Source: Sphingopyxis indica
GTDB lineage: Bacteria; Pseudomonadota; Alphaproteobacteria; Sphingomonadales; Sphingomonadaceae
Assembly: GCF_900188185.1 (NCBI RefSeq)
Contig: NZ_FZPA01000002.1
Span: 62,001-126,000, forward strand
Reading direction: 5' to 3'
Length of the DNA: 64,000 nt
Each line of letters opens with the position of its first letter. Position 1 is the first letter of the stretch. This document shows, one piece after another, positions 1-64,000 of this stretch. Below the pieces are notes generated by a model. The model was given only the letters and a program-made list of their open reading frames with translations. It was not told the origin of the DNA and did not search any database. Position numbers and translations under genes: made by a program.

Positions 1-2227
1 ATTTGTCGAGCACCAGCGGATCGTCGCGATAGCGCTGATAGAAAATGTCGAGCGCGTGCGCACGCTCGTCGCTGTCGCCATGCGCAAGCGTCGCGAGCGC
101 CGCCTGCCGTTCGGTCATCCCGTCCGCCGACGAAAAAATGCCGAACGCAAGCGCCGCCACATCCTCCTTGCCGGTCGCGGCGAGATAGGCGAGCGCAACG
201 CCGCGCAGGCGCCGGCGCCCTTTGGCGGCGGGCGAAAGGTCGGTCGCCGCGGGCGCGGGGTTGCCAAGGATAGCGCGCCATTGGCCTTCGAGCGCGTCCC
301 CGATCGCCCCCTGCAAAGCCATGCGCGCGCTGCGGATCGCGTCGGGGTCGACCGTCACCATCTGGTCGCCGATAAACGCCTCGCTCGGCAACAGCACCGC
401 CTCGGCGACGAAAGCCGGATCGTCGGCCGCGCCCGCCAGCGTCCGCGCGACGGCGCCGATCACCGCGTCGCGATTCCCCGCCTCACCCGAGACGGCCGCG
501 ACCAATGTGTCGAGCATCAGTTGCTGGAGCGCTTCGTAGCGTGCGAACGGGTCGTCGTCGTGCGCCGCGAGCCATGCGAGTTCGCCCGGTGCGCGTTCGT
601 AATCGACGATCACCGGCGCCGAAAAGCCGCGGTTGACCGACAGCGCGGGCCGCGCGGCAAAGGCGCCGAGCGGCACGCGCTGCGCCGCCCCGGTCAAGGT
701 CACCAGCGTATCGGGCAGCGCCGCGCCGCCGCCGTCCATCGCAAAGGCGGCGAGCCTGAGCGGCATCATCATCGGCGCCTTGGCGGGCTGGCCGGGGGTC
801 GGGGGCACCGTCTGCACGATGTCGAGAAACCATTCCCCACCTTCTTGCGCCAGCGTCAAATGCAGCTTCGGCGTTCCCGCCTGCTCGTACCAGCGGCGGA
901 ATTGCGTCAGGTCGATCCCGCCGCCTTCCTCCATCGCGCGGATGAAATCCTCGCAGGTCGCGGCCTCGCCGTCGTGGCGGTCGAAATAGAGGTCGGTGCC
1001 GCGCCGAAAGCGTTCGGGGCCCAGCAGGGTCGCCATCATGCGGATCACCTCGGCGCCCTTGTTATAGACGGTGGCGGTGTAGAAGTTCGAAATCTCCTGA
1101 TAGGAGTCGGGGCGGATCGGATGCGCGAGCGGACCCGCATCCTCGGGAAACTGCGCCGCGCGCAGCACGCGGACATCCTCGATCCGCTTGACCGCGGGCG
1201 AGCCCATGGCGGCCGAGAAACTCTGGTCGCGATAGACGGTGAAACCTTCTTTCAGCGAAAGCTGGAACCAGTCGCGGCAGGTGACGCGATTGCCCGACCA
1301 GTTGTGGAAATATTCATGCGCAACGACGCCTTCGACCCCGTCGTAATCCATGTCGGTCGCGGTGTCGGGATCGGCGAGGATGTAGCGGGTGTTGAAGATG
1401 TTCAGCCCCTTATTCTCCATCGCGCCCATGTTGAAATCGCTGACCGCGACGATGTTGAAGCGGTCAAGGTCATATTCGCGGCCATAGACCTCCTCGTCCC
1501 ACTTCATGCTGTGTTTGAGCGCCGCCATCGCGTGATGCGTGCGGTCGAGGTCGCCGTCGCGCACCCAGATGCCGAGATCGACCTTGCGGCCCGACATCGT
1601 CGTGAAACTGTCGCGGTTGACCACCAGGTCGCCCGCGACGAGCGCGAAGAGATAGGAGGGCTTCGGCCACGGATCCTCCCACAGCGCCCAGTGCGTGCCG
1701 TCCTCACCCTCCCCCGACGCGATACAATTGCCGTTCGAGAGCAGGATCGGGAAGCGCGCCCTGTCGCCCGCCAGCCGCACCCTGTAGCGGCTGAGCACGT
1801 CGGGGCGGTCGGGGTGGAAGGTGATGCGGCGGAACCCCTCGGCCTCGCACTGGGTGCAGAGCATCCCGTTCGAGGCATAGAGGCCCATCAGCTGGGTGTT
1901 GGTCGCGGGATGGATCAGCGTATCGACCTCGACCGTCGCAGCGGTGCGATCGCCCAGGTCGACGACCAGGTCGCTCCCGTCCATGCGCCAGTCGTTCCAC
2001 ACCGCGCCGTCGACGCGCACCTCGGCCGGGGTCAACCCGTCGCCGCGAAGCAGCAGCGGCGCCGGTGCATCGGCCGCGCGCACGGCCGACAGCGCCGCGG
2101 TGACGCGCGTTTCCTTGATCCCGAGCGCGAAATCGAGCGCGATGTCGGGGATCTGCCATTCGGGCGGGCGATAGTCGCCGCGGTGGATGGTGACGGGGAC
2201 GGCGGGAGCGGAAGAGGCGTCGGTCAT
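1..2227 (-). CDS. pepN: Aminopeptidase N (M1), C-terminus cut by window edge
   Basis: Zinc aminopeptidase that removes N-terminal residues from cytoplasmic peptides. About 742 codons are visible; the family is about 870 residues, so roughly the last 125 lie outside the window. The translation shows the exopeptidase motif GAMEN and, at about residue 304, HEYFHNW, the zinc-binding HExxH. This is followed by the GNRVTCRDWFQLSLKEG stretch typical of the E. coli PepN subfamily. The ATG at 2225-2227 gives an N-terminus beginning MTDASSAPAVPVTIHRGDY, which aligns with the usual PepN start. It is divergent from the SDR gene at 2538, and a palindromic element starts only 37 bp upstream of this ATG. 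No signal peptide is seen. Confidence 0.95.
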   Translation of the reverse strand, partial: MTDASSAPAVPVTIHRGDYRPPEWQIPDIALDFALGIKETRVTAALSAVRAADAPAPLLLRGDGLTPAEVRVDGAVWNDWRMDGSDLVVDLGDRTAATVEVDTLIHPATNTQLMGLYASNGMLCTQCEAEGFRRITFHPDRPDVLSRYRVRLAGDRARFPILLSNGNCIASGEGEDGTHWALWEDPWPKPSYLFALVAGDLVVNRDSFTTMSGRKVDLGIWVRDGDLDRTHHAMAALKHSMKWDEEVYGREYDLDRFNIVAVSDFNMGAMENKGLNIFNTRYILADPDTATDMDYDGVEGVVAHEYFHNWSGNRVTCRDWFQLSLKEGFTVYRDQSFSAAMGSPAVKRIEDVRVLRAAQFPEDAGPLAHPIRPDSYQEISNFYTATVYNKGAEVIRMMATLLGPERFRRGTDLYFDRHDGEAATCEDFIRAMEEGGGIDLTQFRRWYEQAGTPKLHLTLAQEGGEWFLDIVQTVPPTPGQPAKAPMMMPLRLAAFAMDGGGAALPDTLVTLTGAAQRVPLGAFAARPALSVNRGFSAPVIVDYERAPGELAWLAAHDDDPFARYEALQQLMLDTLVAAVSGEAGNRDAVIGAVARTLAGAADDPAFVAEAVLLPSEAFIGDQMVTVDPDAIRSARMALQGAIGDALEGQWRAILGNPAPAATDLSPAAKGRRRLRGVALAYLAATGKEDVAALAFGIFSSADGMTERQAALATLAHGDSDERAHALDIFYQRYRDDPLVLDK

Positions 2228-2264
2228 GCGAATGATCTAGGCTTGGCGGCTGCGCTGCGCAATA

Positions 2265-2527
2265 ATACCATATCCCGGTGATCCCGACCGATGAGGATTG
2301 GTGGTCCCGTTTGCTGGCGAGGAGCGGCGGCAGCGGCGATGTGGTTCATCGTCGCGACGCCGCGACGGCGTCCAGCGGGCGGGACCACCAACCCGAAGGG
2401 CCGTTTCTGGTGGCCCTCGGACCGCGTCGCCTTCTGGCCCCGATGAACCACATCGCCGCTTCGAAGCCTCCTTGCCGAGAACCACCAGAAACGGTCCTCA
2501 TCGGTCGGGATCACCGGGATATGGTAT
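2265..2527. repeat. 263-bp palindromic (MITE-like) element with 33-bp perfect terminal inverted repeats
   Basis: The outer arms 2265-2297 and 2495-2527 are exact reverse complements over 33 bp (arm begins ATACCATATCCCGGTG). Inside are nested inverted repeats. A 19-bp pair GCGGCGATGTGGTTCATCG lies at 2333-2351 with its complement at 2441-2459. A pair CCGTTTCTGGTGG lies near 2401 with its complement near 2481. The whole unit can fold as one long hairpin, and both strands give a similar spurious translation. No transposase is encoded and no clear target duplication is visible. It fills the gap between two divergent genes. A non-autonomous mobile element is the simplest reading; a large structured RNA or regulatory palindrome is the alternative. 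Confidence 0.8.
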
Positions 2528-2537
2528 GAGGCCACCG

Positions 2538-3329
2538 ATGGGCAAGATGCTGATTTTCGGAATGGGCTACAGCGCGGGCCATATCGCGGACCGCCTGCTG
2601 GCGCGCGGCTGGGATGTGGTGGGCACCTCGCGCGACGGACGCGGCGGGACGATCGCGTTCGACGACGAAGCCGCGGTGCTCGCCGCGCTGCGCTCCGCGA
2701 CGCATATCCTGTCCTCGGTGCCGCCATCGGAAGGGGGGGACCCGGTGCTCGCGCGCTATGGCGAGGCGATCGCGCTCGCGCCGGCGGGCTGGGTCGGCTA
2801 TCTCTCCTCGACCGGCGTTTACGGCGATACCCGCGGCGCGTGGGTCGACGAAAGCGCGCCCGTAAAGGGCCGCCGCGAAGCGCGCAACGCCGCCGACGCG
2901 GCTTGGGCCGCGCTGCGCGCCGAGGTGCGCGTCTTCCGTCTTCCCGGCATCTATGGACCCGGCCGCTCGATCCTTCAGCGTATCGAAGAGGGCCGCGCAC
3001 ACCGGATCGACCTATCCGAACAAGTGTTCAGTCGCATCCACGTCGAGGACATCGCAGGCGGGGTCCTCGCCTCTTTCGCCGGACCGCCGGGCATCTATAA
3101 CCTCGCCGACAACGAACCCGCGCACCAGAACCGCCTCGTCGAATGGGGTTGCGCACTGCTCGGCGCGCCGCTGCCACCGCTGCAATCGCTGGACGAAGCC
3201 GGCCTCTCCCCCGCCGCGCGCGCCTTCTATGCCGAGAACCGCCGCGTCGCGAACAGCAAGGCAAAGCGGCTGCTCGGCTGGGCGCCGCGCTATCCGACGT
3301 TTCGCGAGGGGCTCGCCGCCTGCCGCTAA
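2538..3329 (+). CDS. SDR-family NAD-dependent epimerase/dehydratase-like protein (YeeZ-like)
   Basis: 263-residue Rossmann-fold protein. The N-terminal glycine motif LIFGMGYSAGHIA (about residues 4-16) is the shortened dinucleotide-binding loop seen in YeeZ-like extended SDRs. YLSSTGVYGD near the middle carries the usual Ser/Tyr region, and FRLPGIYGPGRS and the late IYNLADNEP are typical of nucleotide-sugar epimerase relatives. The ATG at 2538 was chosen because GAGG at 2528-2531 is at ribosome-binding distance; a second ATG at 2547 is possible. A longer reading frame upstream runs into the palindromic element and is not believable. The substrate cannot be told from sequence. The 3' end overlaps the convergent DUF445 gene by 4 bp. 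Confidence 0.8.
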   Translation: MGKMLIFGMGYSAGHIADRLLARGWDVVGTSRDGRGGTIAFDDEAAVLAALRSATHILSSVPPSEGGDPVLARYGEAIALAPAGWVGYLSSTGVYGDTRGAWVDESAPVKGRREARNAADAAWAALRAEVRVFRLPGIYGPGRSILQRIEEGRAHRIDLSEQVFSRIHVEDIAGGVLASFAGPPGIYNLADNEPAHQNRLVEWGCALLGAPLPPLQSLDEAGLSPAARAFYAENRRVANSKAKRLLGWAPRYPTFREGLAACR

Positions 3330-4615
3330 AGCAACACGTCGACCGAGTGGATCGCCACCCCGACGAGCCCGCCGACGAGCGTGCCGTTGATGCGGATATA
3401 TTGAAGATCGGCGCCGACGGCATTTTCGAGCCGGTCGGTGATCGTCTTGGCGTCCCAGCCACGGATCGTGTCGGACACGAGCCGCAGCGCGGTCTCGCCA
3501 TAGCTGTCGACCACGCCGACCACCGCACGCCGCGCATAGCGGTTGAGCGTGCGCTTGATGCCGCGGTCTTCGCCGAGCATCGTCCCGAACTGGGTGATCA
3601 GTTCGCCGAGCCGCCCCGCGAGCATCGTGTCGGGATCGCGTGCGGCGCGCAAGAGCGCGCTGCGCCCCTGTTCCCACAAGCCGTCGAGCCAGCGCTTGAC
3701 CGCCGGATTGTCGAGCAGCTCGGCCTGCACCCGCGCGACCTTTGCCTGCACCTCGGGATTTTCCTGCAGGTCGAGCGCGAGCTTCGCCATCCCCTCCTCG
3801 ACGCGCAGGCGGATCGGATGGTCGGGCTCGGCCGCCATGTCGGCAAGCAGCTTCGCGAGCCCCTTGACGATGCGCTTGGCAATGCTTTCGTCGAGCCCCG
3901 TGAAGCGGACGATCGCGTTCGAATTGTCATGCACCATCTGGTGGATCAGATGCTCGTTGAGATCGAGCGTCTTCGATCCCCATTGGACCGCGGCGTCGAG
4001 CAACGGCTGATGCCGCCCTTCGGCGAGCGCCGCCTGTAGCGCCTGACCGAGCAGCGGGGCGAGATCGAGTTCGCGCAGGCGATCGGCAATCGCCGATTTA
4101 ACCATGCCGCCCAGCCTTTTCTGGTCGAGCGCGCCGAGTGCATCGGCGATGACCCGCGACGCGCCGAGCTTCAAACGCCCGCCGCCTTCGGCCGGCTGCG
4201 ACAGGAACTTGCCGACCGCGCCCGCGATGTCGACGTCCTGCATCTTGCGCGCGATCAGCCGCGGCAGCAGGAAATTGGTGAGCAGGAAGCGCGCGAGCGT
4301 GTCGCCGATCCGGTCCTTGTTGCGCGGGATGATCGCGGTGTGCGGGATCGGCAGCCCCATCGGATGGCGAAACAGCGCGGTGACCGCGAACCAGTCGGCC
4401 AGCCCGCCGACCATCGCCGCCTCGGCAAAGGCGCGCACGAACCCGACGGCCGGGTGGACGTCCTGGAAATATTTGGCGGTGATGAAGATCGCCGCCATGA
4501 CGACGAGAAGCCCCGTCGCGACGATACGGATGTTGAGCCCGCCCGTCGGAAGCGAGACCCCGGCCCGCGAATAAAGGCCGCGCCCTCCGATCGACGGGGA
4601 AAGACGGTCGTTCAT
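3326..4615 (-). CDS. DUF445 family membrane protein (YjiN-like)
   Basis: 429 residues. There is an N-terminal hydrophobic segment (GLLVVMAAIFITAKYF, about residues 34-49), followed by the family hallmark stretch with AAMVGGLADWFAVTALFRHP and a later IPHTAIIPRNKDRIG. The middle is a long helical, charged region, and the end returns to a hydrophobic patch (INGTLVGGLVGVAIHSVDVLL). This matches DUF445/YjiN proteins, which are inner-membrane anchored and of unknown function. The ATG start gives the usual short cytoplasmic leader. It is convergent with the SDR gene (4-bp overlap) and stands alone on its strand. Confidence 0.85.
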   Translation of the reverse strand: MNDRLSPSIGGRGLYSRAGVSLPTGGLNIRIVATGLLVVMAAIFITAKYFQDVHPAVGFVRAFAEAAMVGGLADWFAVTALFRHPMGLPIPHTAIIPRNKDRIGDTLARFLLTNFLLPRLIARKMQDVDIAGAVGKFLSQPAEGGGRLKLGASRVIADALGALDQKRLGGMVKSAIADRLRELDLAPLLGQALQAALAEGRHQPLLDAAVQWGSKTLDLNEHLIHQMVHDNSNAIVRFTGLDESIAKRIVKGLAKLLADMAAEPDHPIRLRVEEGMAKLALDLQENPEVQAKVARVQAELLDNPAVKRWLDGLWEQGRSALLRAARDPDTMLAGRLGELITQFGTMLGEDRGIKRTLNRYARRAVVGVVDSYGETALRLVSDTIRGWDAKTITDRLENAVGADLQYIRINGTLVGGLVGVAIHSVDVLL

Positions 4616-4702
4616 GATGCTTCAAATGGCGCCCTGCGCCAAAGGTTGCAACCGGCGCGGGCGCAAAGGCCCGCGGCTTCGATCTTAGTCCTCACGGATC
4701 GA

Positions 4703-4800
4703 GGTTTGTGTGCTCCCGCGAAGGCGGGAGCCCATCTCCCGCCGGTGCCATCTTGAATCGGCAGGAGATGGGTCCCCGCCTTCGCGGGGACACACGAACC
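4703..4800. repeat. REP/BIME-like palindrome, about 98 bp
   Basis: The left arm 4703-4739 and right arm 4764-4800 are near-complementary over 37 bp, with only a few mismatches. Each arm contains its own CCCGCGAAGGCGGG palindrome next to CCCATCTCC. A 24-bp spacer separates the arms. It lies between the start of the DUF445 gene and the end of the RND permease gene, where it could act as a transcript-end structure. The core GCGAAGGCGGG is a commonly dispersed type in sphingomonads (general knowledge, not checked here). Confidence 0.75.
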
Positions 4801-4812
4801 TTTGCAAGCGCC

Positions 4813-7800
4813 TCACTCCGCGGGATGCGGCACCGGGTCGGCGTGCGGCTTCGTATCGTCGCCGGGGCGATAAGTCAGCAGATTGCTCGAGAAGAAGCGA
4901 CCGAGCCGTTTCTCGATGCTGTCGGCCAGGCTGAAACCCGCAGGGACGATCAGCAAGGTCAGCATCGTCGACAGGATCAGCCCGCCGATCACGACCACGC
5001 CCATCGGCGCGCGCCACGCCCCGTCGCCGGACAAGGAGATCGCGGTCGGCACCATGCCCGCCACCATCGCGACGGTCGTCATGATGATCGGCTGCGCGCG
5101 CTTGCGCCCGGCGTCGATCAGCGCCTCGACCTTGCCGATCCCCTTGTCCATTTCCTCGATCGCGAAATCGACGAGCAGGATCGAGTTCTTCGCGACGATG
5201 CCGAGCAGCATCAAAAGGCCGATATAGACGGGCATCGAAATTTCCATGCCGGTCACGAGCAGGCCGAGCAGGCCGCCGAGCGGTGCGAGCAGCAGCGACG
5301 ACATGTTGACCAGCGGCGACAGGAAGCGGCGGTAGAGCAGCACGAGCGTCGCGAAGACGAGCATCAGGCCCGACACGACCGCGATCATGAAATTCTGGAT
5401 CATCTCGGCCTGCCACTTGGCATCGCCCTGGATCACCTTGCGGATGCCCTGCGGCATATTCTTGACCGCGGGCAGCGCGTCGATCTTGGCTTGCGCGTCG
5501 CCGGTGACCAGGCCGGGCGCAAGATCGGCGCCGATCACGATACGCCGCGTCTGGTTATAGCGGCGAAGCTCGGTCGGGCCCGAACCGAAGCCGATCTCGG
5601 CGACCGACTTCAGCGGCACCGTGCCGCCGTTGGCAGTCGGAACCGGCAGATTTTCGAGCGTCGCAAGGCTGCGGCGCGAGTCTTCGGACAAGAGCACCCG
5701 GATCGGAATCTGGCGGTCGGACAGCGAGAATTTCGCCGCATTCTGGTCGATGTCGCCCAGCGTCGCGATACGGATCGTCTGGCTGAGCGCCGCGGTCGTC
5801 ACGCCGAGGTCGGCGGCAAGGTCGAGCCGCGGCTTGAGGATGATTTCGGGACGCGGAATATCGCCCTCGATCCGCGGCGCGCGCAGTTCCTTGAGTCCCT
5901 TCATCTCCTCGACGATCCTGTTCGCGTGCCTTTCGAGCGCGACCGGATCGTCGCCGCCGATGATGAACGTAATGTCGCGGCCCGAAAAGCCGCCCGACTG
6001 GCTCTGGAACGACACGCGCGCATCGGGGATCGCCGCGAGCTTGGGTTGCAGGCCGCGCTCCCAATCGACGCTCGAAATCTCGCGATCCTTCTTGAGCGTC
6101 AGGAAAGCGTTCCCGCCGCCGACATTGACGTCATAGAAGGCGGTCTCGACCACCGGACTGTCGTCGAGGATCGCCGAAATCTGGCGCGCGATCGTCTCGC
6201 TCTGCTCGAGTGTCGAACCCGGCGGCAGTTCATATTTGACCTGGCTATAGTCGCTGTTCGTCGTCGGCTGGAACTGCTGCGGCAAGGTCGCGAACAGGAC
6301 GAGGCTGAGCACGAAGGCGCCGACCCCGATGCCGACGATCCACACGCGATGGTCGAACAGGCGCGCATAAGCGCGGCGCAGCATGAACGCCGCCCATTCC
6401 ATGAAGGCCCAGCGCCGCACGTTGAACGCATAAGCGACGCCGCCCAGGACGATCGCGACAAGTTCGCCGACAAGAAAGGCCATGACCGCCGTCAGCGGCA
6501 TCAACAGCATGAAGTGCAACGCCGGGTTGGGCGCATCCTGCCCCGCGGGAACGGGCTGGAAATATTGCGCGATCGACGCAAGCGCCGCGATGCCCGCGAC
6601 CACGAGGCCCGGCGCCATGAACGCCAGCCGCGTCGGCACCGCGTCATAGCGCGCGCGCACCGCCTTGTGCTTGCCGCTGTTGAGCGTCCAGCCGAGCACG
6701 CGCTCGTAACGGTCGATCCACGGTCCTTCGGCGTGGCTCTGCTCGCCCTGCGCCGAGAGGAAATAGGCCGCGATCATCGGCGTGATCATGCGCGCGACGG
6801 CCAGGCTCATCAGCACCGCAAACACCACGGTCATGCCGAACTGGATGAAGAATTGCCCCGACACGCCGGGCATCAGCGCGACGGGCAGGAACACCGCGAC
6901 GATCGACATCGTCGTCGCGACCACGGCGAGGCCGATCTCGTCGGCGGCGTCGATCGCCGCCTGATAGGCGGTTTTGCCCATGCGCATGTGGCGGACGATA
7001 TTCTCGATCTCGACGATCGCATCGTCGACGAGCACCCCGGCCACGAGGCTGAGCGCGAGCAGCGACAGGCCGTTGAGCGAAAAACCCATCAATTCCATGA
7101 ACCAGAAGGTCGGGATCGCCGACAGCGGGATCGCCATCGCGCTTATCAGGGTCGCGCGCCAGTCGCGCAGGAACAGGAAGACGACGACAACTGCAAGCAC
7201 CGCGCCCTCGATCATCGCCTCCATCGAGCTGCGATATTGTTCCTTGGTATATTCGGTGCGGGTGAAGAGGATCTTGAACTTCACCTTGGGGTTGTTCTTC
7301 TGGATCTCGTCGAGCTTCTTTATCGCCGCGTCATGCACGGTGACGTCGGATGCGCCCTTCGCCTTTTCGATCGAGAAGGACAGCACCTGCCGCCCGCCGA
7401 TCTTGGCGAGGTTGCGCTGTTCGGCGAAGCCATCGGACACGCGCGCGACGTCGGACAGCCGGATCGTGCGGCCATTGCCGATCGAGATCCGCGTTTGTCC
7501 CAGTTCATAGGCGCTGCCGGCATTGCCCAGCACGCGCACCGCCTGTTCGGAGCCCGCGATTTCGGTGCGCCCGCCCGCGGCGTTGACGTTCACCTGCCGC
7601 AGCTGCTGGTTCACCTGGCTCGCGGTCAGGCCATAGCTTTGCATACGCGCCGGATCGAGGATGACCCGGATTTCGCGATCGACACCGCCCGAGCGGCTGA
7701 CCTGCGCCATGCCGGGGATCGACAGCAATTCCTTCGCCACCGTGTTATCGACGAACCAGCTGAGCTGCTCGAGCGTCATATCGGCGGCTTCGACCGAGAA

Positions 7801-8229
7801 ATAGGTGATCGGGCCGCCGGCGATGTCGACGCGCATGATTTGCGGTTCGAGAATGCCGTCGGGCAATTCGCTGCGGATCTGCGACACCGCCTGATTGACG
7901 TCGTTGTAGGCGCGGTCGATCGGCGTGCCGATCGCAAATTGCACGAAGGTTCTGCTGCTGCCCTCGCTGACATAGGAGGACATTTCATCGACCCCGCTCA
8001 CCCCGCGAACCGCCGCCTCGACGCGCTGCGTCACTTGCGTTTCGAGCTCGGTCGGCGCGGCGCCCGGCTGCACGACGATCACCTGCACCGCCGGGAATTC
8101 GACGTCGGGATTGTCGTTGACGTCCATCCGGTTGAAGCTGACGAGGCCCGCGAGCAGCAGCAGAATGAACAATACGATCGGCGGCACCGGGTTGCGGATG
8201 CACCAGGCGGAGATGTTGCGGAAATTCAT
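4813..8229 (-). CDS. RND multidrug efflux permease (HAE1/AcrB family)
   Basis: 1138-residue inner-membrane proton antiporter, the usual length or slightly over. The start MNFRNISAWCIRNPVPPIV is typical, followed by TM1 and a large periplasmic loop (VQPGAAPTELETQVTQRVE). TM4 carries the proton-relay pair in GVLVDDAIVEIENI, followed by FLPVALMPGVSGQFF. A second half repeats the layout and ends with LLMLLGIVAKNSILLVDFA and a TM cluster. An extra soluble/TM stretch at about residues 500-620 is longer than in E. coli AcrB. It is transcribed after the adaptor gene (32-bp gap), forming a two-gene operon. No outer-membrane factor gene is adjacent, so a TolC-type channel must be encoded elsewhere. Substrate unknown. 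Confidence 0.92.
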   Translation of the reverse strand: MNFRNISAWCIRNPVPPIVLFILLLLAGLVSFNRMDVNDNPDVEFPAVQVIVVQPGAAPTELETQVTQRVEAAVRGVSGVDEMSSYVSEGSSRTFVQFAIGTPIDRAYNDVNQAVSQIRSELPDGILEPQIMRVDIAGGPITYFSVEAADMTLEQLSWFVDNTVAKELLSIPGMAQVSRSGGVDREIRVILDPARMQSYGLTASQVNQQLRQVNVNAAGGRTEIAGSEQAVRVLGNAGSAYELGQTRISIGNGRTIRLSDVARVSDGFAEQRNLAKIGGRQVLSFSIEKAKGASDVTVHDAAIKKLDEIQKNNPKVKFKILFTRTEYTKEQYRSSMEAMIEGAVLAVVVVFLFLRDWRATLISAMAIPLSAIPTFWFMELMGFSLNGLSLLALSLVAGVLVDDAIVEIENIVRHMRMGKTAYQAAIDAADEIGLAVVATTMSIVAVFLPVALMPGVSGQFFIQFGMTVVFAVLMSLAVARMITPMIAAYFLSAQGEQSHAEGPWIDRYERVLGWTLNSGKHKAVRARYDAVPTRLAFMAPGLVVAGIAALASIAQYFQPVPAGQDAPNPALHFMLLMPLTAVMAFLVGELVAIVLGGVAYAFNVRRWAFMEWAAFMLRRAYARLFDHRVWIVGIGVGAFVLSLVLFATLPQQFQPTTNSDYSQVKYELPPGSTLEQSETIARQISAILDDSPVVETAFYDVNVGGGNAFLTLKKDREISSVDWERGLQPKLAAIPDARVSFQSQSGGFSGRDITFIIGGDDPVALERHANRIVEEMKGLKELRAPRIEGDIPRPEIILKPRLDLAADLGVTTAALSQTIRIATLGDIDQNAAKFSLSDRQIPIRVLLSEDSRRSLATLENLPVPTANGGTVPLKSVAEIGFGSGPTELRRYNQTRRIVIGADLAPGLVTGDAQAKIDALPAVKNMPQGIRKVIQGDAKWQAEMIQNFMIAVVSGLMLVFATLVLLYRRFLSPLVNMSSLLLAPLGGLLGLLVTGMEISMPVYIGLLMLLGIVAKNSILLVDFAIEEMDKGIGKVEALIDAGRKRAQPIIMTTVAMVAGMVPTAISLSGDGAWRAPMGVVVIGGLILSTMLTLLIVPAGFSLADSIEKRLGRFFSSNLLTYRPGDDTKPHADPVPHPAE

Positions 8230-8261
8230 GGATCAAACGCCTCTGTGCAGTGCCGGTGCGA

Positions 8262-9491
8262 TTATTTCGATGCCTTCTGGACGACGGGCTTCACCTTGTC
8301 GCCGGGATTGAGGAAGGCGCCCGCGAGCACGACCACCCTCTCCTGCCCCGTCAGGCCGGACGCGATCGACACGCCGTCGTCGGTGACGGTGCCGACCTTC
8401 ACCGGCTTCTGCTCGATCTTGTCGTCCTTGCCCACGATCAGGACATAATTGCCCTGCGGACCGCTCTGCACCGCGCTTTCGGGAAGCAGCGGCGCTTCGT
8501 CGGCACCGGCGATCAGCCGCGCATCGGCGAAACCGCCGGGGCGCAGCGCCTTGCTGTAGGGCACCGCGATGCGCACCGTGCCCTGCCGCGTGTCGGGATT
8601 GATGACCGGCGAAACCTGCCACACCTGCCCCGCGATCTCGAGATTGGTGCCCACCGGCGTGACGATTGCGCGCGTGCCGACCGATATGCGCTGCAGGTCC
8701 GCATCGGCGAGCTGCGCGAGCATTTCCATCTCGCCGCCTTTCGCCATGCGGAACAATACGCCGCTGCCCGCGCCGACAACCTGCCCGGGCTCGACCTGGC
8801 GCGTCAGGACCAGGCCCGCCGCGGGTGCGACGATGTTGAGCCGCCCGTTGCGCGCGACCGCTTCCTGATATTGCGCCTGCGCGACGCGGACGCGCGCCTG
8901 CGCGGCGTCGCGGGTGGCGCGCTTGCGGTCGATATCGGCCTTCGACACGAAGCCGCGCGCGACGAGTGCCTGCGCGCGGTCGAGTTCGGACTGCGCGAGT
9001 TCGGCATCGGCCTGCGCGACGCGGATCGACGCGGCGAGGCTCGCCGCCTGCTGCGATTGCACCGACCGGTCGATCACTGCGAGCGGCTGGCCCGCGCCGA
9101 CCCATTGGCCGGGTTCGACGAGCACGCGGACCACCTGCCCGCCCTCGCCCGCCACGCCGACGGGCATTTCGCGCCGCGCGGCGATCGTGCCGTTCGCGGC
9201 GATCGCCGCCTGCACCGACTGCTGGCCGGGGATCATCACCGTAATCGTCGGAACGGTGGCGCCGTCCTCCTCGCCCGCGGCGCCGCCCGCCGTCGCGGCG
9301 TCGCCGCCCTTGGCCGCCGAGAAGGCATACCATGCCGCAGCGAGTATCAGTGCCACCAGGACGAGCCCGATGATCAGCCGCATCCGCTTGCGGCGATTGT
9401 CCGCCGCCTCATAGCTTTCCGCCTCTTCGTAAAAGCCCTGGGTCGAACCCGCCACGCTGTCCATCGAATCCACTTTCCGCTCGTAGTTCAT
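8262..9491 (-). CDS. RND efflux periplasmic adaptor subunit (MFP/HlyD family)
   Basis: 409 residues. There is a short cytoplasmic N-terminus with KVDSMDSVAGST, a single membrane anchor (LIIGLVLVALILAAAWYAFSA, about residues 40-60), then the lipoyl/biotinyl-like half motif VLVEPGQWVGAGQPLAVID. An alpha-hairpin follows (repeated AQAD/AQSELDRAQALVARG), then the second lipoyl half NGRLNIVAPAAGLVLTRQVEPGQVV, the beta-barrel and a membrane-proximal domain. It bridges the permease and an outer-membrane channel. First gene of the operon; a sigma-70 promoter lies about 100 bp upstream. Confidence 0.92.
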   Translation of the reverse strand: MNYERKVDSMDSVAGSTQGFYEEAESYEAADNRRKRMRLIIGLVLVALILAAAWYAFSAAKGGDAATAGGAAGEEDGATVPTITVMIPGQQSVQAAIAANGTIAARREMPVGVAGEGGQVVRVLVEPGQWVGAGQPLAVIDRSVQSQQAASLAASIRVAQADAELAQSELDRAQALVARGFVSKADIDRKRATRDAAQARVRVAQAQYQEAVARNGRLNIVAPAAGLVLTRQVEPGQVVGAGSGVLFRMAKGGEMEMLAQLADADLQRISVGTRAIVTPVGTNLEIAGQVWQVSPVINPDTRQGTVRIAVPYSKALRPGGFADARLIAGADEAPLLPESAVQSGPQGNYVLIVGKDDKIEQKPVKVGTVTDDGVSIASGLTGQERVVVLAGAFLNPGDKVKPVVQKASK

Positions 9492-9593
9492 ACCCGCATC
9501 CCTTTCTGCCGCTTTCGGCAGCCGGAACCCCGATCGCCCTGCGACCCCGCCCCCCGATCGGCACGACGAGACCTCTGGAAAATCCTCGAAGGT

Positions 9594-9622
9594 GTATTAC
9601 CGAATTAAATCACCCCTGACAA
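9594..9622 (-). promoter_or_regulatory. Candidate sigma-70 promoter for the RND operon
   Basis: On the minus strand, TTGTCA (9622-9617) and TAATAC (9599-9594) are separated by exactly 17 bp, close to the consensus. The expected start would be near 9587, leaving a leader of about 95 nt before the adaptor ATG at 9491. A small palindrome CCCC-TGACAA-GGGG covers the -35 box and could be a repressor site. Confidence 0.6.
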
Positions 9623-9715
9623 GGGGAAACGAAAGGCGTCGATACGGCCCTCGCTCAAATCGCGGAGTGCCGCTCATAAGCCTTTTCCCCGGCTCTTTCC
9701 AGTACGCTGGACACG

Positions 9716-9746
9716 AAAAGGGCGACCGGCCTTCCGCCGGTCGCCC
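9716..9746 (-). terminator. Intrinsic terminator after the first GlsB-like gene
   Basis: The 10-bp perfect stem GGGCGACCGG / CCGGTCGCCC (9720-9729 with 9737-9746) has a 7-nt loop. Read on the minus strand it is followed by CTTTTC. It lies about 40 bp downstream of the stop codon at 9787. Confidence 0.75.
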
Positions 9747-9786
9747 CTTGTCCCCGCGGGCCCGGACGCCCGCAGGATGTCGAAGG

Positions 9787-10056
9787 TTAACGCAGCCGCC
9801 CGCGCCGGAACAGATTGACCGCCGCCAACAGGATGATCGCGCCCAGAAAGGCCGTCAGCAGCGTCCGCCAGTCAAAGGCGTCGCCGCGCAGGTGGCCGCC
9901 CCCCAAAAGGCCGCCAAACAGGAACCGGCCGAGGATCGACCCGATACAGCCGACCACGATATTCAGGAAGATACCTTGCTGCGCGTCGGTTCGCATGACG
10001 ATGCTCGCCAGCCATCCGATGATGCCGCCCATGATGATTGCGATAATCCAAGTCAT
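9787..10056 (-). CDS. GlsB/YeaQ/YmgE family stress-associated membrane protein
   Basis: 89-residue small integral membrane protein with three hydrophobic helices. Family signatures visible are IIGWLASIVMRTDAQQGIFLN and a glycine-rich middle helix, then a basic tail NLFRRGRLR. It is also called transglycosylase-associated protein; the biochemical role is unknown. The ATG is preceded by AGGGGG. A close paralogue lies immediately upstream in the same direction (10197-10448). This copy has an extra segment GGGHLRGDAFDWRT between helices 2 and 3, which the neighbour lacks. Confidence 0.88.
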   Translation of the reverse strand: MTWIIAIIMGGIIGWLASIVMRTDAQQGIFLNIVVGCIGSILGRFLFGGLLGGGHLRGDAFDWRTLLTAFLGAIILLAAVNLFRRGRLR

Positions 10057-10196
10057 AAGATGACCCCCTATGATCCTTGCCGATGTCCGCGGGCGCGGAC
10101 GCCGGGATGCTAACCCAAATGGCCCGATTTACCTAACGGAATGGCGGCCGCGCCGGGCGCTGCCGCCTTTCCGTCCGCCTTGCGGACACGCAATCC

Positions 10197-10448
10197 TCAG
10201 CGCACGCGGCCGCGCCGCACGAGATTCACGATCGCCAGAAGGATGAGCGCCCCGACCAGCGAGGCGAGGAAACTGTACAGCGTGATCCCCGCATTGATCG
10301 AACCGCCGAGCAGCAAGCCGCCGATAAAGGCGCCGACGATACCGACGATGATGTTGAGGAAGATACCCTGTTGCGCGTCGGTGCGCATGATGATGCTGGC
10401 GAGCCAGCCGACGATGCCGCCGATGATAAGCCAGATGATGATACCCAT
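10197..10448 (-). CDS. GlsB/YeaQ/YmgE family stress-associated membrane protein (paralogue)
   Basis: 83 residues starting MGIIIWLIIGGIVGWLA. The same frame stays open upstream, but the family start and the ribosome site (GAAGGGAGC just before 10448) favour this ATG. Three hydrophobic helices, MRTDAQQGIFLNIIVGI, and a basic C-terminus NLVRRGRVR. It shares most of its first 35 residues with the downstream copy, pointing to a tandem duplication. A GGAAC-type stress promoter candidate lies upstream, which fits general-stress control known for this family in alphaproteobacteria (inference). Confidence 0.88.
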   Translation of the reverse strand: MGIIIWLIIGGIVGWLASIIMRTDAQQGIFLNIIVGIVGAFIGGLLLGGSINAGITLYSFLASLVGALILLAIVNLVRRGRVR

Positions 10449-10547
10449 GGTTTTGCTCCCTTCGTTGCACCGGAGCGATGGGCGCGCGACGCGTGCTTTC
10501 GCAAACGCCCGGTCGCTTCCGACCATCGTTTCGCCGAGTATCAGCAC

Positions 10548-10573
10548 AATGCCACGATGAAGCAAAAGGTTCC
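10548..10573 (-). promoter_or_regulatory. Candidate EcfG-type (general stress) promoter
   Basis: On the minus strand GGAAC (10573-10569) is followed after 17 nt by CATT (10551-10548). The alphaproteobacterial EcfG consensus is GGAAC-N16/17-CGTT, so one -10 base differs. The predicted start near 10541 would leave a leader of about 95 nt before the GlsB-like ATG at 10448. The short motif could occur by chance. Confidence 0.35.
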
Positions 10574-11176
10574 CGGCCGCACCGCGAGCGATCCGGCCGG
10601 GAGAGTGGGATCAGTTCCGGTCGGGGAACTGCTCCGGGTCGCAAGGCGGGCATAGGATGGGGTCGGCGACCGCGATATGACCGCGATCACAGAGCCGGGA
10701 TTTTCGGGAAGGGCGCCGATTCGCTGCGCGCATACGAAATGGGGGCCGGCATCGCTGCCAACCCCCACTATCCGGAATTTGCGCTAGGCTTCTCTGCTTC
10801 GGGTCATCCCGGTCCGCTTCTCTTGCGATCGGCGGCCCGCAAAACGATCCGTCGCGGTAGCAGGCAACGCAGTCCGGCGACGGTTTGGTCGGCCCCCTTG
10901 CGGGGGCCGGCCGCACCTGAAAAGCCCTTCATCATCTTGTCCGAGCGTCTGCCGAAGCACACAATCTTCAAAAGCGATGGACTGCTTTTCATCCGATCGG
11001 GTCGGTTGCAACTCGTGGGAATTGCGGCCTTCCGTGATCGGCTATCGGTCCGTTTCCTCGTCGATCCGTTCCGTTTCAATCGGGCTGGTCTTGCAACGAG
11101 CCTTCCTGTCCCGGGGGTTCGACGTCTCTGCCGTCCCGATGAGTTGAAGCTGTCACGAAGCGGGACGCGCGCCAAC
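10574..11176. other. Gene-less stretch with hairpins, no recognised feature
   Basis: About 600 bp between the GlsB-like promoter region and the nadA terminator. Open frames exist on both strands, but their translations are low-complexity Arg/Pro/Ser-rich and resemble no family. Two strong hairpins are visible. GGGGG-CC-GGCA-TCGC-TGCC-AA-CCCCC lies at 10742-10766, and on the minus strand it is followed by ATTTCG. GGCCCCCTTGCGGGGGCC lies at 10891-10908. Base composition is less GC-rich than in the flanking genes between about 10920 and 11080. A structured RNA on the minus strand is possible; the signatures of tmRNA, RNase P RNA and SRP RNA were looked for and not seen. Confidence 0.5.
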
Positions 11177-11199
11177 AAAAAAGCGCGCGAAACCGCGCG
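11177..11199 (-). terminator. Intrinsic terminator downstream of nadA
   Basis: On the minus strand GCGCG-GTTT-CGCGC is followed by GCTTTTTTG, a short GC stem with a six-T run. It lies about 145 bp beyond the nadA stop codon, so either the mRNA has a long 3' end or a small transcript ends here. Confidence 0.65.
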
Positions 11200-11342
11200 T
11201 GGTTGTGGATAAGTCGGGCATTAGCAATTTGGCTTTGCCGCGCAGCATTTTTGTAACGCCGCCGCAACATTTTCGGATTCGGATTACGGCCCGAGCCAGC
11301 CCTTGCGGAGCTTCGACTCGGATCACCGATCGCGACTCGGAC

Positions 11343-12332
11343 TCACGCCCGCCCCAGATCGCCCTTGCCCACGGTCCCCGACGCCATCTCGAGCATCCGG
11401 TCGAGGCTCTTCTTGGCGCCGAGGCGCAATTCCTCGTCCATCTCGATCCGCGGCTGAAGATCGCGCAGCGCGACGTAGAGCTTTTCCATCGTGTTGAGCG
11501 CCATATAGGGGCAGATGTTGCAGTTGCAGTTGCCGTCGGCGCCCGGCGCGCCGATGAAGGTTTTTTCGGGCAGCGCCTTTTCCATCTGGTGGATGATGTG
11601 CGGTTCGGTCGCGACGATCAGCGTGTCGCCGGGGAAGCTCTTCGCGAACTGCAATATGCCGCTCGTCGAGCCGATATAGTCGGCGTGGTCGACGATATGC
11701 GCCGGACATTCGGGGTGCGCCGCGACGGGTGCGCCCGGATGCTGCGCCTTCAGCTTCAAGAGCTCGGTCTCGCTGAACGCCTCATGGACGATGCACACGC
11801 CGGGCCACAGCAGCATATCGCGCCCGAACTTGCGGTTGAGATAGCCGCCGAGGTGCCGGTCGGGGCCGAAGATGATCTTCTGATCCGCGGGGATCTGGCC
11901 GATGATCGTCTCGGCGCTCGACGAGGTGACGATGACGTCGGAGAGCGCCTTCACCGCCGCCGAGCAGTTGATGTAGGTCAGCGCGATATGGTCGGGATGC
12001 GCTTCGCGGAAGCGTTTGAACTGTTCGGGCGGGCAGCTGTCCTCGAGGCTGCACCCCGCGTCCATGTCGGGCAGCACGACGATCTTCTCCGGCGACAATA
12101 TCTTGGCGGTCTCGGCCATGAACTTGACCCCGCAAAAGGCGATGACGTCGGCGTCGGTGTCGGCCGCCTTGCGCGACAGTTCGAGCGAGTCGCCGACGAA
12201 ATCGGCAAGATCCTGAATCTCGGGCTTCTGGTAATAATGCGCAAGGATCACCGCATTGCGCTCCTTGCGGAGCCGGTCGATCTCGGCGCGCAGGTCGAGG
12301 CCGGCGAGCGTTTCGCGGACGGGAGCAGTCAT
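11343..12332 (-). CDS. nadA: Quinolinate synthase A
   Basis: 329 residues. It condenses iminoaspartate with dihydroxyacetone phosphate to quinolinate in de novo NAD synthesis, using a [4Fe-4S] cluster. Clear family motifs are AVILAHYYQKPEIQDLADFVGDSLELS, VIAFCGVKFMAETAKIL, the Cys in DAGCSLEDSCP, then PGVCIVHE, HPECP, GSTSGI and the late cluster region GNCNCNICPYMALN. Three pseudo-repeated domains are expected from the length. The ATG at 12330-12332 has an AAGGAAAAG ribosome site. No nadB or nadC gene is adjacent. The upstream gene on the same strand ends 72 bp before it. Confidence 0.96.
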   Translation of the reverse strand: MTAPVRETLAGLDLRAEIDRLRKERNAVILAHYYQKPEIQDLADFVGDSLELSRKAADTDADVIAFCGVKFMAETAKILSPEKIVVLPDMDAGCSLEDSCPPEQFKRFREAHPDHIALTYINCSAAVKALSDVIVTSSSAETIIGQIPADQKIIFGPDRHLGGYLNRKFGRDMLLWPGVCIVHEAFSETELLKLKAQHPGAPVAAHPECPAHIVDHADYIGSTSGILQFAKSFPGDTLIVATEPHIIHQMEKALPEKTFIGAPGADGNCNCNICPYMALNTMEKLYVALRDLQPRIEMDEELRLGAKKSLDRMLEMASGTVGKGDLGRA

Positions 12333-12404
12333 GGCTTTTCCTTATCTGGCCTTTGCCTTGAGCGCCCTCCTACACAGGGGATTCGGACAGGGCAATTCGG
12401 AACC

Positions 12405-13115
12405 TCAGCCGCCGGCGAGCCTCGCCGCGAGCGCCGCGACGGGGGGCGTCAGCGACAGGCCATAGATGGCGATGCGCGTCGCGATGACAACCCCCGCCAC
12501 CGCCCGCGTCGCCGGATGGATGCGCCCGAGCGTGCGGCGATCGTAAAGCGCGACGATCCCTACCGCGACCAATTGGCATAGCGCGACGGGGATGTCCGAC
12601 CAGCCGATCATCAGCGGCAACGGCAGGATGCGCCCGAGCGCGGGTTCGAGGATCACGATCGTCGCGCCGATCATCAGCCGGCGGTGCCAGTCGGTGCGGC
12701 GCCGGTTCCGGATCGCGGCGGCGACCATCGCGCCGAAGACCAGCGCTTCGACCGTCGTCAGCGCGAGGAAATAGGGCGGCGTGAAGAAGGGCGGATAGCG
12801 ATGCAGCACCAGCGACGCGACGCCAGTGAAGATGCCGAGCGCGACGATGAAGGCCGCGAGCGCGGCGGCGATCCAGCCGAGCCGCCGGTGCCGCGCCATG
12901 TCATCCCTTATGACGAAGGTCGGCTGCACAACCAGCACGCCCAGCCAGGCGAGCATCGCCAGCCCGTGCAGATGCACCCATGGCGGTGCGCGCAGCGGAT
13001 CGACGAAACCGCGCGCCGCAAATTGCAGGAAGCCGAAGACGATGAAAACGGCAAGGCCGATCGCCATACGCTGCCAGAACCGTTCCGCGCGCACCGCGCC
13101 CGCCACCGTCGCCAT
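12405..13115 (-). CDS. Multi-pass membrane protein of unknown function (DUF2306-like)
   Basis: 236 residues from the ATG at 13115, chosen because AGGAGG sits 7 nt upstream; the longer frame would overlap the DUF4230 gene. Six or seven hydrophobic segments can be seen. Conserved-looking residues are HLHGLAMLAWLGVLVVQPTFV and RHRRLGW, with a later DWHRRLM. Paired His residues of this kind occur in DUF2306-type putative heme or electron-transfer membrane proteins, but function cannot be assigned. It ends 72 bp before nadA. Confidence 0.7.
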   Translation of the reverse strand: MATVAGAVRAERFWQRMAIGLAVFIVFGFLQFAARGFVDPLRAPPWVHLHGLAMLAWLGVLVVQPTFVIRDDMARHRRLGWIAAALAAFIVALGIFTGVASLVLHRYPPFFTPPYFLALTTVEALVFGAMVAAAIRNRRRTDWHRRLMIGATIVILEPALGRILPLPLMIGWSDIPVALCQLVAVGIVALYDRRTLGRIHPATRAVAGVVIATRIAIYGLSLTPPVAALAARLAGG

Positions 13116-13179
13116 GCCCCACCCTCCTGATCCGAGGAGGTGCTGTTTACCCCAGTTCGCGCGCCGCCGGAAGCCGGAT

Positions 13180-13794
13180 TCAGCCGGCGGGCGCGCCCGC
13201 AAAACGCGCCGTGACGGTCGCGTCGATTCCGGCGGCCCTCAGCGGCATGGCGAAACTCTGTTCGATGGCATTGCGCGCAGCGCCCTCGGCAAGCCGCATC
13301 GGCGTCGCGCCCCTTGCCTGCTTGATCAGCTCGGCCTGTGCGGCCTTGCGGTTGGCGGCGTCGAGCACCGCTTCGGCGTCGGTGAGCGTCAGCAGGATTT
13401 CGCCGTCGCGAAACTCGCTGATCGCGTCGATGTCAATCTCGGGTCCGGCGAGTCGTAGCGGCGGCAGGGTCACCGTCAGCGATTTGGTCGCCGCGTCCCA
13501 GTCGAGGTCCGACGGCTCGAGCTTCGCCAGATCGACCTCGTAACGCACCGTGCCCGGCATGATCAGCGTCTTCTTCGCACTGAGCCCCAGGCGGCTTTGT
13601 GTCGAGGTCACCACCGCGACATAGCGCGCGGTGAAGGGGACGAGCACATTCTGCTCCTGCAGCCCCTGCAGGCTCGCCGCCACGACCGTCTGCGGGTCAT
13701 AGCTTCGCTGCCAGCCATCCCATGCGCGCCAGCCGAGGAACAGCGCGAGCGCAAGGAGCGCGACGACAAGGATGCGAAACGCGCCGCGGGTCAT
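13180..13794 (-). CDS. DUF4230 domain-containing protein
   Basis: 204 residues from the ATG at 13792-13794, which overlaps the stop codon of the MBL-fold gene as ATGA, indicating translational coupling. An N-terminal membrane anchor or uncleaved signal (ILVVALLALALFLGW) is followed by a soluble region with YDPQTVVAASLQGLQEQNVLVPFTARYVAV and MPGTVRYEVDLAKL, typical of DUF4230 proteins. These are anchored and face the periplasm; their role is unknown. Confidence 0.8.
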   Translation of the reverse strand: MTRGAFRILVVALLALALFLGWRAWDGWQRSYDPQTVVAASLQGLQEQNVLVPFTARYVAVVTSTQSRLGLSAKKTLIMPGTVRYEVDLAKLEPSDLDWDAATKSLTVTLPPLRLAGPEIDIDAISEFRDGEILLTLTDAEAVLDAANRKAAQAELIKQARGATPMRLAEGAARNAIEQSFAMPLRAAGIDATVTARFAGAPAG

Positions 13795-14720
13795 GCGACC
13801 AGCCTCCACGCCTCGTCGTCGCGCGCGACGCGGCCGCGCTGTTCGAGATCGAGGAGATGCGCCAGCACCGAGCGGCCCGCAGCGCCGGTCAGGCGCGGGT
13901 CGAGCCCCTTGTACATATGCTTGACCATATCGGGGATCATCGCCGTCCCGCGCTCAAGCTCGCGCAAGATCTGCCGCTCGCGCTGCTTGCGATGGCCGAG
14001 CATCCCGCGCACGAGCTGGCGCGGCTTGGCGACTGCGGGGCCGTGCGCGGGATAATAGACGCGGTCTTCGCGCTCATGGAGTTTCGAAAGGCTGGCCATA
14101 TAGGCCGCCATGTCGCCGTCGGGCGGGCTGACGACGCTTGTCGACCAGGCCATGACATGATCGCCGGTAAACAACGCCCCGCTTTCGAGGAGCGCGAAGC
14201 AGAGATGGTTCGACGTGTGCCCCGGCGTCGCGACCGCCTCGAGCGTCCAGCCGTCGCCCGCGACGCGATCGCCGTCGGAAAGGATGCGGTCGGGCGCATA
14301 GTCGGGGTCGAACGCCGAATCGGCGCGCGGGCCGTCGTCCTTGAGCACCAGCGGCGCGCAGCCGACGATCGGCGCGCCCGTCGCTTCCCTCAGCGGCGCC
14401 GCAGCGGGGCTGTGGTCGCGATGTGTATGCGTGCAGAGGATCGCGGTCACGCGCTGCCCCTCGGTCGCGCGCAGGATCGCGTCGACATGGCCCGTGCCAT
14501 TGGCGTCGGGCGGGTCGCCGATGCTCATGCCCGATCCGGTCGGGCCGGGGTCGATCACCGCGACCTCGGCGCCGGCGCCGACGATCCACGTCTGGGTGCC
14601 GGTGAAAGTATAGGGCGATGGATTGGGCGCAAGCACACGGCGCACAAGCGGCTCATGCTGCTCGCACTCGCCGGCGCGGATCGTGTCGGGCCAGGGCTTT
14701 TCTTCGGTCACGCGCCTCAT
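13791..14720 (-). CDS. MBL-fold metallo-hydrolase (LACTB2-like)
   Basis: 309 residues. The metal site motif THTHRDHS (HxHxDH), a later TPGHTSNH, FTGDHVMAW and PAHGP give the full set of metallo-beta-lactamase-fold ligands. The C-terminal region (QILRELERGTAMIPDMVKHMY...LAHLLDLEQRGRVAR) is the small winged-helix extension of the LACTB2/hydroxyacylglutathione hydrolase-like group. Probably a cytoplasmic thioesterase or nuclease-type hydrolase; the substrate is not known. First gene of a pair with the DUF4230 gene (3-nt overlap). Confidence 0.88.
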   Translation of the reverse strand: MRRVTEEKPWPDTIRAGECEQHEPLVRRVLAPNPSPYTFTGTQTWIVGAGAEVAVIDPGPTGSGMSIGDPPDANGTGHVDAILRATEGQRVTAILCTHTHRDHSPAAAPLREATGAPIVGCAPLVLKDDGPRADSAFDPDYAPDRILSDGDRVAGDGWTLEAVATPGHTSNHLCFALLESGALFTGDHVMAWSTSVVSPPDGDMAAYMASLSKLHEREDRVYYPAHGPAVAKPRQLVRGMLGHRKQRERQILRELERGTAMIPDMVKHMYKGLDPRLTGAAGRSVLAHLLDLEQRGRVARDDEAWRLVA

Positions 14721-14762
14721 GTGGCATCGCAGCCGCCAAAGAAAAAGGGGGTGCGCAACGGA

Positions 14763-14793
14763 AAAGGGAGCGGGTGAAGTGTCCGCTCCCTTT
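14763..14793 (-). terminator. Intrinsic terminator of the BlaI/M56 operon
   Basis: 11-bp perfect stem AAAGGGAGCGG (14763-14773) with CCGCTCCCTTT (14783-14793), 9-nt loop, followed on the minus strand by TTCC. It lies about 65 bp beyond the M56 stop codon. The stem also carries an A-run on its other side, so it may serve both strands. Confidence 0.75.
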
Positions 14794-14855
14794 CCCCGCC
14801 CCTGCCGCCGATCCCAACCGGGGACGTGGATCGGCGTCGTAAACCGTCGCGACTC

Positions 14856-16532
14856 TTAGTGTTTCGTGCGCTCCATATCGGCGATCGCGCGGTCCATGTC
14901 GGCGATGACCTTGGCGCGCATTTCGGCCGACAGCTGCGACGACGCCGCGCCGCTCGCAAAACGGTCGCGCGCCTTTTTGAGCGCGTCGATCTGGCCCGAG
15001 AAATCGGCCTTGCTATCGCAGCGGACCATCAGGACGCGGCTCCGTTTGTCGCCTTCGCGGTCGTCGCGATCGACGATCGGCATCGCATTCCCACCGTCGG
15101 CACAATGGGCGAACGCCATCGCCTTGCCATCCTTGGCGATCCACGCCGCTTCGGGCGGCATCGGAGGAATCGGCGGCATGGGCGGCAACGGCGCCATTGC
15201 CACGCGAAGGCTTTGGCGGCGCTTCGCTTCGAGCTTGTCGGCGATCGCCTCGGCCTGCGCGCCCGAAATGCCCTGTTCGGTCAGGGTGGCGAGGATATCC
15301 GCGCGCGACAGGCTGCCGGGGATGCGAAACTCCATGTGGCGATCGTTCGGCGCGCCCTCGCCGCCATCGTCGCGGACGACGACGCGCGTCACCTCGCGGC
15401 GCTGGTCGCCCGCCGCTTCATCGCCTTCGCGCGTGACGATCATCGTCCTATACACGCCTTCGGTGGGTGCGGGCGGCGCGGGGGGAGCGGGCGGCGCGGG
15501 AGGGGCCGGAATATCGCTGACTGCGGGAGGGGCCGGCGGCGCCGGAACATCCTGCGCTTGCGCTTTCGCGGTGCCCGCCGGAACGAGCGTCGCAGTCGCG
15601 GCGAGCACGCCGAGCGCGGCACCGCCGACGAGCAGGCGCCCGACGAGGCCGCGCGTGCGCGAAATATCCTTCTGCATCAGCATCGTCAGTCTCTCCTGCA
15701 AATTGTCGTGCGAGGCCATCGGCGCGGCGAGCGCGAGGCGCGGGCCCACCGCGGTCTTGGCGATCGCGGTCGCATAGCTGGCCGTCCGCGCGCGCCGCTC
15801 GCCTGTCGCCGCCGCCATCGTCAGCACGCGCGCGTCGCACGCCGCCTCCTGATCGAAGCGAAAGGCGCGCAGCGCACGCCAGGCGAAGGGATTGAACCAT
15901 TGCGCCGCGAGCAGCAGCAGCGCCGCGGCATTCGCCCACAGGTCGCCGTGCCGGTGGTGCGACAGCTCGTGGTCGATCGCCAGCGCCCGCTCGTCCGCGG
16001 CATAGCGGGCGAAAAAATCGCGCGGCACCGCGATGAAACGGCGCCACAGGCCAAAGGCGACCGGCCCGTCGACCGCATCGGTCATCACCAGCCGGATCGA
16101 CCCGAACGGATCGAGGTCGACACCCCCCGCCAGCACCTCCGCCTTGAACCGGCGATGCGCGGCCAGCGCCCGCACCAGCACGAACAGCGTGCCCGCGAGC
16201 CAGAGCGCGAAGAGCGGCGGCAAGGCGTCGGCAAACGCCCAGCTCGCGTCCGGCGCGGTCGCCGGGGTTGTAATCGCGTGCGCCGTATCGGCCATTCCGA
16301 TCAGCACCACATCGGCGGGAACCGCGGGCGCTGCGACGGGCACGGCGGCCGGGTCGCCGAAAGGCAGCGGCGGCAGCACGAGGCGAAGCGCGGGAATCGC
16401 CCACAGCGCATAGGTCAGCCCCGGGCCGAAGCGCCGCGCAAAGGGCTTGCGGACGACGAGCACTGCCGCGACGAGCAGTGCGGTCGCGAGCATGGTATCG
16501 CCCCACGCCTCGAGCATCAGCGCGGCGCTCAC
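14856..16532 (-). CDS. BlaR1/MecR1-like M56 membrane metallopeptidase
   Basis: 558 residues. N-terminal transmembrane helices (MLATALLVAAVLVV and others) surround a cytoplasmic gluzincin domain with HELSHHRHGD at about residue 187 and the downstream FRFDQEAACDARVL glutamate ligand. After a further TM segment (LVGRLLVGGAALGVLAATATL) comes a proline-rich linker of PAPPAPPAP repeats and a periplasmic region of about 200 residues. This is not a penicillin-binding sensor, so the inducing signal is unlikely to be a classical beta-lactam response. It likely senses envelope stress and inactivates the BlaI-like repressor encoded just upstream (4-bp overlap). No beta-lactamase gene is adjacent. Confidence 0.88.
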   Translation of the reverse strand: MSAALMLEAWGDTMLATALLVAAVLVVRKPFARRFGPGLTYALWAIPALRLVLPPLPFGDPAAVPVAAPAVPADVVLIGMADTAHAITTPATAPDASWAFADALPPLFALWLAGTLFVLVRALAAHRRFKAEVLAGGVDLDPFGSIRLVMTDAVDGPVAFGLWRRFIAVPRDFFARYAADERALAIDHELSHHRHGDLWANAAALLLLAAQWFNPFAWRALRAFRFDQEAACDARVLTMAAATGERRARTASYATAIAKTAVGPRLALAAPMASHDNLQERLTMLMQKDISRTRGLVGRLLVGGAALGVLAATATLVPAGTAKAQAQDVPAPPAPPAVSDIPAPPAPPAPPAPPAPTEGVYRTMIVTREGDEAAGDQRREVTRVVVRDDGGEGAPNDRHMEFRIPGSLSRADILATLTEQGISGAQAEAIADKLEAKRRQSLRVAMAPLPPMPPIPPMPPEAAWIAKDGKAMAFAHCADGGNAMPIVDRDDREGDKRSRVLMVRCDSKADFSGQIDALKKARDRFASGAASSQLSAEMRAKVIADMDRAIADMERTKH

Positions 16533-16897
16533 GACTTCAGCCTCTTCAGCAGCGCCTCAATCTCTTCGATATCGGCGTCGGACAGCGCCTCGCGCTCGGC
16601 GAGATGCGCGATCAGCGGGCTGACGCGGCCGCCGAACAGGCGGTCGACGAAGCGCTGCGATTCCTCGCCCACAGCCTCGGCGCGGTCGATCGCGGGGCGG
16701 TAGAGATAGCGGCGCCCGTCGGCTTCGGCAGTGACCGCGCCCTTTTGCACCAGCCGCGCGATCAGCGTCTTGACCGTTGCCTGGGTCCAGCCGTTCGCGG
16801 CGCCGATGCGCGCGGTAAGGTCGGCGGCGGTCTGCGGCGCCTCGTCCCACAGGGCGCGCAGCACCTGCATTTCGGATTCGCTTGCGCGTTCGGCCAT
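16529..16897 (-). CDS. BlaI/MecI/CopY-family transcriptional repressor
   Basis: 122 residues. An N-terminal winged helix (ESEMQVLRALWDEAPQTAADLTARI... WTQATVKTLIARLVQKGAV) is followed by a dimerisation tail with RFVDRLFGGRVSPLIAHLAE. This matches penicillinase repressors that are released by cleavage. It overlaps the M56 protease gene by 4 bp, giving the standard sensor-repressor pair. A matching operator lies about 35 bp upstream of the ATG, so the operon is probably autoregulated. It lacks the Cys-rich copper tail of CopY. Confidence 0.92.
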   Translation of the reverse strand: MAERASESEMQVLRALWDEAPQTAADLTARIGAANGWTQATVKTLIARLVQKGAVTAEADGRRYLYRPAIDRAEAVGEESQRFVDRLFGGRVSPLIAHLAEREALSDADIEEIEALLKRLKS

Positions 16898-16929
16898 GGA
16901 ACCCCTCCTTCGCCTTCATCCTGCAATAC

Positions 16930-16945
16930 GACTACATGTGTAGTC
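16930..16945. promoter_or_regulatory. BlaI-type operator palindrome
   Basis: GACTACA-TG-TGTAGTC: 7-bp perfect arms around a 2-bp centre, containing the TACA...TGTA core recognised by BlaI/MecI/CopY regulators. It lies 33-48 bp upstream of the repressor start codon, where it would cover the promoter. Confidence 0.75.
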
Positions 16946-17070
16946 AATTCCCTGAACGCTGGCTGAATGGCGACAGCAAGGGTCAATGTGTCGGGATTTT
17001 TGACAGGCAGAGAGGGTGGTAAGAAATCAATAACCATCGAACGGGCCCCGAATGCGTGCGACGCGCCATT

Positions 17071-17086
17071 TGGCACGCGCCTTGTA
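17071..17086 (+). promoter_or_regulatory. Candidate sigma-54 promoter
   Basis: TGGCACGCGCCTTGTA keeps the -24 box TGGCAC and the -12 box TTG with the required spacing (GG-N10-GT; the consensus has GC). A start would lie near 17098, directly in front of two adjacent hairpins. It is 320 bp upstream of the CDF gene, so it may drive either a small RNA or that gene. There is no adjacent enhancer-binding regulator gene. Confidence 0.35.
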
Positions 17087-17110
17087 TGGTGTGATGCGTT
17101 CCCGAGTGTT

Positions 17111-17231
17111 CCGCTCAACTGAGCGGCAGGGGATATCGGTCTGGTCCCTGATATCCCCTGCCCTCACCGGGAAATCCCCACTTACCCCCCGAGGCAAATG
17201 GGGGGCGAGCGGCCGAAAGGCCCCGCCCCCC
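17111..17231 (+). other. Cluster of three hairpins in the 509-bp gap before the CDF gene
   Basis: Three structures follow one another in a stretch without a gene. CCGCTCA-AC-TGAGCGG lies at 17111-17126. CAGGGGATATC / GATATCCCCTG lies at 17127-17137 and 17150-17160. The compound stem GGGGGGC...GGCC-GAAA-GGCC...GCCCCCC lies at 17200-17231. None is followed by a T-run. They could be a structured leader, a small RNA or regulator sites. No open frame here gives a convincing protein. Confidence 0.5.
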
Positions 17232-17406
17232 GATGCTGCGTCGCTGCGGAGCCATTTTGCCCGGTCCGCTCTCTACGCGCATGTCTGCCACCTTATCGGG
17301 CTGAAGGTCCGCGAGCGCCCGATGAGGCCTTGGGTGTCGGCGAAAATCTGCCTATCGTCATCGGGATACTCGCTACGGCGACGCGGCTGACGGGGAAGGA
17401 TATTCG

Positions 17407-18414
17407 ATGGGCGGCCATAACCAGGGCCATTCGCATGCAGGGCACAGCCATGCGCCGCGCAGCTTCGGCATGGCATTCGCGGTCGGTATCGGCCTCAATG
17501 TGGCGTTCGTGGCAATCGAGGCGGTTTATGGCGTCCTGAGCAATTCGCTGGCGCTGCTCGCCGATGCCGGGCACAATCTGAGCGACGTTTTCGGGCTCGC
17601 CATCGCATGGGCGGCGGTCCTCGTCGCGAAAAAGAGACCGACGCCGCGCTTCACTTATGGGCTTCAGGGAAGCACCATTCTCGCCGCGCTGGCCAACGGC
17701 GTGTTCCTAATGCTGGCGGCGGGCGCGATCGCGTGGCAGGCGATCCTGCGCTTTTCCGACCCCGAACCCGTCGCCGGCAACACGGTCATGACCGTCGCCG
17801 CGATCGGCATCGCGATCAACACCGGCACCGCCTTGATGTTCCTGCGCGGCCGCAAGGGCGACATCAACATCCAGGGCGCCTTCCTGCACATGGCGGCGGA
17901 TGCGGCGGTGTCCGCAGGCGTGGTGATCGCGGGACTCGCGATCCGCTACACCGGCTGGAACTGGCTCGATCCCGTTACCAGCCTGCTGATCGTGGCGGTG
18001 ATCGTCTGGAGCACATGGGGCTTGCTTCGCGAAGCCGTCGCCATGTCGCTGGGGGCGGTCCCGTCGGGGATCGACGCCGAGGCGGTCGAGCGCCATCTGG
18101 CCGCGATCGAGGGTGTCGATGCGGTCCACGACCTGCATATCTGGGCGATGAGCACGACCGAAACCGCGCTCACCGCGCATCTGGTGGTGCCGATCGAGGG
18201 CGACCGCGACATTTTTCTGCATCGCGTTGCGGGCGAGATGCACGATCATTTCGGGATCGGCCACACCACGCTCCAGATCGAGCGCGATGCCGAAGCCTGT
18301 GCGCTCGAGCCGATCAACGGCAGCGGCTGTCGACCGCCGGGCCATCGGCACCGGCCGGACGGGCTGTGCGAGCGGGAAGGAAGCGCGCAGGCGCACCGCG
18401 GCGCTGGACATTGA
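17407..18414 (+). CDS. CDF-family cation efflux protein (CzcD/ZitB-like)
   Basis: 335 residues. It exports divalent metals (probably zinc or cobalt) across the inner membrane in exchange for protons. The His-rich N-terminus [17 protein letters not shown] is a metal-binding tail. TM2 and TM5 carry the metal-site residues in [16 protein letters not shown] and [15 protein letters not shown]. Six TM segments precede the cytoplasmic domain ([21 protein letters not shown]). The C-terminus is extended and rich in His, Cys and Arg ([14 protein letters not shown]). No metal-responsive regulator gene is adjacent. Confidence 0.92.
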
Positions 18415-18464
18415 CGCCGCCGCCAGCCAAATTCGCGCGCCATGCGGGAAAGAGAATAGCGAAA

Positions 18465-21400
18465 ATGAAGGCCTGGCGCTTTGCGGTGGATCGCGGGGGC
18501 ACGTTCACCGATGTCGTCGCGACGACCCCCGGCGGGCGGTTGGTGACCGAGAAGCTGCTATCCCAAAACCCCGGTTTCTATTCCGATGCGGCCAGCGAGG
18601 CGGTGCGGCGGCTGATGGCGCGCCACGGCGCGGGGCCGATCGCCGAGCTTCGCATCGGCACGACGGTGGCGACCAACGCGCTGCTCGAACGCAAGGGCGA
18701 ACGGCTGGCGCTGGCGATCACGCGCGGTTTCGGCGACGCGCTGCGGATCGGGACGCAGGCAAGGCCCGAAATCTTCGCCCGGCATATCGTGCTGCCCGAG
18801 CAATTGCCCGCGCGCGTGATCGAGGTCGACGAGCGGGTCGGGGCCGATGGCGCGGTGCTGCGGTCGCTCGACGAGGTGCAGGCGCGGGCCGACCTCGCGG
18901 CCTTGCGCGGCGAGGGTTTCGATGCGCTGGCCATCGTCCTGATGCACGGATGGCAGTATCGCGATCACGAGGCCCGGCTGGCCCGGATCGCGCGCGACAT
19001 CGGCTTCGCGCAGGTCAGCGTCAGCCACGAGGTCGCGCCGCTGATCCGCCTCGTCCCGCGCGGCGACACGACGGTAGTCGACGCCTATCTCTCGCCGGTG
19101 CTGCGGCGTTACACCGACCAGCTGCAAGCCAGCCTTCCGCCGAGCGGAACACTACGCTTCATGCAGTCGAACGGCGGCCTGGCCGAAGTCGGCGCGTTTC
19201 GCGGCAAGGATGCGATCCTCTCCGGCCCGGCGGGCGGCGTGGTCGGCATGGTCGCGGCGAGCGCCCCGCTGGGCCACCGCAAGCTGATCGGCTTCGACAT
19301 GGGCGGGACCAGCACCGATGTCGCGCATTATGCCGGAACTTACGAGTTGACCGGCGACAGCGTGGTCGCGGGGGTCCGGATCGCCGCGCCGATGATGCAG
19401 ATTCACACCGTCGCGGCGGGCGGCGGCTCGATCTGCCGCTTCGACGGCTCGCGTTTCCGGGTCGGGCCGGAGAGCGCGGGCGCCGATCCCGGCCCGGCTT
19501 GCTATCGCAAGGGCGGGCCGTTGACCGTGACCGACTGCAATCTGTTCCTCGGCCGGATCGACCCGGCCTTCTTTCCCGGCGTCTTTGGCCCGAACGGCGA
19601 CGAGCCGCTCGACCCGGCGGCGGCGAAGGCGCGGCTGGCCGAGGTCGCGGCGATGCTGCCCGAACCGAAGTCGCTGCACGAAATCGCCGAGGGCTTTCTG
19701 GCGATCGCGGTCGATAATATGGCCAATGCGATCCGCAAGATCAGCGTCGCGCGCGGGCATGACGTGACGACCTATGCGCTCGCCTGTTTCGGCGGCGCGG
19801 GCGGGCAACATGCGTGCAGGGTCGCCGATGCGCTGGGGATGGAGACCGTGCTCGTGCATCCGCTGGCGGGGATATTGTCCGCCTATGGCATCGGCCTCGC
19901 GCCGGTTAAGGCGATCCACGAGGTCAGCCTCGTACGACCGCTCGGGGAGGACTTCGCCGACGATCTCTCGACGCTCGAAGGTCAGGCGCGGCAAGCGTTG
20001 CTCGATCAGGGCATAGCCCCCGAGGCCATCGTCCTCGAAAGCCGCGCGCGCCTGCGCTTTGCGGGCAGCGACAGCGCGCTCGCCATCGCGTGCGGCGACC
20101 GGGCCGAAATGGATGCGACCTTCCGCACGCTCCACCGCCGGCGCTTTGGCTATTCGGACGCCGAGACCGCCATCGTCGTCGAGGCACTGAGCGTCGAGGC
20201 GAGCGGGCATTCGGGCGGCCTCGGCGCGGTCGTGCCGCAACCCGTCGCCGCGCTTGGCAAGGCTTCGGGCGATTGGCCGACCATCGAGCGTGCGGCGATG
20301 CAATCCGGCGAGACGGTAAGCGGGCCGGCGCTGGTGATCGACCCCGGCTCGACCACCGTGGTCGAGGAGGGCTGGCAGGCGCGGCGCGAGCAGGAAGGGA
20401 GCCTGGTCCTGACGCGCGCCGCCGCGCTCGTGCGCGACCGCGCGGTCGGCACGAAGGTCGATCCGGTGCGCCTCGAGATATTCAACAATCTGTTCATGGC
20501 GATCGCTGAGGAGATGGGGGTCGTGCTCCAGTCGACCGCCACCTCGGTCAACATCAAGGAACGGCTCGACTTTTCCTGCGCCCTCTTCGACCGCGCCGGC
20601 GCGCTGATCGCGAACGCGCCGCACATCCCCGTCCATCTCGGCAGCATGGGCGACAGCATCGCCCGCGTGATCGAGGCGCGCGGCGCGTGCCGGGACGGGC
20701 GCGGCTTCCGGCGCGGCGACGCCTATGTGCTCAACGATCCCTATCGCGGCGGCACCCATTTGCCCGACATCACGGTGATCGTGCCGGTCTTTTATGGCGA
20801 GGAAAGCGCCGAGCCCGATGCCTTCGTCGCCGCGCGCGGCCACCACGCCGACATCGGCGGCATCGCGCCGGGGTCGATGCCGCCCGAGAGCCGCACGATC
20901 GAGGAAGAGGGCGTGCTGATCGACAATGCCCTGCTCGTCGACGAGGGACGTTTTCAGGAGCGGGCGATGCGCGAATTGCTCGCCGCGGCGACCTTTCCGG
21001 CGCGCAACCCCGACCGCAACCTGTCCGACCTGCGCGCCCAGCTCGCCGCCTGCACGCGCGGCGCCGACTGCTGCAAGGCGCGGCGAAGGAACAGGGCGCC
21101 GAGGTGGTCGCGGCCTATATGGACCATGTCCTCGCCAATGCCGAGGAAAGCGTCCGGCGCCTCCTCGACCGGCTCGACGAGGGCAGCTTCGCCTATGAAA
21201 TGGACAATGGCGCGGCGGTGAAGGTCGCCATCCGGATCGACCGCGCCGCGCGCTCGGCGGTGTTCGACTTCACCGGCACCAGCGGCCAGTTGCCGGACAA
21301 TTTCAACGCCCCGCGCTCGATCACCCGCGCCGCCGCGCTCTATGTGCTGCGGACGCTGATCGACGATGCGATCCCGATGAACGACGGCTGTCTGCGGCCC

Positions 21401-22009
21401 GTCGAACTGGTCGTGCCCGAAGGGTCGATGCTGAACCCGAAACCCGGCGCGGCCGTCGTCGCGGGCAATGTCGAAACCAGCCAGGTGGTCACCGATGCGC
21501 TGTTCGCCGCCACCGGGCGGCTCGCGCCGAGCCAGGGGACGATGAACAACTTCACCTTCGGCAACGAACGCTATCAATATTATGAGACGATCTGCGGCGG
21601 ATCGGGCGCCGGGCCGGACCATGACGGGACCAGCGCCGTGCAGACGCACATGACCAACAGCCGCCTCACCGATCCCGAAATCCTCGAAACCCGCCTGCCC
21701 GTGCGGCTCGACCGTTTCGCGATCCGCCGCGCCTCGGGCGGAGCGGGGCGGCGCCGCGGCGGCGACGGGGTCGAACGGCGGGTGACCTTTCTCGAACCGA
21801 TGCGCGCCAACATGCTCGCCAATCGCCGCCGGATCGCGCCGCGCGGCATCTGCGGCGGCGACGACGCGCAGCCGGGGCGCAACTGGGTCGAGCGCAGCGA
21901 CGGATCGCGCGAGGAACTGGGGGCGACGGCGTCGGCGGACATGCGACCGGGCGACGCCTTCGTGATCCTGACGCCCGGCGGCGGCGGATTTGGCGAAGAA
22001 GCCGAATGA
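18465..22009 (+). pseudogene. 5-oxoprolinase-type hydantoinase (HyuA+HyuB fused) with a frameshift
   Basis: ATP-dependent lactam hydrolase of the eukaryotic-like 5-oxoprolinase family, which opens 5-oxoproline to glutamate. From the ATG at 18465 the protein begins [20 protein letters not shown], the ATP-binding start shared with [20 protein letters not shown] and [19 protein letters not shown] complete the HyuA half. The HyuB half starts at [21 protein letters not shown]. The reading frame breaks near 21068, where GACTGCTG appears in place of the expected GACCTGCTG. One missing C shifts the frame, and the rest continues in the other frame ([15 protein letters not shown] ... LTPGGGGFGEE) to 22009. 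With that base restored the protein would be about 1181 residues, full family length. Both parts are well preserved, so this is a recent mutation or a sequencing error. The stop overlaps the next gene's ATG. Confidence 0.85.
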
Positions 22010-22677
22010 ACTACTGGCCGCTCCTCGGCATTGCCATCGTCGTCGTCGGCTTTGCACTGCGGTTCAATCCGCTGCTGGTGGTGGTCGGCGCGGCGGTGGC
22101 GACGGGCGTGCTCGCGGGGCTCGATCCGCTTGCTGTGATCGAGGCGCTGGGCAAGGCCTTCAACGACAATCGCTATATATCGGTCACCTGGATCATCCTG
22201 CCCGTGATCGGCCTGCTCGAACGCTATGGCCTGCAGCAACGTGCCCGCGCGGTGATCGAGGGGATGCGCGGGGCGACCATGGGCAAGCTGCTGGTCGCCT
22301 ATCTGGCCTTCCGGCAAATCACATCGGCGCTGGGCATGAAGGACATCGGCGGCCATCCGCAGGCGGTGCGCCCGCTGGTCGCGCCGATGGCCGAGGCGGC
22401 GGCGATGAAGACCCACGGCGAATTGTCGGGCGACGAGCGCGACAAGGTCAAGGCCATGGCCGCCGCGACCGACAATGTCGGCCTGTTTTTCGGGGAAGAC
22501 ATTTTCTTCGCCATTGCCTCGATCCTGCTGATCCAGGGCGTATTCGAGAGCGCGGGCTATCGCCTGACACCCCTGCAGCTTTCGATCTGGGCGATCCCGA
22601 CCGCGATCTGCGCCTTCCTGATCCATGGCGCGCGCATTCTCGCCTTCGATCGCAGGCTGGGGAGCGTGTCCCGGTGA
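22006..22677 (+). CDS. DUF969 family membrane protein (transporter subunit)
   Basis: 223 residues, mostly hydrophobic, with about six TM segments. The run LLGIAIVVVGFALRFNPLLVVV, SVTWIILPVIGLLERYGLQQRA and ALGMKDIGGHPQAVRPLVAPMAEAAA match DUF969 proteins. Family members are nearly always encoded beside DUF979 and are thought to form a two-subunit permease related to the ion transporter superfamily. The ATG overlaps the stop of the oxoprolinase gene (ATGA), and its own stop overlaps the GTG of the DUF979 gene. This coupling and context suggest uptake of 5-oxoproline or a related lactam (inference). Confidence 0.88.
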   Translation: MNYWPLLGIAIVVVGFALRFNPLLVVVGAAVATGVLAGLDPLAVIEALGKAFNDNRYISVTWIILPVIGLLERYGLQQRARAVIEGMRGATMGKLLVAYLAFRQITSALGMKDIGGHPQAVRPLVAPMAEAAAMKTHGELSGDERDKVKAMAAATDNVGLFFGEDIFFAIASILLIQGVFESAGYRLTPLQLSIWAIPTAICAFLIHGARILAFDRRLGSVSR

Positions 22678-23624
22678 TCACCTATGAATGGCTCTATGGG
22701 CTTGCCGGCGCGGCCTTTACCATCTGGTCGCTGCTGTCGCTGCACGATCGGCGCTGGGGCAATGCCGGCTTCTGGGCGCTGCTCGCCGCGAGCTTCCTGA
22801 TCGGCAGCCATGTGTCCGACCTCGTCAACGGGCTGCTGGTGCTGGCGATGGTTGCGATCGCCGGGCTCGGCGGGCTGAAGCGAAGCGACCCGCCGACTAC
22901 CGGCGCCGAGGAACGGCAGCGCCTGTCGGCGAGGCTCGGCAACCGGCTTTTCCTTCCCGCGCTGATCGTGCCGCTGACCGCGGTCGCGGGGACCTTGCTC
23001 TACAACTACACGCCGCTGGGGCAGACCGGACTGTTCGAGGCGCGGCGCGAGACGCTGATCCTCTTCGGGGTCGGCGTGGTGGTGGCGCTCGGGGTCGCGA
23101 TGCTATGGCTGCGACCGCCGCTGCTCGCGCCCGCGCAGGAGGGACGGCGGCTGCTCGACTCGATCGGCTGGGCCGCGATTCTGCCGCAGATGCTCGCCGC
23201 GCTGGGCGCCGTCTTTGCGCTGGCGGGCGTGGGTGAGATTATCGGCGGACTGGCGAGCGCGGTCATTCCCCAGGGCAGCGTGTTCCTCACCGTCCTCGTC
23301 TTTGCGCTCGGCATGGCGCTGTTCACGATGATCATGGGCAATGCCTTCGCCGCCTATCCGGTCATGGCGGCGGCGATCGGCATTCCGCTGCTCGTCCAGC
23401 AATATGGGGGCAGGCCGGCGGCGATCGGCGCCGTGGGCATGCTCGCGGGCTTTTGCGGGACGCTGATGACCCCGATGGCGGCGAACTTCAATATCGTGCC
23501 CGCGGCGCTGCTCGAGCTCAAGGATCAGAACGGCGTGATCCGCCAGCAGATCGGGACCGCGCTGGCGCTCTGGGTCTGCAACGTCGCGATCATCTATGTG
23601 GGAGCCTTTCTGCTGTGGAACTGA
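22674..23624 (+). CDS. DUF979 family membrane protein (transporter subunit)
   Basis: 316 residues starting at GTG 22674, which overlaps the DUF969 stop by 4 bp (GTGA). About nine TM segments. Characteristic stretches are GSHVSDLVNGLLVLAMVAIAG, LILFGVGVVVALG and the GMALFTMIMGNAFAAYPVM / GFCGTLMTPMAANFNIVP helices, as in DUF979 proteins. It probably forms the larger half of a permease with the DUF969 protein. In other bacteria such pairs sit next to pyroglutamyl-peptidase or 5-oxoprolinase genes (general knowledge), as here. Confidence 0.88.
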   Translation: MITYEWLYGLAGAAFTIWSLLSLHDRRWGNAGFWALLAASFLIGSHVSDLVNGLLVLAMVAIAGLGGLKRSDPPTTGAEERQRLSARLGNRLFLPALIVPLTAVAGTLLYNYTPLGQTGLFEARRETLILFGVGVVVALGVAMLWLRPPLLAPAQEGRRLLDSIGWAAILPQMLAALGAVFALAGVGEIIGGLASAVIPQGSVFLTVLVFALGMALFTMIMGNAFAAYPVMAAAIGIPLLVQQYGGRPAAIGAVGMLAGFCGTLMTPMAANFNIVPAALLELKDQNGVIRQQIGTALALWVCNVAIIYVGAFLLWN

Positions 23625-24604
23625 CCGGGGATCTCGCTCGCCGTTTCGCCAGCGTCGCGCTCGGCCATGTGACGCGGCCCTATCCCTATAAGGACGATCA
23701 TGTCTTCGAAAGCGACGCGGACGTCCGGCCGCCGCGCGCCGCGCATCCCGTTTTTTTCGGCAGCTTCGACTGGCACAGCTGCGTCCATGGGTGGTGGACC
23801 CTACTGACCTTGCGGCGGCACTATCCGGACATGCCCGAAGCGGCGTCGATCGCGGCGCTCGCGGACGAAAGTTTCACGCCCGCCAAGCTCGCGGTCGAGC
23901 TCGCCTATCTCGACCGGGCGACGTCGCGGGGGTTCGAGCGGCCCTATGGCTGGGCCTGGCTGCTCTACCTGCATCGCGAAGCCGAACGGCACACGGACCG
24001 CGAATGGGCGGCGCATCTCGCGCCGCTGGCACGGGCCTTTGCGATGCGCCTGCGCGACTATCTGAAGATCCTGACCTACCCGATCACCGTCGGCACGCAT
24101 TTCAACACGGCGTTCGCGCTCGTGCTTGCGCGACGCTGGGCCTGCGGCCGCGATGCGGCGCTGGTGGCGCTGATCGACGCGTGGGCGGAGCAGGCCTTCG
24201 GCGATCGCAGCGACTATCGCGGGTGGGAGCCGGGGGGCGACGAATTCCTGTCCCCCGTTCTGACCGCCGCCCTGCTGATGGCCGAGGTCCGTCCGCGGCC
24301 CTCTTTCGCGCCCTGGTTCAAAGCGCTGGTGGTGGCCAATGGCTGGCTTGCGCGCGAATGCCGGCCGGTTTTCGTTTCGGACCGCAGCGACGGTAAGATC
24401 GCCCATCTCGACGGCCTCAACCTCAGCCGCGCGTGGTGCCTGCGCGCCATCGCCGGGACGCTCGGCGACGAGGGGTTGCAAAAGCCGCTGGCGCAGCTCG
24501 CGGACCATCACCTCGAGGCGGCGCTGCCGCATGTCGCCGGCGACTATATGGGCGAGCACTGGCTTGCGAGCTTCGCGCTGCTGGCATTGCTCGTGCCGGA
24601 ATGA
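23615..24604 (+). CDS. DUF2891 family protein
   Basis: 329 residues from GTG 23615, overlapping the end of the DUF979 gene by 10 bp; GGGAG precedes it. Soluble, helical and rich in Trp and His. Family features are HPVFFGSFDWHSCVHGWWTLLTLRR, ERPYGWAWLLYLHREAE, GTHFNTAFAL and HLDGLNLSRAWCLRAIA. DUF2891 proteins have an alpha/alpha-barrel-like sequence, and their activity is not established. The conserved DWHSCVHG and HxNTA-type residues suggest a catalytic pocket. It is the last gene of the cassette, so it probably acts on the same compound as the oxoprolinase. No signal peptide. Confidence 0.88.
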   Translation: MELTGDLARRFASVALGHVTRPYPYKDDHVFESDADVRPPRAAHPVFFGSFDWHSCVHGWWTLLTLRRHYPDMPEAASIAALADESFTPAKLAVELAYLDRATSRGFERPYGWAWLLYLHREAERHTDREWAAHLAPLARAFAMRLRDYLKILTYPITVGTHFNTAFALVLARRWACGRDAALVALIDAWAEQAFGDRSDYRGWEPGGDEFLSPVLTAALLMAEVRPRPSFAPWFKALVVANGWLARECRPVFVSDRSDGKIAHLDGLNLSRAWCLRAIAGTLGDEGLQKPLAQLADHHLEAALPHVAGDYMGEHWLASFALLALLVPE

Positions 24605-24622
24605 AATTTGGCGAAACCCGGT

Positions 24623-25333
24623 TTACGGCCGGGGCGCTCGCCAGCCGGCGTCGCGCGCCGCGCGTTCCGCGTCGGCGTCGAGCGGGCCATCCGCCGTCAT
24701 CATGGCGGCCGCCGTCGCCGCCAACTCGCCCGAGGACGCCTGGCGATAGGCGCCGCCAGCTTCGCTGCGCGCCGTCCGTTCGAGCTGCCAGCGTCCGTCG
24801 TCACGGCACCCTATGCCCGCCAGCGCGCCACTGTCGAAGCTGCGGCAATAGCGCCCTTCGCGGTCGCGGAAGCTGAGGCCGATGCGCACCCGTGCATTTT
24901 GCGGCTGGTTCGAGGCAAGCTGGCTGTCCAACGCCTTCGCCAGCGCTCCGGACGCAATTAGCCGGCCCTGCTCGGATGCAATGTCGGCGGCAGGCGCCCA
25001 GGGCTTGAGGCCGATCGTCAGCCCCAGCGCGAGCGAGGCCGCGATCGCCCCCCAATGGATTGCGGCAAACTGCGATCGCTTTGCCTCGCGCCGCGCGGCA
25101 AGGCTGGTGTCGATCTTGCCATCGGCCGCCAGGAGCGTGCGCAGCCGTTCGGGCACGGGCTCTTCGGCAATCGGTGCATAATGTGCGGCCAGTCTGCCCC
25201 TGAGCGCCCGATGCCGGGCTATTTCGGCGGCCAGCGCCGGGTCGGCTTCGGCCTCGCGTTCGATCCGGCGCGCGGTTGGACCGTCGAGTTCGCCGTCGAC
25301 GAACGCCGCCACGGTTGCAGGGTCAAAGGTCAT
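24623..25333 (-). CDS. Anti-sigma factor (transmembrane)
   Basis: 236 residues. The N-terminal cytoplasmic region (ATVAAFVDGELDGPTARRIEREAEADPALAAEIARHRALRGRL) has the helical layout of anti-sigma domains but lacks the zinc HxxxCxxC motif. One TM segment follows (IHWGAIAASLALGLTIGL, about residues 92-109). The periplasmic part contains RIGLSFRDREGRYCRSFDSGALAGIGC, with two Cys residues that might form a disulfide. Its start overlaps the sigma gene stop by 4 bp, as expected for a co-regulated pair. It is convergent with the DUF2891 gene, 18 bp apart. Confidence 0.82.
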   Translation of the reverse strand: MTFDPATVAAFVDGELDGPTARRIEREAEADPALAAEIARHRALRGRLAAHYAPIAEEPVPERLRTLLAADGKIDTSLAARREAKRSQFAAIHWGAIAASLALGLTIGLKPWAPAADIASEQGRLIASGALAKALDSQLASNQPQNARVRIGLSFRDREGRYCRSFDSGALAGIGCRDDGRWQLERTARSEAGGAYRQASSGELAATAAAMMTADGPLDADAERAARDAGWRAPRP

Positions 25334-25818
25334 GCCGCCTCTCCCAGTAGATGCATCAGCGTCTCGCGCCCCCGTGCGAGGCGCGACGTCACGGTCCCGA
25401 TCGGCACGCCCAGTATCTCCGCCGCTTCGCGATAGGCATAACCCTCGACAAGAACCAGCATCACGACCTCGCGCTGCTCGTCGGGCAGACGTGCCATTGC
25501 GCTGTCGACATCGCCGCGCATCGCGCCGGCCTCGACCTCGGCCGCGCCGTCGCCCGCGATCTGGACTACGGCATCGTCGATCGGGACATGCGCCCCGCGC
25601 CGGCCCGCCGCGCGGCGTTCGTCGATCCAGAGGTTGCGAGTGATGCGATACATCCAGCTATCCAGTTTCGTCCCTCGTTGCCATTGGCCCTGCGACTTCA
25701 GCGCACGTTCAACCGCCGCCTGGCACAGATCGTCCGCACTGCCGGCGTCGCGCGCCAGCCCACGGGCAAAGCGGCGCAGGCGCGGCAAAAGCTCGACCAG
25801 TTCCTCTTCGAAGCGCAT
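25330..25818 (-). CDS. ECF-family RNA polymerase sigma factor
   Basis: 162 residues from the ATG at 25818; a longer in-frame start exists but runs through the promoter. Region 2 is RRFARGLARDAGSADDLCQAAVERALKS...LDSWMYRITRNLWIDERRA. Region 4 is MARLPDEQREVVMLVLVEGYAYREAAEILGVPIGTVTSRLARGRETL. The sizes and motifs fit the ECF class. It heads an operon with the anti-sigma gene and diverges from the subtilase gene. The shared upstream dyad suggests it drives both directions. Confidence 0.92.
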   Translation of the reverse strand: MRFEEELVELLPRLRRFARGLARDAGSADDLCQAAVERALKSQGQWQRGTKLDSWMYRITRNLWIDERRAAGRRGAHVPIDDAVVQIAGDGAAEVEAGAMRGDVDSAMARLPDEQREVVMLVLVEGYAYREAAEILGVPIGTVTSRLARGRETLMHLLGEAA

Positions 25819-25840
25819 CGTCGCCTTTTCGTCCGTTCGG

Positions 25841-25872
25841 GGAAGAAACGACAGCCTTTTACCGTTTCTTCC
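25841..25872. promoter_or_regulatory. Symmetrical divergent ECF-type promoter dyad
   Basis: GGAAGAAACG (25841-25850) and CGTTTCTTCC (25863-25872) are perfect 10-bp inverted arms 12 bp apart. On each strand this yields GGAAG followed after 17 nt by CGTT, the spacing of an ECF -35/-10 pair. The minus copy would start near 25840, 22 nt before the sigma ATG. The plus copy would start near 25873, 54 nt before the subtilase ATG. A regulator-binding palindrome is the alternative reading. Confidence 0.55.
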
Positions 25873-25926
25873 ATATCGTGCTAAATTTTTGCGCCGACGG
25901 GGAGCGAAGGTCAAACAGGACAGGAT

Positions 25927-27198
25927 ATGCGATTACCGACCGCCCTATTGCTCGCCGCAAGCCTGCTGCTGACCGGGCCGGGCGCATCCGCCCAGATCGG
26001 ATTGCCGTCGGTGCGGCTTCCCGATCCGACGCAGACATTGCCGCCGCTCCCCTCGATCGGTGCCGAGCCATTGGCGACGGTGGACGATATGCTGGCCGGC
26101 TTGCGGCTCGACCGGATCGCTACCTTGCTGCGCCAGAATCCGGACCGCGTCGAACTCGACGAGCGCGGCGAGCCGGCGGTGCGCGCTGTTCTGATCGCAA
26201 GCGGCATCGACGACGCGATGGTGTCGCGCGCGGCCGGTGAGGGTTTCGCGCTTCTCCACCGCGAGCATATCGAAGGCCTTGGCCTCGACCTCGCGCGCTT
26301 TCGCGTGCCCGACGGACGCAGCCTTGGCCGCGCGCGCAAGCAGCTCGCGAAGCTGCTTCCGGACGCCGAGGTCGATGTCGACAATCTCTATTTTGCAAGC
26401 GGAGGCAACGCCGCGGCCGGCCATGCGCCGCTATCGGCGGCGCTGGCGGCCACGAGCGGCACCGGGACGGCGGCGCTTGGCCTGATCGACGGCGGTGTCG
26501 CGGCGCATCCCTCGGTCGCCGGGCGGGTCGAACAGCGCGGCTTCGCAACCGGCGCCCCTGCGCCGAGCCGTCACGGCACCGCTGTCGCATCGCTGCTGAT
26601 CGGCGAAGGCAGTGTGCGCGGATCGGCGCCGGGGGCACGGCTGCTGGCCGCCGACGTCTATGGCGTCGATCCTGTGGGCGGCAGCGCCAGTGCGATCGCC
26701 CGCGCACTCGGCTGGCTTGTGCAGAATGGCGTTGCGGTCACGACGATCAGTCTCGTCGGCCCCGACAACAAATTGCTCGCCATCGCCGTCACCCGCGCCC
26801 AGCAGCGCGGGATGCTGATCGTCGCGGCGGTCGGCAACGACGGCCCCGCCGCGCCGCCCGCCTACCCCGCCTCCTATCGGGGCGTATTCGCGGTCACCGG
26901 CGTCGATACGAAGGGACGCGCGCTACCCGAGGCCGGCCGGGCCCTGCATGTCGATTTTGCCGCACCCGGCGAGGCTGTGCTCGCCGCGACCGGGGTGGCC
27001 GGGACCGACAGGATGCGCGGAACCTCCTTTGCCGCGCCGCTCGTCGCGGGGCGGTTGGCGCGACGCTACCCCGCGCCCTCGGTCGACCGCATCGGCCCGG
27101 CCATCGCGGGACTGGTTCTGGAAGCCCGCGACATCGGCAAAAGGGGTCGCGATAAAATTTATGGCCACGGCCTGATTTGCGGAACGTGCGGCCGCTGA
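25927..27198 (+). CDS. Secreted subtilisin-family serine protease (S8)
   Basis: 423 residues. A signal peptide (LLLAASLLLTGPGASA, cleavage near residue 22) is followed by a pro-region of about 150 residues rich in Leu/Arg/Asp, then the catalytic domain. The triad is Asp188 (LGLIDGGVAAHPS), His216 (SRHGTAVASLL) and Ser367 (MRGTSFAAPLVAG), with the oxyanion Asn304 (AAVGNDGPAAP). All active-site residues are present, so it should be active in the periplasm or outside. It sits divergent from the ECF sigma/anti-sigma operon and next to a secreted Gly/Ala-rich protein. It may process an envelope substrate or take part in the signalling (inference). Confidence 0.92.
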   Translation: MRLPTALLLAASLLLTGPGASAQIGLPSVRLPDPTQTLPPLPSIGAEPLATVDDMLAGLRLDRIATLLRQNPDRVELDERGEPAVRAVLIASGIDDAMVSRAAGEGFALLHREHIEGLGLDLARFRVPDGRSLGRARKQLAKLLPDAEVDVDNLYFASGGNAAAGHAPLSAALAATSGTGTAALGLIDGGVAAHPSVAGRVEQRGFATGAPAPSRHGTAVASLLIGEGSVRGSAPGARLLAADVYGVDPVGGSASAIARALGWLVQNGVAVTTISLVGPDNKLLAIAVTRAQQRGMLIVAAVGNDGPAAPPAYPASYRGVFAVTGVDTKGRALPEAGRALHVDFAAPGEAVLAATGVAGTDRMRGTSFAAPLVAGRLARRYPAPSVDRIGPAIAGLVLEARDIGKRGRDKIYGHGLICGTCGR

Positions 27199-27293
27199 CC
27201 ATCACCCACAATCGGTCCGGAAGAAATTCCCGGCCGCCGTCGTTCTCTCCTCAGGCCCATCCCCTCGCGGCCGCAAATTCAGGAGTAGGACAA

Positions 27294-28235
27294 ATGGCAA
27301 ATCATATTTTCACCTCGACCATGGTGCTCGCGGCGTCGGCTCTGGCCTTCTCGGCTCCGGCCTCGGCGCAGCTGCTCGGCGGCGGAGGCGGACTCACCGG
27401 CGGGCTCGGCGGCACCTTGGGCGGCACGCTCGGCCACCCGGCCGGTCCCATCGGCGGCACGCTGGGCTCCGCGGGAGAACTTGCGGGGTCGGGACGCGGC
27501 GAAGCCCATGTCGACCGCCGCGCGGGCCGCGTGCAAGGCAAGGGAAGCGGCGACGCGAGCGGCAGCGGATCGGCCGTTGGCGGCAGCGACCTGATCGGCA
27601 ACGCGATCGGCGGCAGCGCTGAAGGTTCAGGACGTGCCCAAGGCGGCGGCAGTCTCGATGCGCAACTCATCGGTACCGACCATGTCCGCCAGGCGGGCAG
27701 CAGCGCGGCCGGGACCGCGAAGGGCGCCGCCTCGACCGCGACCGGAACCGCCAGCGGCGCCCTTGGCGGCGTTCGCGACCAGGCGGGCGGCGCGCCTTCA
27801 GGCGCGGCGGGCGCTGCGAACGGCGCCGGATCGGCGGCTGGCAACTTCGAAGGCAGCCTCGGCGGGCTCGCCGCCGCCGGCACCGGCGCGGCGAACGGGG
27901 CCGGCATGTTCGCGGTCGAACCAGGCATGGCGGTCACCGACGCGCGCGGCAAGGTGATCGGCCATGTGCAAGCCGTCCGCCAGACCGGCCGCGGCCTTGT
28001 GCAATCCGTCACCGTCAAGGCCGGCGATCGCTTCGCGACGCTTCCCGCGACCAGCTTCACGGGATCCGGCGATGTCCTCGTCACCGGCATGACCAGGGGC
28101 GAGCTCAGGAAGACCGCCAAACAGCAGGAAGAGGCATCGGCCGAACCCCGGCCGCAGCGTAAGGGCCAGCCGGCGCCCGAATCCGCCGCGGCGCGCGGCA
28201 ACGCCGCCGAACGCCGCGGCGCGCACGCCGACTGA
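27294..28235 (+). CDS. Secreted Gly/Ala/Ser-rich protein with C-terminal PRC-barrel-like segment
   Basis: 313 residues from the ATG at 27294, preceded by AGGAG. A signal peptide ends at ALAFSAPASAQ. Residues about 25-210 are low-complexity repeats of Gly, Ala, Ser and Thr (GGLGGTLGGTLG, GTAKGAASTATGTASGALGG). Residues about 215-270 (GMAVTDARGKVIGHVQAVRQ ... DRFATLPATSF) look like a PRC-barrel-type beta domain. The tail is charged. Function unknown; a periplasmic or surface structural protein is plausible. It follows the subtilase by 95 bp and ends at a strong terminator, so it may be co-transcribed. Confidence 0.75.
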   Translation: MANHIFTSTMVLAASALAFSAPASAQLLGGGGGLTGGLGGTLGGTLGHPAGPIGGTLGSAGELAGSGRGEAHVDRRAGRVQGKGSGDASGSGSAVGGSDLIGNAIGGSAEGSGRAQGGGSLDAQLIGTDHVRQAGSSAAGTAKGAASTATGTASGALGGVRDQAGGAPSGAAGAANGAGSAAGNFEGSLGGLAAAGTGAANGAGMFAVEPGMAVTDARGKVIGHVQAVRQTGRGLVQSVTVKAGDRFATLPATSFTGSGDVLVTGMTRGELRKTAKQQEEASAEPRPQRKGQPAPESAAARGNAAERRGAHAD

Positions 28236-28258
28236 CCATTGGAAACCCGGAAAGGATA

Positions 28259-28290
28259 ATGCGCCGGCCTTCGCGCCGGCGCATATTTTT
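28259..28290 (+). terminator. Intrinsic terminator after the Gly-rich protein
   Basis: 10-bp stem ATGCGCCGGC / GCCGGCGCAT with a 6-nt loop, followed by ATTTTT. It lies 24 bp beyond the stop codon. Confidence 0.88.
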
Positions 28291-28533
28291 GCCGTCGCGG
28301 CAAGCGGAGAGAAAACCGGATGACGAGCGAAGATGACGCATTTTCGAGCCGATCGCCGGGAAGGCCGATACGTCCGCGTCCTGCGCCGCTTGCAGCGCCT
28401 CCCCGCTCGCGGAATTGGGGAGCGGCGGCAAACCCGCTATGAGCCCACCGCCAGCGCGCTCGCATGGCGGCGACAACAAAAGCTCGTCAGTGCTTGTCAT
28501 GCGCCAATCACGCTGCTAGGGGCGCCCCTCGTT

Positions 28534-28609
28534 GCCGCTTTAGCTCAGTTGGTAGAGCACATCATTCGTAATGATGGGGCCACAGGTTCGAGTCCTGTAA
28601 GCGGCACCA
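28534..28609 (+). tRNA. tRNA-Thr (anticodon CGT)
   Basis: 76 nt. The 7-bp acceptor stem GCCGCTT / AAGCGGC is followed by discriminator A and an encoded CCA. The D-arm is TAGCTCAGTTGGTAGAGCA, the anticodon loop TTCGTAA between CATCA and TGATG, and the T-loop GGTTCGAGTCC. It reads the threonine codon ACG. The flanks 28291-28533 and 28610-28820 hold no convincing gene. Confidence 0.96.
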
Positions 28610-28820
28610 GTCCTCCCCCTGAAAATGGACCGCTGCTGCTGGATTCGGCGACTGTCCTTTCGCGTCCGCGCCTATTTGCAGGAGCGAAAGACCGTCCAAG
28701 CGGCCCCAACATGGCAAGCCTACCTGATTCCGAGGATGTTTGATTAAATCATTTATGCCAAGCTGACGATTGTGCCGCCGAGCGGTGGCGCTTTGGTAAT
28801 GTGCTTGATCGGACCCGCGG

Positions 28821-29516
28821 TTGAACAAGGAAGAATCCGGCCACCTCGGCGCCGATCTGCCAGCGCCGCTTCTGCTCGTCGAAGATGAGCAGATCATGCA
28901 TGTTCGTCTGCGATCGATTCTGGGCGCGCTGGGCTACACCGAAGAGGTGCTTTCCTTCGCGTCGAATCTTGCCGAGGCCAAAGCGCTGCTTGCCGCCCAG
29001 CCTTTCGCCATGGCCTTTGTCGACATCGGGCTGCCCGACGGCAACGGCGTCGACCTGATCGGCGAAATGCACAGAAATGACCGCGCGTTGCCGATCCTCG
29101 TCATCTCGGCGTGGAGCGACGAACAGATCATTCTCCGCGCGCTTCAGGCCGGCGCGAGCGGCTATCTGTTGAAGGAACGCGACGATATCGAGATCACGCT
29201 TTCGATCCGCAGCGTCCTGCGCGGCGGCGCCCCGATCGACCCCTTTGTCGCGCGCCATATTCTGGCGATGATCGGCCCGCCCGAAGCACCCGCCGAGGCC
29301 CCGCCGCCGCCCGCCGCCGGTCCACCTCTCACGCCGCGCGAGATCGAGATATTGACGCTGGTCAACAAGGGCTTCACCAACAAGGAGATTGCGGAACTCG
29401 CCGGATTGTCCCCGCTCACGGTCGAATGCCATATCCGGAATATCTACAAGAAGCTGGCGGTGCGTTCGCGGACCGAAGCCGTGTTCGAAGCGCGGGCGCA
29501 TGGCTTCCTGCCTTAG
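28821..29516 (+). CDS. LuxR/NarL-family response regulator
   Basis: 231 residues. The receiver domain has acidic LLLVEDEQ, phosphoacceptor Asp68 (AFVDIGLPDGNG), VISAW and the Lys in GYLLKERDD. A proline-rich linker (PPEAPAEAPPPPAAGPP) leads to a LuxR-type HTH (LTPREIEILTLVNKGFTNKEIAELAGLSPLTVECHIRNIYKKL). The start is TTG at 28821; a stop codon blocks upstream extension and no better ATG exists, so this start is less certain than the rest. The kinase gene overlaps its 3' end by 17 bp. Confidence 0.9.
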   Translation: MNKEESGHLGADLPAPLLLVEDEQIMHVRLRSILGALGYTEEVLSFASNLAEAKALLAAQPFAMAFVDIGLPDGNGVDLIGEMHRNDRALPILVISAWSDEQIILRALQAGASGYLLKERDDIEITLSIRSVLRGGAPIDPFVARHILAMIGPPEAPAEAPPPPAAGPPLTPREIEILTLVNKGFTNKEIAELAGLSPLTVECHIRNIYKKLAVRSRTEAVFEARAHGFLP

Positions 29517-31341
29517 GTGGTTCGCCTGGCTCGCGATCTTCCTGTTCGTGCCAAGGCCCGCGGAAGCGCGCCCGGCCCCGCTATCGTTCGAAAGCGTCGA
29601 AGCCGCGAAAGCGGACTGGGATTCGCAAGCGCCGCCGATCGCAGGCTGGCACCGCGTGGCGTTGCCCGACGACTGGTCGACGCGCTGGCCCGGCCATGAC
29701 GGTGTCGTCTGGTATCGGCTGACCTGGACGCAGGGGAACGCGGCGCAGCCGGTCGGGGTGGCGGTCGATTACTGGACGCTGGCGGGGGCGGCCTTTCTGA
29801 ACGGGCAACCGATCGCGCGCGATGCGCAATTGACCGAGCCGCTGTCGCGTTCGTGGAACCGGCCGCGACACTGGCTGCTCACCGCGCCGGCGTTGCGCGA
29901 AGGCCGCAACACGCTTCTTTTCCGGGTTTCGGGCTATGCCCGATATCAGCCGGGGCTCGGCCCCGTCACGATCGGCGATCCGACCCGCGTGCAGGCGCAT
30001 TATGAGGCGGTGCGCAAGATGCGGCGCGTGCTGCCGCTGTTCAATATGGGGATCACCGCCGCGCTCGCCATCTTCTTCCTCGCCATCTGGCTGCTTCGAC
30101 GATCGGAGACCTCCTACGGCTGGTACAGCCTCGCGCTGCTCGGTTGGGCGGGATATTCGCTCAACCTGGTGGCCACGCGGCCGTGGCCGTTCGCCACGAG
30201 CGATGGCTGGGCGCGCGCGACGCTGAGTATGCTGATCCTCTTCGCGGCGAGCTATTGCATGTTCGTCATCCGGTTTCTCGAACGGCGCTCGCCCCGCATC
30301 GAACGGCTGCTGTGGGTGAGTGTCGCTTGCGCCATCGCCGCAATGTGGCTCGTGCCGCACCATCTGATCGGCGTCACGCGCACCATGCTCGCAATCGCGA
30401 GCGTCGCGCTCTATTTCGCGACCGCCGCAATGTTGTTCGCCAAAACCTGGCGCAGCCCCCGCGTCGATTATTGGGTGCTGAACCTGACGCATGGGCTCAT
30501 GCTGATCGCGGGCGCGCACGACCTGCTGGTCTTCATCGGAATATCGCGGGACAATGTCTATTATTCGTCGATCGTCTCGCAGGTTCTGATCGTCTGCATG
30601 GCGGTCGTGCTGGCCCGGAAATTCGTTTCGGCGATGCGGCGCGTCGAGCATTTCAACGAACAGCTGAGCGCCGAGATCGCGGTCGCCCGAAACGAACTCG
30701 CCGACATGCTCAATCGCGCACATGCGCTGGAACTCGAACGGACCAAGCTGGAAGAGCGGATGCGGCTTGCCCATAATCTGCACGACGGCATGGGGGCGAC
30801 GCTGGTCAACAATATCGCGATGCTGGAGCATGACGGACGCGCGGTTTCCACCCCCCGTTTTCTGTCGATCCTGAAGGAATTGCGCGAGGAACTGCGGCTC
30901 GTCATCGACATGTCGGCAGGGGTTCGTCCGGCCGACCAGCCGCTGGCGGGATGGCTCGCACCGCTGCGTGCCCGGCTGACCCTGTTGTGCGAGAATCGCG
31001 ACATCCGGTGCCGCTGGAACCTCGACGACCTCGACGGTTTCACGCTGCCTGCCGCGAACAGTCTCGATATCATTCGCATCGTTCGCGAGGGGTTGACCAA
31101 TGTCATCAAGCACAGCGGCGCCAGCGAGGTGGAGGTTGCCGTCAGGCAGGGGGACGCGGCCCTTCGCATCACGATCGTCGACAATGGACGCGGGTTCGAG
31201 GAGCGGTCCACCGGCGAACGCGGAATCGGACTTCAGAGCATGGCCTCGCGCGCCGCGCGGCTGGGCGGAACGTTCGACATCGCCTCGGCCCCCGGCCGAA
31301 CCGCTCTGACCGTCACCATCGCCCGGCCGGCGGAGCAATAG
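29500..31341 (+). CDS. Sensor histidine kinase (7TM, HisKA_3 class)
   Basis: 613 residues from the ATG at 29500, inside the end of the response regulator gene. A signal peptide precedes a periplasmic jelly-roll-like domain (VVWYRLTWTQGNAAQPVGVAVDYWTLAG), as in 7TMR-DISM receptors. Seven TM segments follow (residues about 180-380), then a short coiled coil (LNRAHALELERTKLEERM). The HisKA_3 box AHNLHDGMGATLVNN has His428, and the ATPase shows VREGLTNVIKHSGASEV, DNGRGFEE and RGIGLQSMASRAARLGG. It is the cognate kinase of the preceding regulator. The ligand is unknown; the DISM domain suggests a carbohydrate or small molecule (inference). Confidence 0.9.
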   Translation: MASCLRWFAWLAIFLFVPRPAEARPAPLSFESVEAAKADWDSQAPPIAGWHRVALPDDWSTRWPGHDGVVWYRLTWTQGNAAQPVGVAVDYWTLAGAAFLNGQPIARDAQLTEPLSRSWNRPRHWLLTAPALREGRNTLLFRVSGYARYQPGLGPVTIGDPTRVQAHYEAVRKMRRVLPLFNMGITAALAIFFLAIWLLRRSETSYGWYSLALLGWAGYSLNLVATRPWPFATSDGWARATLSMLILFAASYCMFVIRFLERRSPRIERLLWVSVACAIAAMWLVPHHLIGVTRTMLAIASVALYFATAAMLFAKTWRSPRVDYWVLNLTHGLMLIAGAHDLLVFIGISRDNVYYSSIVSQVLIVCMAVVLARKFVSAMRRVEHFNEQLSAEIAVARNELADMLNRAHALELERTKLEERMRLAHNLHDGMGATLVNNIAMLEHDGRAVSTPRFLSILKELREELRLVIDMSAGVRPADQPLAGWLAPLRARLTLLCENRDIRCRWNLDDLDGFTLPAANSLDIIRIVREGLTNVIKHSGASEVEVAVRQGDAALRITIVDNGRGFEERSTGERGIGLQSMASRAARLGGTFDIASAPGRTALTVTIARPAEQ

Positions 31342-31380
31342 GGCCGCGAAATCCTTGCGAGCGATGCGGCGCGGGTGCCG

Positions 31381-33114
31381 TCACCACGAGAGGGTCAGGC
31401 CGACATGCGTGCCATAGTGGCGCCCGCGCGGATCGGTTCCGGGATCGCCGATCTGCACCCCATGGTCGAGCCTGAAATCGAGATGATTGCCGAGCTGGTA
31501 CCGCACGCCGAAGCCGACACTGGCGAGCGAGTAGCGCGCGCGTTCGTCGGGCAGCGGCGAATGCACGAAGCCGAGCCCGTAGTCGACGAACCACAGCAGC
31601 TGCATCTGGTCGGCGAGCTTGCCGCCCAGACTTCTCAGCACCGCCATGGGCGGGTGACGAAGCTCGTTGCGCAGGACGAAGCCTTCATCGACATAGACCT
31701 GCCCCTCGTCGAAGCCGCGCAGCGACCCGGCGCCGCCCATCGCAAGCTGCTCGCTGCCGAGCAGATTGGTGCTGGTCACCTGTCCCCTCAGATCGAACAC
31801 CCAGGTGAAATCGCCGGGCAGCCGCGTGTGGCGATTCAGCCCGGCGTTCAAATAGGTGTAGCGCGCCCGTGCCCCCGCGCGTTGGGCCTGAAAGGCGGCG
31901 TCGGTGTTGCGATCCGAAATGTCGCCGGGGCTCAGCACCAGCGTCACGTCCATCGCGGTCACGCCGCCCGCATCGTCGAGGCTCGCGCTATAGCCGACAC
32001 TCGCCTGCATGATGTCGGTGGCGGCACCGAAAACCGGGGCCTCGGCGAATAGCAGATTATTGTCGCTGCGCTTGTAGTCGAGCCCGAGCGTCAGTTCGTG
32101 GTGAAAATTTCCCGTGCCCGCGAGCGGGGTCAGATATCGCAGCGAGAAGGCCGACGATTTGCCGCGCTGATCGAGCGGTTCGGGCACCCGGCTCTTGACG
32201 TGCCCCACCGAGACGCTGGCGGTGAGCAGGTGCCGCCAGGGCAGCGGCACCGTGTAGTTCACCGAGTCGCTGCGAAACAGATCCCAATCGTCGATCGAAT
32301 GGGTGTGCTGATAGCCGAGCTGGTGCCCGAGCCCAAAGACATTGCCCCAGTTGAGACCGACGAAGGCGCGGCCATAGCCGGTGCTGCTCGTGCCGCTGTT
32401 GTTGATGCCGCCATAGACGCGCAAGGGACGTTGCTCGGTCGTCTGGAGCGTCAGGTCGACCTCGCCTGCCGTCGCGCCGGGCCGGGTGACCAGCTGCACG
32501 CGGCGAAAGGGGTTGCGGTTCAGCCAGTCGATGTCGGCATCGAGCGCCGCATGGTCGATCGGATCGCCCGGCTCGATCCGCAGCTCGCGGCGATAGCTGG
32601 CTTCGGAAAAATATTTCGCCCCCGCCACTTCGATCGTGCCGGCGCGGCCGCGCAGCACGAGCAACTGCACCGCGCCGCCGGGCACCTCCTGCGCCGGCAC
32701 GACGACGCGCGCAAAACGCTCGCCGCCGTCGAGCAGCGCCTGGGCCAGCGCGGCGCGCATATCGTCGAGCAGCGCCAGATCGAGAGGCTTGCCGATGAAG
32801 GGCGCGAGCGCTGCCCGAACTGACGCACCGGGAAGTGCGGCGGTGTCGTCGATCGCGATGCCTTCGACGGCGACCCCTTGCTTTTGCAACTGCGCCGGAT
32901 CGGTCAGCACCCGAACGCCGCGCAGAACGCCGTAGCTTTCGGTCGCCGCGTCCGGCGGAGCGGGCGCATCGAGCGGCGGCGGGACCGGCTGCGGCTGTAC
33001 CGTCCGCAGATCCTGCGCGAACGCGGGGAGCGGCGAGACCAGGGCCAGCGCGGCGGAGAGCGCGCCGAGCGGCCATGTCCGGGCGGCGGGCGATTGCCGG
33101 CGATCTGCTGTCAC
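31381..33114 (-). CDS. TpsB/ShlB-family outer-membrane transporter (two-partner secretion)
   Basis: 577 residues from GTG 33114, which overlaps the stop of the exoprotein gene (GTGA). A signal peptide (ALSAALALVSPLPAFA) is followed by a proline-rich linker and two POTRA domains (GVLRGVRVLTDPAQLQKQGVAVEGI ... RRVQLVTRPGATAGEVDLTLQ). The C-terminal 16-strand barrel includes GGINNSGTSSTGYGRAFVGLNWGNVFGLG, the loop-6 motif GGAGSLRGFDEGQV, and a terminal aromatic residue LTLSW. It exports its partner TpsA protein across the outer membrane. It is the second gene of the operon. Confidence 0.92.
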   Translation of the reverse strand: MTADRRQSPAARTWPLGALSAALALVSPLPAFAQDLRTVQPQPVPPPLDAPAPPDAATESYGVLRGVRVLTDPAQLQKQGVAVEGIAIDDTAALPGASVRAALAPFIGKPLDLALLDDMRAALAQALLDGGERFARVVVPAQEVPGGAVQLLVLRGRAGTIEVAGAKYFSEASYRRELRIEPGDPIDHAALDADIDWLNRNPFRRVQLVTRPGATAGEVDLTLQTTEQRPLRVYGGINNSGTSSTGYGRAFVGLNWGNVFGLGHQLGYQHTHSIDDWDLFRSDSVNYTVPLPWRHLLTASVSVGHVKSRVPEPLDQRGKSSAFSLRYLTPLAGTGNFHHELTLGLDYKRSDNNLLFAEAPVFGAATDIMQASVGYSASLDDAGGVTAMDVTLVLSPGDISDRNTDAAFQAQRAGARARYTYLNAGLNRHTRLPGDFTWVFDLRGQVTSTNLLGSEQLAMGGAGSLRGFDEGQVYVDEGFVLRNELRHPPMAVLRSLGGKLADQMQLLWFVDYGLGFVHSPLPDERARYSLASVGFGVRYQLGNHLDFRLDHGVQIGDPGTDPRGRHYGTHVGLTLSW

Positions 33115-36100
33115 GGCTGCGCCTCCGGCCCGCCCGAAGGCTGTGCGACGGGTTCGGGCGGCGCCACGACGATCGGCGCCATCGGGGTGCCCTGGACGGG
33201 CATCGAGGTCATGGTGATGGTTCCGTCGGGATTGGTTACCGTCGTGGTCTCCAGCGTCATGATTTTCGAAGGATCGAGCACGATCGGCGGCTGTTCGATC
33301 ACCATGCCGCCGCCCGGAAGGGGGCCGATCTCGGTCGAGGTCGTCGACACCGCGCCTTCGGTCGTGCCGCCCGACAGCAGCGCCGCCAGATTGGCGACCG
33401 TGCCCATCTGCAATGCCGGATTGTCGCTGCTGCCCAGCATCTGCGTGATCGACATGTTGCTCCGCGATTGCTCGGCCGCTTCGTAGAGCTTGTCTTCGAA
33501 CTGGCTGTCGTTCACGACCTTGACGATGCCGCTCACGGCAATTTGCAGCGCCGTGGTGACGATGACCAGCGGCCCCGCAAAGGCGCTGCCGGCCGCCCCG
33601 GTCGTGCTGGCGCCATAGCGCGCGACCTGGGTAGCGAGGCCCACCGAAATCTCGGTTATGTTGGCGGCCGCAACCCCGCCGACGCCGGCCCCGACCCAAG
33701 CCGAGCCGGCGGCACCGAGGACGCGCGCCATGATTTCCGGATTCGCATCGCCGGGGTTGGCGCCGCCGCCTGCCGCCGTCATCAGCTCCTGCGGCGGACT
33801 TTCGCCCAGGTCGAACAGGCCGAGCAGCGTGGGCAGCTTGTCCGCCTTCTTCTGCTCCGACGCGACCTTCCAGTCCTTATAGGCCTGGACGGCGGCATCG
33901 GCGGCGGCAATGCGCTTGTTCTGCAGATCGGTCATGATGTAGTCATAGAGCGCGGCATCGCTCGCGCTCGGGACGGTCGTATAGCTCTTCAGATCGGCCA
34001 GCCGCTGGCGGAGTTGCCATTCCGATCCGCCATAGTTGAACTGCACCAGAGCCCGCTCGGTAGGCGAAGCCGTGCCATCGAGATAGCGCTCGATCATGCC
34101 GATCCGCTCGGCGTTGAAGCTGTTGCGTTCATAATCCTGCATCCAGCTCAGGATGAAGGGCAGGATCTGGCCATAGGCATCGGGATTCTGCGCGTTCGCG
34201 AGCAGCCAGTTGTTGACGCTGGCGGCGTCGCTGGGCTGGCCCGCGGCGGCCAGAAAGCGTCCGACGATCGTGTCGAGCTGCCCGGTGAAATTGGCGGGCA
34301 AGCCGAATATCTTTGGAACGCCGGTAAAATTATAGAGCGGCACCCGTTTCGGGCTGGCATTTTCGACGAGCAATTGCGTCACGGGCGCGAACAGGCATTT
34401 CTTGCCTTCGCACTCGCCCGGCAGATGATAGAGGCTGCCGTCTTCGTTGAGGACGGTCAGCGTTCCGCCGCTATATTCGACGTCATAGGGACCATAGCCG
34501 TCGCGCACGCCGTCGAAGGTCGCGGGGCCGGTCGGGGTGATCGGATAGAGCCCCGGCGTTCCTATGGTGGCGGTGGTCGTCCAGCCGAACTGGTCGTCGT
34601 GAAAATCCTTGCCCTCGCGTTCGGCGGCCTCTGGGCCGCGAAAGCCCCTGAAGACGTAGCGCGGGCTGAAAACCAGATCCTGCGCCATCGCATAGAGGTC
34701 GGCGATCGACACCGTCAGCGTCGGATTGTGGACCGTCAGCCAGCCGATCCCCACGGGCTGCGCAAGCGTGATGCGATAATTGGGCGACGCGCTGAGCGTC
34801 CCCAGATCGAGCCGATAGGCGCTGTTCACCCCGTCGCCGGTAAAGCTGGGGGCACCGCTCAGTCCGAAGTCGGTTCCGGCGAAGCCCGAAACCTGCCATT
34901 CGAACTTGTCCTCGGTTCCATATTGGCTCGTGAAGCGCGACCGATAGGTCACCGCACTGCCGGGATTTTGAGCATCGAAATCGCTGGTCATCGACACCAG
35001 ATCAACCGGCGTGTCGCCGCGCACGACATCGCCCGACAGCAGCCGCACGATCAGCTCGGCGGGCGAAATGGTCAACGTACCGTCCACTTCCCCGGCGAGC
35101 TTGTAATTGCCCGAAAGCAGCGTCGCGTTGGGTGCGATAGCGTAGCTGCCGACGTTGCTGCCGACGGCCGCGGTGGTCGTCGGTGTATAGCCGACGACAT
35201 CCGCGGCGCTGTCGCCATTCTTCAAACCGGTCACGTTGGCGGTGAAGGCCGGATTGGCTTCGCCATAGAGGCGGCTCGCATCGGCAGCGGTCACCATCAG
35301 CGGCGCCGGGGTGACGGTCAGCGTGCCGTCGGTCTGTGCCGCGAGCACATAATTGCCCGAGAGCAGCACCGCGTTGGGTGCGATGCGGTAGCTTCCGACG
35401 TTGCTGCCGATGGTCGCAGTGGTGGTCGGCGTATAGCTGACGACATCCGCCGCGCTGTCGCCATTCTTCAAACCGGTCACGCTGGCGGCGAAGGCCGGAT
35501 TGGCATCGCCATAGAGACGGCTCGCATCGGCGGCCGCGACGGTTAGCGGCGCGGGGGTGATCGTCAGCGTGCCGTCGGTCTGGCTCAGCGTGTAATTGGC
35601 GGACAGCAGCGTCGCATTGGGCGCGATGCTGTAGCTGCCGACATTGCTGCCGATGGTCGCGGTGGCCGAGGCGTTGTAGCCGACCACCTGTGCGGCATCA
35701 TCGCCGTTCCTGAGACCGGTGACGGTGACGCCGAAAATCGGGTTGCTGCTGCCATAGAGGCGGCTCGCATCATTCGCGGCGACATGGAGCAGCGCCGGAT
35801 TGATTGTCAGCACGCCATCGACATAGGTGACGTCATAATAGGAAGGCGCGCTCGCGCCATAGGGGCGAATCCAATAGGTTCCGGCATTGCTGCCCAAAAG
35901 CGCATTGGTGCTGAACTGCAGTCCGGTAACGTCGCTCGCATCGTCGTCGCCGACGAAGCCCGCATAGCTGGCGGTAAACGCCGGCAAGGCGCCCGCGCCA
36001 TAGGTCATCGCCTTGTCGTCGGCGGTGATGGTCAGCGCATAGCTCGTCGGCGTGCCGCTGCAGATCAGCTTGCAATGCACCCCCAGGTCCATGAAATTGC

Positions 36101-38750
36101 CGCCCTCGCCGCGCCATTCGGCGGCGGTGCCATAGCCGCTCGGCACCCAGCCGCCGAGATCGACCAGCGCATCGGACACGCCCCAGATCGACACGCCGGC
36201 GGCGGAGGCGAGATTGGTGTCGACCAGCCGGATCGCGCCCTCGCCCACGGCGGGGCGGGTCGGGAAATCATTGTCGGCGATCAGCAACAGGGGGATGCCC
36301 GATGCACCCGCCGAAGCGAAACTGCTGTTCTCGAGCAGCACATGGCGGCCCGCCTCGAGGACGACGAGATCGGCGGAATCGACCTGCGTTCCGCCTGGCG
36401 CCGTGACGATGTCGCGCCCGGCGTGATATTCGAATCCCCCGCCGCTCAAGCTGCCGCCTGCGCCGCCCACCGAACCGCCGGAGCCGCCATGATCGGCGCC
36501 CGTGAATTGCTGGCGAAAACCGGTGGCCGTCCCGCCGAGCTGGATGTCTCCGGTGGAGCGGATCACCAGATCGCCCGCCCCGACGAAGCCCGCATCGACC
36601 CCCGCGGTGCTGCCGGCGATCGCGCCGTCGCCGCCGCGCGCGGTCGCCGACAGCATCGTATCGCCGAGCAAAAGGACATCGGCCGCATCGACCTGAAAGC
36701 TGCCGGCGGTGGCATTGCCGGCGCCGCCCGAGCCCCCCGGAGCGCCGCCATCGTCGCTTCCCGATTGTCCGCCGATGCCCGTCGCGTCGTTGGAGAGCTG
36801 TGCGCCCGCGGCAAGCGTGAAGCGATTGCCGGCGACGAGATCGAACTGCCGGGCCACGGCGGTGGCGATGCCTCCGCTGGCTGCTATGCCCGCGCCGCTC
36901 GACGCCCCGCCGGCGCCGCCCTGCGCTTCGACGATCTTGGACATTTGGGCGCCCGCCGCGACGGTGATGTCGTTCGCGGCGTCAAAGCGAAAGCCGGACC
37001 CTGCCCAAATCTGCGCCGCACCGCCCGCGCCCGCCGTGCTTGCGGCACCGCTGCCGAGTCCCGCCGCGCCACCGGTCGAGCGCACCGACATGGTGACGTC
37101 GGTGTTGACCGCGATGTCGCGCCCCGCTTCGAACAGGGTCGACCCCGGGGTCAATTGCACGGTCCCGCCTGCCGTCCCGGTCGCCCCGCCCGAGGCATCG
37201 CCGCCGCGTCCGCCGGTCGCCGTAAGCGAGACGGAAAAGGCCTCGTTCAGCACGATGTCGTTCCCGGCCCGAAACAGAAGATCGCCGAGCGTCATCGCCG
37301 AAGACCCACCCCCGGCAGCGCCATCCACGCCGGTCAGAACGGCCGACACGTCGAACCCGGTGTCGAAGACGATGTTGCGCGCGGCGTCGAACGTCAGCGC
37401 ATTGGGCAGGCTGGTCGCGAAGGGCGTGCTGCCCTGGAAGATGATGTCGCCATTGCCGCCGCTCACCGCGGCGTCGGTCTCGACGGCGATCGCGCCGAAC
37501 GCCAGCTGGCTGTTGATCCACTCGTCGGTGAGTGTGCTCGTCGAACCGCTGACGCCATTGGCCAGGGCGTCGGTGTCGACGACGATGTCGTTGGGATCGA
37601 GCAACAATTGGCCGGCGATCCCATGGGGTGCGCGCAGGTCGGCATGACCGTTCATCGCCAGCTGCTTGCCCGACACTTCGGCAAAGCCGCCATCGCCGCC
37701 CAGGCCGCCACCGCGCGCCGAAATGCGGCCCGAAAAATCGGTGCGACCGTCGGACCACACCACGACCCGGCCGCCGTCGCCCCGTTCCGAACCGGCGCCG
37801 GCGTCAAGGACGGCCGCGCCCGCTACGCGGACATTGGCCGCATGCGCGACCGCGGGATCGTCGCCGCGCACCCCGCCCCCGATCAGGATCGTCCCGCCGC
37901 TTCCATCGGCGTCGCGGGCCGTGATGGCGCCTTCGACCGCGACGTCTCCGCCATCGGCGGTGAGCACCACCCGGCCGTCTCGCTGGCCGATGCCCGACGC
38001 TTCGATCACCCCGCCGGCGCTGACCGCCAGGGCATAGACGTTGCCGCCGGCTGCAACCAGCTCGGCCTCGGCCGCGCGGATGGTTCCGGCATTGTCGATC
38101 CCGGTGCCGCCCCCGGGCAGCGCGGTGCGCACCAGGACGCGCTGGTCGCCCGACGATTGCAGCAAAATGTCGTTCCCCGCGGCCAGCACCGCGCTCCCCC
38201 GCGGCGCCTCTATCGTTCCGCCATTGACGACGTGACGCCCGACGAGCACGACATCGCCCGAAGCCGCGCGGATAAGGCCGAGATTCTCGACCGACGCCCC
38301 CGACGCGCCGCGGAAGTTCAAGGCATCGCCCGCCATGAAGGCGGCGTCGTCGACGTCGAGCGTCGATGCGACGAACGACGCGGTCCGGATCATGCCATCG
38401 GGGCCGACGAGCACGCCATTGGGGTTGATCACAAAGACGCGCCCGTTGGCCTTGATCTCCCCCATGATGCGGCTCGGGTCGCCGCCCAGCACGCGATTCA
38501 GGATCGCGCTGTCTACGCCCGGCTGGACGAACTGCATCCATTGGCCCGCCGCGACCGAGAAATCGCTCCAGTCGATGATCGCGCGCTGGCTGGCCTGCGT
38601 GATCGTCGTATTGCCGCCGTCGCGAACGATGCTCGCCTTGCCCGCCACCACCGCGGCATCCTGAGCGTGGGCCGCGCCGAAAGCGAGCATGGTCGCCAGC
38701 GCGATGGCGCCGCGGCTCGGCCGCGACAGCCAGACAGTGGATGTGCGCAT
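33111..38750 (-). CDS. TpsA/filamentous-hemagglutinin-like exoprotein with MBG repeats
   Basis: 1879 residues from the ATG at 38750. After the signal peptide comes the TPS secretion domain (ARDGG-type start SIVRDGGNTTITQASQRAIIDWSDFSVAAGQ, with VFVINPNGVLVGPDGM). A long Gly/Asp-rich beta-helix follows to about residue 870. MBG/YDG-type tandem domains lie at about residues 900-1231, the last three nearly identical. Beyond these are a second irregular region, a helical Gln/Asn-rich part (QILPFILSWMQDYERNSF) and a hydrophobic segment at about residues 1677-1747 (AGSAWVGAGVGGVAAANI ... GPLVIVTTALQIAVSGIVKVV). A proline-rich tail ends the protein. No known CdiA VENN motif or toxin domain is seen. 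It probably has an adhesin or biofilm role. Confidence 0.88.
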   Translation of the reverse strand: MRTSTVWLSRPSRGAIALATMLAFGAAHAQDAAVVAGKASIVRDGGNTTITQASQRAIIDWSDFSVAAGQWMQFVQPGVDSAILNRVLGGDPSRIMGEIKANGRVFVINPNGVLVGPDGMIRTASFVASTLDVDDAAFMAGDALNFRGASGASVENLGLIRAASGDVVLVGRHVVNGGTIEAPRGSAVLAAGNDILLQSSGDQRVLVRTALPGGGTGIDNAGTIRAAEAELVAAGGNVYALAVSAGGVIEASGIGQRDGRVVLTADGGDVAVEGAITARDADGSGGTILIGGGVRGDDPAVAHAANVRVAGAAVLDAGAGSERGDGGRVVVWSDGRTDFSGRISARGGGLGGDGGFAEVSGKQLAMNGHADLRAPHGIAGQLLLDPNDIVVDTDALANGVSGSTSTLTDEWINSQLAFGAIAVETDAAVSGGNGDIIFQGSTPFATSLPNALTFDAARNIVFDTGFDVSAVLTGVDGAAGGGSSAMTLGDLLFRAGNDIVLNEAFSVSLTATGGRGGDASGGATGTAGGTVQLTPGSTLFEAGRDIAVNTDVTMSVRSTGGAAGLGSGAASTAGAGGAAQIWAGSGFRFDAANDITVAAGAQMSKIVEAQGGAGGASSGAGIAASGGIATAVARQFDLVAGNRFTLAAGAQLSNDATGIGGQSGSDDGGAPGGSGGAGNATAGSFQVDAADVLLLGDTMLSATARGGDGAIAGSTAGVDAGFVGAGDLVIRSTGDIQLGGTATGFRQQFTGADHGGSGGSVGGAGGSLSGGGFEYHAGRDIVTAPGGTQVDSADLVVLEAGRHVLLENSSFASAGASGIPLLLIADNDFPTRPAVGEGAIRLVDTNLASAAGVSIWGVSDALVDLGGWVPSGYGTAAEWRGEGGNFMDLGVHCKLICSGTPTSYALTITADDKAMTYGAGALPAFTASYAGFVGDDDASDVTGLQFSTNALLGSNAGTYWIRPYGASAPSYYDVTYVDGVLTINPALLHVAANDASRLYGSSNPIFGVTVTGLRNGDDAAQVVGYNASATATIGSNVGSYSIAPNATLLSANYTLSQTDGTLTITPAPLTVAAADASRLYGDANPAFAASVTGLKNGDSAADVVSYTPTTTATIGSNVGSYRIAPNAVLLSGNYVLAAQTDGTLTVTPAPLMVTAADASRLYGEANPAFTANVTGLKNGDSAADVVGYTPTTTAAVGSNVGSYAIAPNATLLSGNYKLAGEVDGTLTISPAELIVRLLSGDVVRGDTPVDLVSMTSDFDAQNPGSAVTYRSRFTSQYGTEDKFEWQVSGFAGTDFGLSGAPSFTGDGVNSAYRLDLGTLSASPNYRITLAQPVGIGWLTVHNPTLTVSIADLYAMAQDLVFSPRYVFRGFRGPEAAEREGKDFHDDQFGWTTTATIGTPGLYPITPTGPATFDGVRDGYGPYDVEYSGGTLTVLNEDGSLYHLPGECEGKKCLFAPVTQLLVENASPKRVPLYNFTGVPKIFGLPANFTGQLDTIVGRFLAAAGQPSDAASVNNWLLANAQNPDAYGQILPFILSWMQDYERNSFNAERIGMIERYLDGTASPTERALVQFNYGGSEWQLRQRLADLKSYTTVPSASDAALYDYIMTDLQNKRIAAADAAVQAYKDWKVASEQKKADKLPTLLGLFDLGESPPQELMTAAGGGANPGDANPEIMARVLGAAGSAWVGAGVGGVAAANITEISVGLATQVARYGASTTGAAGSAFAGPLVIVTTALQIAVSGIVKVVNDSQFEDKLYEAAEQSRSNMSITQMLGSSDNPALQMGTVANLAALLSGGTTEGAVSTTSTEIGPLPGGGMVIEQPPIVLDPSKIMTLETTTVTNPDGTITMTSMPVQGTPMAPIVVAPPEPVAQPSGGPEAQP
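35058..35792 (-). repeat. Three tandem MBG-domain coding repeats (about 245 bp each)
   Basis: Units of 81, 82 and 82 codons within the TpsA gene. Each carries ADASRLYG, VTGL(K/R)NGD, IGSNVGSY, APNATLLS or a close variant, and DGTLTI. The second and third units are almost identical at DNA level, suggesting recent duplication or homogenisation, and they may vary in number between strains. Confidence 0.85.
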
Positions 38751-38770
38751 TTCAGTACCCCCGCAAGCCC

Positions 38771-38790
38771 GATGAAATCTCCATTTCATC
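38771..38790. promoter_or_regulatory. Palindrome upstream of the tpsA gene
   Basis: GATGAAAT-CTCC-ATTTCATC, perfect 8-bp arms, 21 bp upstream of the TpsA ATG. It may be an operator or a leader hairpin. No adjacent regulator is obvious. The rest of 38791-38999 holds no gene. Confidence 0.4.
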
Positions 38791-38999
38791 CTACCGCGGC
38801 GAGGCCTCCAAAGGGCATCCATGAAATCAGGTAGTTGCGAAGCGCGATGGCGAGGGCGGCGGCAAAGGGCGCCAGCTGCCCGGTCGATGCTTTCCGCCAG
38901 GCCGGCGCATCTTCAACATCGACGCCAGGTATCGGACCGCATTTTCAATCCTGGTGCGATCAAGCAGAATTTGCGCAGCGCACAAATTGAACCAAATAA

Positions 39000-41669
39000 T
39001 CAGGACAAGTCAGTTGCGGCGGCGATTAACCGGCTGGGAAAACTCAGTGTAAATGCGGCGCCGCCATCGGGATGGTTGGCGGCGGCGATGTCGATGTTCA
39101 GTGCGTCCGCAAAACCCCTTGCGATCGCTAGCCCCAGGCCGCTGCCTCCGTGACGGTCGCTCCCCTTTCCCTGCGCGAACGTGTCGAAGATCGTCCGTTC
39201 GGTTCCCGGCTCCAGCCCCTCGCCGCGATCGCGCACGGTCAATGTCACGGCATCGGGAGTCCGGCGGCCGACGATGTCGATCGGACCGGCGCTGCCGCCG
39301 TACTGGATGGCGTTGGCGAGGAGATTGAGGAGAATGTGATGGAGCAGCCGCTCGTCGACGCGGACCAGCGGCAGGCCGGCGGGAACCTGGAAGTTGATGT
39401 GATGACCGCGCAGGGGTTCTTTGAGATCGTGGACGACGGCGGCGACGACGTCGGTCAGATCGACCGGCGTCAGATCGAGCCGGACGCCGCCGGCGTCGAG
39501 ACGCACCAGTTCGACGAGATTATCGAGAAAACGGCGCAGTCGCGATACTTCGGCGCGCGCGACGGGCAAGGCGGCAGTGTCGGGATGCTCGTCGGCGATC
39601 GCCTCGATCGCCGCGGTCACGCCGGTGAGCGGGGTGCGCAGATCGTGCCCGATCGACGAAAGCAGCGCCGCGCGCAGCCGATCGCGTTCTTCGAGTACCG
39701 AGAGGCTGCGCATCTCGTCCTCGAGATGGAGTCTTTCGTGCGCGAGCGCGGCCTGGCCGACGAGCGCCGACAACAGCGCCGCGCGGTCGGGCGCGATCGG
39801 ATTGCCGCCGTCGTCGCTCGCGATGCCGAGCACCGCGAGCACGCCGAGCCCCGTCTTGAGCGGATGGAATTGCCAGTCGGACGCGACGAGCGTGCTGGTG
39901 CCGCGCCCTGCGGGCTCGCCGCTCGTCCACGCCCATTCGGCGGCGGCCTGATCGACCGGCGAAATGCGCGCGTCGGCGGGTCGCGCGACGATCGGGCGCA
40001 GCAGGCCGTCGCGTTCGCCGAGCACGACGCTGCGCACGCCGAGCAGGCGCGAGACTTCGTCGCAGGTAGCGGTAGCGGTGGTTTCGCGATCGGATGCGCG
40101 CGCGAGCATCTGCGCGAAGGCCGCGAGCGACGCATTCTCCTGCGCGCTGCGCACCCCGATCCGCGCGCGCGTCCGGAGGCGCCCCGCAAGGTTGCTCGTC
40201 ACCGCGGCAACGCCGGTGAGGATCAGGACCGTGAGCACGCTCTGCGGCTCGGCAATCGTGAAGGTGTAGAGCGGATGCAGGAAGAAGAAGTTGAACGCCA
40301 GCGCCGCCGCGACGCTCGCGAACAGGCCGGGCCGCAGCCCATAGAGCGTCGCCGCGACGATCACCGGAACAAGATAGAGCAGGTCGACCGCCCCCGTGCC
40401 GATCCACGGCTCGGCGAGCTTGGCGAGGCCCGTCGTCATGGCGATCAGCAAGAGGGCGACCGCATAGTTGCCCGACCGCCCCCAGCCGCGCGCCCAGCCA
40501 CCGCGGCGGTGCGTCGTCATGGCGGTTCCGGGCGACGGAATGACATGCACCGCAAGCCCCTCCCCCTCGCGGATCAGCGCCTCGACGATCGACCCGTGGC
40601 GCAGTTCGAACCACCAGCTGCGCTGCGAGCGGCCGATGACGAGCTGCGTCGCGCGCAGCGCTTCGATCTGTCCCCGCAGCCCGACGATCACATTTTCGGA
40701 CGGGACGGTGGCGATCGTCGCGCCGAGCGTAGCGGCGAGCGCGAGCGATGCGGCGATGCGGCGCTGCGCTTCCTCGTCGAAACGCTCGCTGCGCGGGGTT
40801 TCGATATGCACTGCCGTCCACGGCGCGTTGAGCCCGTCGGCGAGGCGCTTGGCGGTGCGTACCAGCGTGTCGGTGCCCGGCTGCTCGCTGATCGCGACGA
40901 GGATGCGCTCGCCCGCGGCATAGGTGCCGGCCAGCCCGGTCGCGTCGAGATCGTGAAGCATCTGCCGGTCGACGCTGAGCGCCGCGCGGCGCAGCGCCAT
41001 CTCGCGCAAGGCCGACAGATTGGGCTTCGAAAAGAAATGGCCGAGCGCGCGGCTCGCCTCGTGCGGCACATAGACCTTGCCGTCCTTGAGCCGCTCGATC
41101 AGTTCGTCGGGGGGCAGGTCGACGAGCTTGATCTCGGCGCCCTCGAACACGCTGTCGGGCACGGTTTCGCGCACGCGGACGCGGGTGAAGCTCGCGACGA
41201 CGTCGTTCAAACTTTCGACATGCTGGATGTTGAGCGTCGTATAGACGTCGATCCCCGCGTCGAGCAGTTCGTCGACGTCCTGCCAACGCTTGGGGTGGCG
41301 GCTGCCCTCGACATTGCTGTGCGCATATTCGTCGACGAGCGCGAGCGCGGGCCTGCGCCGCAGCACCGCGTCGAGGTCCATTTCGGCGAGGCGGTGGCCG
41401 CGATAGTCGATCTCGCGCCGCGGAACGACCTCCAGGCCGCGCATCAGCGCCTCGGTCTCGGCGCGGCCGTGCGTTTCGGCGACCGCGACGACGACGTCGG
41501 CGCCCTCGCGCGCGAGCGCGGCGCCCTCGGTCAGCATCGCATAGGTCTTGCCGACTCCGGGTGCGGCGCCGAGGAAAATCTTGAGCCGCCCGCGCGCCTC
41601 GCGCTTCGCCTGGCGGAGCAGCGCGTCGGGCAAGGGCCGCTTGTGCTCAGAGGGTGGCGGGCTGGGCAT
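39000..41669 (-). CDS. kdpD: KdpD potassium-sensing histidine kinase
   Basis: 889 residues from the ATG at 41669, matching the E. coli length (894); the longer open frame runs through an intergenic palindrome and is not coding. The N-terminal KdpD domain has a Walker A GAAPGVGKTYAML and LALVDEYAHSN, followed by a universal-stress-like domain (ILVAISEQPGTDTLVRTAKRL). Four TM helices, a GAF-like segment, HisKA (SSIGHDLRTPLTGV) and HATPase (LLANAIQYG, GSGLGLAIARGF) follow. It controls kdpFABC through KdpE. Unlike the common kdpFABCDE order it is encoded divergently, while kdpE lies at the far end of the operon. Confidence 0.95.
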   Translation of the reverse strand: MPSPPPSEHKRPLPDALLRQAKREARGRLKIFLGAAPGVGKTYAMLTEGAALAREGADVVVAVAETHGRAETEALMRGLEVVPRREIDYRGHRLAEMDLDAVLRRRPALALVDEYAHSNVEGSRHPKRWQDVDELLDAGIDVYTTLNIQHVESLNDVVASFTRVRVRETVPDSVFEGAEIKLVDLPPDELIERLKDGKVYVPHEASRALGHFFSKPNLSALREMALRRAALSVDRQMLHDLDATGLAGTYAAGERILVAISEQPGTDTLVRTAKRLADGLNAPWTAVHIETPRSERFDEEAQRRIAASLALAATLGATIATVPSENVIVGLRGQIEALRATQLVIGRSQRSWWFELRHGSIVEALIREGEGLAVHVIPSPGTAMTTHRRGGWARGWGRSGNYAVALLLIAMTTGLAKLAEPWIGTGAVDLLYLVPVIVAATLYGLRPGLFASVAAALAFNFFFLHPLYTFTIAEPQSVLTVLILTGVAAVTSNLAGRLRTRARIGVRSAQENASLAAFAQMLARASDRETTATATCDEVSRLLGVRSVVLGERDGLLRPIVARPADARISPVDQAAAEWAWTSGEPAGRGTSTLVASDWQFHPLKTGLGVLAVLGIASDDGGNPIAPDRAALLSALVGQAALAHERLHLEDEMRSLSVLEERDRLRAALLSSIGHDLRTPLTGVTAAIEAIADEHPDTAALPVARAEVSRLRRFLDNLVELVRLDAGGVRLDLTPVDLTDVVAAVVHDLKEPLRGHHINFQVPAGLPLVRVDERLLHHILLNLLANAIQYGGSAGPIDIVGRRTPDAVTLTVRDRGEGLEPGTERTIFDTFAQGKGSDRHGGSGLGLAIARGFADALNIDIAAANHPDGGAAFTLSFPSRLIAAATDLS

Positions 41670-41711
41670 GGGCGAGGGTTCGGCGTCCGTTTGAGACAAG
41701 GAACTATCCCA

Positions 41712-41822
41712 CTTCCGCCGCCCCGAGCGAAGACGAGGGGCTAGGCCGAGCGAAGTCGAGGTCCGGTGCGGGTTCTCGCTTCGCTCGAACGGCCCCCTCG
41801 TCTTCGCTCGGAGCGGCGGAAG
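41712..41822. repeat. Palindromic REP-like element between kdpD and the kdp operon
   Basis: Arms 41712-41740 and 41793-41822 are complementary apart from one or two bases; each contains GAGCGAAGACGAGG and a GCCGCC end. A second inner pair, CCGAGCGAAGTCGAG with CTCGCTTCGCTCG, fills the loop. GAGCGAAGTCGAG-type repeats are dispersed in sphingomonads (general knowledge). It lies in the 344-bp gap between kdpD and the first microORF. Confidence 0.7.
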
Positions 41823-41890
41823 ATTGGGGAGTTGTTCTTCAAACAAGCCATAGCCCAGCATGATGATGCACGCCAAGCGAAGCCGGTTCG

Positions 41891-41941
41891 ACTTTACGGA
41901 AACTTTACGCAAACCGCGAAATTCGCCCGCGAAACTTTACG
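41891..41941 (+). promoter_or_regulatory. Candidate KdpE operator direct repeats
   Basis: ACTTTACG occurs three times, at 41891-41898, 41902-41909 and 41934-41941. Starts are 11 and 32 bp apart, roughly one and three helical turns. They lie 73-123 bp upstream of the first kdp ORF. The TTTAC core recalls the E. coli KdpE site (TTTATA/TTTACA), so KdpE binding is a fair guess. Confidence 0.5.
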
Positions 41942-42013
41942 GCGAAGGGGCGTAGCGGCCGCCACATCCTATCCCGGCCCGTTCACCATCCGGGCCTTTG
42001 CCGGAGACCCGCC

Positions 42014-42097
42014 ATGTCCGATCTTTTGTGGCTTGCCCTGCTCGGCGCGCTGTTTGCGCTGACGCTCGGCTATACGCGCCTGTGCGAGCGAGGGTGA
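42014..42097 (+). CDS. 27-residue hydrophobic microORF at the head of the kdp operon
   Basis: Small membrane peptide of one TM segment: MSDLLWLALLGALFALT then LGYTRLCERG. GGAGACCC precedes the ATG at 42014. Similar short peptides ending in -RLCER or -CDRL precede kdpF in many high-GC bacteria (general knowledge). Usually unannotated; it could act as an accessory subunit or as a leader peptide for the operon. It ends 4 bp before the kdpF ATG. Confidence 0.7.
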   Translation: MSDLLWLALLGALFALTLGYTRLCERG

Positions 42098-42101
42098 TGC
42101 G

Positions 42102-42191
42102 ATGACGACCCCGATGCTCCTCGCCGGCCTCACCGCCGCCGCCCTGCTCGTCTATCTGCTCGTCGCGCTCTTGCGCCCCGAACGTTTCTGA
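42102..42191 (+). CDS. kdpF: KdpF small subunit of K+-transporting ATPase
   Basis: 29 residues, one TM helix ([19 protein letters not shown]) and the characteristic end RPERF. Stabilises the KdpFABC complex in the inner membrane. GAGGGTGATGCG ahead of the ATG gives a ribosome site. It is 14 bp before kdpA. Confidence 0.85.
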
Positions 42192-42205
42192 GAGGAGACG
42201 CGACC

Positions 42206-43909
42206 ATGACCTTGTCCGGCTGGGCGCTGATCCTGCTGTTCATCGCCCTCACCGCCGCGCTCGCCAAACCGATGGGACTTTGGCTGTTCGCTCTCTACGA
42301 AGGGCGCGCGACCCCGTTCCATCGCCTGCTCGGCCCCGTCGAGCGCGGTTTCTACCGCCTCGCGGGGATCGACCCCACCGAAGAGCAGAGTTGGCGGCGT
42401 TACGCGCTCCACCTGCTGCTCTTCAACCTCGCGCTGCTGCTCTTCACCTATGCCATCCTGCGGCTGCAGGGCGTGCTGCCGGGCAATCCGCAGGGCTTCG
42501 GCGCAGTCGGCGCCGACGGCGCGTTCAACACCGCGGTCAGCTTCACCACCAACACCAACTGGCAATGGTATGGCGGCGAGGCGACCTTGTCGAACCTGTC
42601 GCAGATGCTGGGCCTCACCATCCAGAATTTCCTGTCGGCGGCGACCGGCATCGCGGTCGCCTTCGCCCTGTTCCGCGGTTTCGCGCGGCGCGAGGCGAAG
42701 ACGATCGGCAATTTCTGGGCCGATATAACGCGGATCACCCTCTATCTGCTGCTCCCCATTTGCGTGGTCTTTGCGATCTTCCTGATCGCCAGCGGCGTGC
42801 CGCAGACCTTCACCGGGTCGGTTGATGCGACGACGCTCGAAGGCGCGCGGCAGACGATCGCGCTCGGTCCCGTCGCGAGCCAGGAAGCGATCAAGATGCT
42901 CGGCACCAACGGCGGCGGCTTCTTCAACGCCAACAGTGCGCATCCGTTCGAAAATCCGACCGCGCTGACCAATCTCGTCCAGATGCTGTCGATCTTCTCG
43001 ATCGGCGTCGGGCTGAGCTGGTGCTTCGGCAAGGCGGTCGGCGACACGCGCCAGGGCTGGGCGATCCTTGCGGCGATGGGCGTGCTGTTCGCCGCCGGCG
43101 TCAGCATCGCCTATTGGCAGGAAGCCGCGGGCAATCCCGTCCTCCATCAGCTCGGCGTCGCGGGCGGCAATATGGAAGGCAAGGAGGTGCGCTTCGGCAT
43201 CGCCGCCTCGGCGCTGTTCGCGGCGATCACCACCGCGGCCTCGTGCGGCGCGGTCAATGCGATGCACGACAGCTTCACCGCCTTGGGCGGCCTTGTCCCC
43301 CTGTTCAACATCCAGCTCGGCGAGGTCGTCGTCGGCGGGGTCGGCGCGGGCATCTATGGCTTTCTGCTCTTCGCGATCCTCGCGGTGTTCGTCGCGGGCC
43401 TCATGGTCGGGCGCACCCCCGAATATGTCGGCAAGAAGATCGAGGCGCGCGAGGTCAAGCTCGCGGTGCTCGCGATCGCGGTGCTGCCGCTCGTCATCCT
43501 CGGCTTCACCGCCCTTGCAAGCGTGCTGCCGCAGGGGCTCGCCGGGCCGCTCAACAAGGGGCCGCACGGTTTCGCCGAAATCCTCTATGGCTTCAGCTCG
43601 GCCGCGGGCAACAATGGCTCGGCCTTCGCGGGCCTGTCGGCGGGCACGCCCTTCTACAACGGCCTGCTCGGCGCGGCGATGTGGCTCGGGCGCTATTTCG
43701 TGATCGTCCCCGTGCTCGCGATCGCGGGCAGCCTTGCCGCCAAGCGCCATGTCCCGGCGTCGAGCGGCTCCTTTCCCACCACCGGCGGCCTGTGGATCGG
43801 CCTGCTCGTCGGGATCGTCCTGATCCTCGGCGGCCTGACCTTCCTCCCCAGCCTCGCCCTCGGCCCGATTGCCGACCATCTCGCGATGGTCCGCGGCCAG
43901 CTCTTCTAG
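42206..43909 (+). CDS. kdpA: K+-transporting ATPase subunit A
   Basis: 567 residues, about ten TM segments. The four selectivity-filter loops are visible around [38 protein letters not shown], a Cys/Gly-rich [14 protein letters not shown] and [15 protein letters not shown]. It forms the potassium-conducting channel part of the complex. AGAGGAGAC precedes the ATG. Length as in E. coli (557). Confidence 0.97.
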
Positions 43910-43921
43910 GAGCCTGATGTC

Positions 43922-45952
<2,031 letters not shown>

Positions 45953-45962
45953 GGACAAGCCG

Positions 45963-46550
45963 ATGCTTTCCGATCTCAAAACCGCCGTCCGTCCCGCGCT
46001 CATGTTCACCCTGCTCTTCGCGACACTGCTCGGTCTCGCCTATCCGTTCGCGCTGAGCGGTGTCGGCCAGGCGCTGTTTCCCGCCCAGGCGAACGGCAGC
46101 CTGATCCGCGACGGGAGCCGCATCGTCGGCTCGGAACTGATCGGCCAGAAATTCGCGAGCGACGCCTATTTCCATGGCCGCCCCTCGGCTGCCGGCGCCG
46201 ACGGCTATGACGCCGCGGCTTCGTCGGGATCGAACCTCGGCCCCGCGAGCAAAGCGCTCGCTGCCCGCGTCGCCGCCGACGTCGAGGCCCTTTCCGAAAC
46301 GGCACCGGGCCGCCCTGTCCCGCCCGACCTGGTGACGACCTCCGCCTCGGGGCTCGACCCCCATATCAGCCCCGAGGCGGCCTTTTTTCAGGTCGCGCGC
46401 GTCGCAAAGGCGCGCGGCGCGCCGGAAAGCGACGTCCGCTCGCTGGTGCAGCAAGCGGTCGAACGCCCGTTCCTCGGCTTCCTCGGCGAACCGCGCGTCA
46501 ATGTGCTCGGGCTCAATCATGCGCTCGACGCGCACTACAGGGCGCAGTAG
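45963..46550 (+). CDS. kdpC: K+-transporting ATPase subunit C
   Basis: 195 residues from the ATG at 45963 (a TTG 18 nt upstream is in frame but less likely). One TM helix ([29 protein letters not shown]) then a periplasmic-side domain: [62 protein letters not shown] and DPHISP. It stabilises the KdpAB interface. The downstream gene starts 9 bp later. Confidence 0.95.
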
Positions 46551-46559
46551 AAAGCCGCG

Positions 46560-47249
46560 ATGCCGCAGGTTTCGAAAATCCTCATCGTCGAGGACGATGT
46601 ACACATCCGGCGGCTGCTGAAGGCGACGATGCAGCGCGCCGGGCACGACGTGGTCGAGGCGGCCGACGCGCGGCAGGCACTCGCCCTGCTCGACATCGAG
46701 CATCCCGACATCGTGCTGCTCGATCTCGGCCTGCCCGATCGCGACGGGCTCGAGCTGATCGAGCCGGTGCGCCGCCGCTCGACCGCGACGCTGATCGTCG
46801 TCTCGGCGCGCGAGGACAGCGCCGAGAAGGTCGCCGCGCTCGACCTTGGCGCCGACGATTATGTCACCAAGCCGTTCGACACCGACGAGTTGCTCGCGCG
46901 GATCCGGACCGCGCTGCGCCATCAACGCGCCACGAGGGACGAAGAGACAGGCGTGGTCGACGTCGGCGCGCTGCGCATCGACCTCGATCACCGCCGGGTT
47001 TTGCGCGACGGGGAGGAGGTCCATCTGACGCCGAAGGAATATTCGGTGCTTGCCGAGCTTGCGCGCCGTCCGGACCGCGTGCTGAGCCACACGCAGCTGT
47101 TGAAATCGGTATGGGGGCCCGCACAATCCGATCGCGTCGAATATCTGCGGATCGCGATACGCGGGTTGCGCCAGAAGCTCGAAGCGGACCCGTCACGACC
47201 GAAGCTGATCGTCAACGAACTGGCCGTGGGATACCGCCTTCGAACTTGA
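46560..47249 (+). CDS. kdpE: KdpE response regulator (OmpR family)
   Basis: 229 residues. Receiver: ILIVEDDVHIRRLLKATM, phosphoacceptor in VLLDLGLPDRDGLE, VVSAREDS and the Lys in DDYVTKPF. C-terminal winged helix: VHLTPKEYSVLAELARRPDRVLSHTQLLKSVWG ... YLRIAIRGLRQKLE. It is the DNA-binding partner of KdpD. It closes the operon 9 bp after kdpC, away from kdpD. It is convergent with nagA, 28 bp apart, with no hairpin in the gap. Confidence 0.95.
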   Translation: MPQVSKILIVEDDVHIRRLLKATMQRAGHDVVEAADARQALALLDIEHPDIVLLDLGLPDRDGLELIEPVRRRSTATLIVVSAREDSAEKVAALDLGADDYVTKPFDTDELLARIRTALRHQRATRDEETGVVDVGALRIDLDHRRVLRDGEEVHLTPKEYSVLAELARRPDRVLSHTQLLKSVWGPAQSDRVEYLRIAIRGLRQKLEADPSRPKLIVNELAVGYRLRT

Positions 47250-47277
47250 AAGCCGCGCACCGGTGAATCAAGATCGC

Positions 47278-48432
47278 TCAGCGGGCGTCACCGAAGACCA
47301 TCCTGCCGTCGATCCAGGTCCGCCGAACCCTCGCTCCCTCGTCGAGCGCTGCCAGATTGGCTCGATGCCCTGGCGCAATGCTCCCCATTTCGGCCTCCAG
47401 TCCGATAAATCGCGCCGGATTTCGCGTCGCCAGGCGGATCGCATCGTCGATCGTCAGATCCAGGAGCGCGGAGGCGTTGCGGACCGCCGATGCCATCTCC
47501 AGATCGGCGCCCGCGAGCGTACCGTCGGCCCGCCGGCAAACGCCGCCGGACGCGAATATGGTTTCGCCGTTGAGTTCGAACTCCTTCCGGTCGTGCCCGA
47601 CCGGCGGCATCGCGTCCGATACCAGAAGGAAGCGATCGGGGCCGCCCTTGGCCTTGATCGCCAGGCGCAGCGCGACCGGATCGACGTGAAAGCCATCGAC
47701 GATGATCCCGCACCAGCATTGCGGATCGGCCAATGCCGCCCCCACCACGCCCGGCTCGCGCGGCGTGATTTGCGACATGGCATTGAACAAATGGGTCACC
47801 CCGGTAACCCCGGCGGCAAAGGCCCGCTCCATTTGGGCGAAGGTCGCGTCTGTATGGCCGGCGGAGACGACGACGCCGCATTGCCGGAGCTGGCCGATCC
47901 GCTTTTCATCGGTCACCTCGGGCGCCAATGTCACCAGCGTCCTGCCCCGGCGCAGCCCGGTGATCGCTGCAAAGCCTTCGTCGTCGAGCTTGCGGATCGC
48001 CTTGGGGTCGTGCGTCCCCTTGCGGTCCACATTCAGAAAGGGCCCCTCGATGTGGATGCCCGCAATGCCCGGGACGCCCGCCGCGATCGCGGCATCGACC
48101 GCCTGCACCGCCTCGCGGATCTTGGGGATGCTGTCGCTGATCAGCGTGGGCATCAGGGCTGTCGTCCCGAAACGGTGATGGGCGGCGGCGATCCTTCGCA
48201 ATGTTTCCACCGACGGATCGTCGTTGAACAAGGCGCCGCCGCCGCCATTGACCTGCACGTCGATGAAGCCGGGCACCAGCATCGCGCCCGCCAGATCGAC
48301 CGTGTCGATCGCGGCATCGAGATCGGCCACCGGGACGATGGCCTCGATCCGCCCGTCTGCAATGACGACGGCACGCCCGTCGAGCATCCGGCCATCGGCA
48401 AGGACGGGACCGTTCGAAATGGCAAAGCGCAT
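47278..48432 (-). CDS. nagA: N-acetylglucosamine-6-phosphate deacetylase
   Basis: 384-residue amidohydrolase. It removes acetate from GlcNAc-6-P to give glucosamine-6-P. Motifs seen: PGFIDVQVNGGGG (metal-binding start; the usual HxH is replaced, as in most NagA), GIHIEGPFLN, SAGHTDAT, VTHLFNAMSQ, IVDGFHVDP and the catalytic Asp in LLVSDAMPPVG. Last gene of a three-gene operon: the deaminase gene overlaps its start by 1 bp. Works on the product of the PTS encoded at 55.4-59.6 kb. Confidence 0.95.
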   Translation of the reverse strand: MRFAISNGPVLADGRMLDGRAVVIADGRIEAIVPVADLDAAIDTVDLAGAMLVPGFIDVQVNGGGGALFNDDPSVETLRRIAAAHHRFGTTALMPTLISDSIPKIREAVQAVDAAIAAGVPGIAGIHIEGPFLNVDRKGTHDPKAIRKLDDEGFAAITGLRRGRTLVTLAPEVTDEKRIGQLRQCGVVVSAGHTDATFAQMERAFAAGVTGVTHLFNAMSQITPREPGVVGAALADPQCWCGIIVDGFHVDPVALRLAIKAKGGPDRFLLVSDAMPPVGHDRKEFELNGETIFASGGVCRRADGTLAGADLEMASAVRNASALLDLTIDDAIRLATRNPARFIGLEAEMGSIAPGHRANLAALDEGARVRRTWIDGRMVFGDAR

Positions 48433-49478
48433 CAGACGGTTTCCGTCACTTTGCGCAGCAAGGGCGGGCGGTCCGGATCATGCCCCCGCGAAATCGCGAG
48501 GCTGCTGATCGCCTTGTAGAAGGACTGGATTTGCAGCATCGGTTGCAGCGCGGCCGGAGCATCGACGACGGGCAGGTTGATCGCACCCCCGCAGGGGCCG
48601 GAGCCCGCAACCAGCAGCTTCGCGCCGATGGCCAGCAACTCCTTTATCAACGCATCGACGCCCGATGCCGATTCATCGTCCTGGCGGAAAATCAGCATCG
48701 GCAACCCCGTCGCGGCAAGCGCCATCGGGCCGTGCCGGACCTCGGCGGTGCTGAACGCTTCGGCATGAATGCCGCAGGTTTCCTTGAATTTCAGCGCCGC
48801 CTCCTGCGCGATGGCGAGGCCCGGCCCGCGACCGAGCACGAACAGGCCCTGACTCTCGTTGAACGCGGCGGCCATCGGCGACCAGTCGAGCCGCCAGGCG
48901 GCACGCAGCAAGCCGGGCAGAGCCGCGAGATCGGGCGCAATCCCGCCGTCGTTTCGCTCGAGCGAGCCGACGATACGGGCGATCGCGGCGAGCGAGGCAA
49001 TATAACTCTTCGTCGCCGCGACGCTGTTCTCCGGTCCTGCGCAGAGCGGCAACGTCCAGTCGGCGATTTTCGACAGCGGCGTATCGGGTGCATTGACCAG
49101 CGCCAACGTTCGCGCGCCCTGATGCGACGCGCGCTCGACGGCTTCGAGCAGGTCAGGGCTCTTGCCCGACTGCGAGATTGCGAGGAACAGGCTGCCGCCG
49201 AGCTTCAACGGTGCTTGATAGATTGAACTGATCGACGGGGCTGCGGACGCCGTGACCCATCCCAGCTGTCGCTCGAAGGCATATTTGGCGAAGGTCGCGG
49301 CATGATCCGAACTACCGCGGGCGCAGGTGACGACCATCGACGGCGGATCGGCGGCGAGCGACCGCAAAATGTCGATGATGACGCCTTGCGCGCAGCCAAA
49401 TTGCCGCTCGACGGCGTCGCCCGCGCTGGCGGCTTCCAGAAACATCAATGTGCGCTCGGCGGATGTCGCCACGTTCAT
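48432..49478 (-). CDS. SIS-domain glucosamine-6-phosphate deaminase (NagB-II type)
   Basis: 348 residues with two SIS domains: VVTCARGSSDHAATFAKYAFE ... LAISQSGKSPDLLEAVERA, and FVLGRGPGLAIAQEAALKFKETCGIHAEAFSTAEVRHGP. This is the isomerase half of GlmS without a glutaminase domain, used as an alternative NagB converting GlcN-6-P to fructose-6-P. No classical NagB is nearby, so this should fill that step. Its 5' end overlaps the GntR gene stop by 4 bp. Confidence 0.88.
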   Translation of the reverse strand: MNVATSAERTLMFLEAASAGDAVERQFGCAQGVIIDILRSLAADPPSMVVTCARGSSDHAATFAKYAFERQLGWVTASAAPSISSIYQAPLKLGGSLFLAISQSGKSPDLLEAVERASHQGARTLALVNAPDTPLSKIADWTLPLCAGPENSVAATKSYIASLAAIARIVGSLERNDGGIAPDLAALPGLLRAAWRLDWSPMAAAFNESQGLFVLGRGPGLAIAQEAALKFKETCGIHAEAFSTAEVRHGPMALAATGLPMLIFRQDDESASGVDALIKELLAIGAKLLVAGSGPCGGAINLPVVDAPAALQPMLQIQSFYKAISSLAISRGHDPDRPPLLRKVTETV

Positions 49479-50215
49479 CCCTCCACCAGCTCGGCGATGA
49501 AATCATAGGCGTCGCCGCGATAGAGGCTCTCGGTCATCTCGACGATCCGGCCGTCGGCAAGGAAGCCGCGGCGTTCGATCAGCAAGCCCGGCGCCCCCGG
49601 CTCGATATCCATGATCGCCGCCGATTCGGCGTCGACCAGAATCGCGCGCAGCTTTTGCAGCGCACGCACCGGCCGATGCCCCGTCTTGTCGAGCGCCGCA
49701 TAAAGCGAATCGACGACCGCATCGGGGTCGGTGAGCGCATAGCTTGCAATCGTCGATCGCTCGATTGCCATCGCGATACCGTCGGCACAGCGCAGGCGCG
49801 CGAAGCGATAGATACGCGACCCGGGGCTGAGCCCGAGGGACAGCGATTCGTCGGGGGTGACGAAACTTTCGATCCTGTCGAGCCAGCGGCTCGACGGCAC
49901 GCGGCCGCGCGAAATCATGTCTTCGGAAAAGGAGCTGAGCTTCGCGAACTGCTTTTCGACGCGGTCGACCACGAAGGTTCCGGCCCCGTGCCGCCGCACG
50001 AGCAGGCCTTCGCTCACCAGTTCGTCGACCGCGCGGCGCACCGTGACGCGCGACACACCATAGCGTTCGGCGAGCATACGCTCGGGCGGAATCGCGCCGC
50101 CGGGCGCGAATTCATGGTTCGCGATACTCGCGCGCAGCATGTTGCCGAGTTGCTGATAGCGCAGCCCGGCCGGCTCGGTGTCGGCCGGTTTGGATTCGTC
50201 GCCTGCGATGACCAT
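49475..50215 (-). CDS. GntR/HutC-family transcriptional regulator (NagR/NagQ-like)
   Basis: 246 residues. Winged HTH: LRYQQLGNMLRASIANHEFAPGGAIPPERMLAERYGVSRVTVRRAVDELVSEGLLVRRHGAGTFV. The C-terminal UTRA ligand domain (EDMISRGRVPSSRWLDRIE ... GAPGLLIERRGFLADGRIVEMTESLYRGDAYDFIAEL) binds phosphorylated amino sugars in this family. It heads the operon with the deaminase and nagA and diverges from the TonB receptor gene, so it probably represses both. Operator-like half-sites fill the 192-bp divergent gap. Confidence 0.9.
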   Translation of the reverse strand: MVIAGDESKPADTEPAGLRYQQLGNMLRASIANHEFAPGGAIPPERMLAERYGVSRVTVRRAVDELVSEGLLVRRHGAGTFVVDRVEKQFAKLSSFSEDMISRGRVPSSRWLDRIESFVTPDESLSLGLSPGSRIYRFARLRCADGIAMAIERSTIASYALTDPDAVVDSLYAALDKTGHRPVRALQKLRAILVDAESAAIMDIEPGAPGLLIERRGFLADGRIVEMTESLYRGDAYDFIAELVEG

Positions 50216-50245
50216 GGAACGCGTGCCCTCACTCCGATTTGATAG

Positions 50246-50377
50246 ACCAATTCAACACCAATTCTCGACGCAACGCAAGAAAAATTCACAAAATGCCCCA
50301 TAAATCTTGGAAAATCTCGCTAATTGGCGACGGATACGATTTTTTGGTTGATATTGGTATTTTCTCTATGTTACCAA
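50246..50377. promoter_or_regulatory. Divergent nag control region with repeated ACCAAT/ATTGGT half-sites
   Basis: ACCAATTC at 50246-50253 and again at 50257-50264 (11 bp apart). ATTGGT lies at 50353-50358, and an inverted TTGGTA / TACCAA pair at 50354-50359 and 50372-50377, 12 bp apart. The region is unusually AT-rich. The half-sites resemble TTGGTnnnACCAA-type GntR operators, and the pair nearest the receptor gene overlaps where its promoter should be. Confidence 0.5.
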
Positions 50378-50407
50378 ATTAGGACCATTACATAGAGGGG
50401 GACTCGC

Positions 50408-53074
50408 ATGTCTGGATCGAAGCCGCTTTTGGCCACCGCAAGCGCCATCGCCTATATCGCCTGCATCTCGCCCGCTGCCGCACAGGACAGCGCCCCGACC
50501 GGAGACGGCCAGGAAATCGTCGTCACCGGCTATCGCGCCTCGATCGCGCAGTCGATCGACGCCAAGCGCGACCTGTCGGTGATTGCCGACGTGATCACCG
50601 CCGAGGACATCGGCAAATTCCCCGACCGCAACGTCGCCGAAGCGCTGCAGCGCGTCCCCGGCATCGTGATCAACCGCGAATATGGCGAAGGCGAGCGCGT
50701 CTCGCTGCGCGGCACGGCGCCGAACCTCACCCGCACCACCGTCAACGGCCATGCGATCGCGACCGCCGACTGGTTCATCCTCGACCAGCTCGCCTCGACG
50801 CGCAGCTTCAACTATCTGACGCTGCCGTCGGAGATCGTCGGCAAGATCGAAGTATACAAGAGCCCGCAGGCCGATATCGAGGAGGGCGGCGTCGGCGGCA
50901 CGATCAACGTCAACACGCGCAACCCGCTCGACCTGCCGAGCTTCACGGTCAGCGGATCGGCGCAGCTCGTCTATTCGGACCGGTCGGACAAGACCAATCC
51001 GCAATTTTCGGGCCTCGTCAGCTGGAAGAACGACGCCGAGACCTTCGGCATCCTGATCGGCGGCGTCTATCAACGCCGCGAGATCCGCCGCGACGGCGTC
51101 GAAGTGCTCGGTTATCAGACCGTTCCGGGCGCCGCGGCCGATTCGCCGCTGGCGCCGTCGCTGATCGGATCGGCGCTGTTCCAGCAGGACCGCGAGCGCT
51201 ATGGCGGCAATATCGGCATCCAGGTCAATCCGTCGGATGCGGTCGAGATCAACGTCACCGGCCTCTATGCGGTGTTCAATGCCGACAATTTCAACCAGAA
51301 CTACCTCGCCTGGACCGCGAACGCGCTCGGCGGCGGCGGGACGCTGACCGACACGACCGTCGAGGACAACACCTATGTGAAGGGGACGGTCACCTCGACC
51401 CCGGGCGGGCGCGCGGTCGTCTATGACGCGATCGACCGTTTCGCCAAGGCGAAGACCGCCTCGGCGGACTTTGACCTCAACTGGCACCCCACCGACGGAT
51501 CGACGCTCCACTTCAAGGCGGGCTGGACCAAGGCGAGCGGCGACACGACCTCGCAACCTTTTTACGAGGGCGGCGCGCCGGGCAGCTTCACCTATGACCT
51601 CACCGGCCGCGCGCCGCAGGTCAGCTTCACCGGCATCGACCCCGACAATCCCGACGACCTCATCTTCGACTTCGCCTCGCTGCACCAGATCACGAACGAC
51701 GACGAAGAGAAATATGTCTATCTCGATTACGAACATGCGCTCGACCTCGGCCCGCTCCAGGCGATCAAGGTCGGGGTGAAATATACCGACCACGACCGCG
51801 AAACGGGCTTCCTCGCAACGACCTATGGCGGCTTTTTCCTGCCGCTCGCTGCCGAAGGCTGCGGCGGCCCCTGCCTGTCGTCGGACTTTGCGGGCGGGTC
51901 GCTGCCCTCCGACTTCCTCAAGAACATCGCTTCTCCGGGAACGCTCACGAGCTATTTCAACATCGACCGCAAAAAGCTCGAACAGATCTTCTTCAGCCAG
52001 CCCGAATCGGTGCGCGCCCGCATCCTCAATCCGCCCGAAAATTTCACGATCAACGAAAAAACCTATGGCGGCTACGTCATGGCCAAGCTCGGCGGCGACC
52101 GCTGGAGCGGCAATTTCGGCCTCCGCATCGTGCGCACCGACCAGCGTTCGTCGGGCAATATCCTCGGCGTGCCGCCCGGACCGGGCACGGTCGACGACAA
52201 TGCGTTCGGCGTCTATCTGCCGGTCACGATCGACCGGTCGTACACCGATTTCCTGCCCAGCGTGAACCTCAGTTACGACCTCACCGACGCGGTGAAGCTG
52301 CGTTTCGCCGCGGGCCGCGTGGTCGCGCGTCCGGACTATACCGATATCGTGCCGCGGGTCAGCCTGAACCCCGGGGCGCTGACCGCGAGCGGCGGCGACC
52401 CCTTCGTCAATCCCTTCCGCGCCAATCAATATGACCTGTCGCTCGAATGGTATCCCGAACGCGATACGATCGTCGCGGCGGCGCTCTATTACAAGGATAT
52501 CCAGTCCTATATCGTCAACCGGACGATCCAGGAGACCTTCCCGGTCGAAACCGCGACGCCCAATCTGTCGCGCTGCACGCCGTCGGGCGGGAGCAATCCC
52601 AATCTGTACGACTGCGTCTTCGACGTGAACCGGCGCTCGAACGGCAGCGGCGGCACCAACAAGGGCATCGAGTTGCAGGTGTCGCGGCCGCTGTGGGGCG
52701 GCTTCGGGGCACTCGTCAACTACACCTATTCGGATGCCAAATCGGAAGATGGAGATCCGATCCCGGGCAATTCGAAACATGCGCTGAACCTGACGGGCTA
52801 TTATGAGAGCGACCTTTTCTCGGCCCGCCTGTCGTATAATTACCGGTCGAAATTCTTCATCGACATCGACCGCGCCTCGCCGCTCAACCAAAAGGCGACC
52901 GCATCGCTCGACGCCTCGCTCAGCGTCCATGTCACCGAAAATGTGTCGCTCTTCGCCGATGCGGTGAACCTGACCAACGAGAAGATCGAGCAATATTCGG
53001 GAACGACGGCGCGGCCGCGGGCCATTTACGACAACGGCCGCCAGTTCTACTTCGGGGTGCGGGGCAAGTTCTGA
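50408..53074 (+). CDS. TonB-dependent receptor (probable chitooligosaccharide/GlcNAc uptake)
   Basis: 888 residues. Signal peptide ending near ISPAAAQD. TonB-box-like EIVVTGYRASIAQSIDAKR, plug domain (SVIADVITAEDIGKFPDRNVAEALQRVPGIVINREYGEGERVSLRG), IEVYKSPQADIEEGGVGGTINVNTR, then a 22-strand barrel ending FYFGVRGKF with a terminal Phe. The IAEALQRVPG... IAEGGxGGxI pattern is that of sugar-type receptors of sphingomonads and Caulobacter. The GntR and GH20 neighbours point to chitin oligomers (inference). GAGGGGG precedes the ATG. Confidence 0.9.
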   Translation: MSGSKPLLATASAIAYIACISPAAAQDSAPTGDGQEIVVTGYRASIAQSIDAKRDLSVIADVITAEDIGKFPDRNVAEALQRVPGIVINREYGEGERVSLRGTAPNLTRTTVNGHAIATADWFILDQLASTRSFNYLTLPSEIVGKIEVYKSPQADIEEGGVGGTINVNTRNPLDLPSFTVSGSAQLVYSDRSDKTNPQFSGLVSWKNDAETFGILIGGVYQRREIRRDGVEVLGYQTVPGAAADSPLAPSLIGSALFQQDRERYGGNIGIQVNPSDAVEINVTGLYAVFNADNFNQNYLAWTANALGGGGTLTDTTVEDNTYVKGTVTSTPGGRAVVYDAIDRFAKAKTASADFDLNWHPTDGSTLHFKAGWTKASGDTTSQPFYEGGAPGSFTYDLTGRAPQVSFTGIDPDNPDDLIFDFASLHQITNDDEEKYVYLDYEHALDLGPLQAIKVGVKYTDHDRETGFLATTYGGFFLPLAAEGCGGPCLSSDFAGGSLPSDFLKNIASPGTLTSYFNIDRKKLEQIFFSQPESVRARILNPPENFTINEKTYGGYVMAKLGGDRWSGNFGLRIVRTDQRSSGNILGVPPGPGTVDDNAFGVYLPVTIDRSYTDFLPSVNLSYDLTDAVKLRFAAGRVVARPDYTDIVPRVSLNPGALTASGGDPFVNPFRANQYDLSLEWYPERDTIVAAALYYKDIQSYIVNRTIQETFPVETATPNLSRCTPSGGSNPNLYDCVFDVNRRSNGSGGTNKGIELQVSRPLWGGFGALVNYTYSDAKSEDGDPIPGNSKHALNLTGYYESDLFSARLSYNYRSKFFIDIDRASPLNQKATASLDASLSVHVTENVSLFADAVNLTNEKIEQYSGTTARPRAIYDNGRQFYFGVRGKF

Positions 53075-53160
53075 CCGCCCGGCCCCGGACGGCCCGTCCG
53101 GGCTCCGTCCGTCCGAACGGCGGGCGAGCCCGGAGGGGCGCCCGGCTATTGGGGAGACAT

Positions 53161-55446
53161 ATGGCACTCGGGCGATCTCTATCCTGTGCGCTGGCCTGTC
53201 TGATCGCCTTGCCCGGCGCGGGCGAGGCGCAGCCCGCGAGCGCAACGCCGGCCGCCGCCACCGTGTCTGCGACCGGCCAAAGCCAGGAGATCTTTCCGAC
53301 CCCCCGCCATGTCGAAGCCGCCAAAGGGCACCTCGACCTGACCGCGGGCATCCGGATCGTCGCGCCGCCCGGCGACGCGGCCGCGAGCAGGATCGCGGGC
53401 ATATTCGGCCAATGGACCGCCGGCCGCTTCGAACCCGCCGGCGGCGCCGGCGCGGCTCTGCATCTTCAGCGCGCCGACGGGATGGCGCCCGAAACCTATC
53501 GGCTCGACATTGGCCCCGCGGGCGCGCGGGTGACCGCGAGCGACGACCGCGGGCTATTCTATGGTCTCGTCAGCTTCTGGCAGCTGGCGACCGCATCGGA
53601 GGGCCGCTCGATCGCCGCGCAGCGCATCGACGACGGCCCCGCGCTCGGATGGCGCGGCGCGATGCTCGACAGCGCGCGCCATTTTCAATCGCCGCGCTAT
53701 GTCCGGTCTTTCATCGACTGGATGGCGGCGCACAAGCTCAATCGCCTGCACTGGCATCTGGTCGACGATCAGGGCTGGCGCATCGAGATCAAGGCGTTCC
53801 CGAAGCTGACCGGCATCGGCGCGGCGCGCCGCCCCGCGACCGCACCGGGCGCGCCGCCGCTCCCCGAATATCGCGGCTTCTACACCCAGGCCGAACTCCG
53901 CGACATCGTCTCCTATGCCGCCGACCGCGGCATCGAGATCGTGCCCGAAATCGACGTCCCCGGCCACGCATTGAGCGCGATCCGCGCCTACCCCGAATGG
54001 GGCATGGGCGTGCCGGTCCCGCCGGGCACCGAGGCCGACTGGGGCGTCTTCCCGTGGCTCTACAACAGCGACGCGGCGACGCTCGCGGCGCTCGAGACGA
54101 TCCTCGCCGAAGTCATCGACATCTTTCCCGGCCGCACGATCCACATCGGCGGCGACGAGGCGGTGAAGGACCAGTGGCGCGCTTCGTCCGCGACGCAGGC
54201 GCGCATCGCGGCGCTCGGGCTGAAGGACGAGAATGCGCTGCAGGGCCGGATGATGAGCCGGCTCGCGCGCTTCCTCGAAGCGCATGGCCGCACCGCGATC
54301 GGCTGGGACGAAATATTGGAGGGCGACGTCCCGCAATCGGTGGCGGTCATGTCGTGGCGCGGCATCGACGGCGCGATCGAGGCCGCGCGAAAGGGGCATG
54401 ATGCGGTGCTCAGCCCGTCGCCCGACCTCTATCTCGACCATATTCAGGCACAGCACCCCGGCGATCCGCCGGGGCGCGGCGGCATCATCTCGCTTGCGTC
54501 GGTGCTCGCCTTCGAACCCCGGCCCGCCGAACTGTCGCCCACCGAGCGCACGCATATATTGGGCGTGCAGGCGAATATCTGGACCGAGCATATCCGGACC
54601 GAGGAGCGCACCTCCTTCATGGCCTTCCCGCGCCTGTCGGCACTCGCCGAAGTCGCGTGGACGGGACATGGGAGCAAGGATTATCCGGCGTTCCTGCGCC
54701 GGCTGATGCCACAGCTCGATCGTTTGCGCCCCTTGGGGTTGGAGCCCTCGTCCAGCGCATGGACACCCGCCATCGCCGTCGAGCCTGCCGGTGCGCGCGC
54801 GCGCGTCGCGCTGTCGGTGCAGGGCGGCCTGCCCGTGCAATATTCGGTCGATGGCGGCCCTCCCCTCCCCTACAATGCTCCCTTCACGGTCGATGTGCCG
54901 GCCGAGGTCGCGGCATGGGCACTGCTCGACGGCCGCAAGCTCGGCGTCGGCACGACGCGCCGCCTGACCGCCGGTGGGTTGCAACGGCGCGACAGCCGCG
55001 CGCTCGAAACCTGTCAGCACAAGGTCGATCTGGTGCTCGAGGATGATTTTCCCGCGGCGGGTCCGCGTGCCGCCTTCCTGATCGACATCCTCGAACCATG
55101 CTGGATCTATCGCGGGGCAATGTTCGACAAGGTGACGGACATCGAACTCGGAGTCGGACAGCTCCCCTTCAACTTTCAGGTCGGCAAGGACCGCGATGCG
55201 ATCCACTTTCGCACGCCGAAAACCCCCGCGGGCGAGTTCGAAGTGCGGTTGGACGACTGCGACGGCCCGGTGATCGCGACCTTGCCGCTCGCCCCGGCCG
55301 TGAGCAATCCGGGGGTGACGAGGCTGACCGCGCCGGTCGCGCCGACGACGGGGCGCCACGACCTTTGCCTGACCTATACGGCGACCGGGCCCGACCCGCT
55401 GTGGGCGATCGAGACGGTCGACTTGCTGCAACGGGAGCCGAGGTGA
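53161..55446 (+). CDS. Beta-N-acetylhexosaminidase (GH20)
   Basis: 761 residues from the ATG at 53161 (GGGGAGA ribosome site). Signal peptide CALACLIALPGAGEA; N-terminal GH20b domain (QEIFPTPRHVEAAKGHLDL). The catalytic barrel has HWHLVDDQGWRIEIKAFP, EIVPEIDVPGHALSAIRAYPE and the catalytic pair Asp332-Glu333 in HIGGDEAVKDQW. LGVQANIWTEHI and LPRLSALAEVAW-type residues close the pocket. A C-terminal beta region (QYSVDGGPPLPYNAPFTVDVP) is chitobiase-like, with a further domain after it. It releases GlcNAc from chitooligosaccharides in the periplasm. Its stop overlaps the next gene's GTG. Confidence 0.92.
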   Translation: MALGRSLSCALACLIALPGAGEAQPASATPAAATVSATGQSQEIFPTPRHVEAAKGHLDLTAGIRIVAPPGDAAASRIAGIFGQWTAGRFEPAGGAGAALHLQRADGMAPETYRLDIGPAGARVTASDDRGLFYGLVSFWQLATASEGRSIAAQRIDDGPALGWRGAMLDSARHFQSPRYVRSFIDWMAAHKLNRLHWHLVDDQGWRIEIKAFPKLTGIGAARRPATAPGAPPLPEYRGFYTQAELRDIVSYAADRGIEIVPEIDVPGHALSAIRAYPEWGMGVPVPPGTEADWGVFPWLYNSDAATLAALETILAEVIDIFPGRTIHIGGDEAVKDQWRASSATQARIAALGLKDENALQGRMMSRLARFLEAHGRTAIGWDEILEGDVPQSVAVMSWRGIDGAIEAARKGHDAVLSPSPDLYLDHIQAQHPGDPPGRGGIISLASVLAFEPRPAELSPTERTHILGVQANIWTEHIRTEERTSFMAFPRLSALAEVAWTGHGSKDYPAFLRRLMPQLDRLRPLGLEPSSSAWTPAIAVEPAGARARVALSVQGGLPVQYSVDGGPPLPYNAPFTVDVPAEVAAWALLDGRKLGVGTTRRLTAGGLQRRDSRALETCQHKVDLVLEDDFPAAGPRAAFLIDILEPCWIYRGAMFDKVTDIELGVGQLPFNFQVGKDRDAIHFRTPKTPAGEFEVRLDDCDGPVIATLPLAPAVSNPGVTRLTAPVAPTTGRHDLCLTYTATGPDPLWAIETVDLLQREPR

Positions 55447-57935
55447 CGACCCGAATTCATGCGCCGATCGCCGGAATCGTCTGCGCGCTCGAACAGGTCC
55501 CCGACCCCGTATTCGCGCAGAAGATCGTCGGCGACGGCCTCGCAATCGAGCCCTTGGCAGACCGTTTGCTCGCCCCTTTCGACGGCGAGATCGTCGCGGT
55601 GGCGCCCACGGGTCATTCGGTCACGCTGCGGTCGGACGGCGGCATCGAACTGCTGATCCACATCGGGATCGACACAGTGGCACTGGGCGGCAAGGGCTTC
55701 GTGCCGATGGTTGCGGCGGGCGACCGGGTTGCGGCGGGCGACGCGCTGATCGGCCTCGATCTCGACCATATCGCGCTGGCCGCACCCAGCCTCGCCACCC
55801 CGATCGTCGTCACCACCGCCGGCGCCGCGATAGGGTTCAGGGCCGGGCCCGGGCCGATCGCCGCGGGCGAATTGCTGCTCGAAATAGAAGCTCCCGCGGC
55901 CGCCGATGCCGCGGCGCCGGGGGGCGTGCAGGCGACCGCGCATGTGCGCGCGATCTTGCCGGGCGGCCACGGTATCCATGCACGGCCCGCGGCGCGGATT
56001 TCGGCGCTCGCGCGCGCATTCGGCGGCGAGGTCCGGGTCGCCTGCCGCGATCGCAGCGCCGACGCCAAAAGCGTCACCTCGCTGCTGGCGCTCGGCGCAA
56101 TCGCGGGCGACGAACTCGATATTCGCGTCGTCGGCCCCGAGCCGCGCGCTTTTGCCGTGCAGCTCGCCGAGATCATCGCGCATAGCGGTGCCGACGACGG
56201 CGATGCCGTCACCCCTGCCCGTCCCGACGAGGACGCGGCCGACACGCCGCTCCGGCCCGGCGAATTTCGCGCCGTGCGCGCGTCGCCCGGCCTCGCCGTG
56301 GGACCAGTCTTTCGTATCGAGGGCGCAGATGCGCCGATTGCGGTCGAAACCGGTGAACCGCGCGAAGAGCTGGCGCGCCTGACGGCCGCGAGGGAACGGT
56401 TGGTGCTGCGGCTCGCCGCGCGCGCGTCCGATCCGGATGCCGGACCCGCCGCTGCCATTGCACAGGCACATATTGCGCTGGTCGAGGATGTCGCGCTGGG
56501 TGAGCGCGCCGCCGCGCTGATTGCGGGCGGCGCCTCGGCGGCCTTCGCCTGGCGGCAGGCGTCGCGGCAAGAAGAGGAGGCCTTGTGCAGCACCGGGGTC
56601 GCGCGCCTCGCCGAACGCGCGATCGACCTGCGCGATATCGAGCGGCAGTTGCTCGCCGAACTCGCGGGGACCGTCCCCGATGCCGTCGAGGTGCCCGCGG
56701 GCGCGATCATCGTCGCAGCGGACCTCGCTCCGTCTTTCCTGCTCGAGCCCGCGCGTGCAAACATCGGCGGAATCCTGCTCGGCGCGGGCGGCGCGACCTC
56801 GCATCTCGCCATTCTGGCGGCGGCAAGGGGCGTGCCGATGCTCGTCGCGGCGGGGGCCGGCGCTGCGGCGCTGGCACAAGGCGCGACCATCGTCCTCGAC
56901 GCCGACCGCGCGCGGGTCGAGACCGCGCCCGATGCCGCGCGGATCGCCGGCGTTCGCACCGATCTCGCCGCGCGCCGTGCGCGGGCCGCCGATGCGCTCG
57001 CCGCGGCCGCGCAGGATTGCGTGATGGCCGATGGACGGCGGATCGAGATCTTCGCCAACCTCGCTTCGGCCGACGATGCCCGCCACGCCGTCGCGATGGG
57101 CGCCGAGGGATGCGGGCTGCTGCGCACCGAGTTTCTCTTCGCCGAATGCGACACGCCGCCCGGCGAGGATTGGCAGGCCGGCGTCTATGCCGACATCGCC
57201 ACGGCGCTGGGCGGCAGGCCGCTGATCGTCCGCACGCTCGACGCGGGCGCCGACAAGCCGCTGCGCTGCCTGCCCTTTGCGCCCGAAGAGAATCCCGCGC
57301 TGGGGATGCGCGGCATCCGGTTCTCGATGCAGCGGCCGGACGTCCTCGCAACGCAATTGCGCGCAATTTTGCGCGGCGTTCCGGCGACGCAACTGCGGAT
57401 CATGCTGCCAATGGTCGTCGAGCCTGGCGAGCTTCGCGCCGCCCGCGCGCTGCTCGACGACGCCCGCCGCGACCTTGGCATCGCCGCGCCGGTCGAGCTC
57501 GGCGCGATGATCGAAACCCCCGCCGCGGCGATATTGGCCGACGCGATCGCCGTCGAGGCCGACTTCCTGTCGATCGGCAGCAACGACCTTGCGCAATATG
57601 CGCTCGCGATGGACCGCGGCAACGCAGGGCTGGCCGCGCGCATCGACGCGCTTCACCCCGCGGTGCTGCGCCTGATCGCCGCCGCAGCGGAGGGCGCACG
57701 CAAGCACGGCCGCTGGTTCGGCATCTGCGGAGGGATCGCGTCCGACCCCGACGCCGCGCCGCTGCTGATCGGGCTCGGCTGCCGCGAATTGTCAAGCGTC
57801 GCGAACCCGATCCCTGCGATCAAGGCGCGCGTCCGCACGCTCGATCTCGCGGCGTGCGAGCATCTCGCGCGCCGCGCCTGCGCGCTGGGCAGCGCCGAAG
57901 CGGTGCGGGCGCTGCTCGGAAAGGAAAAGCCATGA
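55443..57935 (+). CDS. Fused PTS EIIA(Glc)-HPr-Enzyme I protein
   Basis: 830 residues from GTG 55443 (GTGA overlap). It carries phosphate from PEP through to EIIB. Domain 1 (about 1-148) is a Crr-type EIIA with His58 (PTGHSV) and the phosphoacceptor His73 (LLIHIGIDTV). Domain 2 (about 162-248) is HPr with His179 (GHGIHARPAARIS) and the Ser site DAKSVTSLLALGA. Domain 3 (about 275-830) is Enzyme I with His454 (GGATSHLAILAAARGVP), MGAEGCGLLRTEFLF, LDAGADKPLRCLPF, MLPMVVEP and SIGSNDLAQY. The active-site Cys is in FGICGGIASDP, where E. coli EI has CGELAGD. This arrangement resembles NagF/FruB-like fusions. It supplies NagE directly. Confidence 0.92.
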   Translation: MTTRIHAPIAGIVCALEQVPDPVFAQKIVGDGLAIEPLADRLLAPFDGEIVAVAPTGHSVTLRSDGGIELLIHIGIDTVALGGKGFVPMVAAGDRVAAGDALIGLDLDHIALAAPSLATPIVVTTAGAAIGFRAGPGPIAAGELLLEIEAPAAADAAAPGGVQATAHVRAILPGGHGIHARPAARISALARAFGGEVRVACRDRSADAKSVTSLLALGAIAGDELDIRVVGPEPRAFAVQLAEIIAHSGADDGDAVTPARPDEDAADTPLRPGEFRAVRASPGLAVGPVFRIEGADAPIAVETGEPREELARLTAARERLVLRLAARASDPDAGPAAAIAQAHIALVEDVALGERAAALIAGGASAAFAWRQASRQEEEALCSTGVARLAERAIDLRDIERQLLAELAGTVPDAVEVPAGAIIVAADLAPSFLLEPARANIGGILLGAGGATSHLAILAAARGVPMLVAAGAGAAALAQGATIVLDADRARVETAPDAARIAGVRTDLAARRARAADALAAAAQDCVMADGRRIEIFANLASADDARHAVAMGAEGCGLLRTEFLFAECDTPPGEDWQAGVYADIATALGGRPLIVRTLDAGADKPLRCLPFAPEENPALGMRGIRFSMQRPDVLATQLRAILRGVPATQLRIMLPMVVEPGELRAARALLDDARRDLGIAAPVELGAMIETPAAAILADAIAVEADFLSIGSNDLAQYALAMDRGNAGLAARIDALHPAVLRLIAAAAEGARKHGRWFGICGGIASDPDAAPLLIGLGCRELSSVANPIPAIKARVRTLDLAACEHLARRACALGSAEAVRALLGKEKP

Positions 57936-59626
57936 GCGTCAGAACCGTCGTCCAGAACCGCCTGCAACCGATCGGCCGCGCGCTGATGCTGCCGATCGCG
58001 GTCCTGCCCGTGGCGGCGCTGCTGCTTCGCTTCGGGCAGCCCGATCTGCTCGGCCTTGCCTTCGTCGCCAGCGCGGGGTCGGCGATCTTCGCCAATCTCG
58101 GCCTGCTCTTCGCGATCGGGGTCGGGGTCGGGCTGTCGAAGGAAAATCACGGATCGGCAGGGCTCGCCGGCGCGGTCGCCTATCTCGTACTGACCGAAGG
58201 CGCGCGCGCGTTGATGGCGGTGCCGCCCGGCGCGGTGCCGGCGGCGATCGCCGACCCCGCGATCCGCGATACGCTGACCGCGGCGTGGAAGAGCAAGGAA
58301 CTCGCCAAGCTCAGCGTCCCGGCGGGAATTATCGCGGGCCTCGGCGCGGGTTATCTCTATAATCGTTTTCACGCGATCCGTCTGCCCGAATATCTCGCCT
58401 TTTTCGGCGGCCGGCGCTTCGTGCCGATCGCCGCGGGCCTGTTCGGCCTGCTCGCGGCGCCGTTCTTCGGGCTCGGCTTTCCCTTGATGGAAAGCGCGAT
58501 CGACCATCTCAGCCAGTGGGTGATCGGCGCCGGTTCGGTCGGCCTGTTCCTCTATGGCGTGCTCAACCGGCTGTTGATCGTCACCGGGCTGCACCACATC
58601 CTCAACAATCTCGCCTGGTTCGTGCTCGGCGATTTTCACGGCGCATCGGGCGACCTCAATCGCTTCTTCGCCGGCGACCCGGCCGCGGGCGCGTTCATGA
58701 GCGGCTTTTTCCCGGTGATGATGTTCGGCCTGCCCGCAGCCTGCCTCGCCATGTATCGCGCCGCGCCGCGCGAACGGCGCCCGGCGGTGCTCGGCATGAT
58801 GTCGTCGATGGCGCTCACCAGCTTCCTCACCGGCGTCACGGAACCGATCGAGTTCAGCTTCATGTTCGTCGCGCCGCTCCTCTATGCGCTGCACGCCGTG
58901 CTGACAGGGGTGTCGATGGTGGTGATGGACCTCATCGGCGCGAAGCTCGGCTTTGGTTTCTCGGCGGGGCTGTTCGACTATCTGCTGAACTTCCGCCTTT
59001 CCACACGGCCGCTGCTGCTGCTGCCCATCGGGGCGGTCTATTTCGGCATTTATTATGCGAGCTTCAGCTTCGCCATCCGCCGCTTCGGCATCATGACCCC
59101 CGGCCGCGATCCGGCGGAAGTCGCGGCAGCGGATGCAGGCGACGAAGGGCCGCCGGCCGACCGCGCCGAGGCCTTTGTCGCCGCGCTCGGCGGCCGCGCG
59201 AATCTCCTCGGCATCGAGGCATGCACCACGCGCCTGCGCCTGACGCTGGCCGACCGCGCGCTCGCCGATCCGCACCGGCTGGCGGCCTTGGGGTCAAAGG
59301 GCATGATCGCGGTCGGCGACCGGGGCGTGCAGGTCGTGGTGGGACCGGAGGCCGATCTCATCGCGAGCCAGATGCGCGCCCATTGCGACGGAGCTTCGCG
59401 CGCCGTCGCACAGCCACCGAAGATGGCGCCGTCCGAAACGCTGCCTTCGGATATCGCGGCGATATTGGGCGGAATGGCCAATATCGCCTCGGCGCGGCGC
59501 ATGGATCGACGCTGGGTCGTCACCCTTCGCGATTGGCAGGATCGGTATGCGGCGCCCCTGAACGCCAACTGGTCGAACCGCTGGACTCGAACTGCCGCCG
59601 GAGCCGTTCACCTGATCCTGGACTGA
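57932..59626 (+). CDS. nagE: PTS N-acetylglucosamine transporter EIICB (NagE-like)
   Basis: 564 residues, ATGA overlap with the preceding gene. EIIC of about 380 residues: ALMLPIAVLPVAALLLRFGQPD, GVGLSKENHGSAGLAG, LLIVTGLHHILNN, FMSGFFPVMMFGLPAACLAMYRAAPRERR and LTGVTEPIEFSFMFVAPLLY. EIIB follows with phosphoacceptor Cys near residue 431 (LGIEACTTRLRLTL). An extra C-terminal part, residues about 500-564, repeats the EIIB pattern weakly (DIAAILGGMANIASARR) without its Cys. The EIIA is in the fused upstream protein. It imports GlcNAc as GlcNAc-6-P. Confidence 0.92.
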   Translation: MSVRTVVQNRLQPIGRALMLPIAVLPVAALLLRFGQPDLLGLAFVASAGSAIFANLGLLFAIGVGVGLSKENHGSAGLAGAVAYLVLTEGARALMAVPPGAVPAAIADPAIRDTLTAAWKSKELAKLSVPAGIIAGLGAGYLYNRFHAIRLPEYLAFFGGRRFVPIAAGLFGLLAAPFFGLGFPLMESAIDHLSQWVIGAGSVGLFLYGVLNRLLIVTGLHHILNNLAWFVLGDFHGASGDLNRFFAGDPAAGAFMSGFFPVMMFGLPAACLAMYRAAPRERRPAVLGMMSSMALTSFLTGVTEPIEFSFMFVAPLLYALHAVLTGVSMVVMDLIGAKLGFGFSAGLFDYLLNFRLSTRPLLLLPIGAVYFGIYYASFSFAIRRFGIMTPGRDPAEVAAADAGDEGPPADRAEAFVAALGGRANLLGIEACTTRLRLTLADRALADPHRLAALGSKGMIAVGDRGVQVVVGPEADLIASQMRAHCDGASRAVAQPPKMAPSETLPSDIAAILGGMANIASARRMDRRWVVTLRDWQDRYAAPLNANWSNRWTRTAAGAVHLILD

Positions 59627-59698
59627 TCAACCTGACGCAGCTTTCGATCATTCCGCGGGCTTCGCCCTTTTTGCGCTTGGGCAATCCGCTTCGCATGT

Positions 59699-61677
59699 TC
59701 ACTTTCGTCGCTCGGGCGCCCCCGATAGGGACCGGCGCGACGCGGCATTGGCCTGGGCGAGCAGCTTGAGGCGCCCCGCGTCACGCAGCCGGTCGACCAC
59801 CAGCAGCGCGCCTTCATAGGTCAGATGCCCATAGTCGAACTGCGCCGGCGCGCCCGATCGCGTCTGCGTCACGCAGCGCCCCGCGTCGCACATCGCCTGG
59901 AGCACCGAGACGTAGCGCACATTGCCTCCCGCTGCACCGACCGCGGCCTCCATCGCGTGGTCGATCCGCTTCACACGCTCGAGTTCGCGCGCGTCGGCGA
60001 CCATCCGCCCCTCGCCCCGCGTTTGAGCAAGCGCAAGCAGGCGCGGCAGCGGCATCCGGTATTCGACCGGCGGACCGACGACATAGACGCGCCCGGTGCG
60101 CCGCTTCAGATAGCGAACCGTGCGCACGAGCGCCCCACCTCCTCCTCGCGCCAGCGTCCCGCGAGAATGATGGCCGCGAAATCCCGCCGGCGCACCAGTC
60201 GCTTCAGCCCCATGCGGATCAGGCCGACGCAGCGGTCGGCGCCTTCGGCGGCGAGAAGCGGGCGGCACCCCGTCGCGGTCACTTGCGCGATCTGCAGCCG
60301 GGGGAAGGTCGCGTGCAGCGCCTGATAATATTGCGCGGCATAGCTGTCGCCGATCAGCAGCACCTGCTCGCGCCCCGCCACCGGCGGCGGGACGCAGTGG
60401 CGCGCATCGAACGCATCATCCTCCTTGTCGGCCTCGGCGTTGATCAGGCAGGTGCCGGCGCGAAACCGCGTCTGGGCGTCATAGTCGAGATAGGCGATCA
60501 GCCGGCTCGACTGCCGCTCGCGCTTGTCGGCAAGCCCCCCGTTCGAAAGCAGCACCACCGCAAGCACCGCAACCAGCGCAGTCGATCCCGCGCCGAAAGT
60601 GAAGATCTGCTGCCGATAGCGCGCGATCGACAGCCGCCGAGCGGGACATTCGACGAAGCGATAGAGAAGCCACGCTGCGACCAGCGAGCCCGCGAACATC
60701 GCCGCGAGCCCGAGCGGCGGCGTCTCCGGCCCGTAATTCGCCCGCACCAGCACAACGATCGGCCAATGCACCAGATAGAGCGAATAGGAGATGCGCCCGA
60801 CGAAGACCAGCGGCGGCAGGCTCAGCCAGCGCCCCGCGACGATCGGCGAGGACGCGCCGGCGTGGATCACCAGCGCCGAGCCGAGCACCAGCGGCAGCGC
60901 GACCGGCCCCGGCACCGGCGATACCTCCGACAGCAGCAGGATCGACCCGCCCACCGCCGTCAGCCCCGCAAATGCCGCGCCATCGGCGACGCGCGGCGCC
61001 AGCACCCGCGGCCGGGCCAGCGCCAGCAGCGCGCCCGCGCCGAATTCCCAGAAGCGCGTGACGCTGAAAAAGAAGGCCGCGTCCGAATCGTGCTCGACCA
61101 GCCACCCGGCATAGACGAGCGAGACCAGCACCATCCCCGCGACCGCGGGCAGCTTCCAGCGCGGCGCATAGCGATGGAGCGCGAACAGCAGGACGGGGAA
61201 GACCAGATAGAATTGCTCCTCGACCGCCAGCGACCATGTGTGGAGCAATGGCCGGATATCGCCTTCGGAAAAATAATCCGCCGCCTGATAGAAATAGAAA
61301 TTCGACGTATAGGTCATCGTCGCGACCGCCGCCTTGCCGACGCGCATGACTTCGGTCGGGAACAGGAGCGGCACCGACGCCGCGAGGGTGATCAGCACGG
61401 TGACGACCAGCGCCGGATAGAGGCGCCGGATGCGCTTGGCGTAAAAGCTCGCCATCGAAAAGCGCCCTGCGGCAAGCCCCGCGTCGATCTGGCCGCCGAT
61501 CAGAAAGCCCGAAATGACGAAGAAGATGTCGACTCCGGCATAGCCGCCGGTCAGCTTGACCGGATCGAGATGAAACAGCACGACGGCGAGCACTGCGATC
61601 GCGCGCAGCCCGTCGATGTCGGCGCGATAGAAGCGCGTCGGGTCCTCGCCCGCAGCCGATGGTCCCACACCGCTCAT
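59699..61677 (-). pseudogene. Acyltransferase-3 / SGNH (OafB-like) gene with a frameshift
   Basis: An N-terminal acyltransferase_3 domain (FYRADIDGLRAIAVLAVVLFHL, GVDIFFVISGFLI, LLHTWSLAVEEQFYLVFP, GRISYSLYLVHWP) with about ten TM segments is followed by an SGNH domain beginning LLIGDSYAAQYYQAL. Such proteins O-acetylate surface polysaccharides. The frame is lost near 60133-60136, where the minus strand has four G's. Adding one G restores ALVRTVRYLKRRTGRVYVVGPPVEY and continues to a stop at 59699; unrepaired, it stops at 60106. The repaired protein would be about 659 residues, the normal length. The SGNH Asp/His end (DYGHLTYEGALLVVDRL) is preserved beyond the break. Mutation or sequencing error cannot be told apart. 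Confidence 0.85.
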
Positions 61678-61887
61678 CCTCGCTGCTCGCCCGCCGTCGG
61701 CCGCGCTGTCATGGAATCGCCTCCGAAGGCCGCAGTCATGGCGCCATCATCGCAAGGCCCAGCCCCTCCCGCCATGGCGCATCGGGCTTACTCCGTCCGG
61801 GCGGAGACACGCCCTCGCGCAAGACATGCTATCCGGAATGACTTACCGGGCTTTGCGAGATTTTCTGGAATGCCCTGAAAAGGCTAA

Positions 61888-61963
61888 TGGTGCCCGGGGG
61901 CGGGATCGAACCACCGACACTGCGATTTTCAGTCGCATGCTCTACCAACTGAGCTACCCGGGC
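61888..61963 (-). tRNA. tRNA-Phe (anticodon GAA)
   Basis: 76 nt. Acceptor GCCCGGG / CCCGGGC, discriminator A and encoded CCA. D-arm TAGCTCAGTTGGTAGAGCA, anticodon loop CTGAAAA in the stem GCGA/TCGC, T-loop GGTTCGATCCC. It reads UUC/UUU. The 210 bp between it and the acyltransferase gene hold nothing recognised. Confidence 0.96.
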
Positions 61964-62068
61964 ACGGGATTTGCGAGGCCATGGGCCTGTTCGCGAGCGG
62001 CGGCTATAGGCAGCGTGCCGCGCCGTGTCCAGCGTCTTTTCGGACCAATTTCATGCCCCTCAATCCTG

Positions 62069-62332
62069 GGGTCAGGACCCATTAATTGCACGTTCGAGGT
62101 TTGAAGCGATTTTGCTCAGGGCGAGGAGAAAAGGCGCAGGAATATGTCGATATTTCCAGACTTTTCGACGAAGCCCTGGGCAAAATCGGTCAAATCGCGA
62201 AGCGACGCCGAAATGGCCTCGATCTCGCCTCCGCGCGGCCTTGCGGGTAGCGATGCTACCCGCTGCACCCGCCCGAACCCGATATCTTCGCCATTTCGAC
62301 GCCTCGAACGCGCAATTAATGGGTCCTGACCC
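62069..62332. repeat. 264-bp MITE-like element with 31-bp terminal inverted repeats
   Basis: Left arm 62069-62099 and right arm 62302-62332 match as inverted repeats at 30 of 31 positions, starting GGGTCAGGACCCATTAATTG. The interior has the hairpin GCGGGTAGC-GAT-GCTACCCGC near 62249-62269. GGGTCAGGACCC-type ends also flank REP-associated or IS200-like elements elsewhere (general knowledge). No transposase is inside. The right end overlaps the last base of the yacG stop codon. Confidence 0.78.
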
Positions 62333-62520
62333 TAGTCGTAGCGGTCGGTCTCCATCGTGCCGTCGGGCGCCTGTTCGGCGGGAACGCGATAGTCTTCGTC
62401 GAACCAGCGATTGAGGTCCCGGTCGCGGCAACCGCGGCTGCAAAAGGGTTTATAGGCCTCGTCGCGCGGCTTGCCGCACAGTGGGCATTTGCGCGGTTTG
62501 GTGCGCGATTCACTGGGCAT
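62332..62520 (-). CDS. yacG: DNA gyrase inhibitor / zinc-binding protein YacG
   Basis: 62 residues from the ATG at 62520. Zinc knuckle CPLCGKP...FCSRGCRDRDLNRWFDEDYRVP, the full Cys-x2-Cys ... Cys-x3-Cys set of YacG, which binds GyrB in E. coli. It overlaps the end of the upstream RNase gene by 11 bp. The TAG stop ends with the first base of the adjacent inverted repeat, so the element lies directly against the gene. Confidence 0.92.
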   Translation of the reverse strand: MPSESRTKPRKCPLCGKPRDEAYKPFCSRGCRDRDLNRWFDEDYRVPAEQAPDGTMETDRYD

Positions 62521-63481
62521 GGCCCGCTCCTTTGACTTGCGCGTCGGCGACGATCTCGACGCGGCGGCCGACGCGCGCCTGCAAGGCATCGACCCAGTCG
62601 CGGCGCGCGGCGATATGATCGGCAACGGCCGGACGCGCGACGAGTTGCAGCGTTCCCGTGCCGACCGCGCGCCCGGCGTGCCGCAACAGCTCGGCCGCGT
62701 CGGTCGCCACCGCATCGAATCGCACCTGCTCGATCAGCGAGGGGCGGCTGCGGCGCCGGACGATCTGCATGAAGCCGAAGCCGTTCGTCGCGGTACGCTC
62801 GAAAGGTTGCGGCAGCAATGCATCGACGAGCGCGTCGACCGCCTGCCGCTCGGCGCGCCCCGCGAGCGAAGGAAAGTCGATACCGATCGCGCCGCCGACA
62901 TCGCAGCAGCGCACGACCTCGATCGCCGCCGCGGCGCCGGCCTTTGCGAGATCGAGCGGATCGCCCTCGCCGTCGATGTCGATCAGCAGCATCGCCGGGG
63001 TCGGGTCGATCCACAGCGCGCCGCCGGCGAAGGGCCAATGCCCTTCACGAATCCGCTCGATCAGGTCGGACCAGCCTGCCGCTTCCAGCCGATCGGGTCC
63101 GTTCGGCGACAGCTCGACGACCGGCGCATCCGTCGCCGCGATCCGTGCCCGCAGATCGGGGCCGTCGGTGAGCGCCGCGCCCTCGCCCGCGAGGCGCGCG
63201 CGCGCCGGCTTGGCGCGGCCACGCTCGCGCAGCGCCATGCGGGTGATTTCGACGATGAGGCGGCTGCCGAGCGACAGGCCGCGCGTCCCGGACAGCGTCG
63301 CGATCGGCTCCCCGGGCGCATCGAGCGCGACCTTGCCCGGCTCGACCAGCCGCGCAGCCAGCACCGCACCGACGCGCGGGCCGTCGCTTGCGCGTTCGAT
63401 CCGCGCCTCGATGATCCGACCATCCTCGACCAGCGCCGCGCGCGTTTCGCCGATGCCGGCATCATATATCCATTCAGCCAA
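62510..63481 (-). CDS. Ribonuclease E/G family protein (short form)
   Basis: 323 residues. It begins MAEWIYDAGIGETRAALVEDGRI, a compact S1-like start. It contains ALWIDPTPAMLLIDIDGEG, AAIEVVRCCDVGGAIGIDFPSL and TATNGFGFMQIVRRRSRPSL, the RNase E/G catalytic-core pattern with the metal-binding Asp (LLIDIDG). It is shorter than RNase G (about 490) and lacks the zinc-link Cys region. The short form beside maf and yacG is common in alphaproteobacteria. Its start overlaps the end of maf by 8 bp and its end overlaps yacG, so the three genes form one operon. Confidence 0.88.
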   Translation of the reverse strand: MAEWIYDAGIGETRAALVEDGRIIEARIERASDGPRVGAVLAARLVEPGKVALDAPGEPIATLSGTRGLSLGSRLIVEITRMALRERGRAKPARARLAGEGAALTDGPDLRARIAATDAPVVELSPNGPDRLEAAGWSDLIERIREGHWPFAGGALWIDPTPAMLLIDIDGEGDPLDLAKAGAAAAIEVVRCCDVGGAIGIDFPSLAGRAERQAVDALVDALLPQPFERTATNGFGFMQIVRRRSRPSLIEQVRFDAVATDAAELLRHAGRAVGTGTLQLVARPAVADHIAARRDWVDALQARVGRRVEIVADAQVKGAGHAQ

Positions 63482-64000
63482 GCGGCACCCCGACGCTGGT
63501 CAGCAGCGCACGCGTTTCGAACAGCGGCAGGCCGACGACGTTCGAATGGCTGCCGGACAGGAAACGCACGAACATTTCGGCGCGCCCCTGGATGGCATAG
63601 CCGCCCGCCTTGCCCATCCCCTCGCCGCTTTGGACATACCAGCCGATCTCGGTCTCGGTCAGCCGCTTGAAGGCGACGACAGTGTCCGCCACGCGGACGC
63701 GCGGCTTGCCGTCAGGGCCCACAACGCAGACCCCCGACCAGACATGGTGCCGGCGCCCCGACAGCAGCGCGAGCATCCGGCGCAGATCGGCCTCGTCGGC
63801 GGGTTTTTCGAGGATGCGGCGTCCGACCGCGACCGTCGTGTCGCCCGCGAGCACGACCTCGTCCGCGGCACGCTCGACCGCGAGCGCCTTGCTTGTCGCA
63901 AGACGCGCGACATAGGCGCGGGGAAGCTCATCCTTGTGCGGCGTTTCGTCGATGTCCGGGGCCGCGATGCGGGCGGGCTCGATTCCGATCCGCGCCAGCA
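63474..64000 (-). CDS. maf: Maf nucleotide pyrophosphatase, N-terminus cut by window edge
   Basis: About 174 residues are visible of an expected 190-200; the start lies beyond the right edge. Signature features are ARIAAPDIDETPHKDELPRAYVARLATSKA, the metal-binding DTTVAVGRRILEKPAD, MLALLSGRRHHVWSGVCVV and the late ETEIGWYVQSGEGMGKAGGYAIQG. It hydrolyses modified or non-canonical NTPs in the cytoplasm. It precedes the RNase E/G-like gene in an overlapping operon. Confidence 0.93.
   Translation of the reverse strand, partial: LARIGIEPARIAAPDIDETPHKDELPRAYVARLATSKALAVERAADEVVLAGDTTVAVGRRILEKPADEADLRRMLALLSGRRHHVWSGVCVVGPDGKPRVRVADTVVAFKRLTETEIGWYVQSGEGMGKAGGYAIQGRAEMFVRFLSGSHSNVVGLPLFETRALLTSVGVPLG

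Follow-up and report, generated by a model that had tools for sequence, protein, structure and literature searches.

A branched palindrome between divergent genes of Sphingopyxis indica is very probably a non-autonomous mobile element with IS630-type ends

The nearest known pair of a small element without genes and a larger insertion sequence that may move it is RUP of Streptococcus pneumoniae with IS630-Spn1. RUP is short, gene-less and dispersed, its terminal inverted repeats resemble those of the IS630 family, and movement in trans has been proposed for it (PMC2229807, PMC3049150); it is 107 bp long, with 9-bp repeats, a TA target and ~108 copies (PMC2229807, PMC3049150). ISHsp2 from Halomonas sp. 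ZM3, also of the IS630 family, encodes its transposase across two frames, with a poly-A frameshift site linking them, and duplicates TTAA (PMC3606827). Among Alphaproteobacteria, MITEPye1 of Paracoccus yeei is a low-copy MITE with a long stem-loop and IS-like terminal repeats that has been linked to IS1182 (PMC11578231). The Correia/NEMIS elements of Neisseria are MITEs whose terminal repeats can fold when transcribed beside genes, and processing by RNase III has been proposed for them (PMC2229807). REPs are described as palindromes of 20–40 bp (PMC3733652).

Here we analysed a large palindrome in a 64,000-nucleotide stretch of the S. indica genome (hereafter the window), which we consider with high confidence to be a non-autonomous MITE whose ends are recognised by an alphaproteobacterial IS630-family DDE transposase. 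Based on empty-site comparison, the mobile unit is the 261 bp from TACC to GGTA, flanked on each side by a duplicated TNA triplet. Its features in the window, with the evidence for each in brackets, are as follows.

2266–2526, no strand: MITE copy, 261 bp, TACC...GGTA (empty sites in relatives and other copies)
2263–2265, no strand: left target-site duplication, TAA (ancestral site CGCAATAAGG in relatives)
2527–2529, no strand: right target-site duplication, TGA, differing from TAA at a single position (empty sites, duplication survey)
2265–2297, + strand: left arm of the outer stem, 33-bp terminal inverted repeat (exact reverse complement)
2495–2527, + strand: right arm of the outer stem, 33-bp terminal inverted repeat (exact reverse complement)
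2298–2391, + strand: inner hairpin arm A (fold and covariation)
2336–2351, + strand: conserved tip motif of arm A, GCGATGTGGTTCATCG (near-invariant in 18 copies)
2392–2400, + strand: junction mini-hairpin CCC-GAA-GGG between arms A and B (fold)
2401–2494, + strand: inner hairpin arm B, a relative of arm A in inverse orientation (fold)
2441–2456, − strand: tip motif of arm B, GCGATGTGGTTCATCG inverted (motif location)

A preliminary description of this DNA had reported perfect 33-bp arms, at least two inner inverted pairs and a position between divergent start codons, all of which we could reproduce. The outer arms are exact reverse complements, and pairing stops outward of them; the inner pairs measure 24 nt (88%) and 23 nt (83%), and arms of 109 nt are 74% complementary. 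The next-longest perfect inverted repeat in the window measured 21 bp (spans within 600 bp), and the longest in Markov-simulated windows did not exceed 17 bp (n = 10). The same description held that the palindrome has no open frame of its own; frames of ~80 aa do run across it mechanically, although none shows any sign of coding. On the minus strand, the neighbouring gene is pepN (aminopeptidase N; match to TIGR02414), with its ATG at 2227. The divergent plus-strand gene starts with an ATG at 2538 and its product matched no Pfam family at 0.001, so that its name depends on our own reading of the protein sequence, which resembles that of an NAD-dependent epimerase. Between 2150 and 2650, we found neither a sigma-70 promoter nor an intrinsic terminator.

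The window holds other inverted repeats. Downstream of an AcrB-like efflux gene, a repeat at 4702–4801 with 43-nt arms (86%) and GTGTCCCCGCGAAGGCGGGGA-type sequence looks like an intergenic palindromic repeat. Near a tRNA gene, a 34-nt inverted repeat (94%, 21 bp perfect; CTGGGGTCAGGACCCATTAATTGCACGTTCGAGG) bounds 270 bp at 62066–62335, possibly a second small mobile element. At 41712–41822, CTTCGCTCG motifs occur in a 44-nt inverted repeat (86%) that has a 23-nt spacer.

The S. indica genome carries five dispersed copies of the element, 263–266 bp long when counted from ATACC to GGTAT inclusive and 73–94% identical, at unrelated sites with different flanks (C25:64265, the window copy; C23:34204; C15:201208; C19:195331; and C25:211852). 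Clear copies were present in three of the 80 Sphingopyxis genomes, including six in Sphingopyxis panaciterrulae, which are nearly identical and each at a different site, and two altered copies in one further relative. Across the order, nine of 396 sampled genomes matched, spread over three genera, and an end-pattern scan of ~85,000 species genomes recovered full copies in Novosphingobium, Blastomonas and Sphingomonas. Partial, decayed copies with 72–78% identity were found on Sinorhizobium megaplasmids (L068–L071); they have no right end, have similar surroundings in four strains and represent an old insertion in an order different from that of the Sphingomonadales copies. No MITE was found in the phage and viral collections, where the lone match (L117) was dismissed because it is A+T-rich and has no right end. 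A separate repeat of ~85 bp (TCGTCATTGCGAGCGGCGAAGCC...CGCTCGCAATGACG), 86–94% identical and present in many copies in most Sphingopyxis genomes, adjoins one of the host MITE copies on its right (L005; C25, ~212120–212210).

When joined, the flanks of the window copy match one uninterrupted stretch in each of 65 other Sphingopyxis genomes. In the 29 genomes where the exact junction could be aligned, the ancestral sequence is CGCAATA-AGG, which identifies the insertion as TACC...GGTA at TAA, with TAA now on the left and TGA on the right. Empty-site comparison covered the window copy and those at C19:195331 and C25:211852. Both of the latter also have empty sites in relatives, located at the stop codons of upstream genes (TGA and TAA or variants), and there the target duplication restores the stop codon. 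Identical TNA triplets flank 26 of 39 elements (15/26 MITEs and 11/13 ISs), a count that none of 5,000 shuffles of the right flanks reached (mean 10.6, maximum 22); the triplet is preceded by C in 26/39 and followed by G in 19/39. The imperfect duplication of the window copy (TAA/TGA) is like that of a third of the elements. The existence of TGA/TGA and TCA/TCA cases led us to reject a canonical TA duplication, and the correlation between left and right flanks led us to reject the absence of any duplication.

Insertion sequences of 1164–1171 bp that share the MITE termini occur in Sphingobium, Croceicoccus, Azospirillum, Roseomonas and others. Their transposase spans two reading frames, which most of these ISs join at a stretch of six or seven A; it contains Pfam DDE_3 (1.6e-28) together with HTH families, and is assigned to the IS630 family by NCBIfam NF033545 (5.5e-47; 160.6 bits compared to a cut-off of 100). 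These ISs duplicate TNA, including TGA and TCA, instead of the TA expected for IS630, so that their membership of the family rests on the transposase. Over 31 bp, the two ends of the MITE match one and the same IS end, which lies at the 3' end of the transposase gene; the match to the opposite IS end extends over only 17 bp. This suggests that the MITE originated as two inverted copies of this one end enclosing a pair of hairpin arms. For the inner arms themselves, no source was found within the ISs examined.

To move, the MITE very probably needs the transposase of such a larger IS630-type transposon, supplied in trans: judging from termini and target sites, this enzyme would cut at TACC/GGTA and join the element into TNA, often within CTNAG. 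No such transposase turned up in the host genome or in either of the two other Sphingopyxis that carry the MITE; two Sphingopyxis that lack the MITE encode close relatives of it. Among 11 MITE-bearing genomes examined, two contain a homologue, one intact and one with a stop codon. The intact homologue (90%) sits inside a complete IS, and its genome shares a MITE site with a Blastomonas aquatica locus (L116); in Blastomonas, MITE and transposase are both present. Since the host genome has no helper transposase, the host copies, including that in the window, would be stranded and currently immobile.

Taken with the shared ends and the TNA duplications, the copies and empty sites bear out the proposal of a MITE in the preliminary description. 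It had suggested searching for dispersed copies with variable flanks and for empty sites in relatives, and both were found: copies at unrelated places, and clean uninterrupted sites for the window copy (65 genomes) and two others. The single copy conserved with its flanking genes that it named as the sign of a fixed regulatory element is contradicted by the five host copies and the empty sites. Its suggestion that the element is specific to this lineage does not hold, as several alphaproteobacterial genera carry it.

As RNA, the palindrome folds with −194.5 kcal/mol (z = −15.3 relative to dinucleotide shuffles), and the fold is similarly extreme as DNA (z = −14.7). The lowest-energy structure is a Y formed by the outer stem and arms A and B, and one long hairpin in which the two halves pair comes close in stability (−178 versus −189 kcal/mol) because the arms are inverted relatives of each other. 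Every copy folds as an outer stem with two hairpin arms. In a consensus structure of 18 copies, 97.7% of cells were paired and 37 of 99 pairs had two-sided changes; neither value was reached in 500 shuffles and both were lost on slides of 1–3 columns, although the aligned copies are kin and these shuffle counts are not probabilities. The outer stem of the five host copies is Watson-Crick in all 160 cells, though 11 of its 32 pairs vary. We read this as DNA-level correction between the arms combined with recent transposition, in which copying from one arm to the other would be the main force keeping the stem perfect; selection on structure is possible. It is rather doubtful, though worth naming, that the inner arms with their near-invariant tip motif are a selected device, acting as folded single-stranded DNA or as RNA to aid transposition or control neighbouring genes, which would account for the conservation of the branched fold from genus to genus.

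The same data bear on a different explanation, that the palindrome is a functional structured RNA or regulatory leader of the lineage, repeated by chance, with its Y-fold selected as RNA. The strong two-sided covariation extends to the inner arms as well as the outer stem, arm A has conserved positions of G-U type (columns 47–48), and the tip motif barely varies, all of which such an RNA would account for. However, presence is patchy, every copy has different flanking genes, target duplications flank the element, and 65 genomes lack it at the same site. Outer-stem cells elsewhere that are not Watson-Crick comprise 9 G-T, 5 A-C and 1 T-C (9 compared to 6 others), with no clear G-T bias or marked G-U preference, and Rfam yielded no match to the palindrome at the gathering score, returning only two tRNAs in the window. 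We therefore regard a structured RNA as very unlikely.

Natural variants of the MITE include a 158-bp single-arm form, a 226-bp form and bare 55-bp outer stems at three places in Novosphingobium (L087, L096 and L107). One of the bare stems (L107) has exact TCA duplications, so that the 55-bp hairpin may itself be mobile. In one S. panaciterrulae copy (L073), arm A has an inverted orientation with respect to arm B, as though one hairpin arm had flipped. Deletions and flips of this kind are expected of palindromes in replication.

A decayed derivative of an IS with an internal deletion, a dead relic multiplied by genome duplication, would also have IS-like ends in a genome without transposase. 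Yet the inner arms are not IS sequence, the copies lie at unrelated sites, each with its own target duplications and flanks, and near-identical copies occupy separate sites in S. panaciterrulae, making a relic highly improbable. A REP/BIME-type palindrome moved by a RAYT (a Y1 tyrosine transposase) instead of a DDE enzyme is hardly credible, for although the element is palindromic, intergenic, multi-copy and GC-rich, it is 261 bp long and of low copy number, at odds with a 20–40 bp palindrome without target duplication, and has TNA duplications and ends common to DDE insertion sequences. Points that count against a MITE served by an IS630-type helper are the imperfect duplication in the window, the transposase in only two of 11 MITE-bearing genomes, TNA in place of the usual TA, and the inner arms without a source in the ISs examined.

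Before the insertion, ~46 bp separated the start codon of pepN from that of the epimerase-like gene. The element pushed these divergent genes apart, so the leader or promoter of the plus-strand gene was probably altered, and expression of the neighbouring genes is likely to be influenced. By direct reading, 8 bp separate the duplication from the plus-strand ATG, leaving GAGG as a possible ribosome site. More broadly, these results define a MITE family and its probable helper IS across Alphaproteobacteria, in a series of three sizes: the IS of ~1.17 kb, the Y-shaped element of 261–266 bp and the bare 55-bp hairpin. A TNA target permits landing in TAA or TGA stop codons with their restoration, allowing easy spread without gene breakage, and an outer stem that stays nearly perfect despite divergence between copies is a natural test case for self-correction of palindromes as opposed to selection on RNA.

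This kind of element is already known, and the particular branched family appears to be undescribed: no description of it was found in the open-licence literature. It departs from the known kind in its branched, covarying body, its TNA duplications, its origin from one IS end and its 55-bp mini forms. Like RUP, the Sphingopyxis MITE is gene-less and dispersed, with IS630-type terminal repeats and proposed movement in trans; unlike RUP, it is 261–266 bp long with ~32-bp repeats, a two-armed Y-fold, TNA duplications and 1–6 copies per genome. Correia/NEMIS elements are likewise folding MITEs with terminal repeats next to genes, but belong to another taxon and have TA ends, and RNase III processing is a proposal made for the Neisseria elements. 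MITEPye1 shares an alphaproteobacterial host, low copy number, a long stem-loop and IS-like terminal repeats, and is set apart by its described helper, IS1182 and not IS630. Finally, ISHsp2 resembles the helper IS, by description, in its IS630 family, its poly-A frameshifted transposase and a duplication longer than TA; its duplication is TTAA compared to TNA here, and it shows that the IS630 family tolerates duplication lengths other than that of TA.
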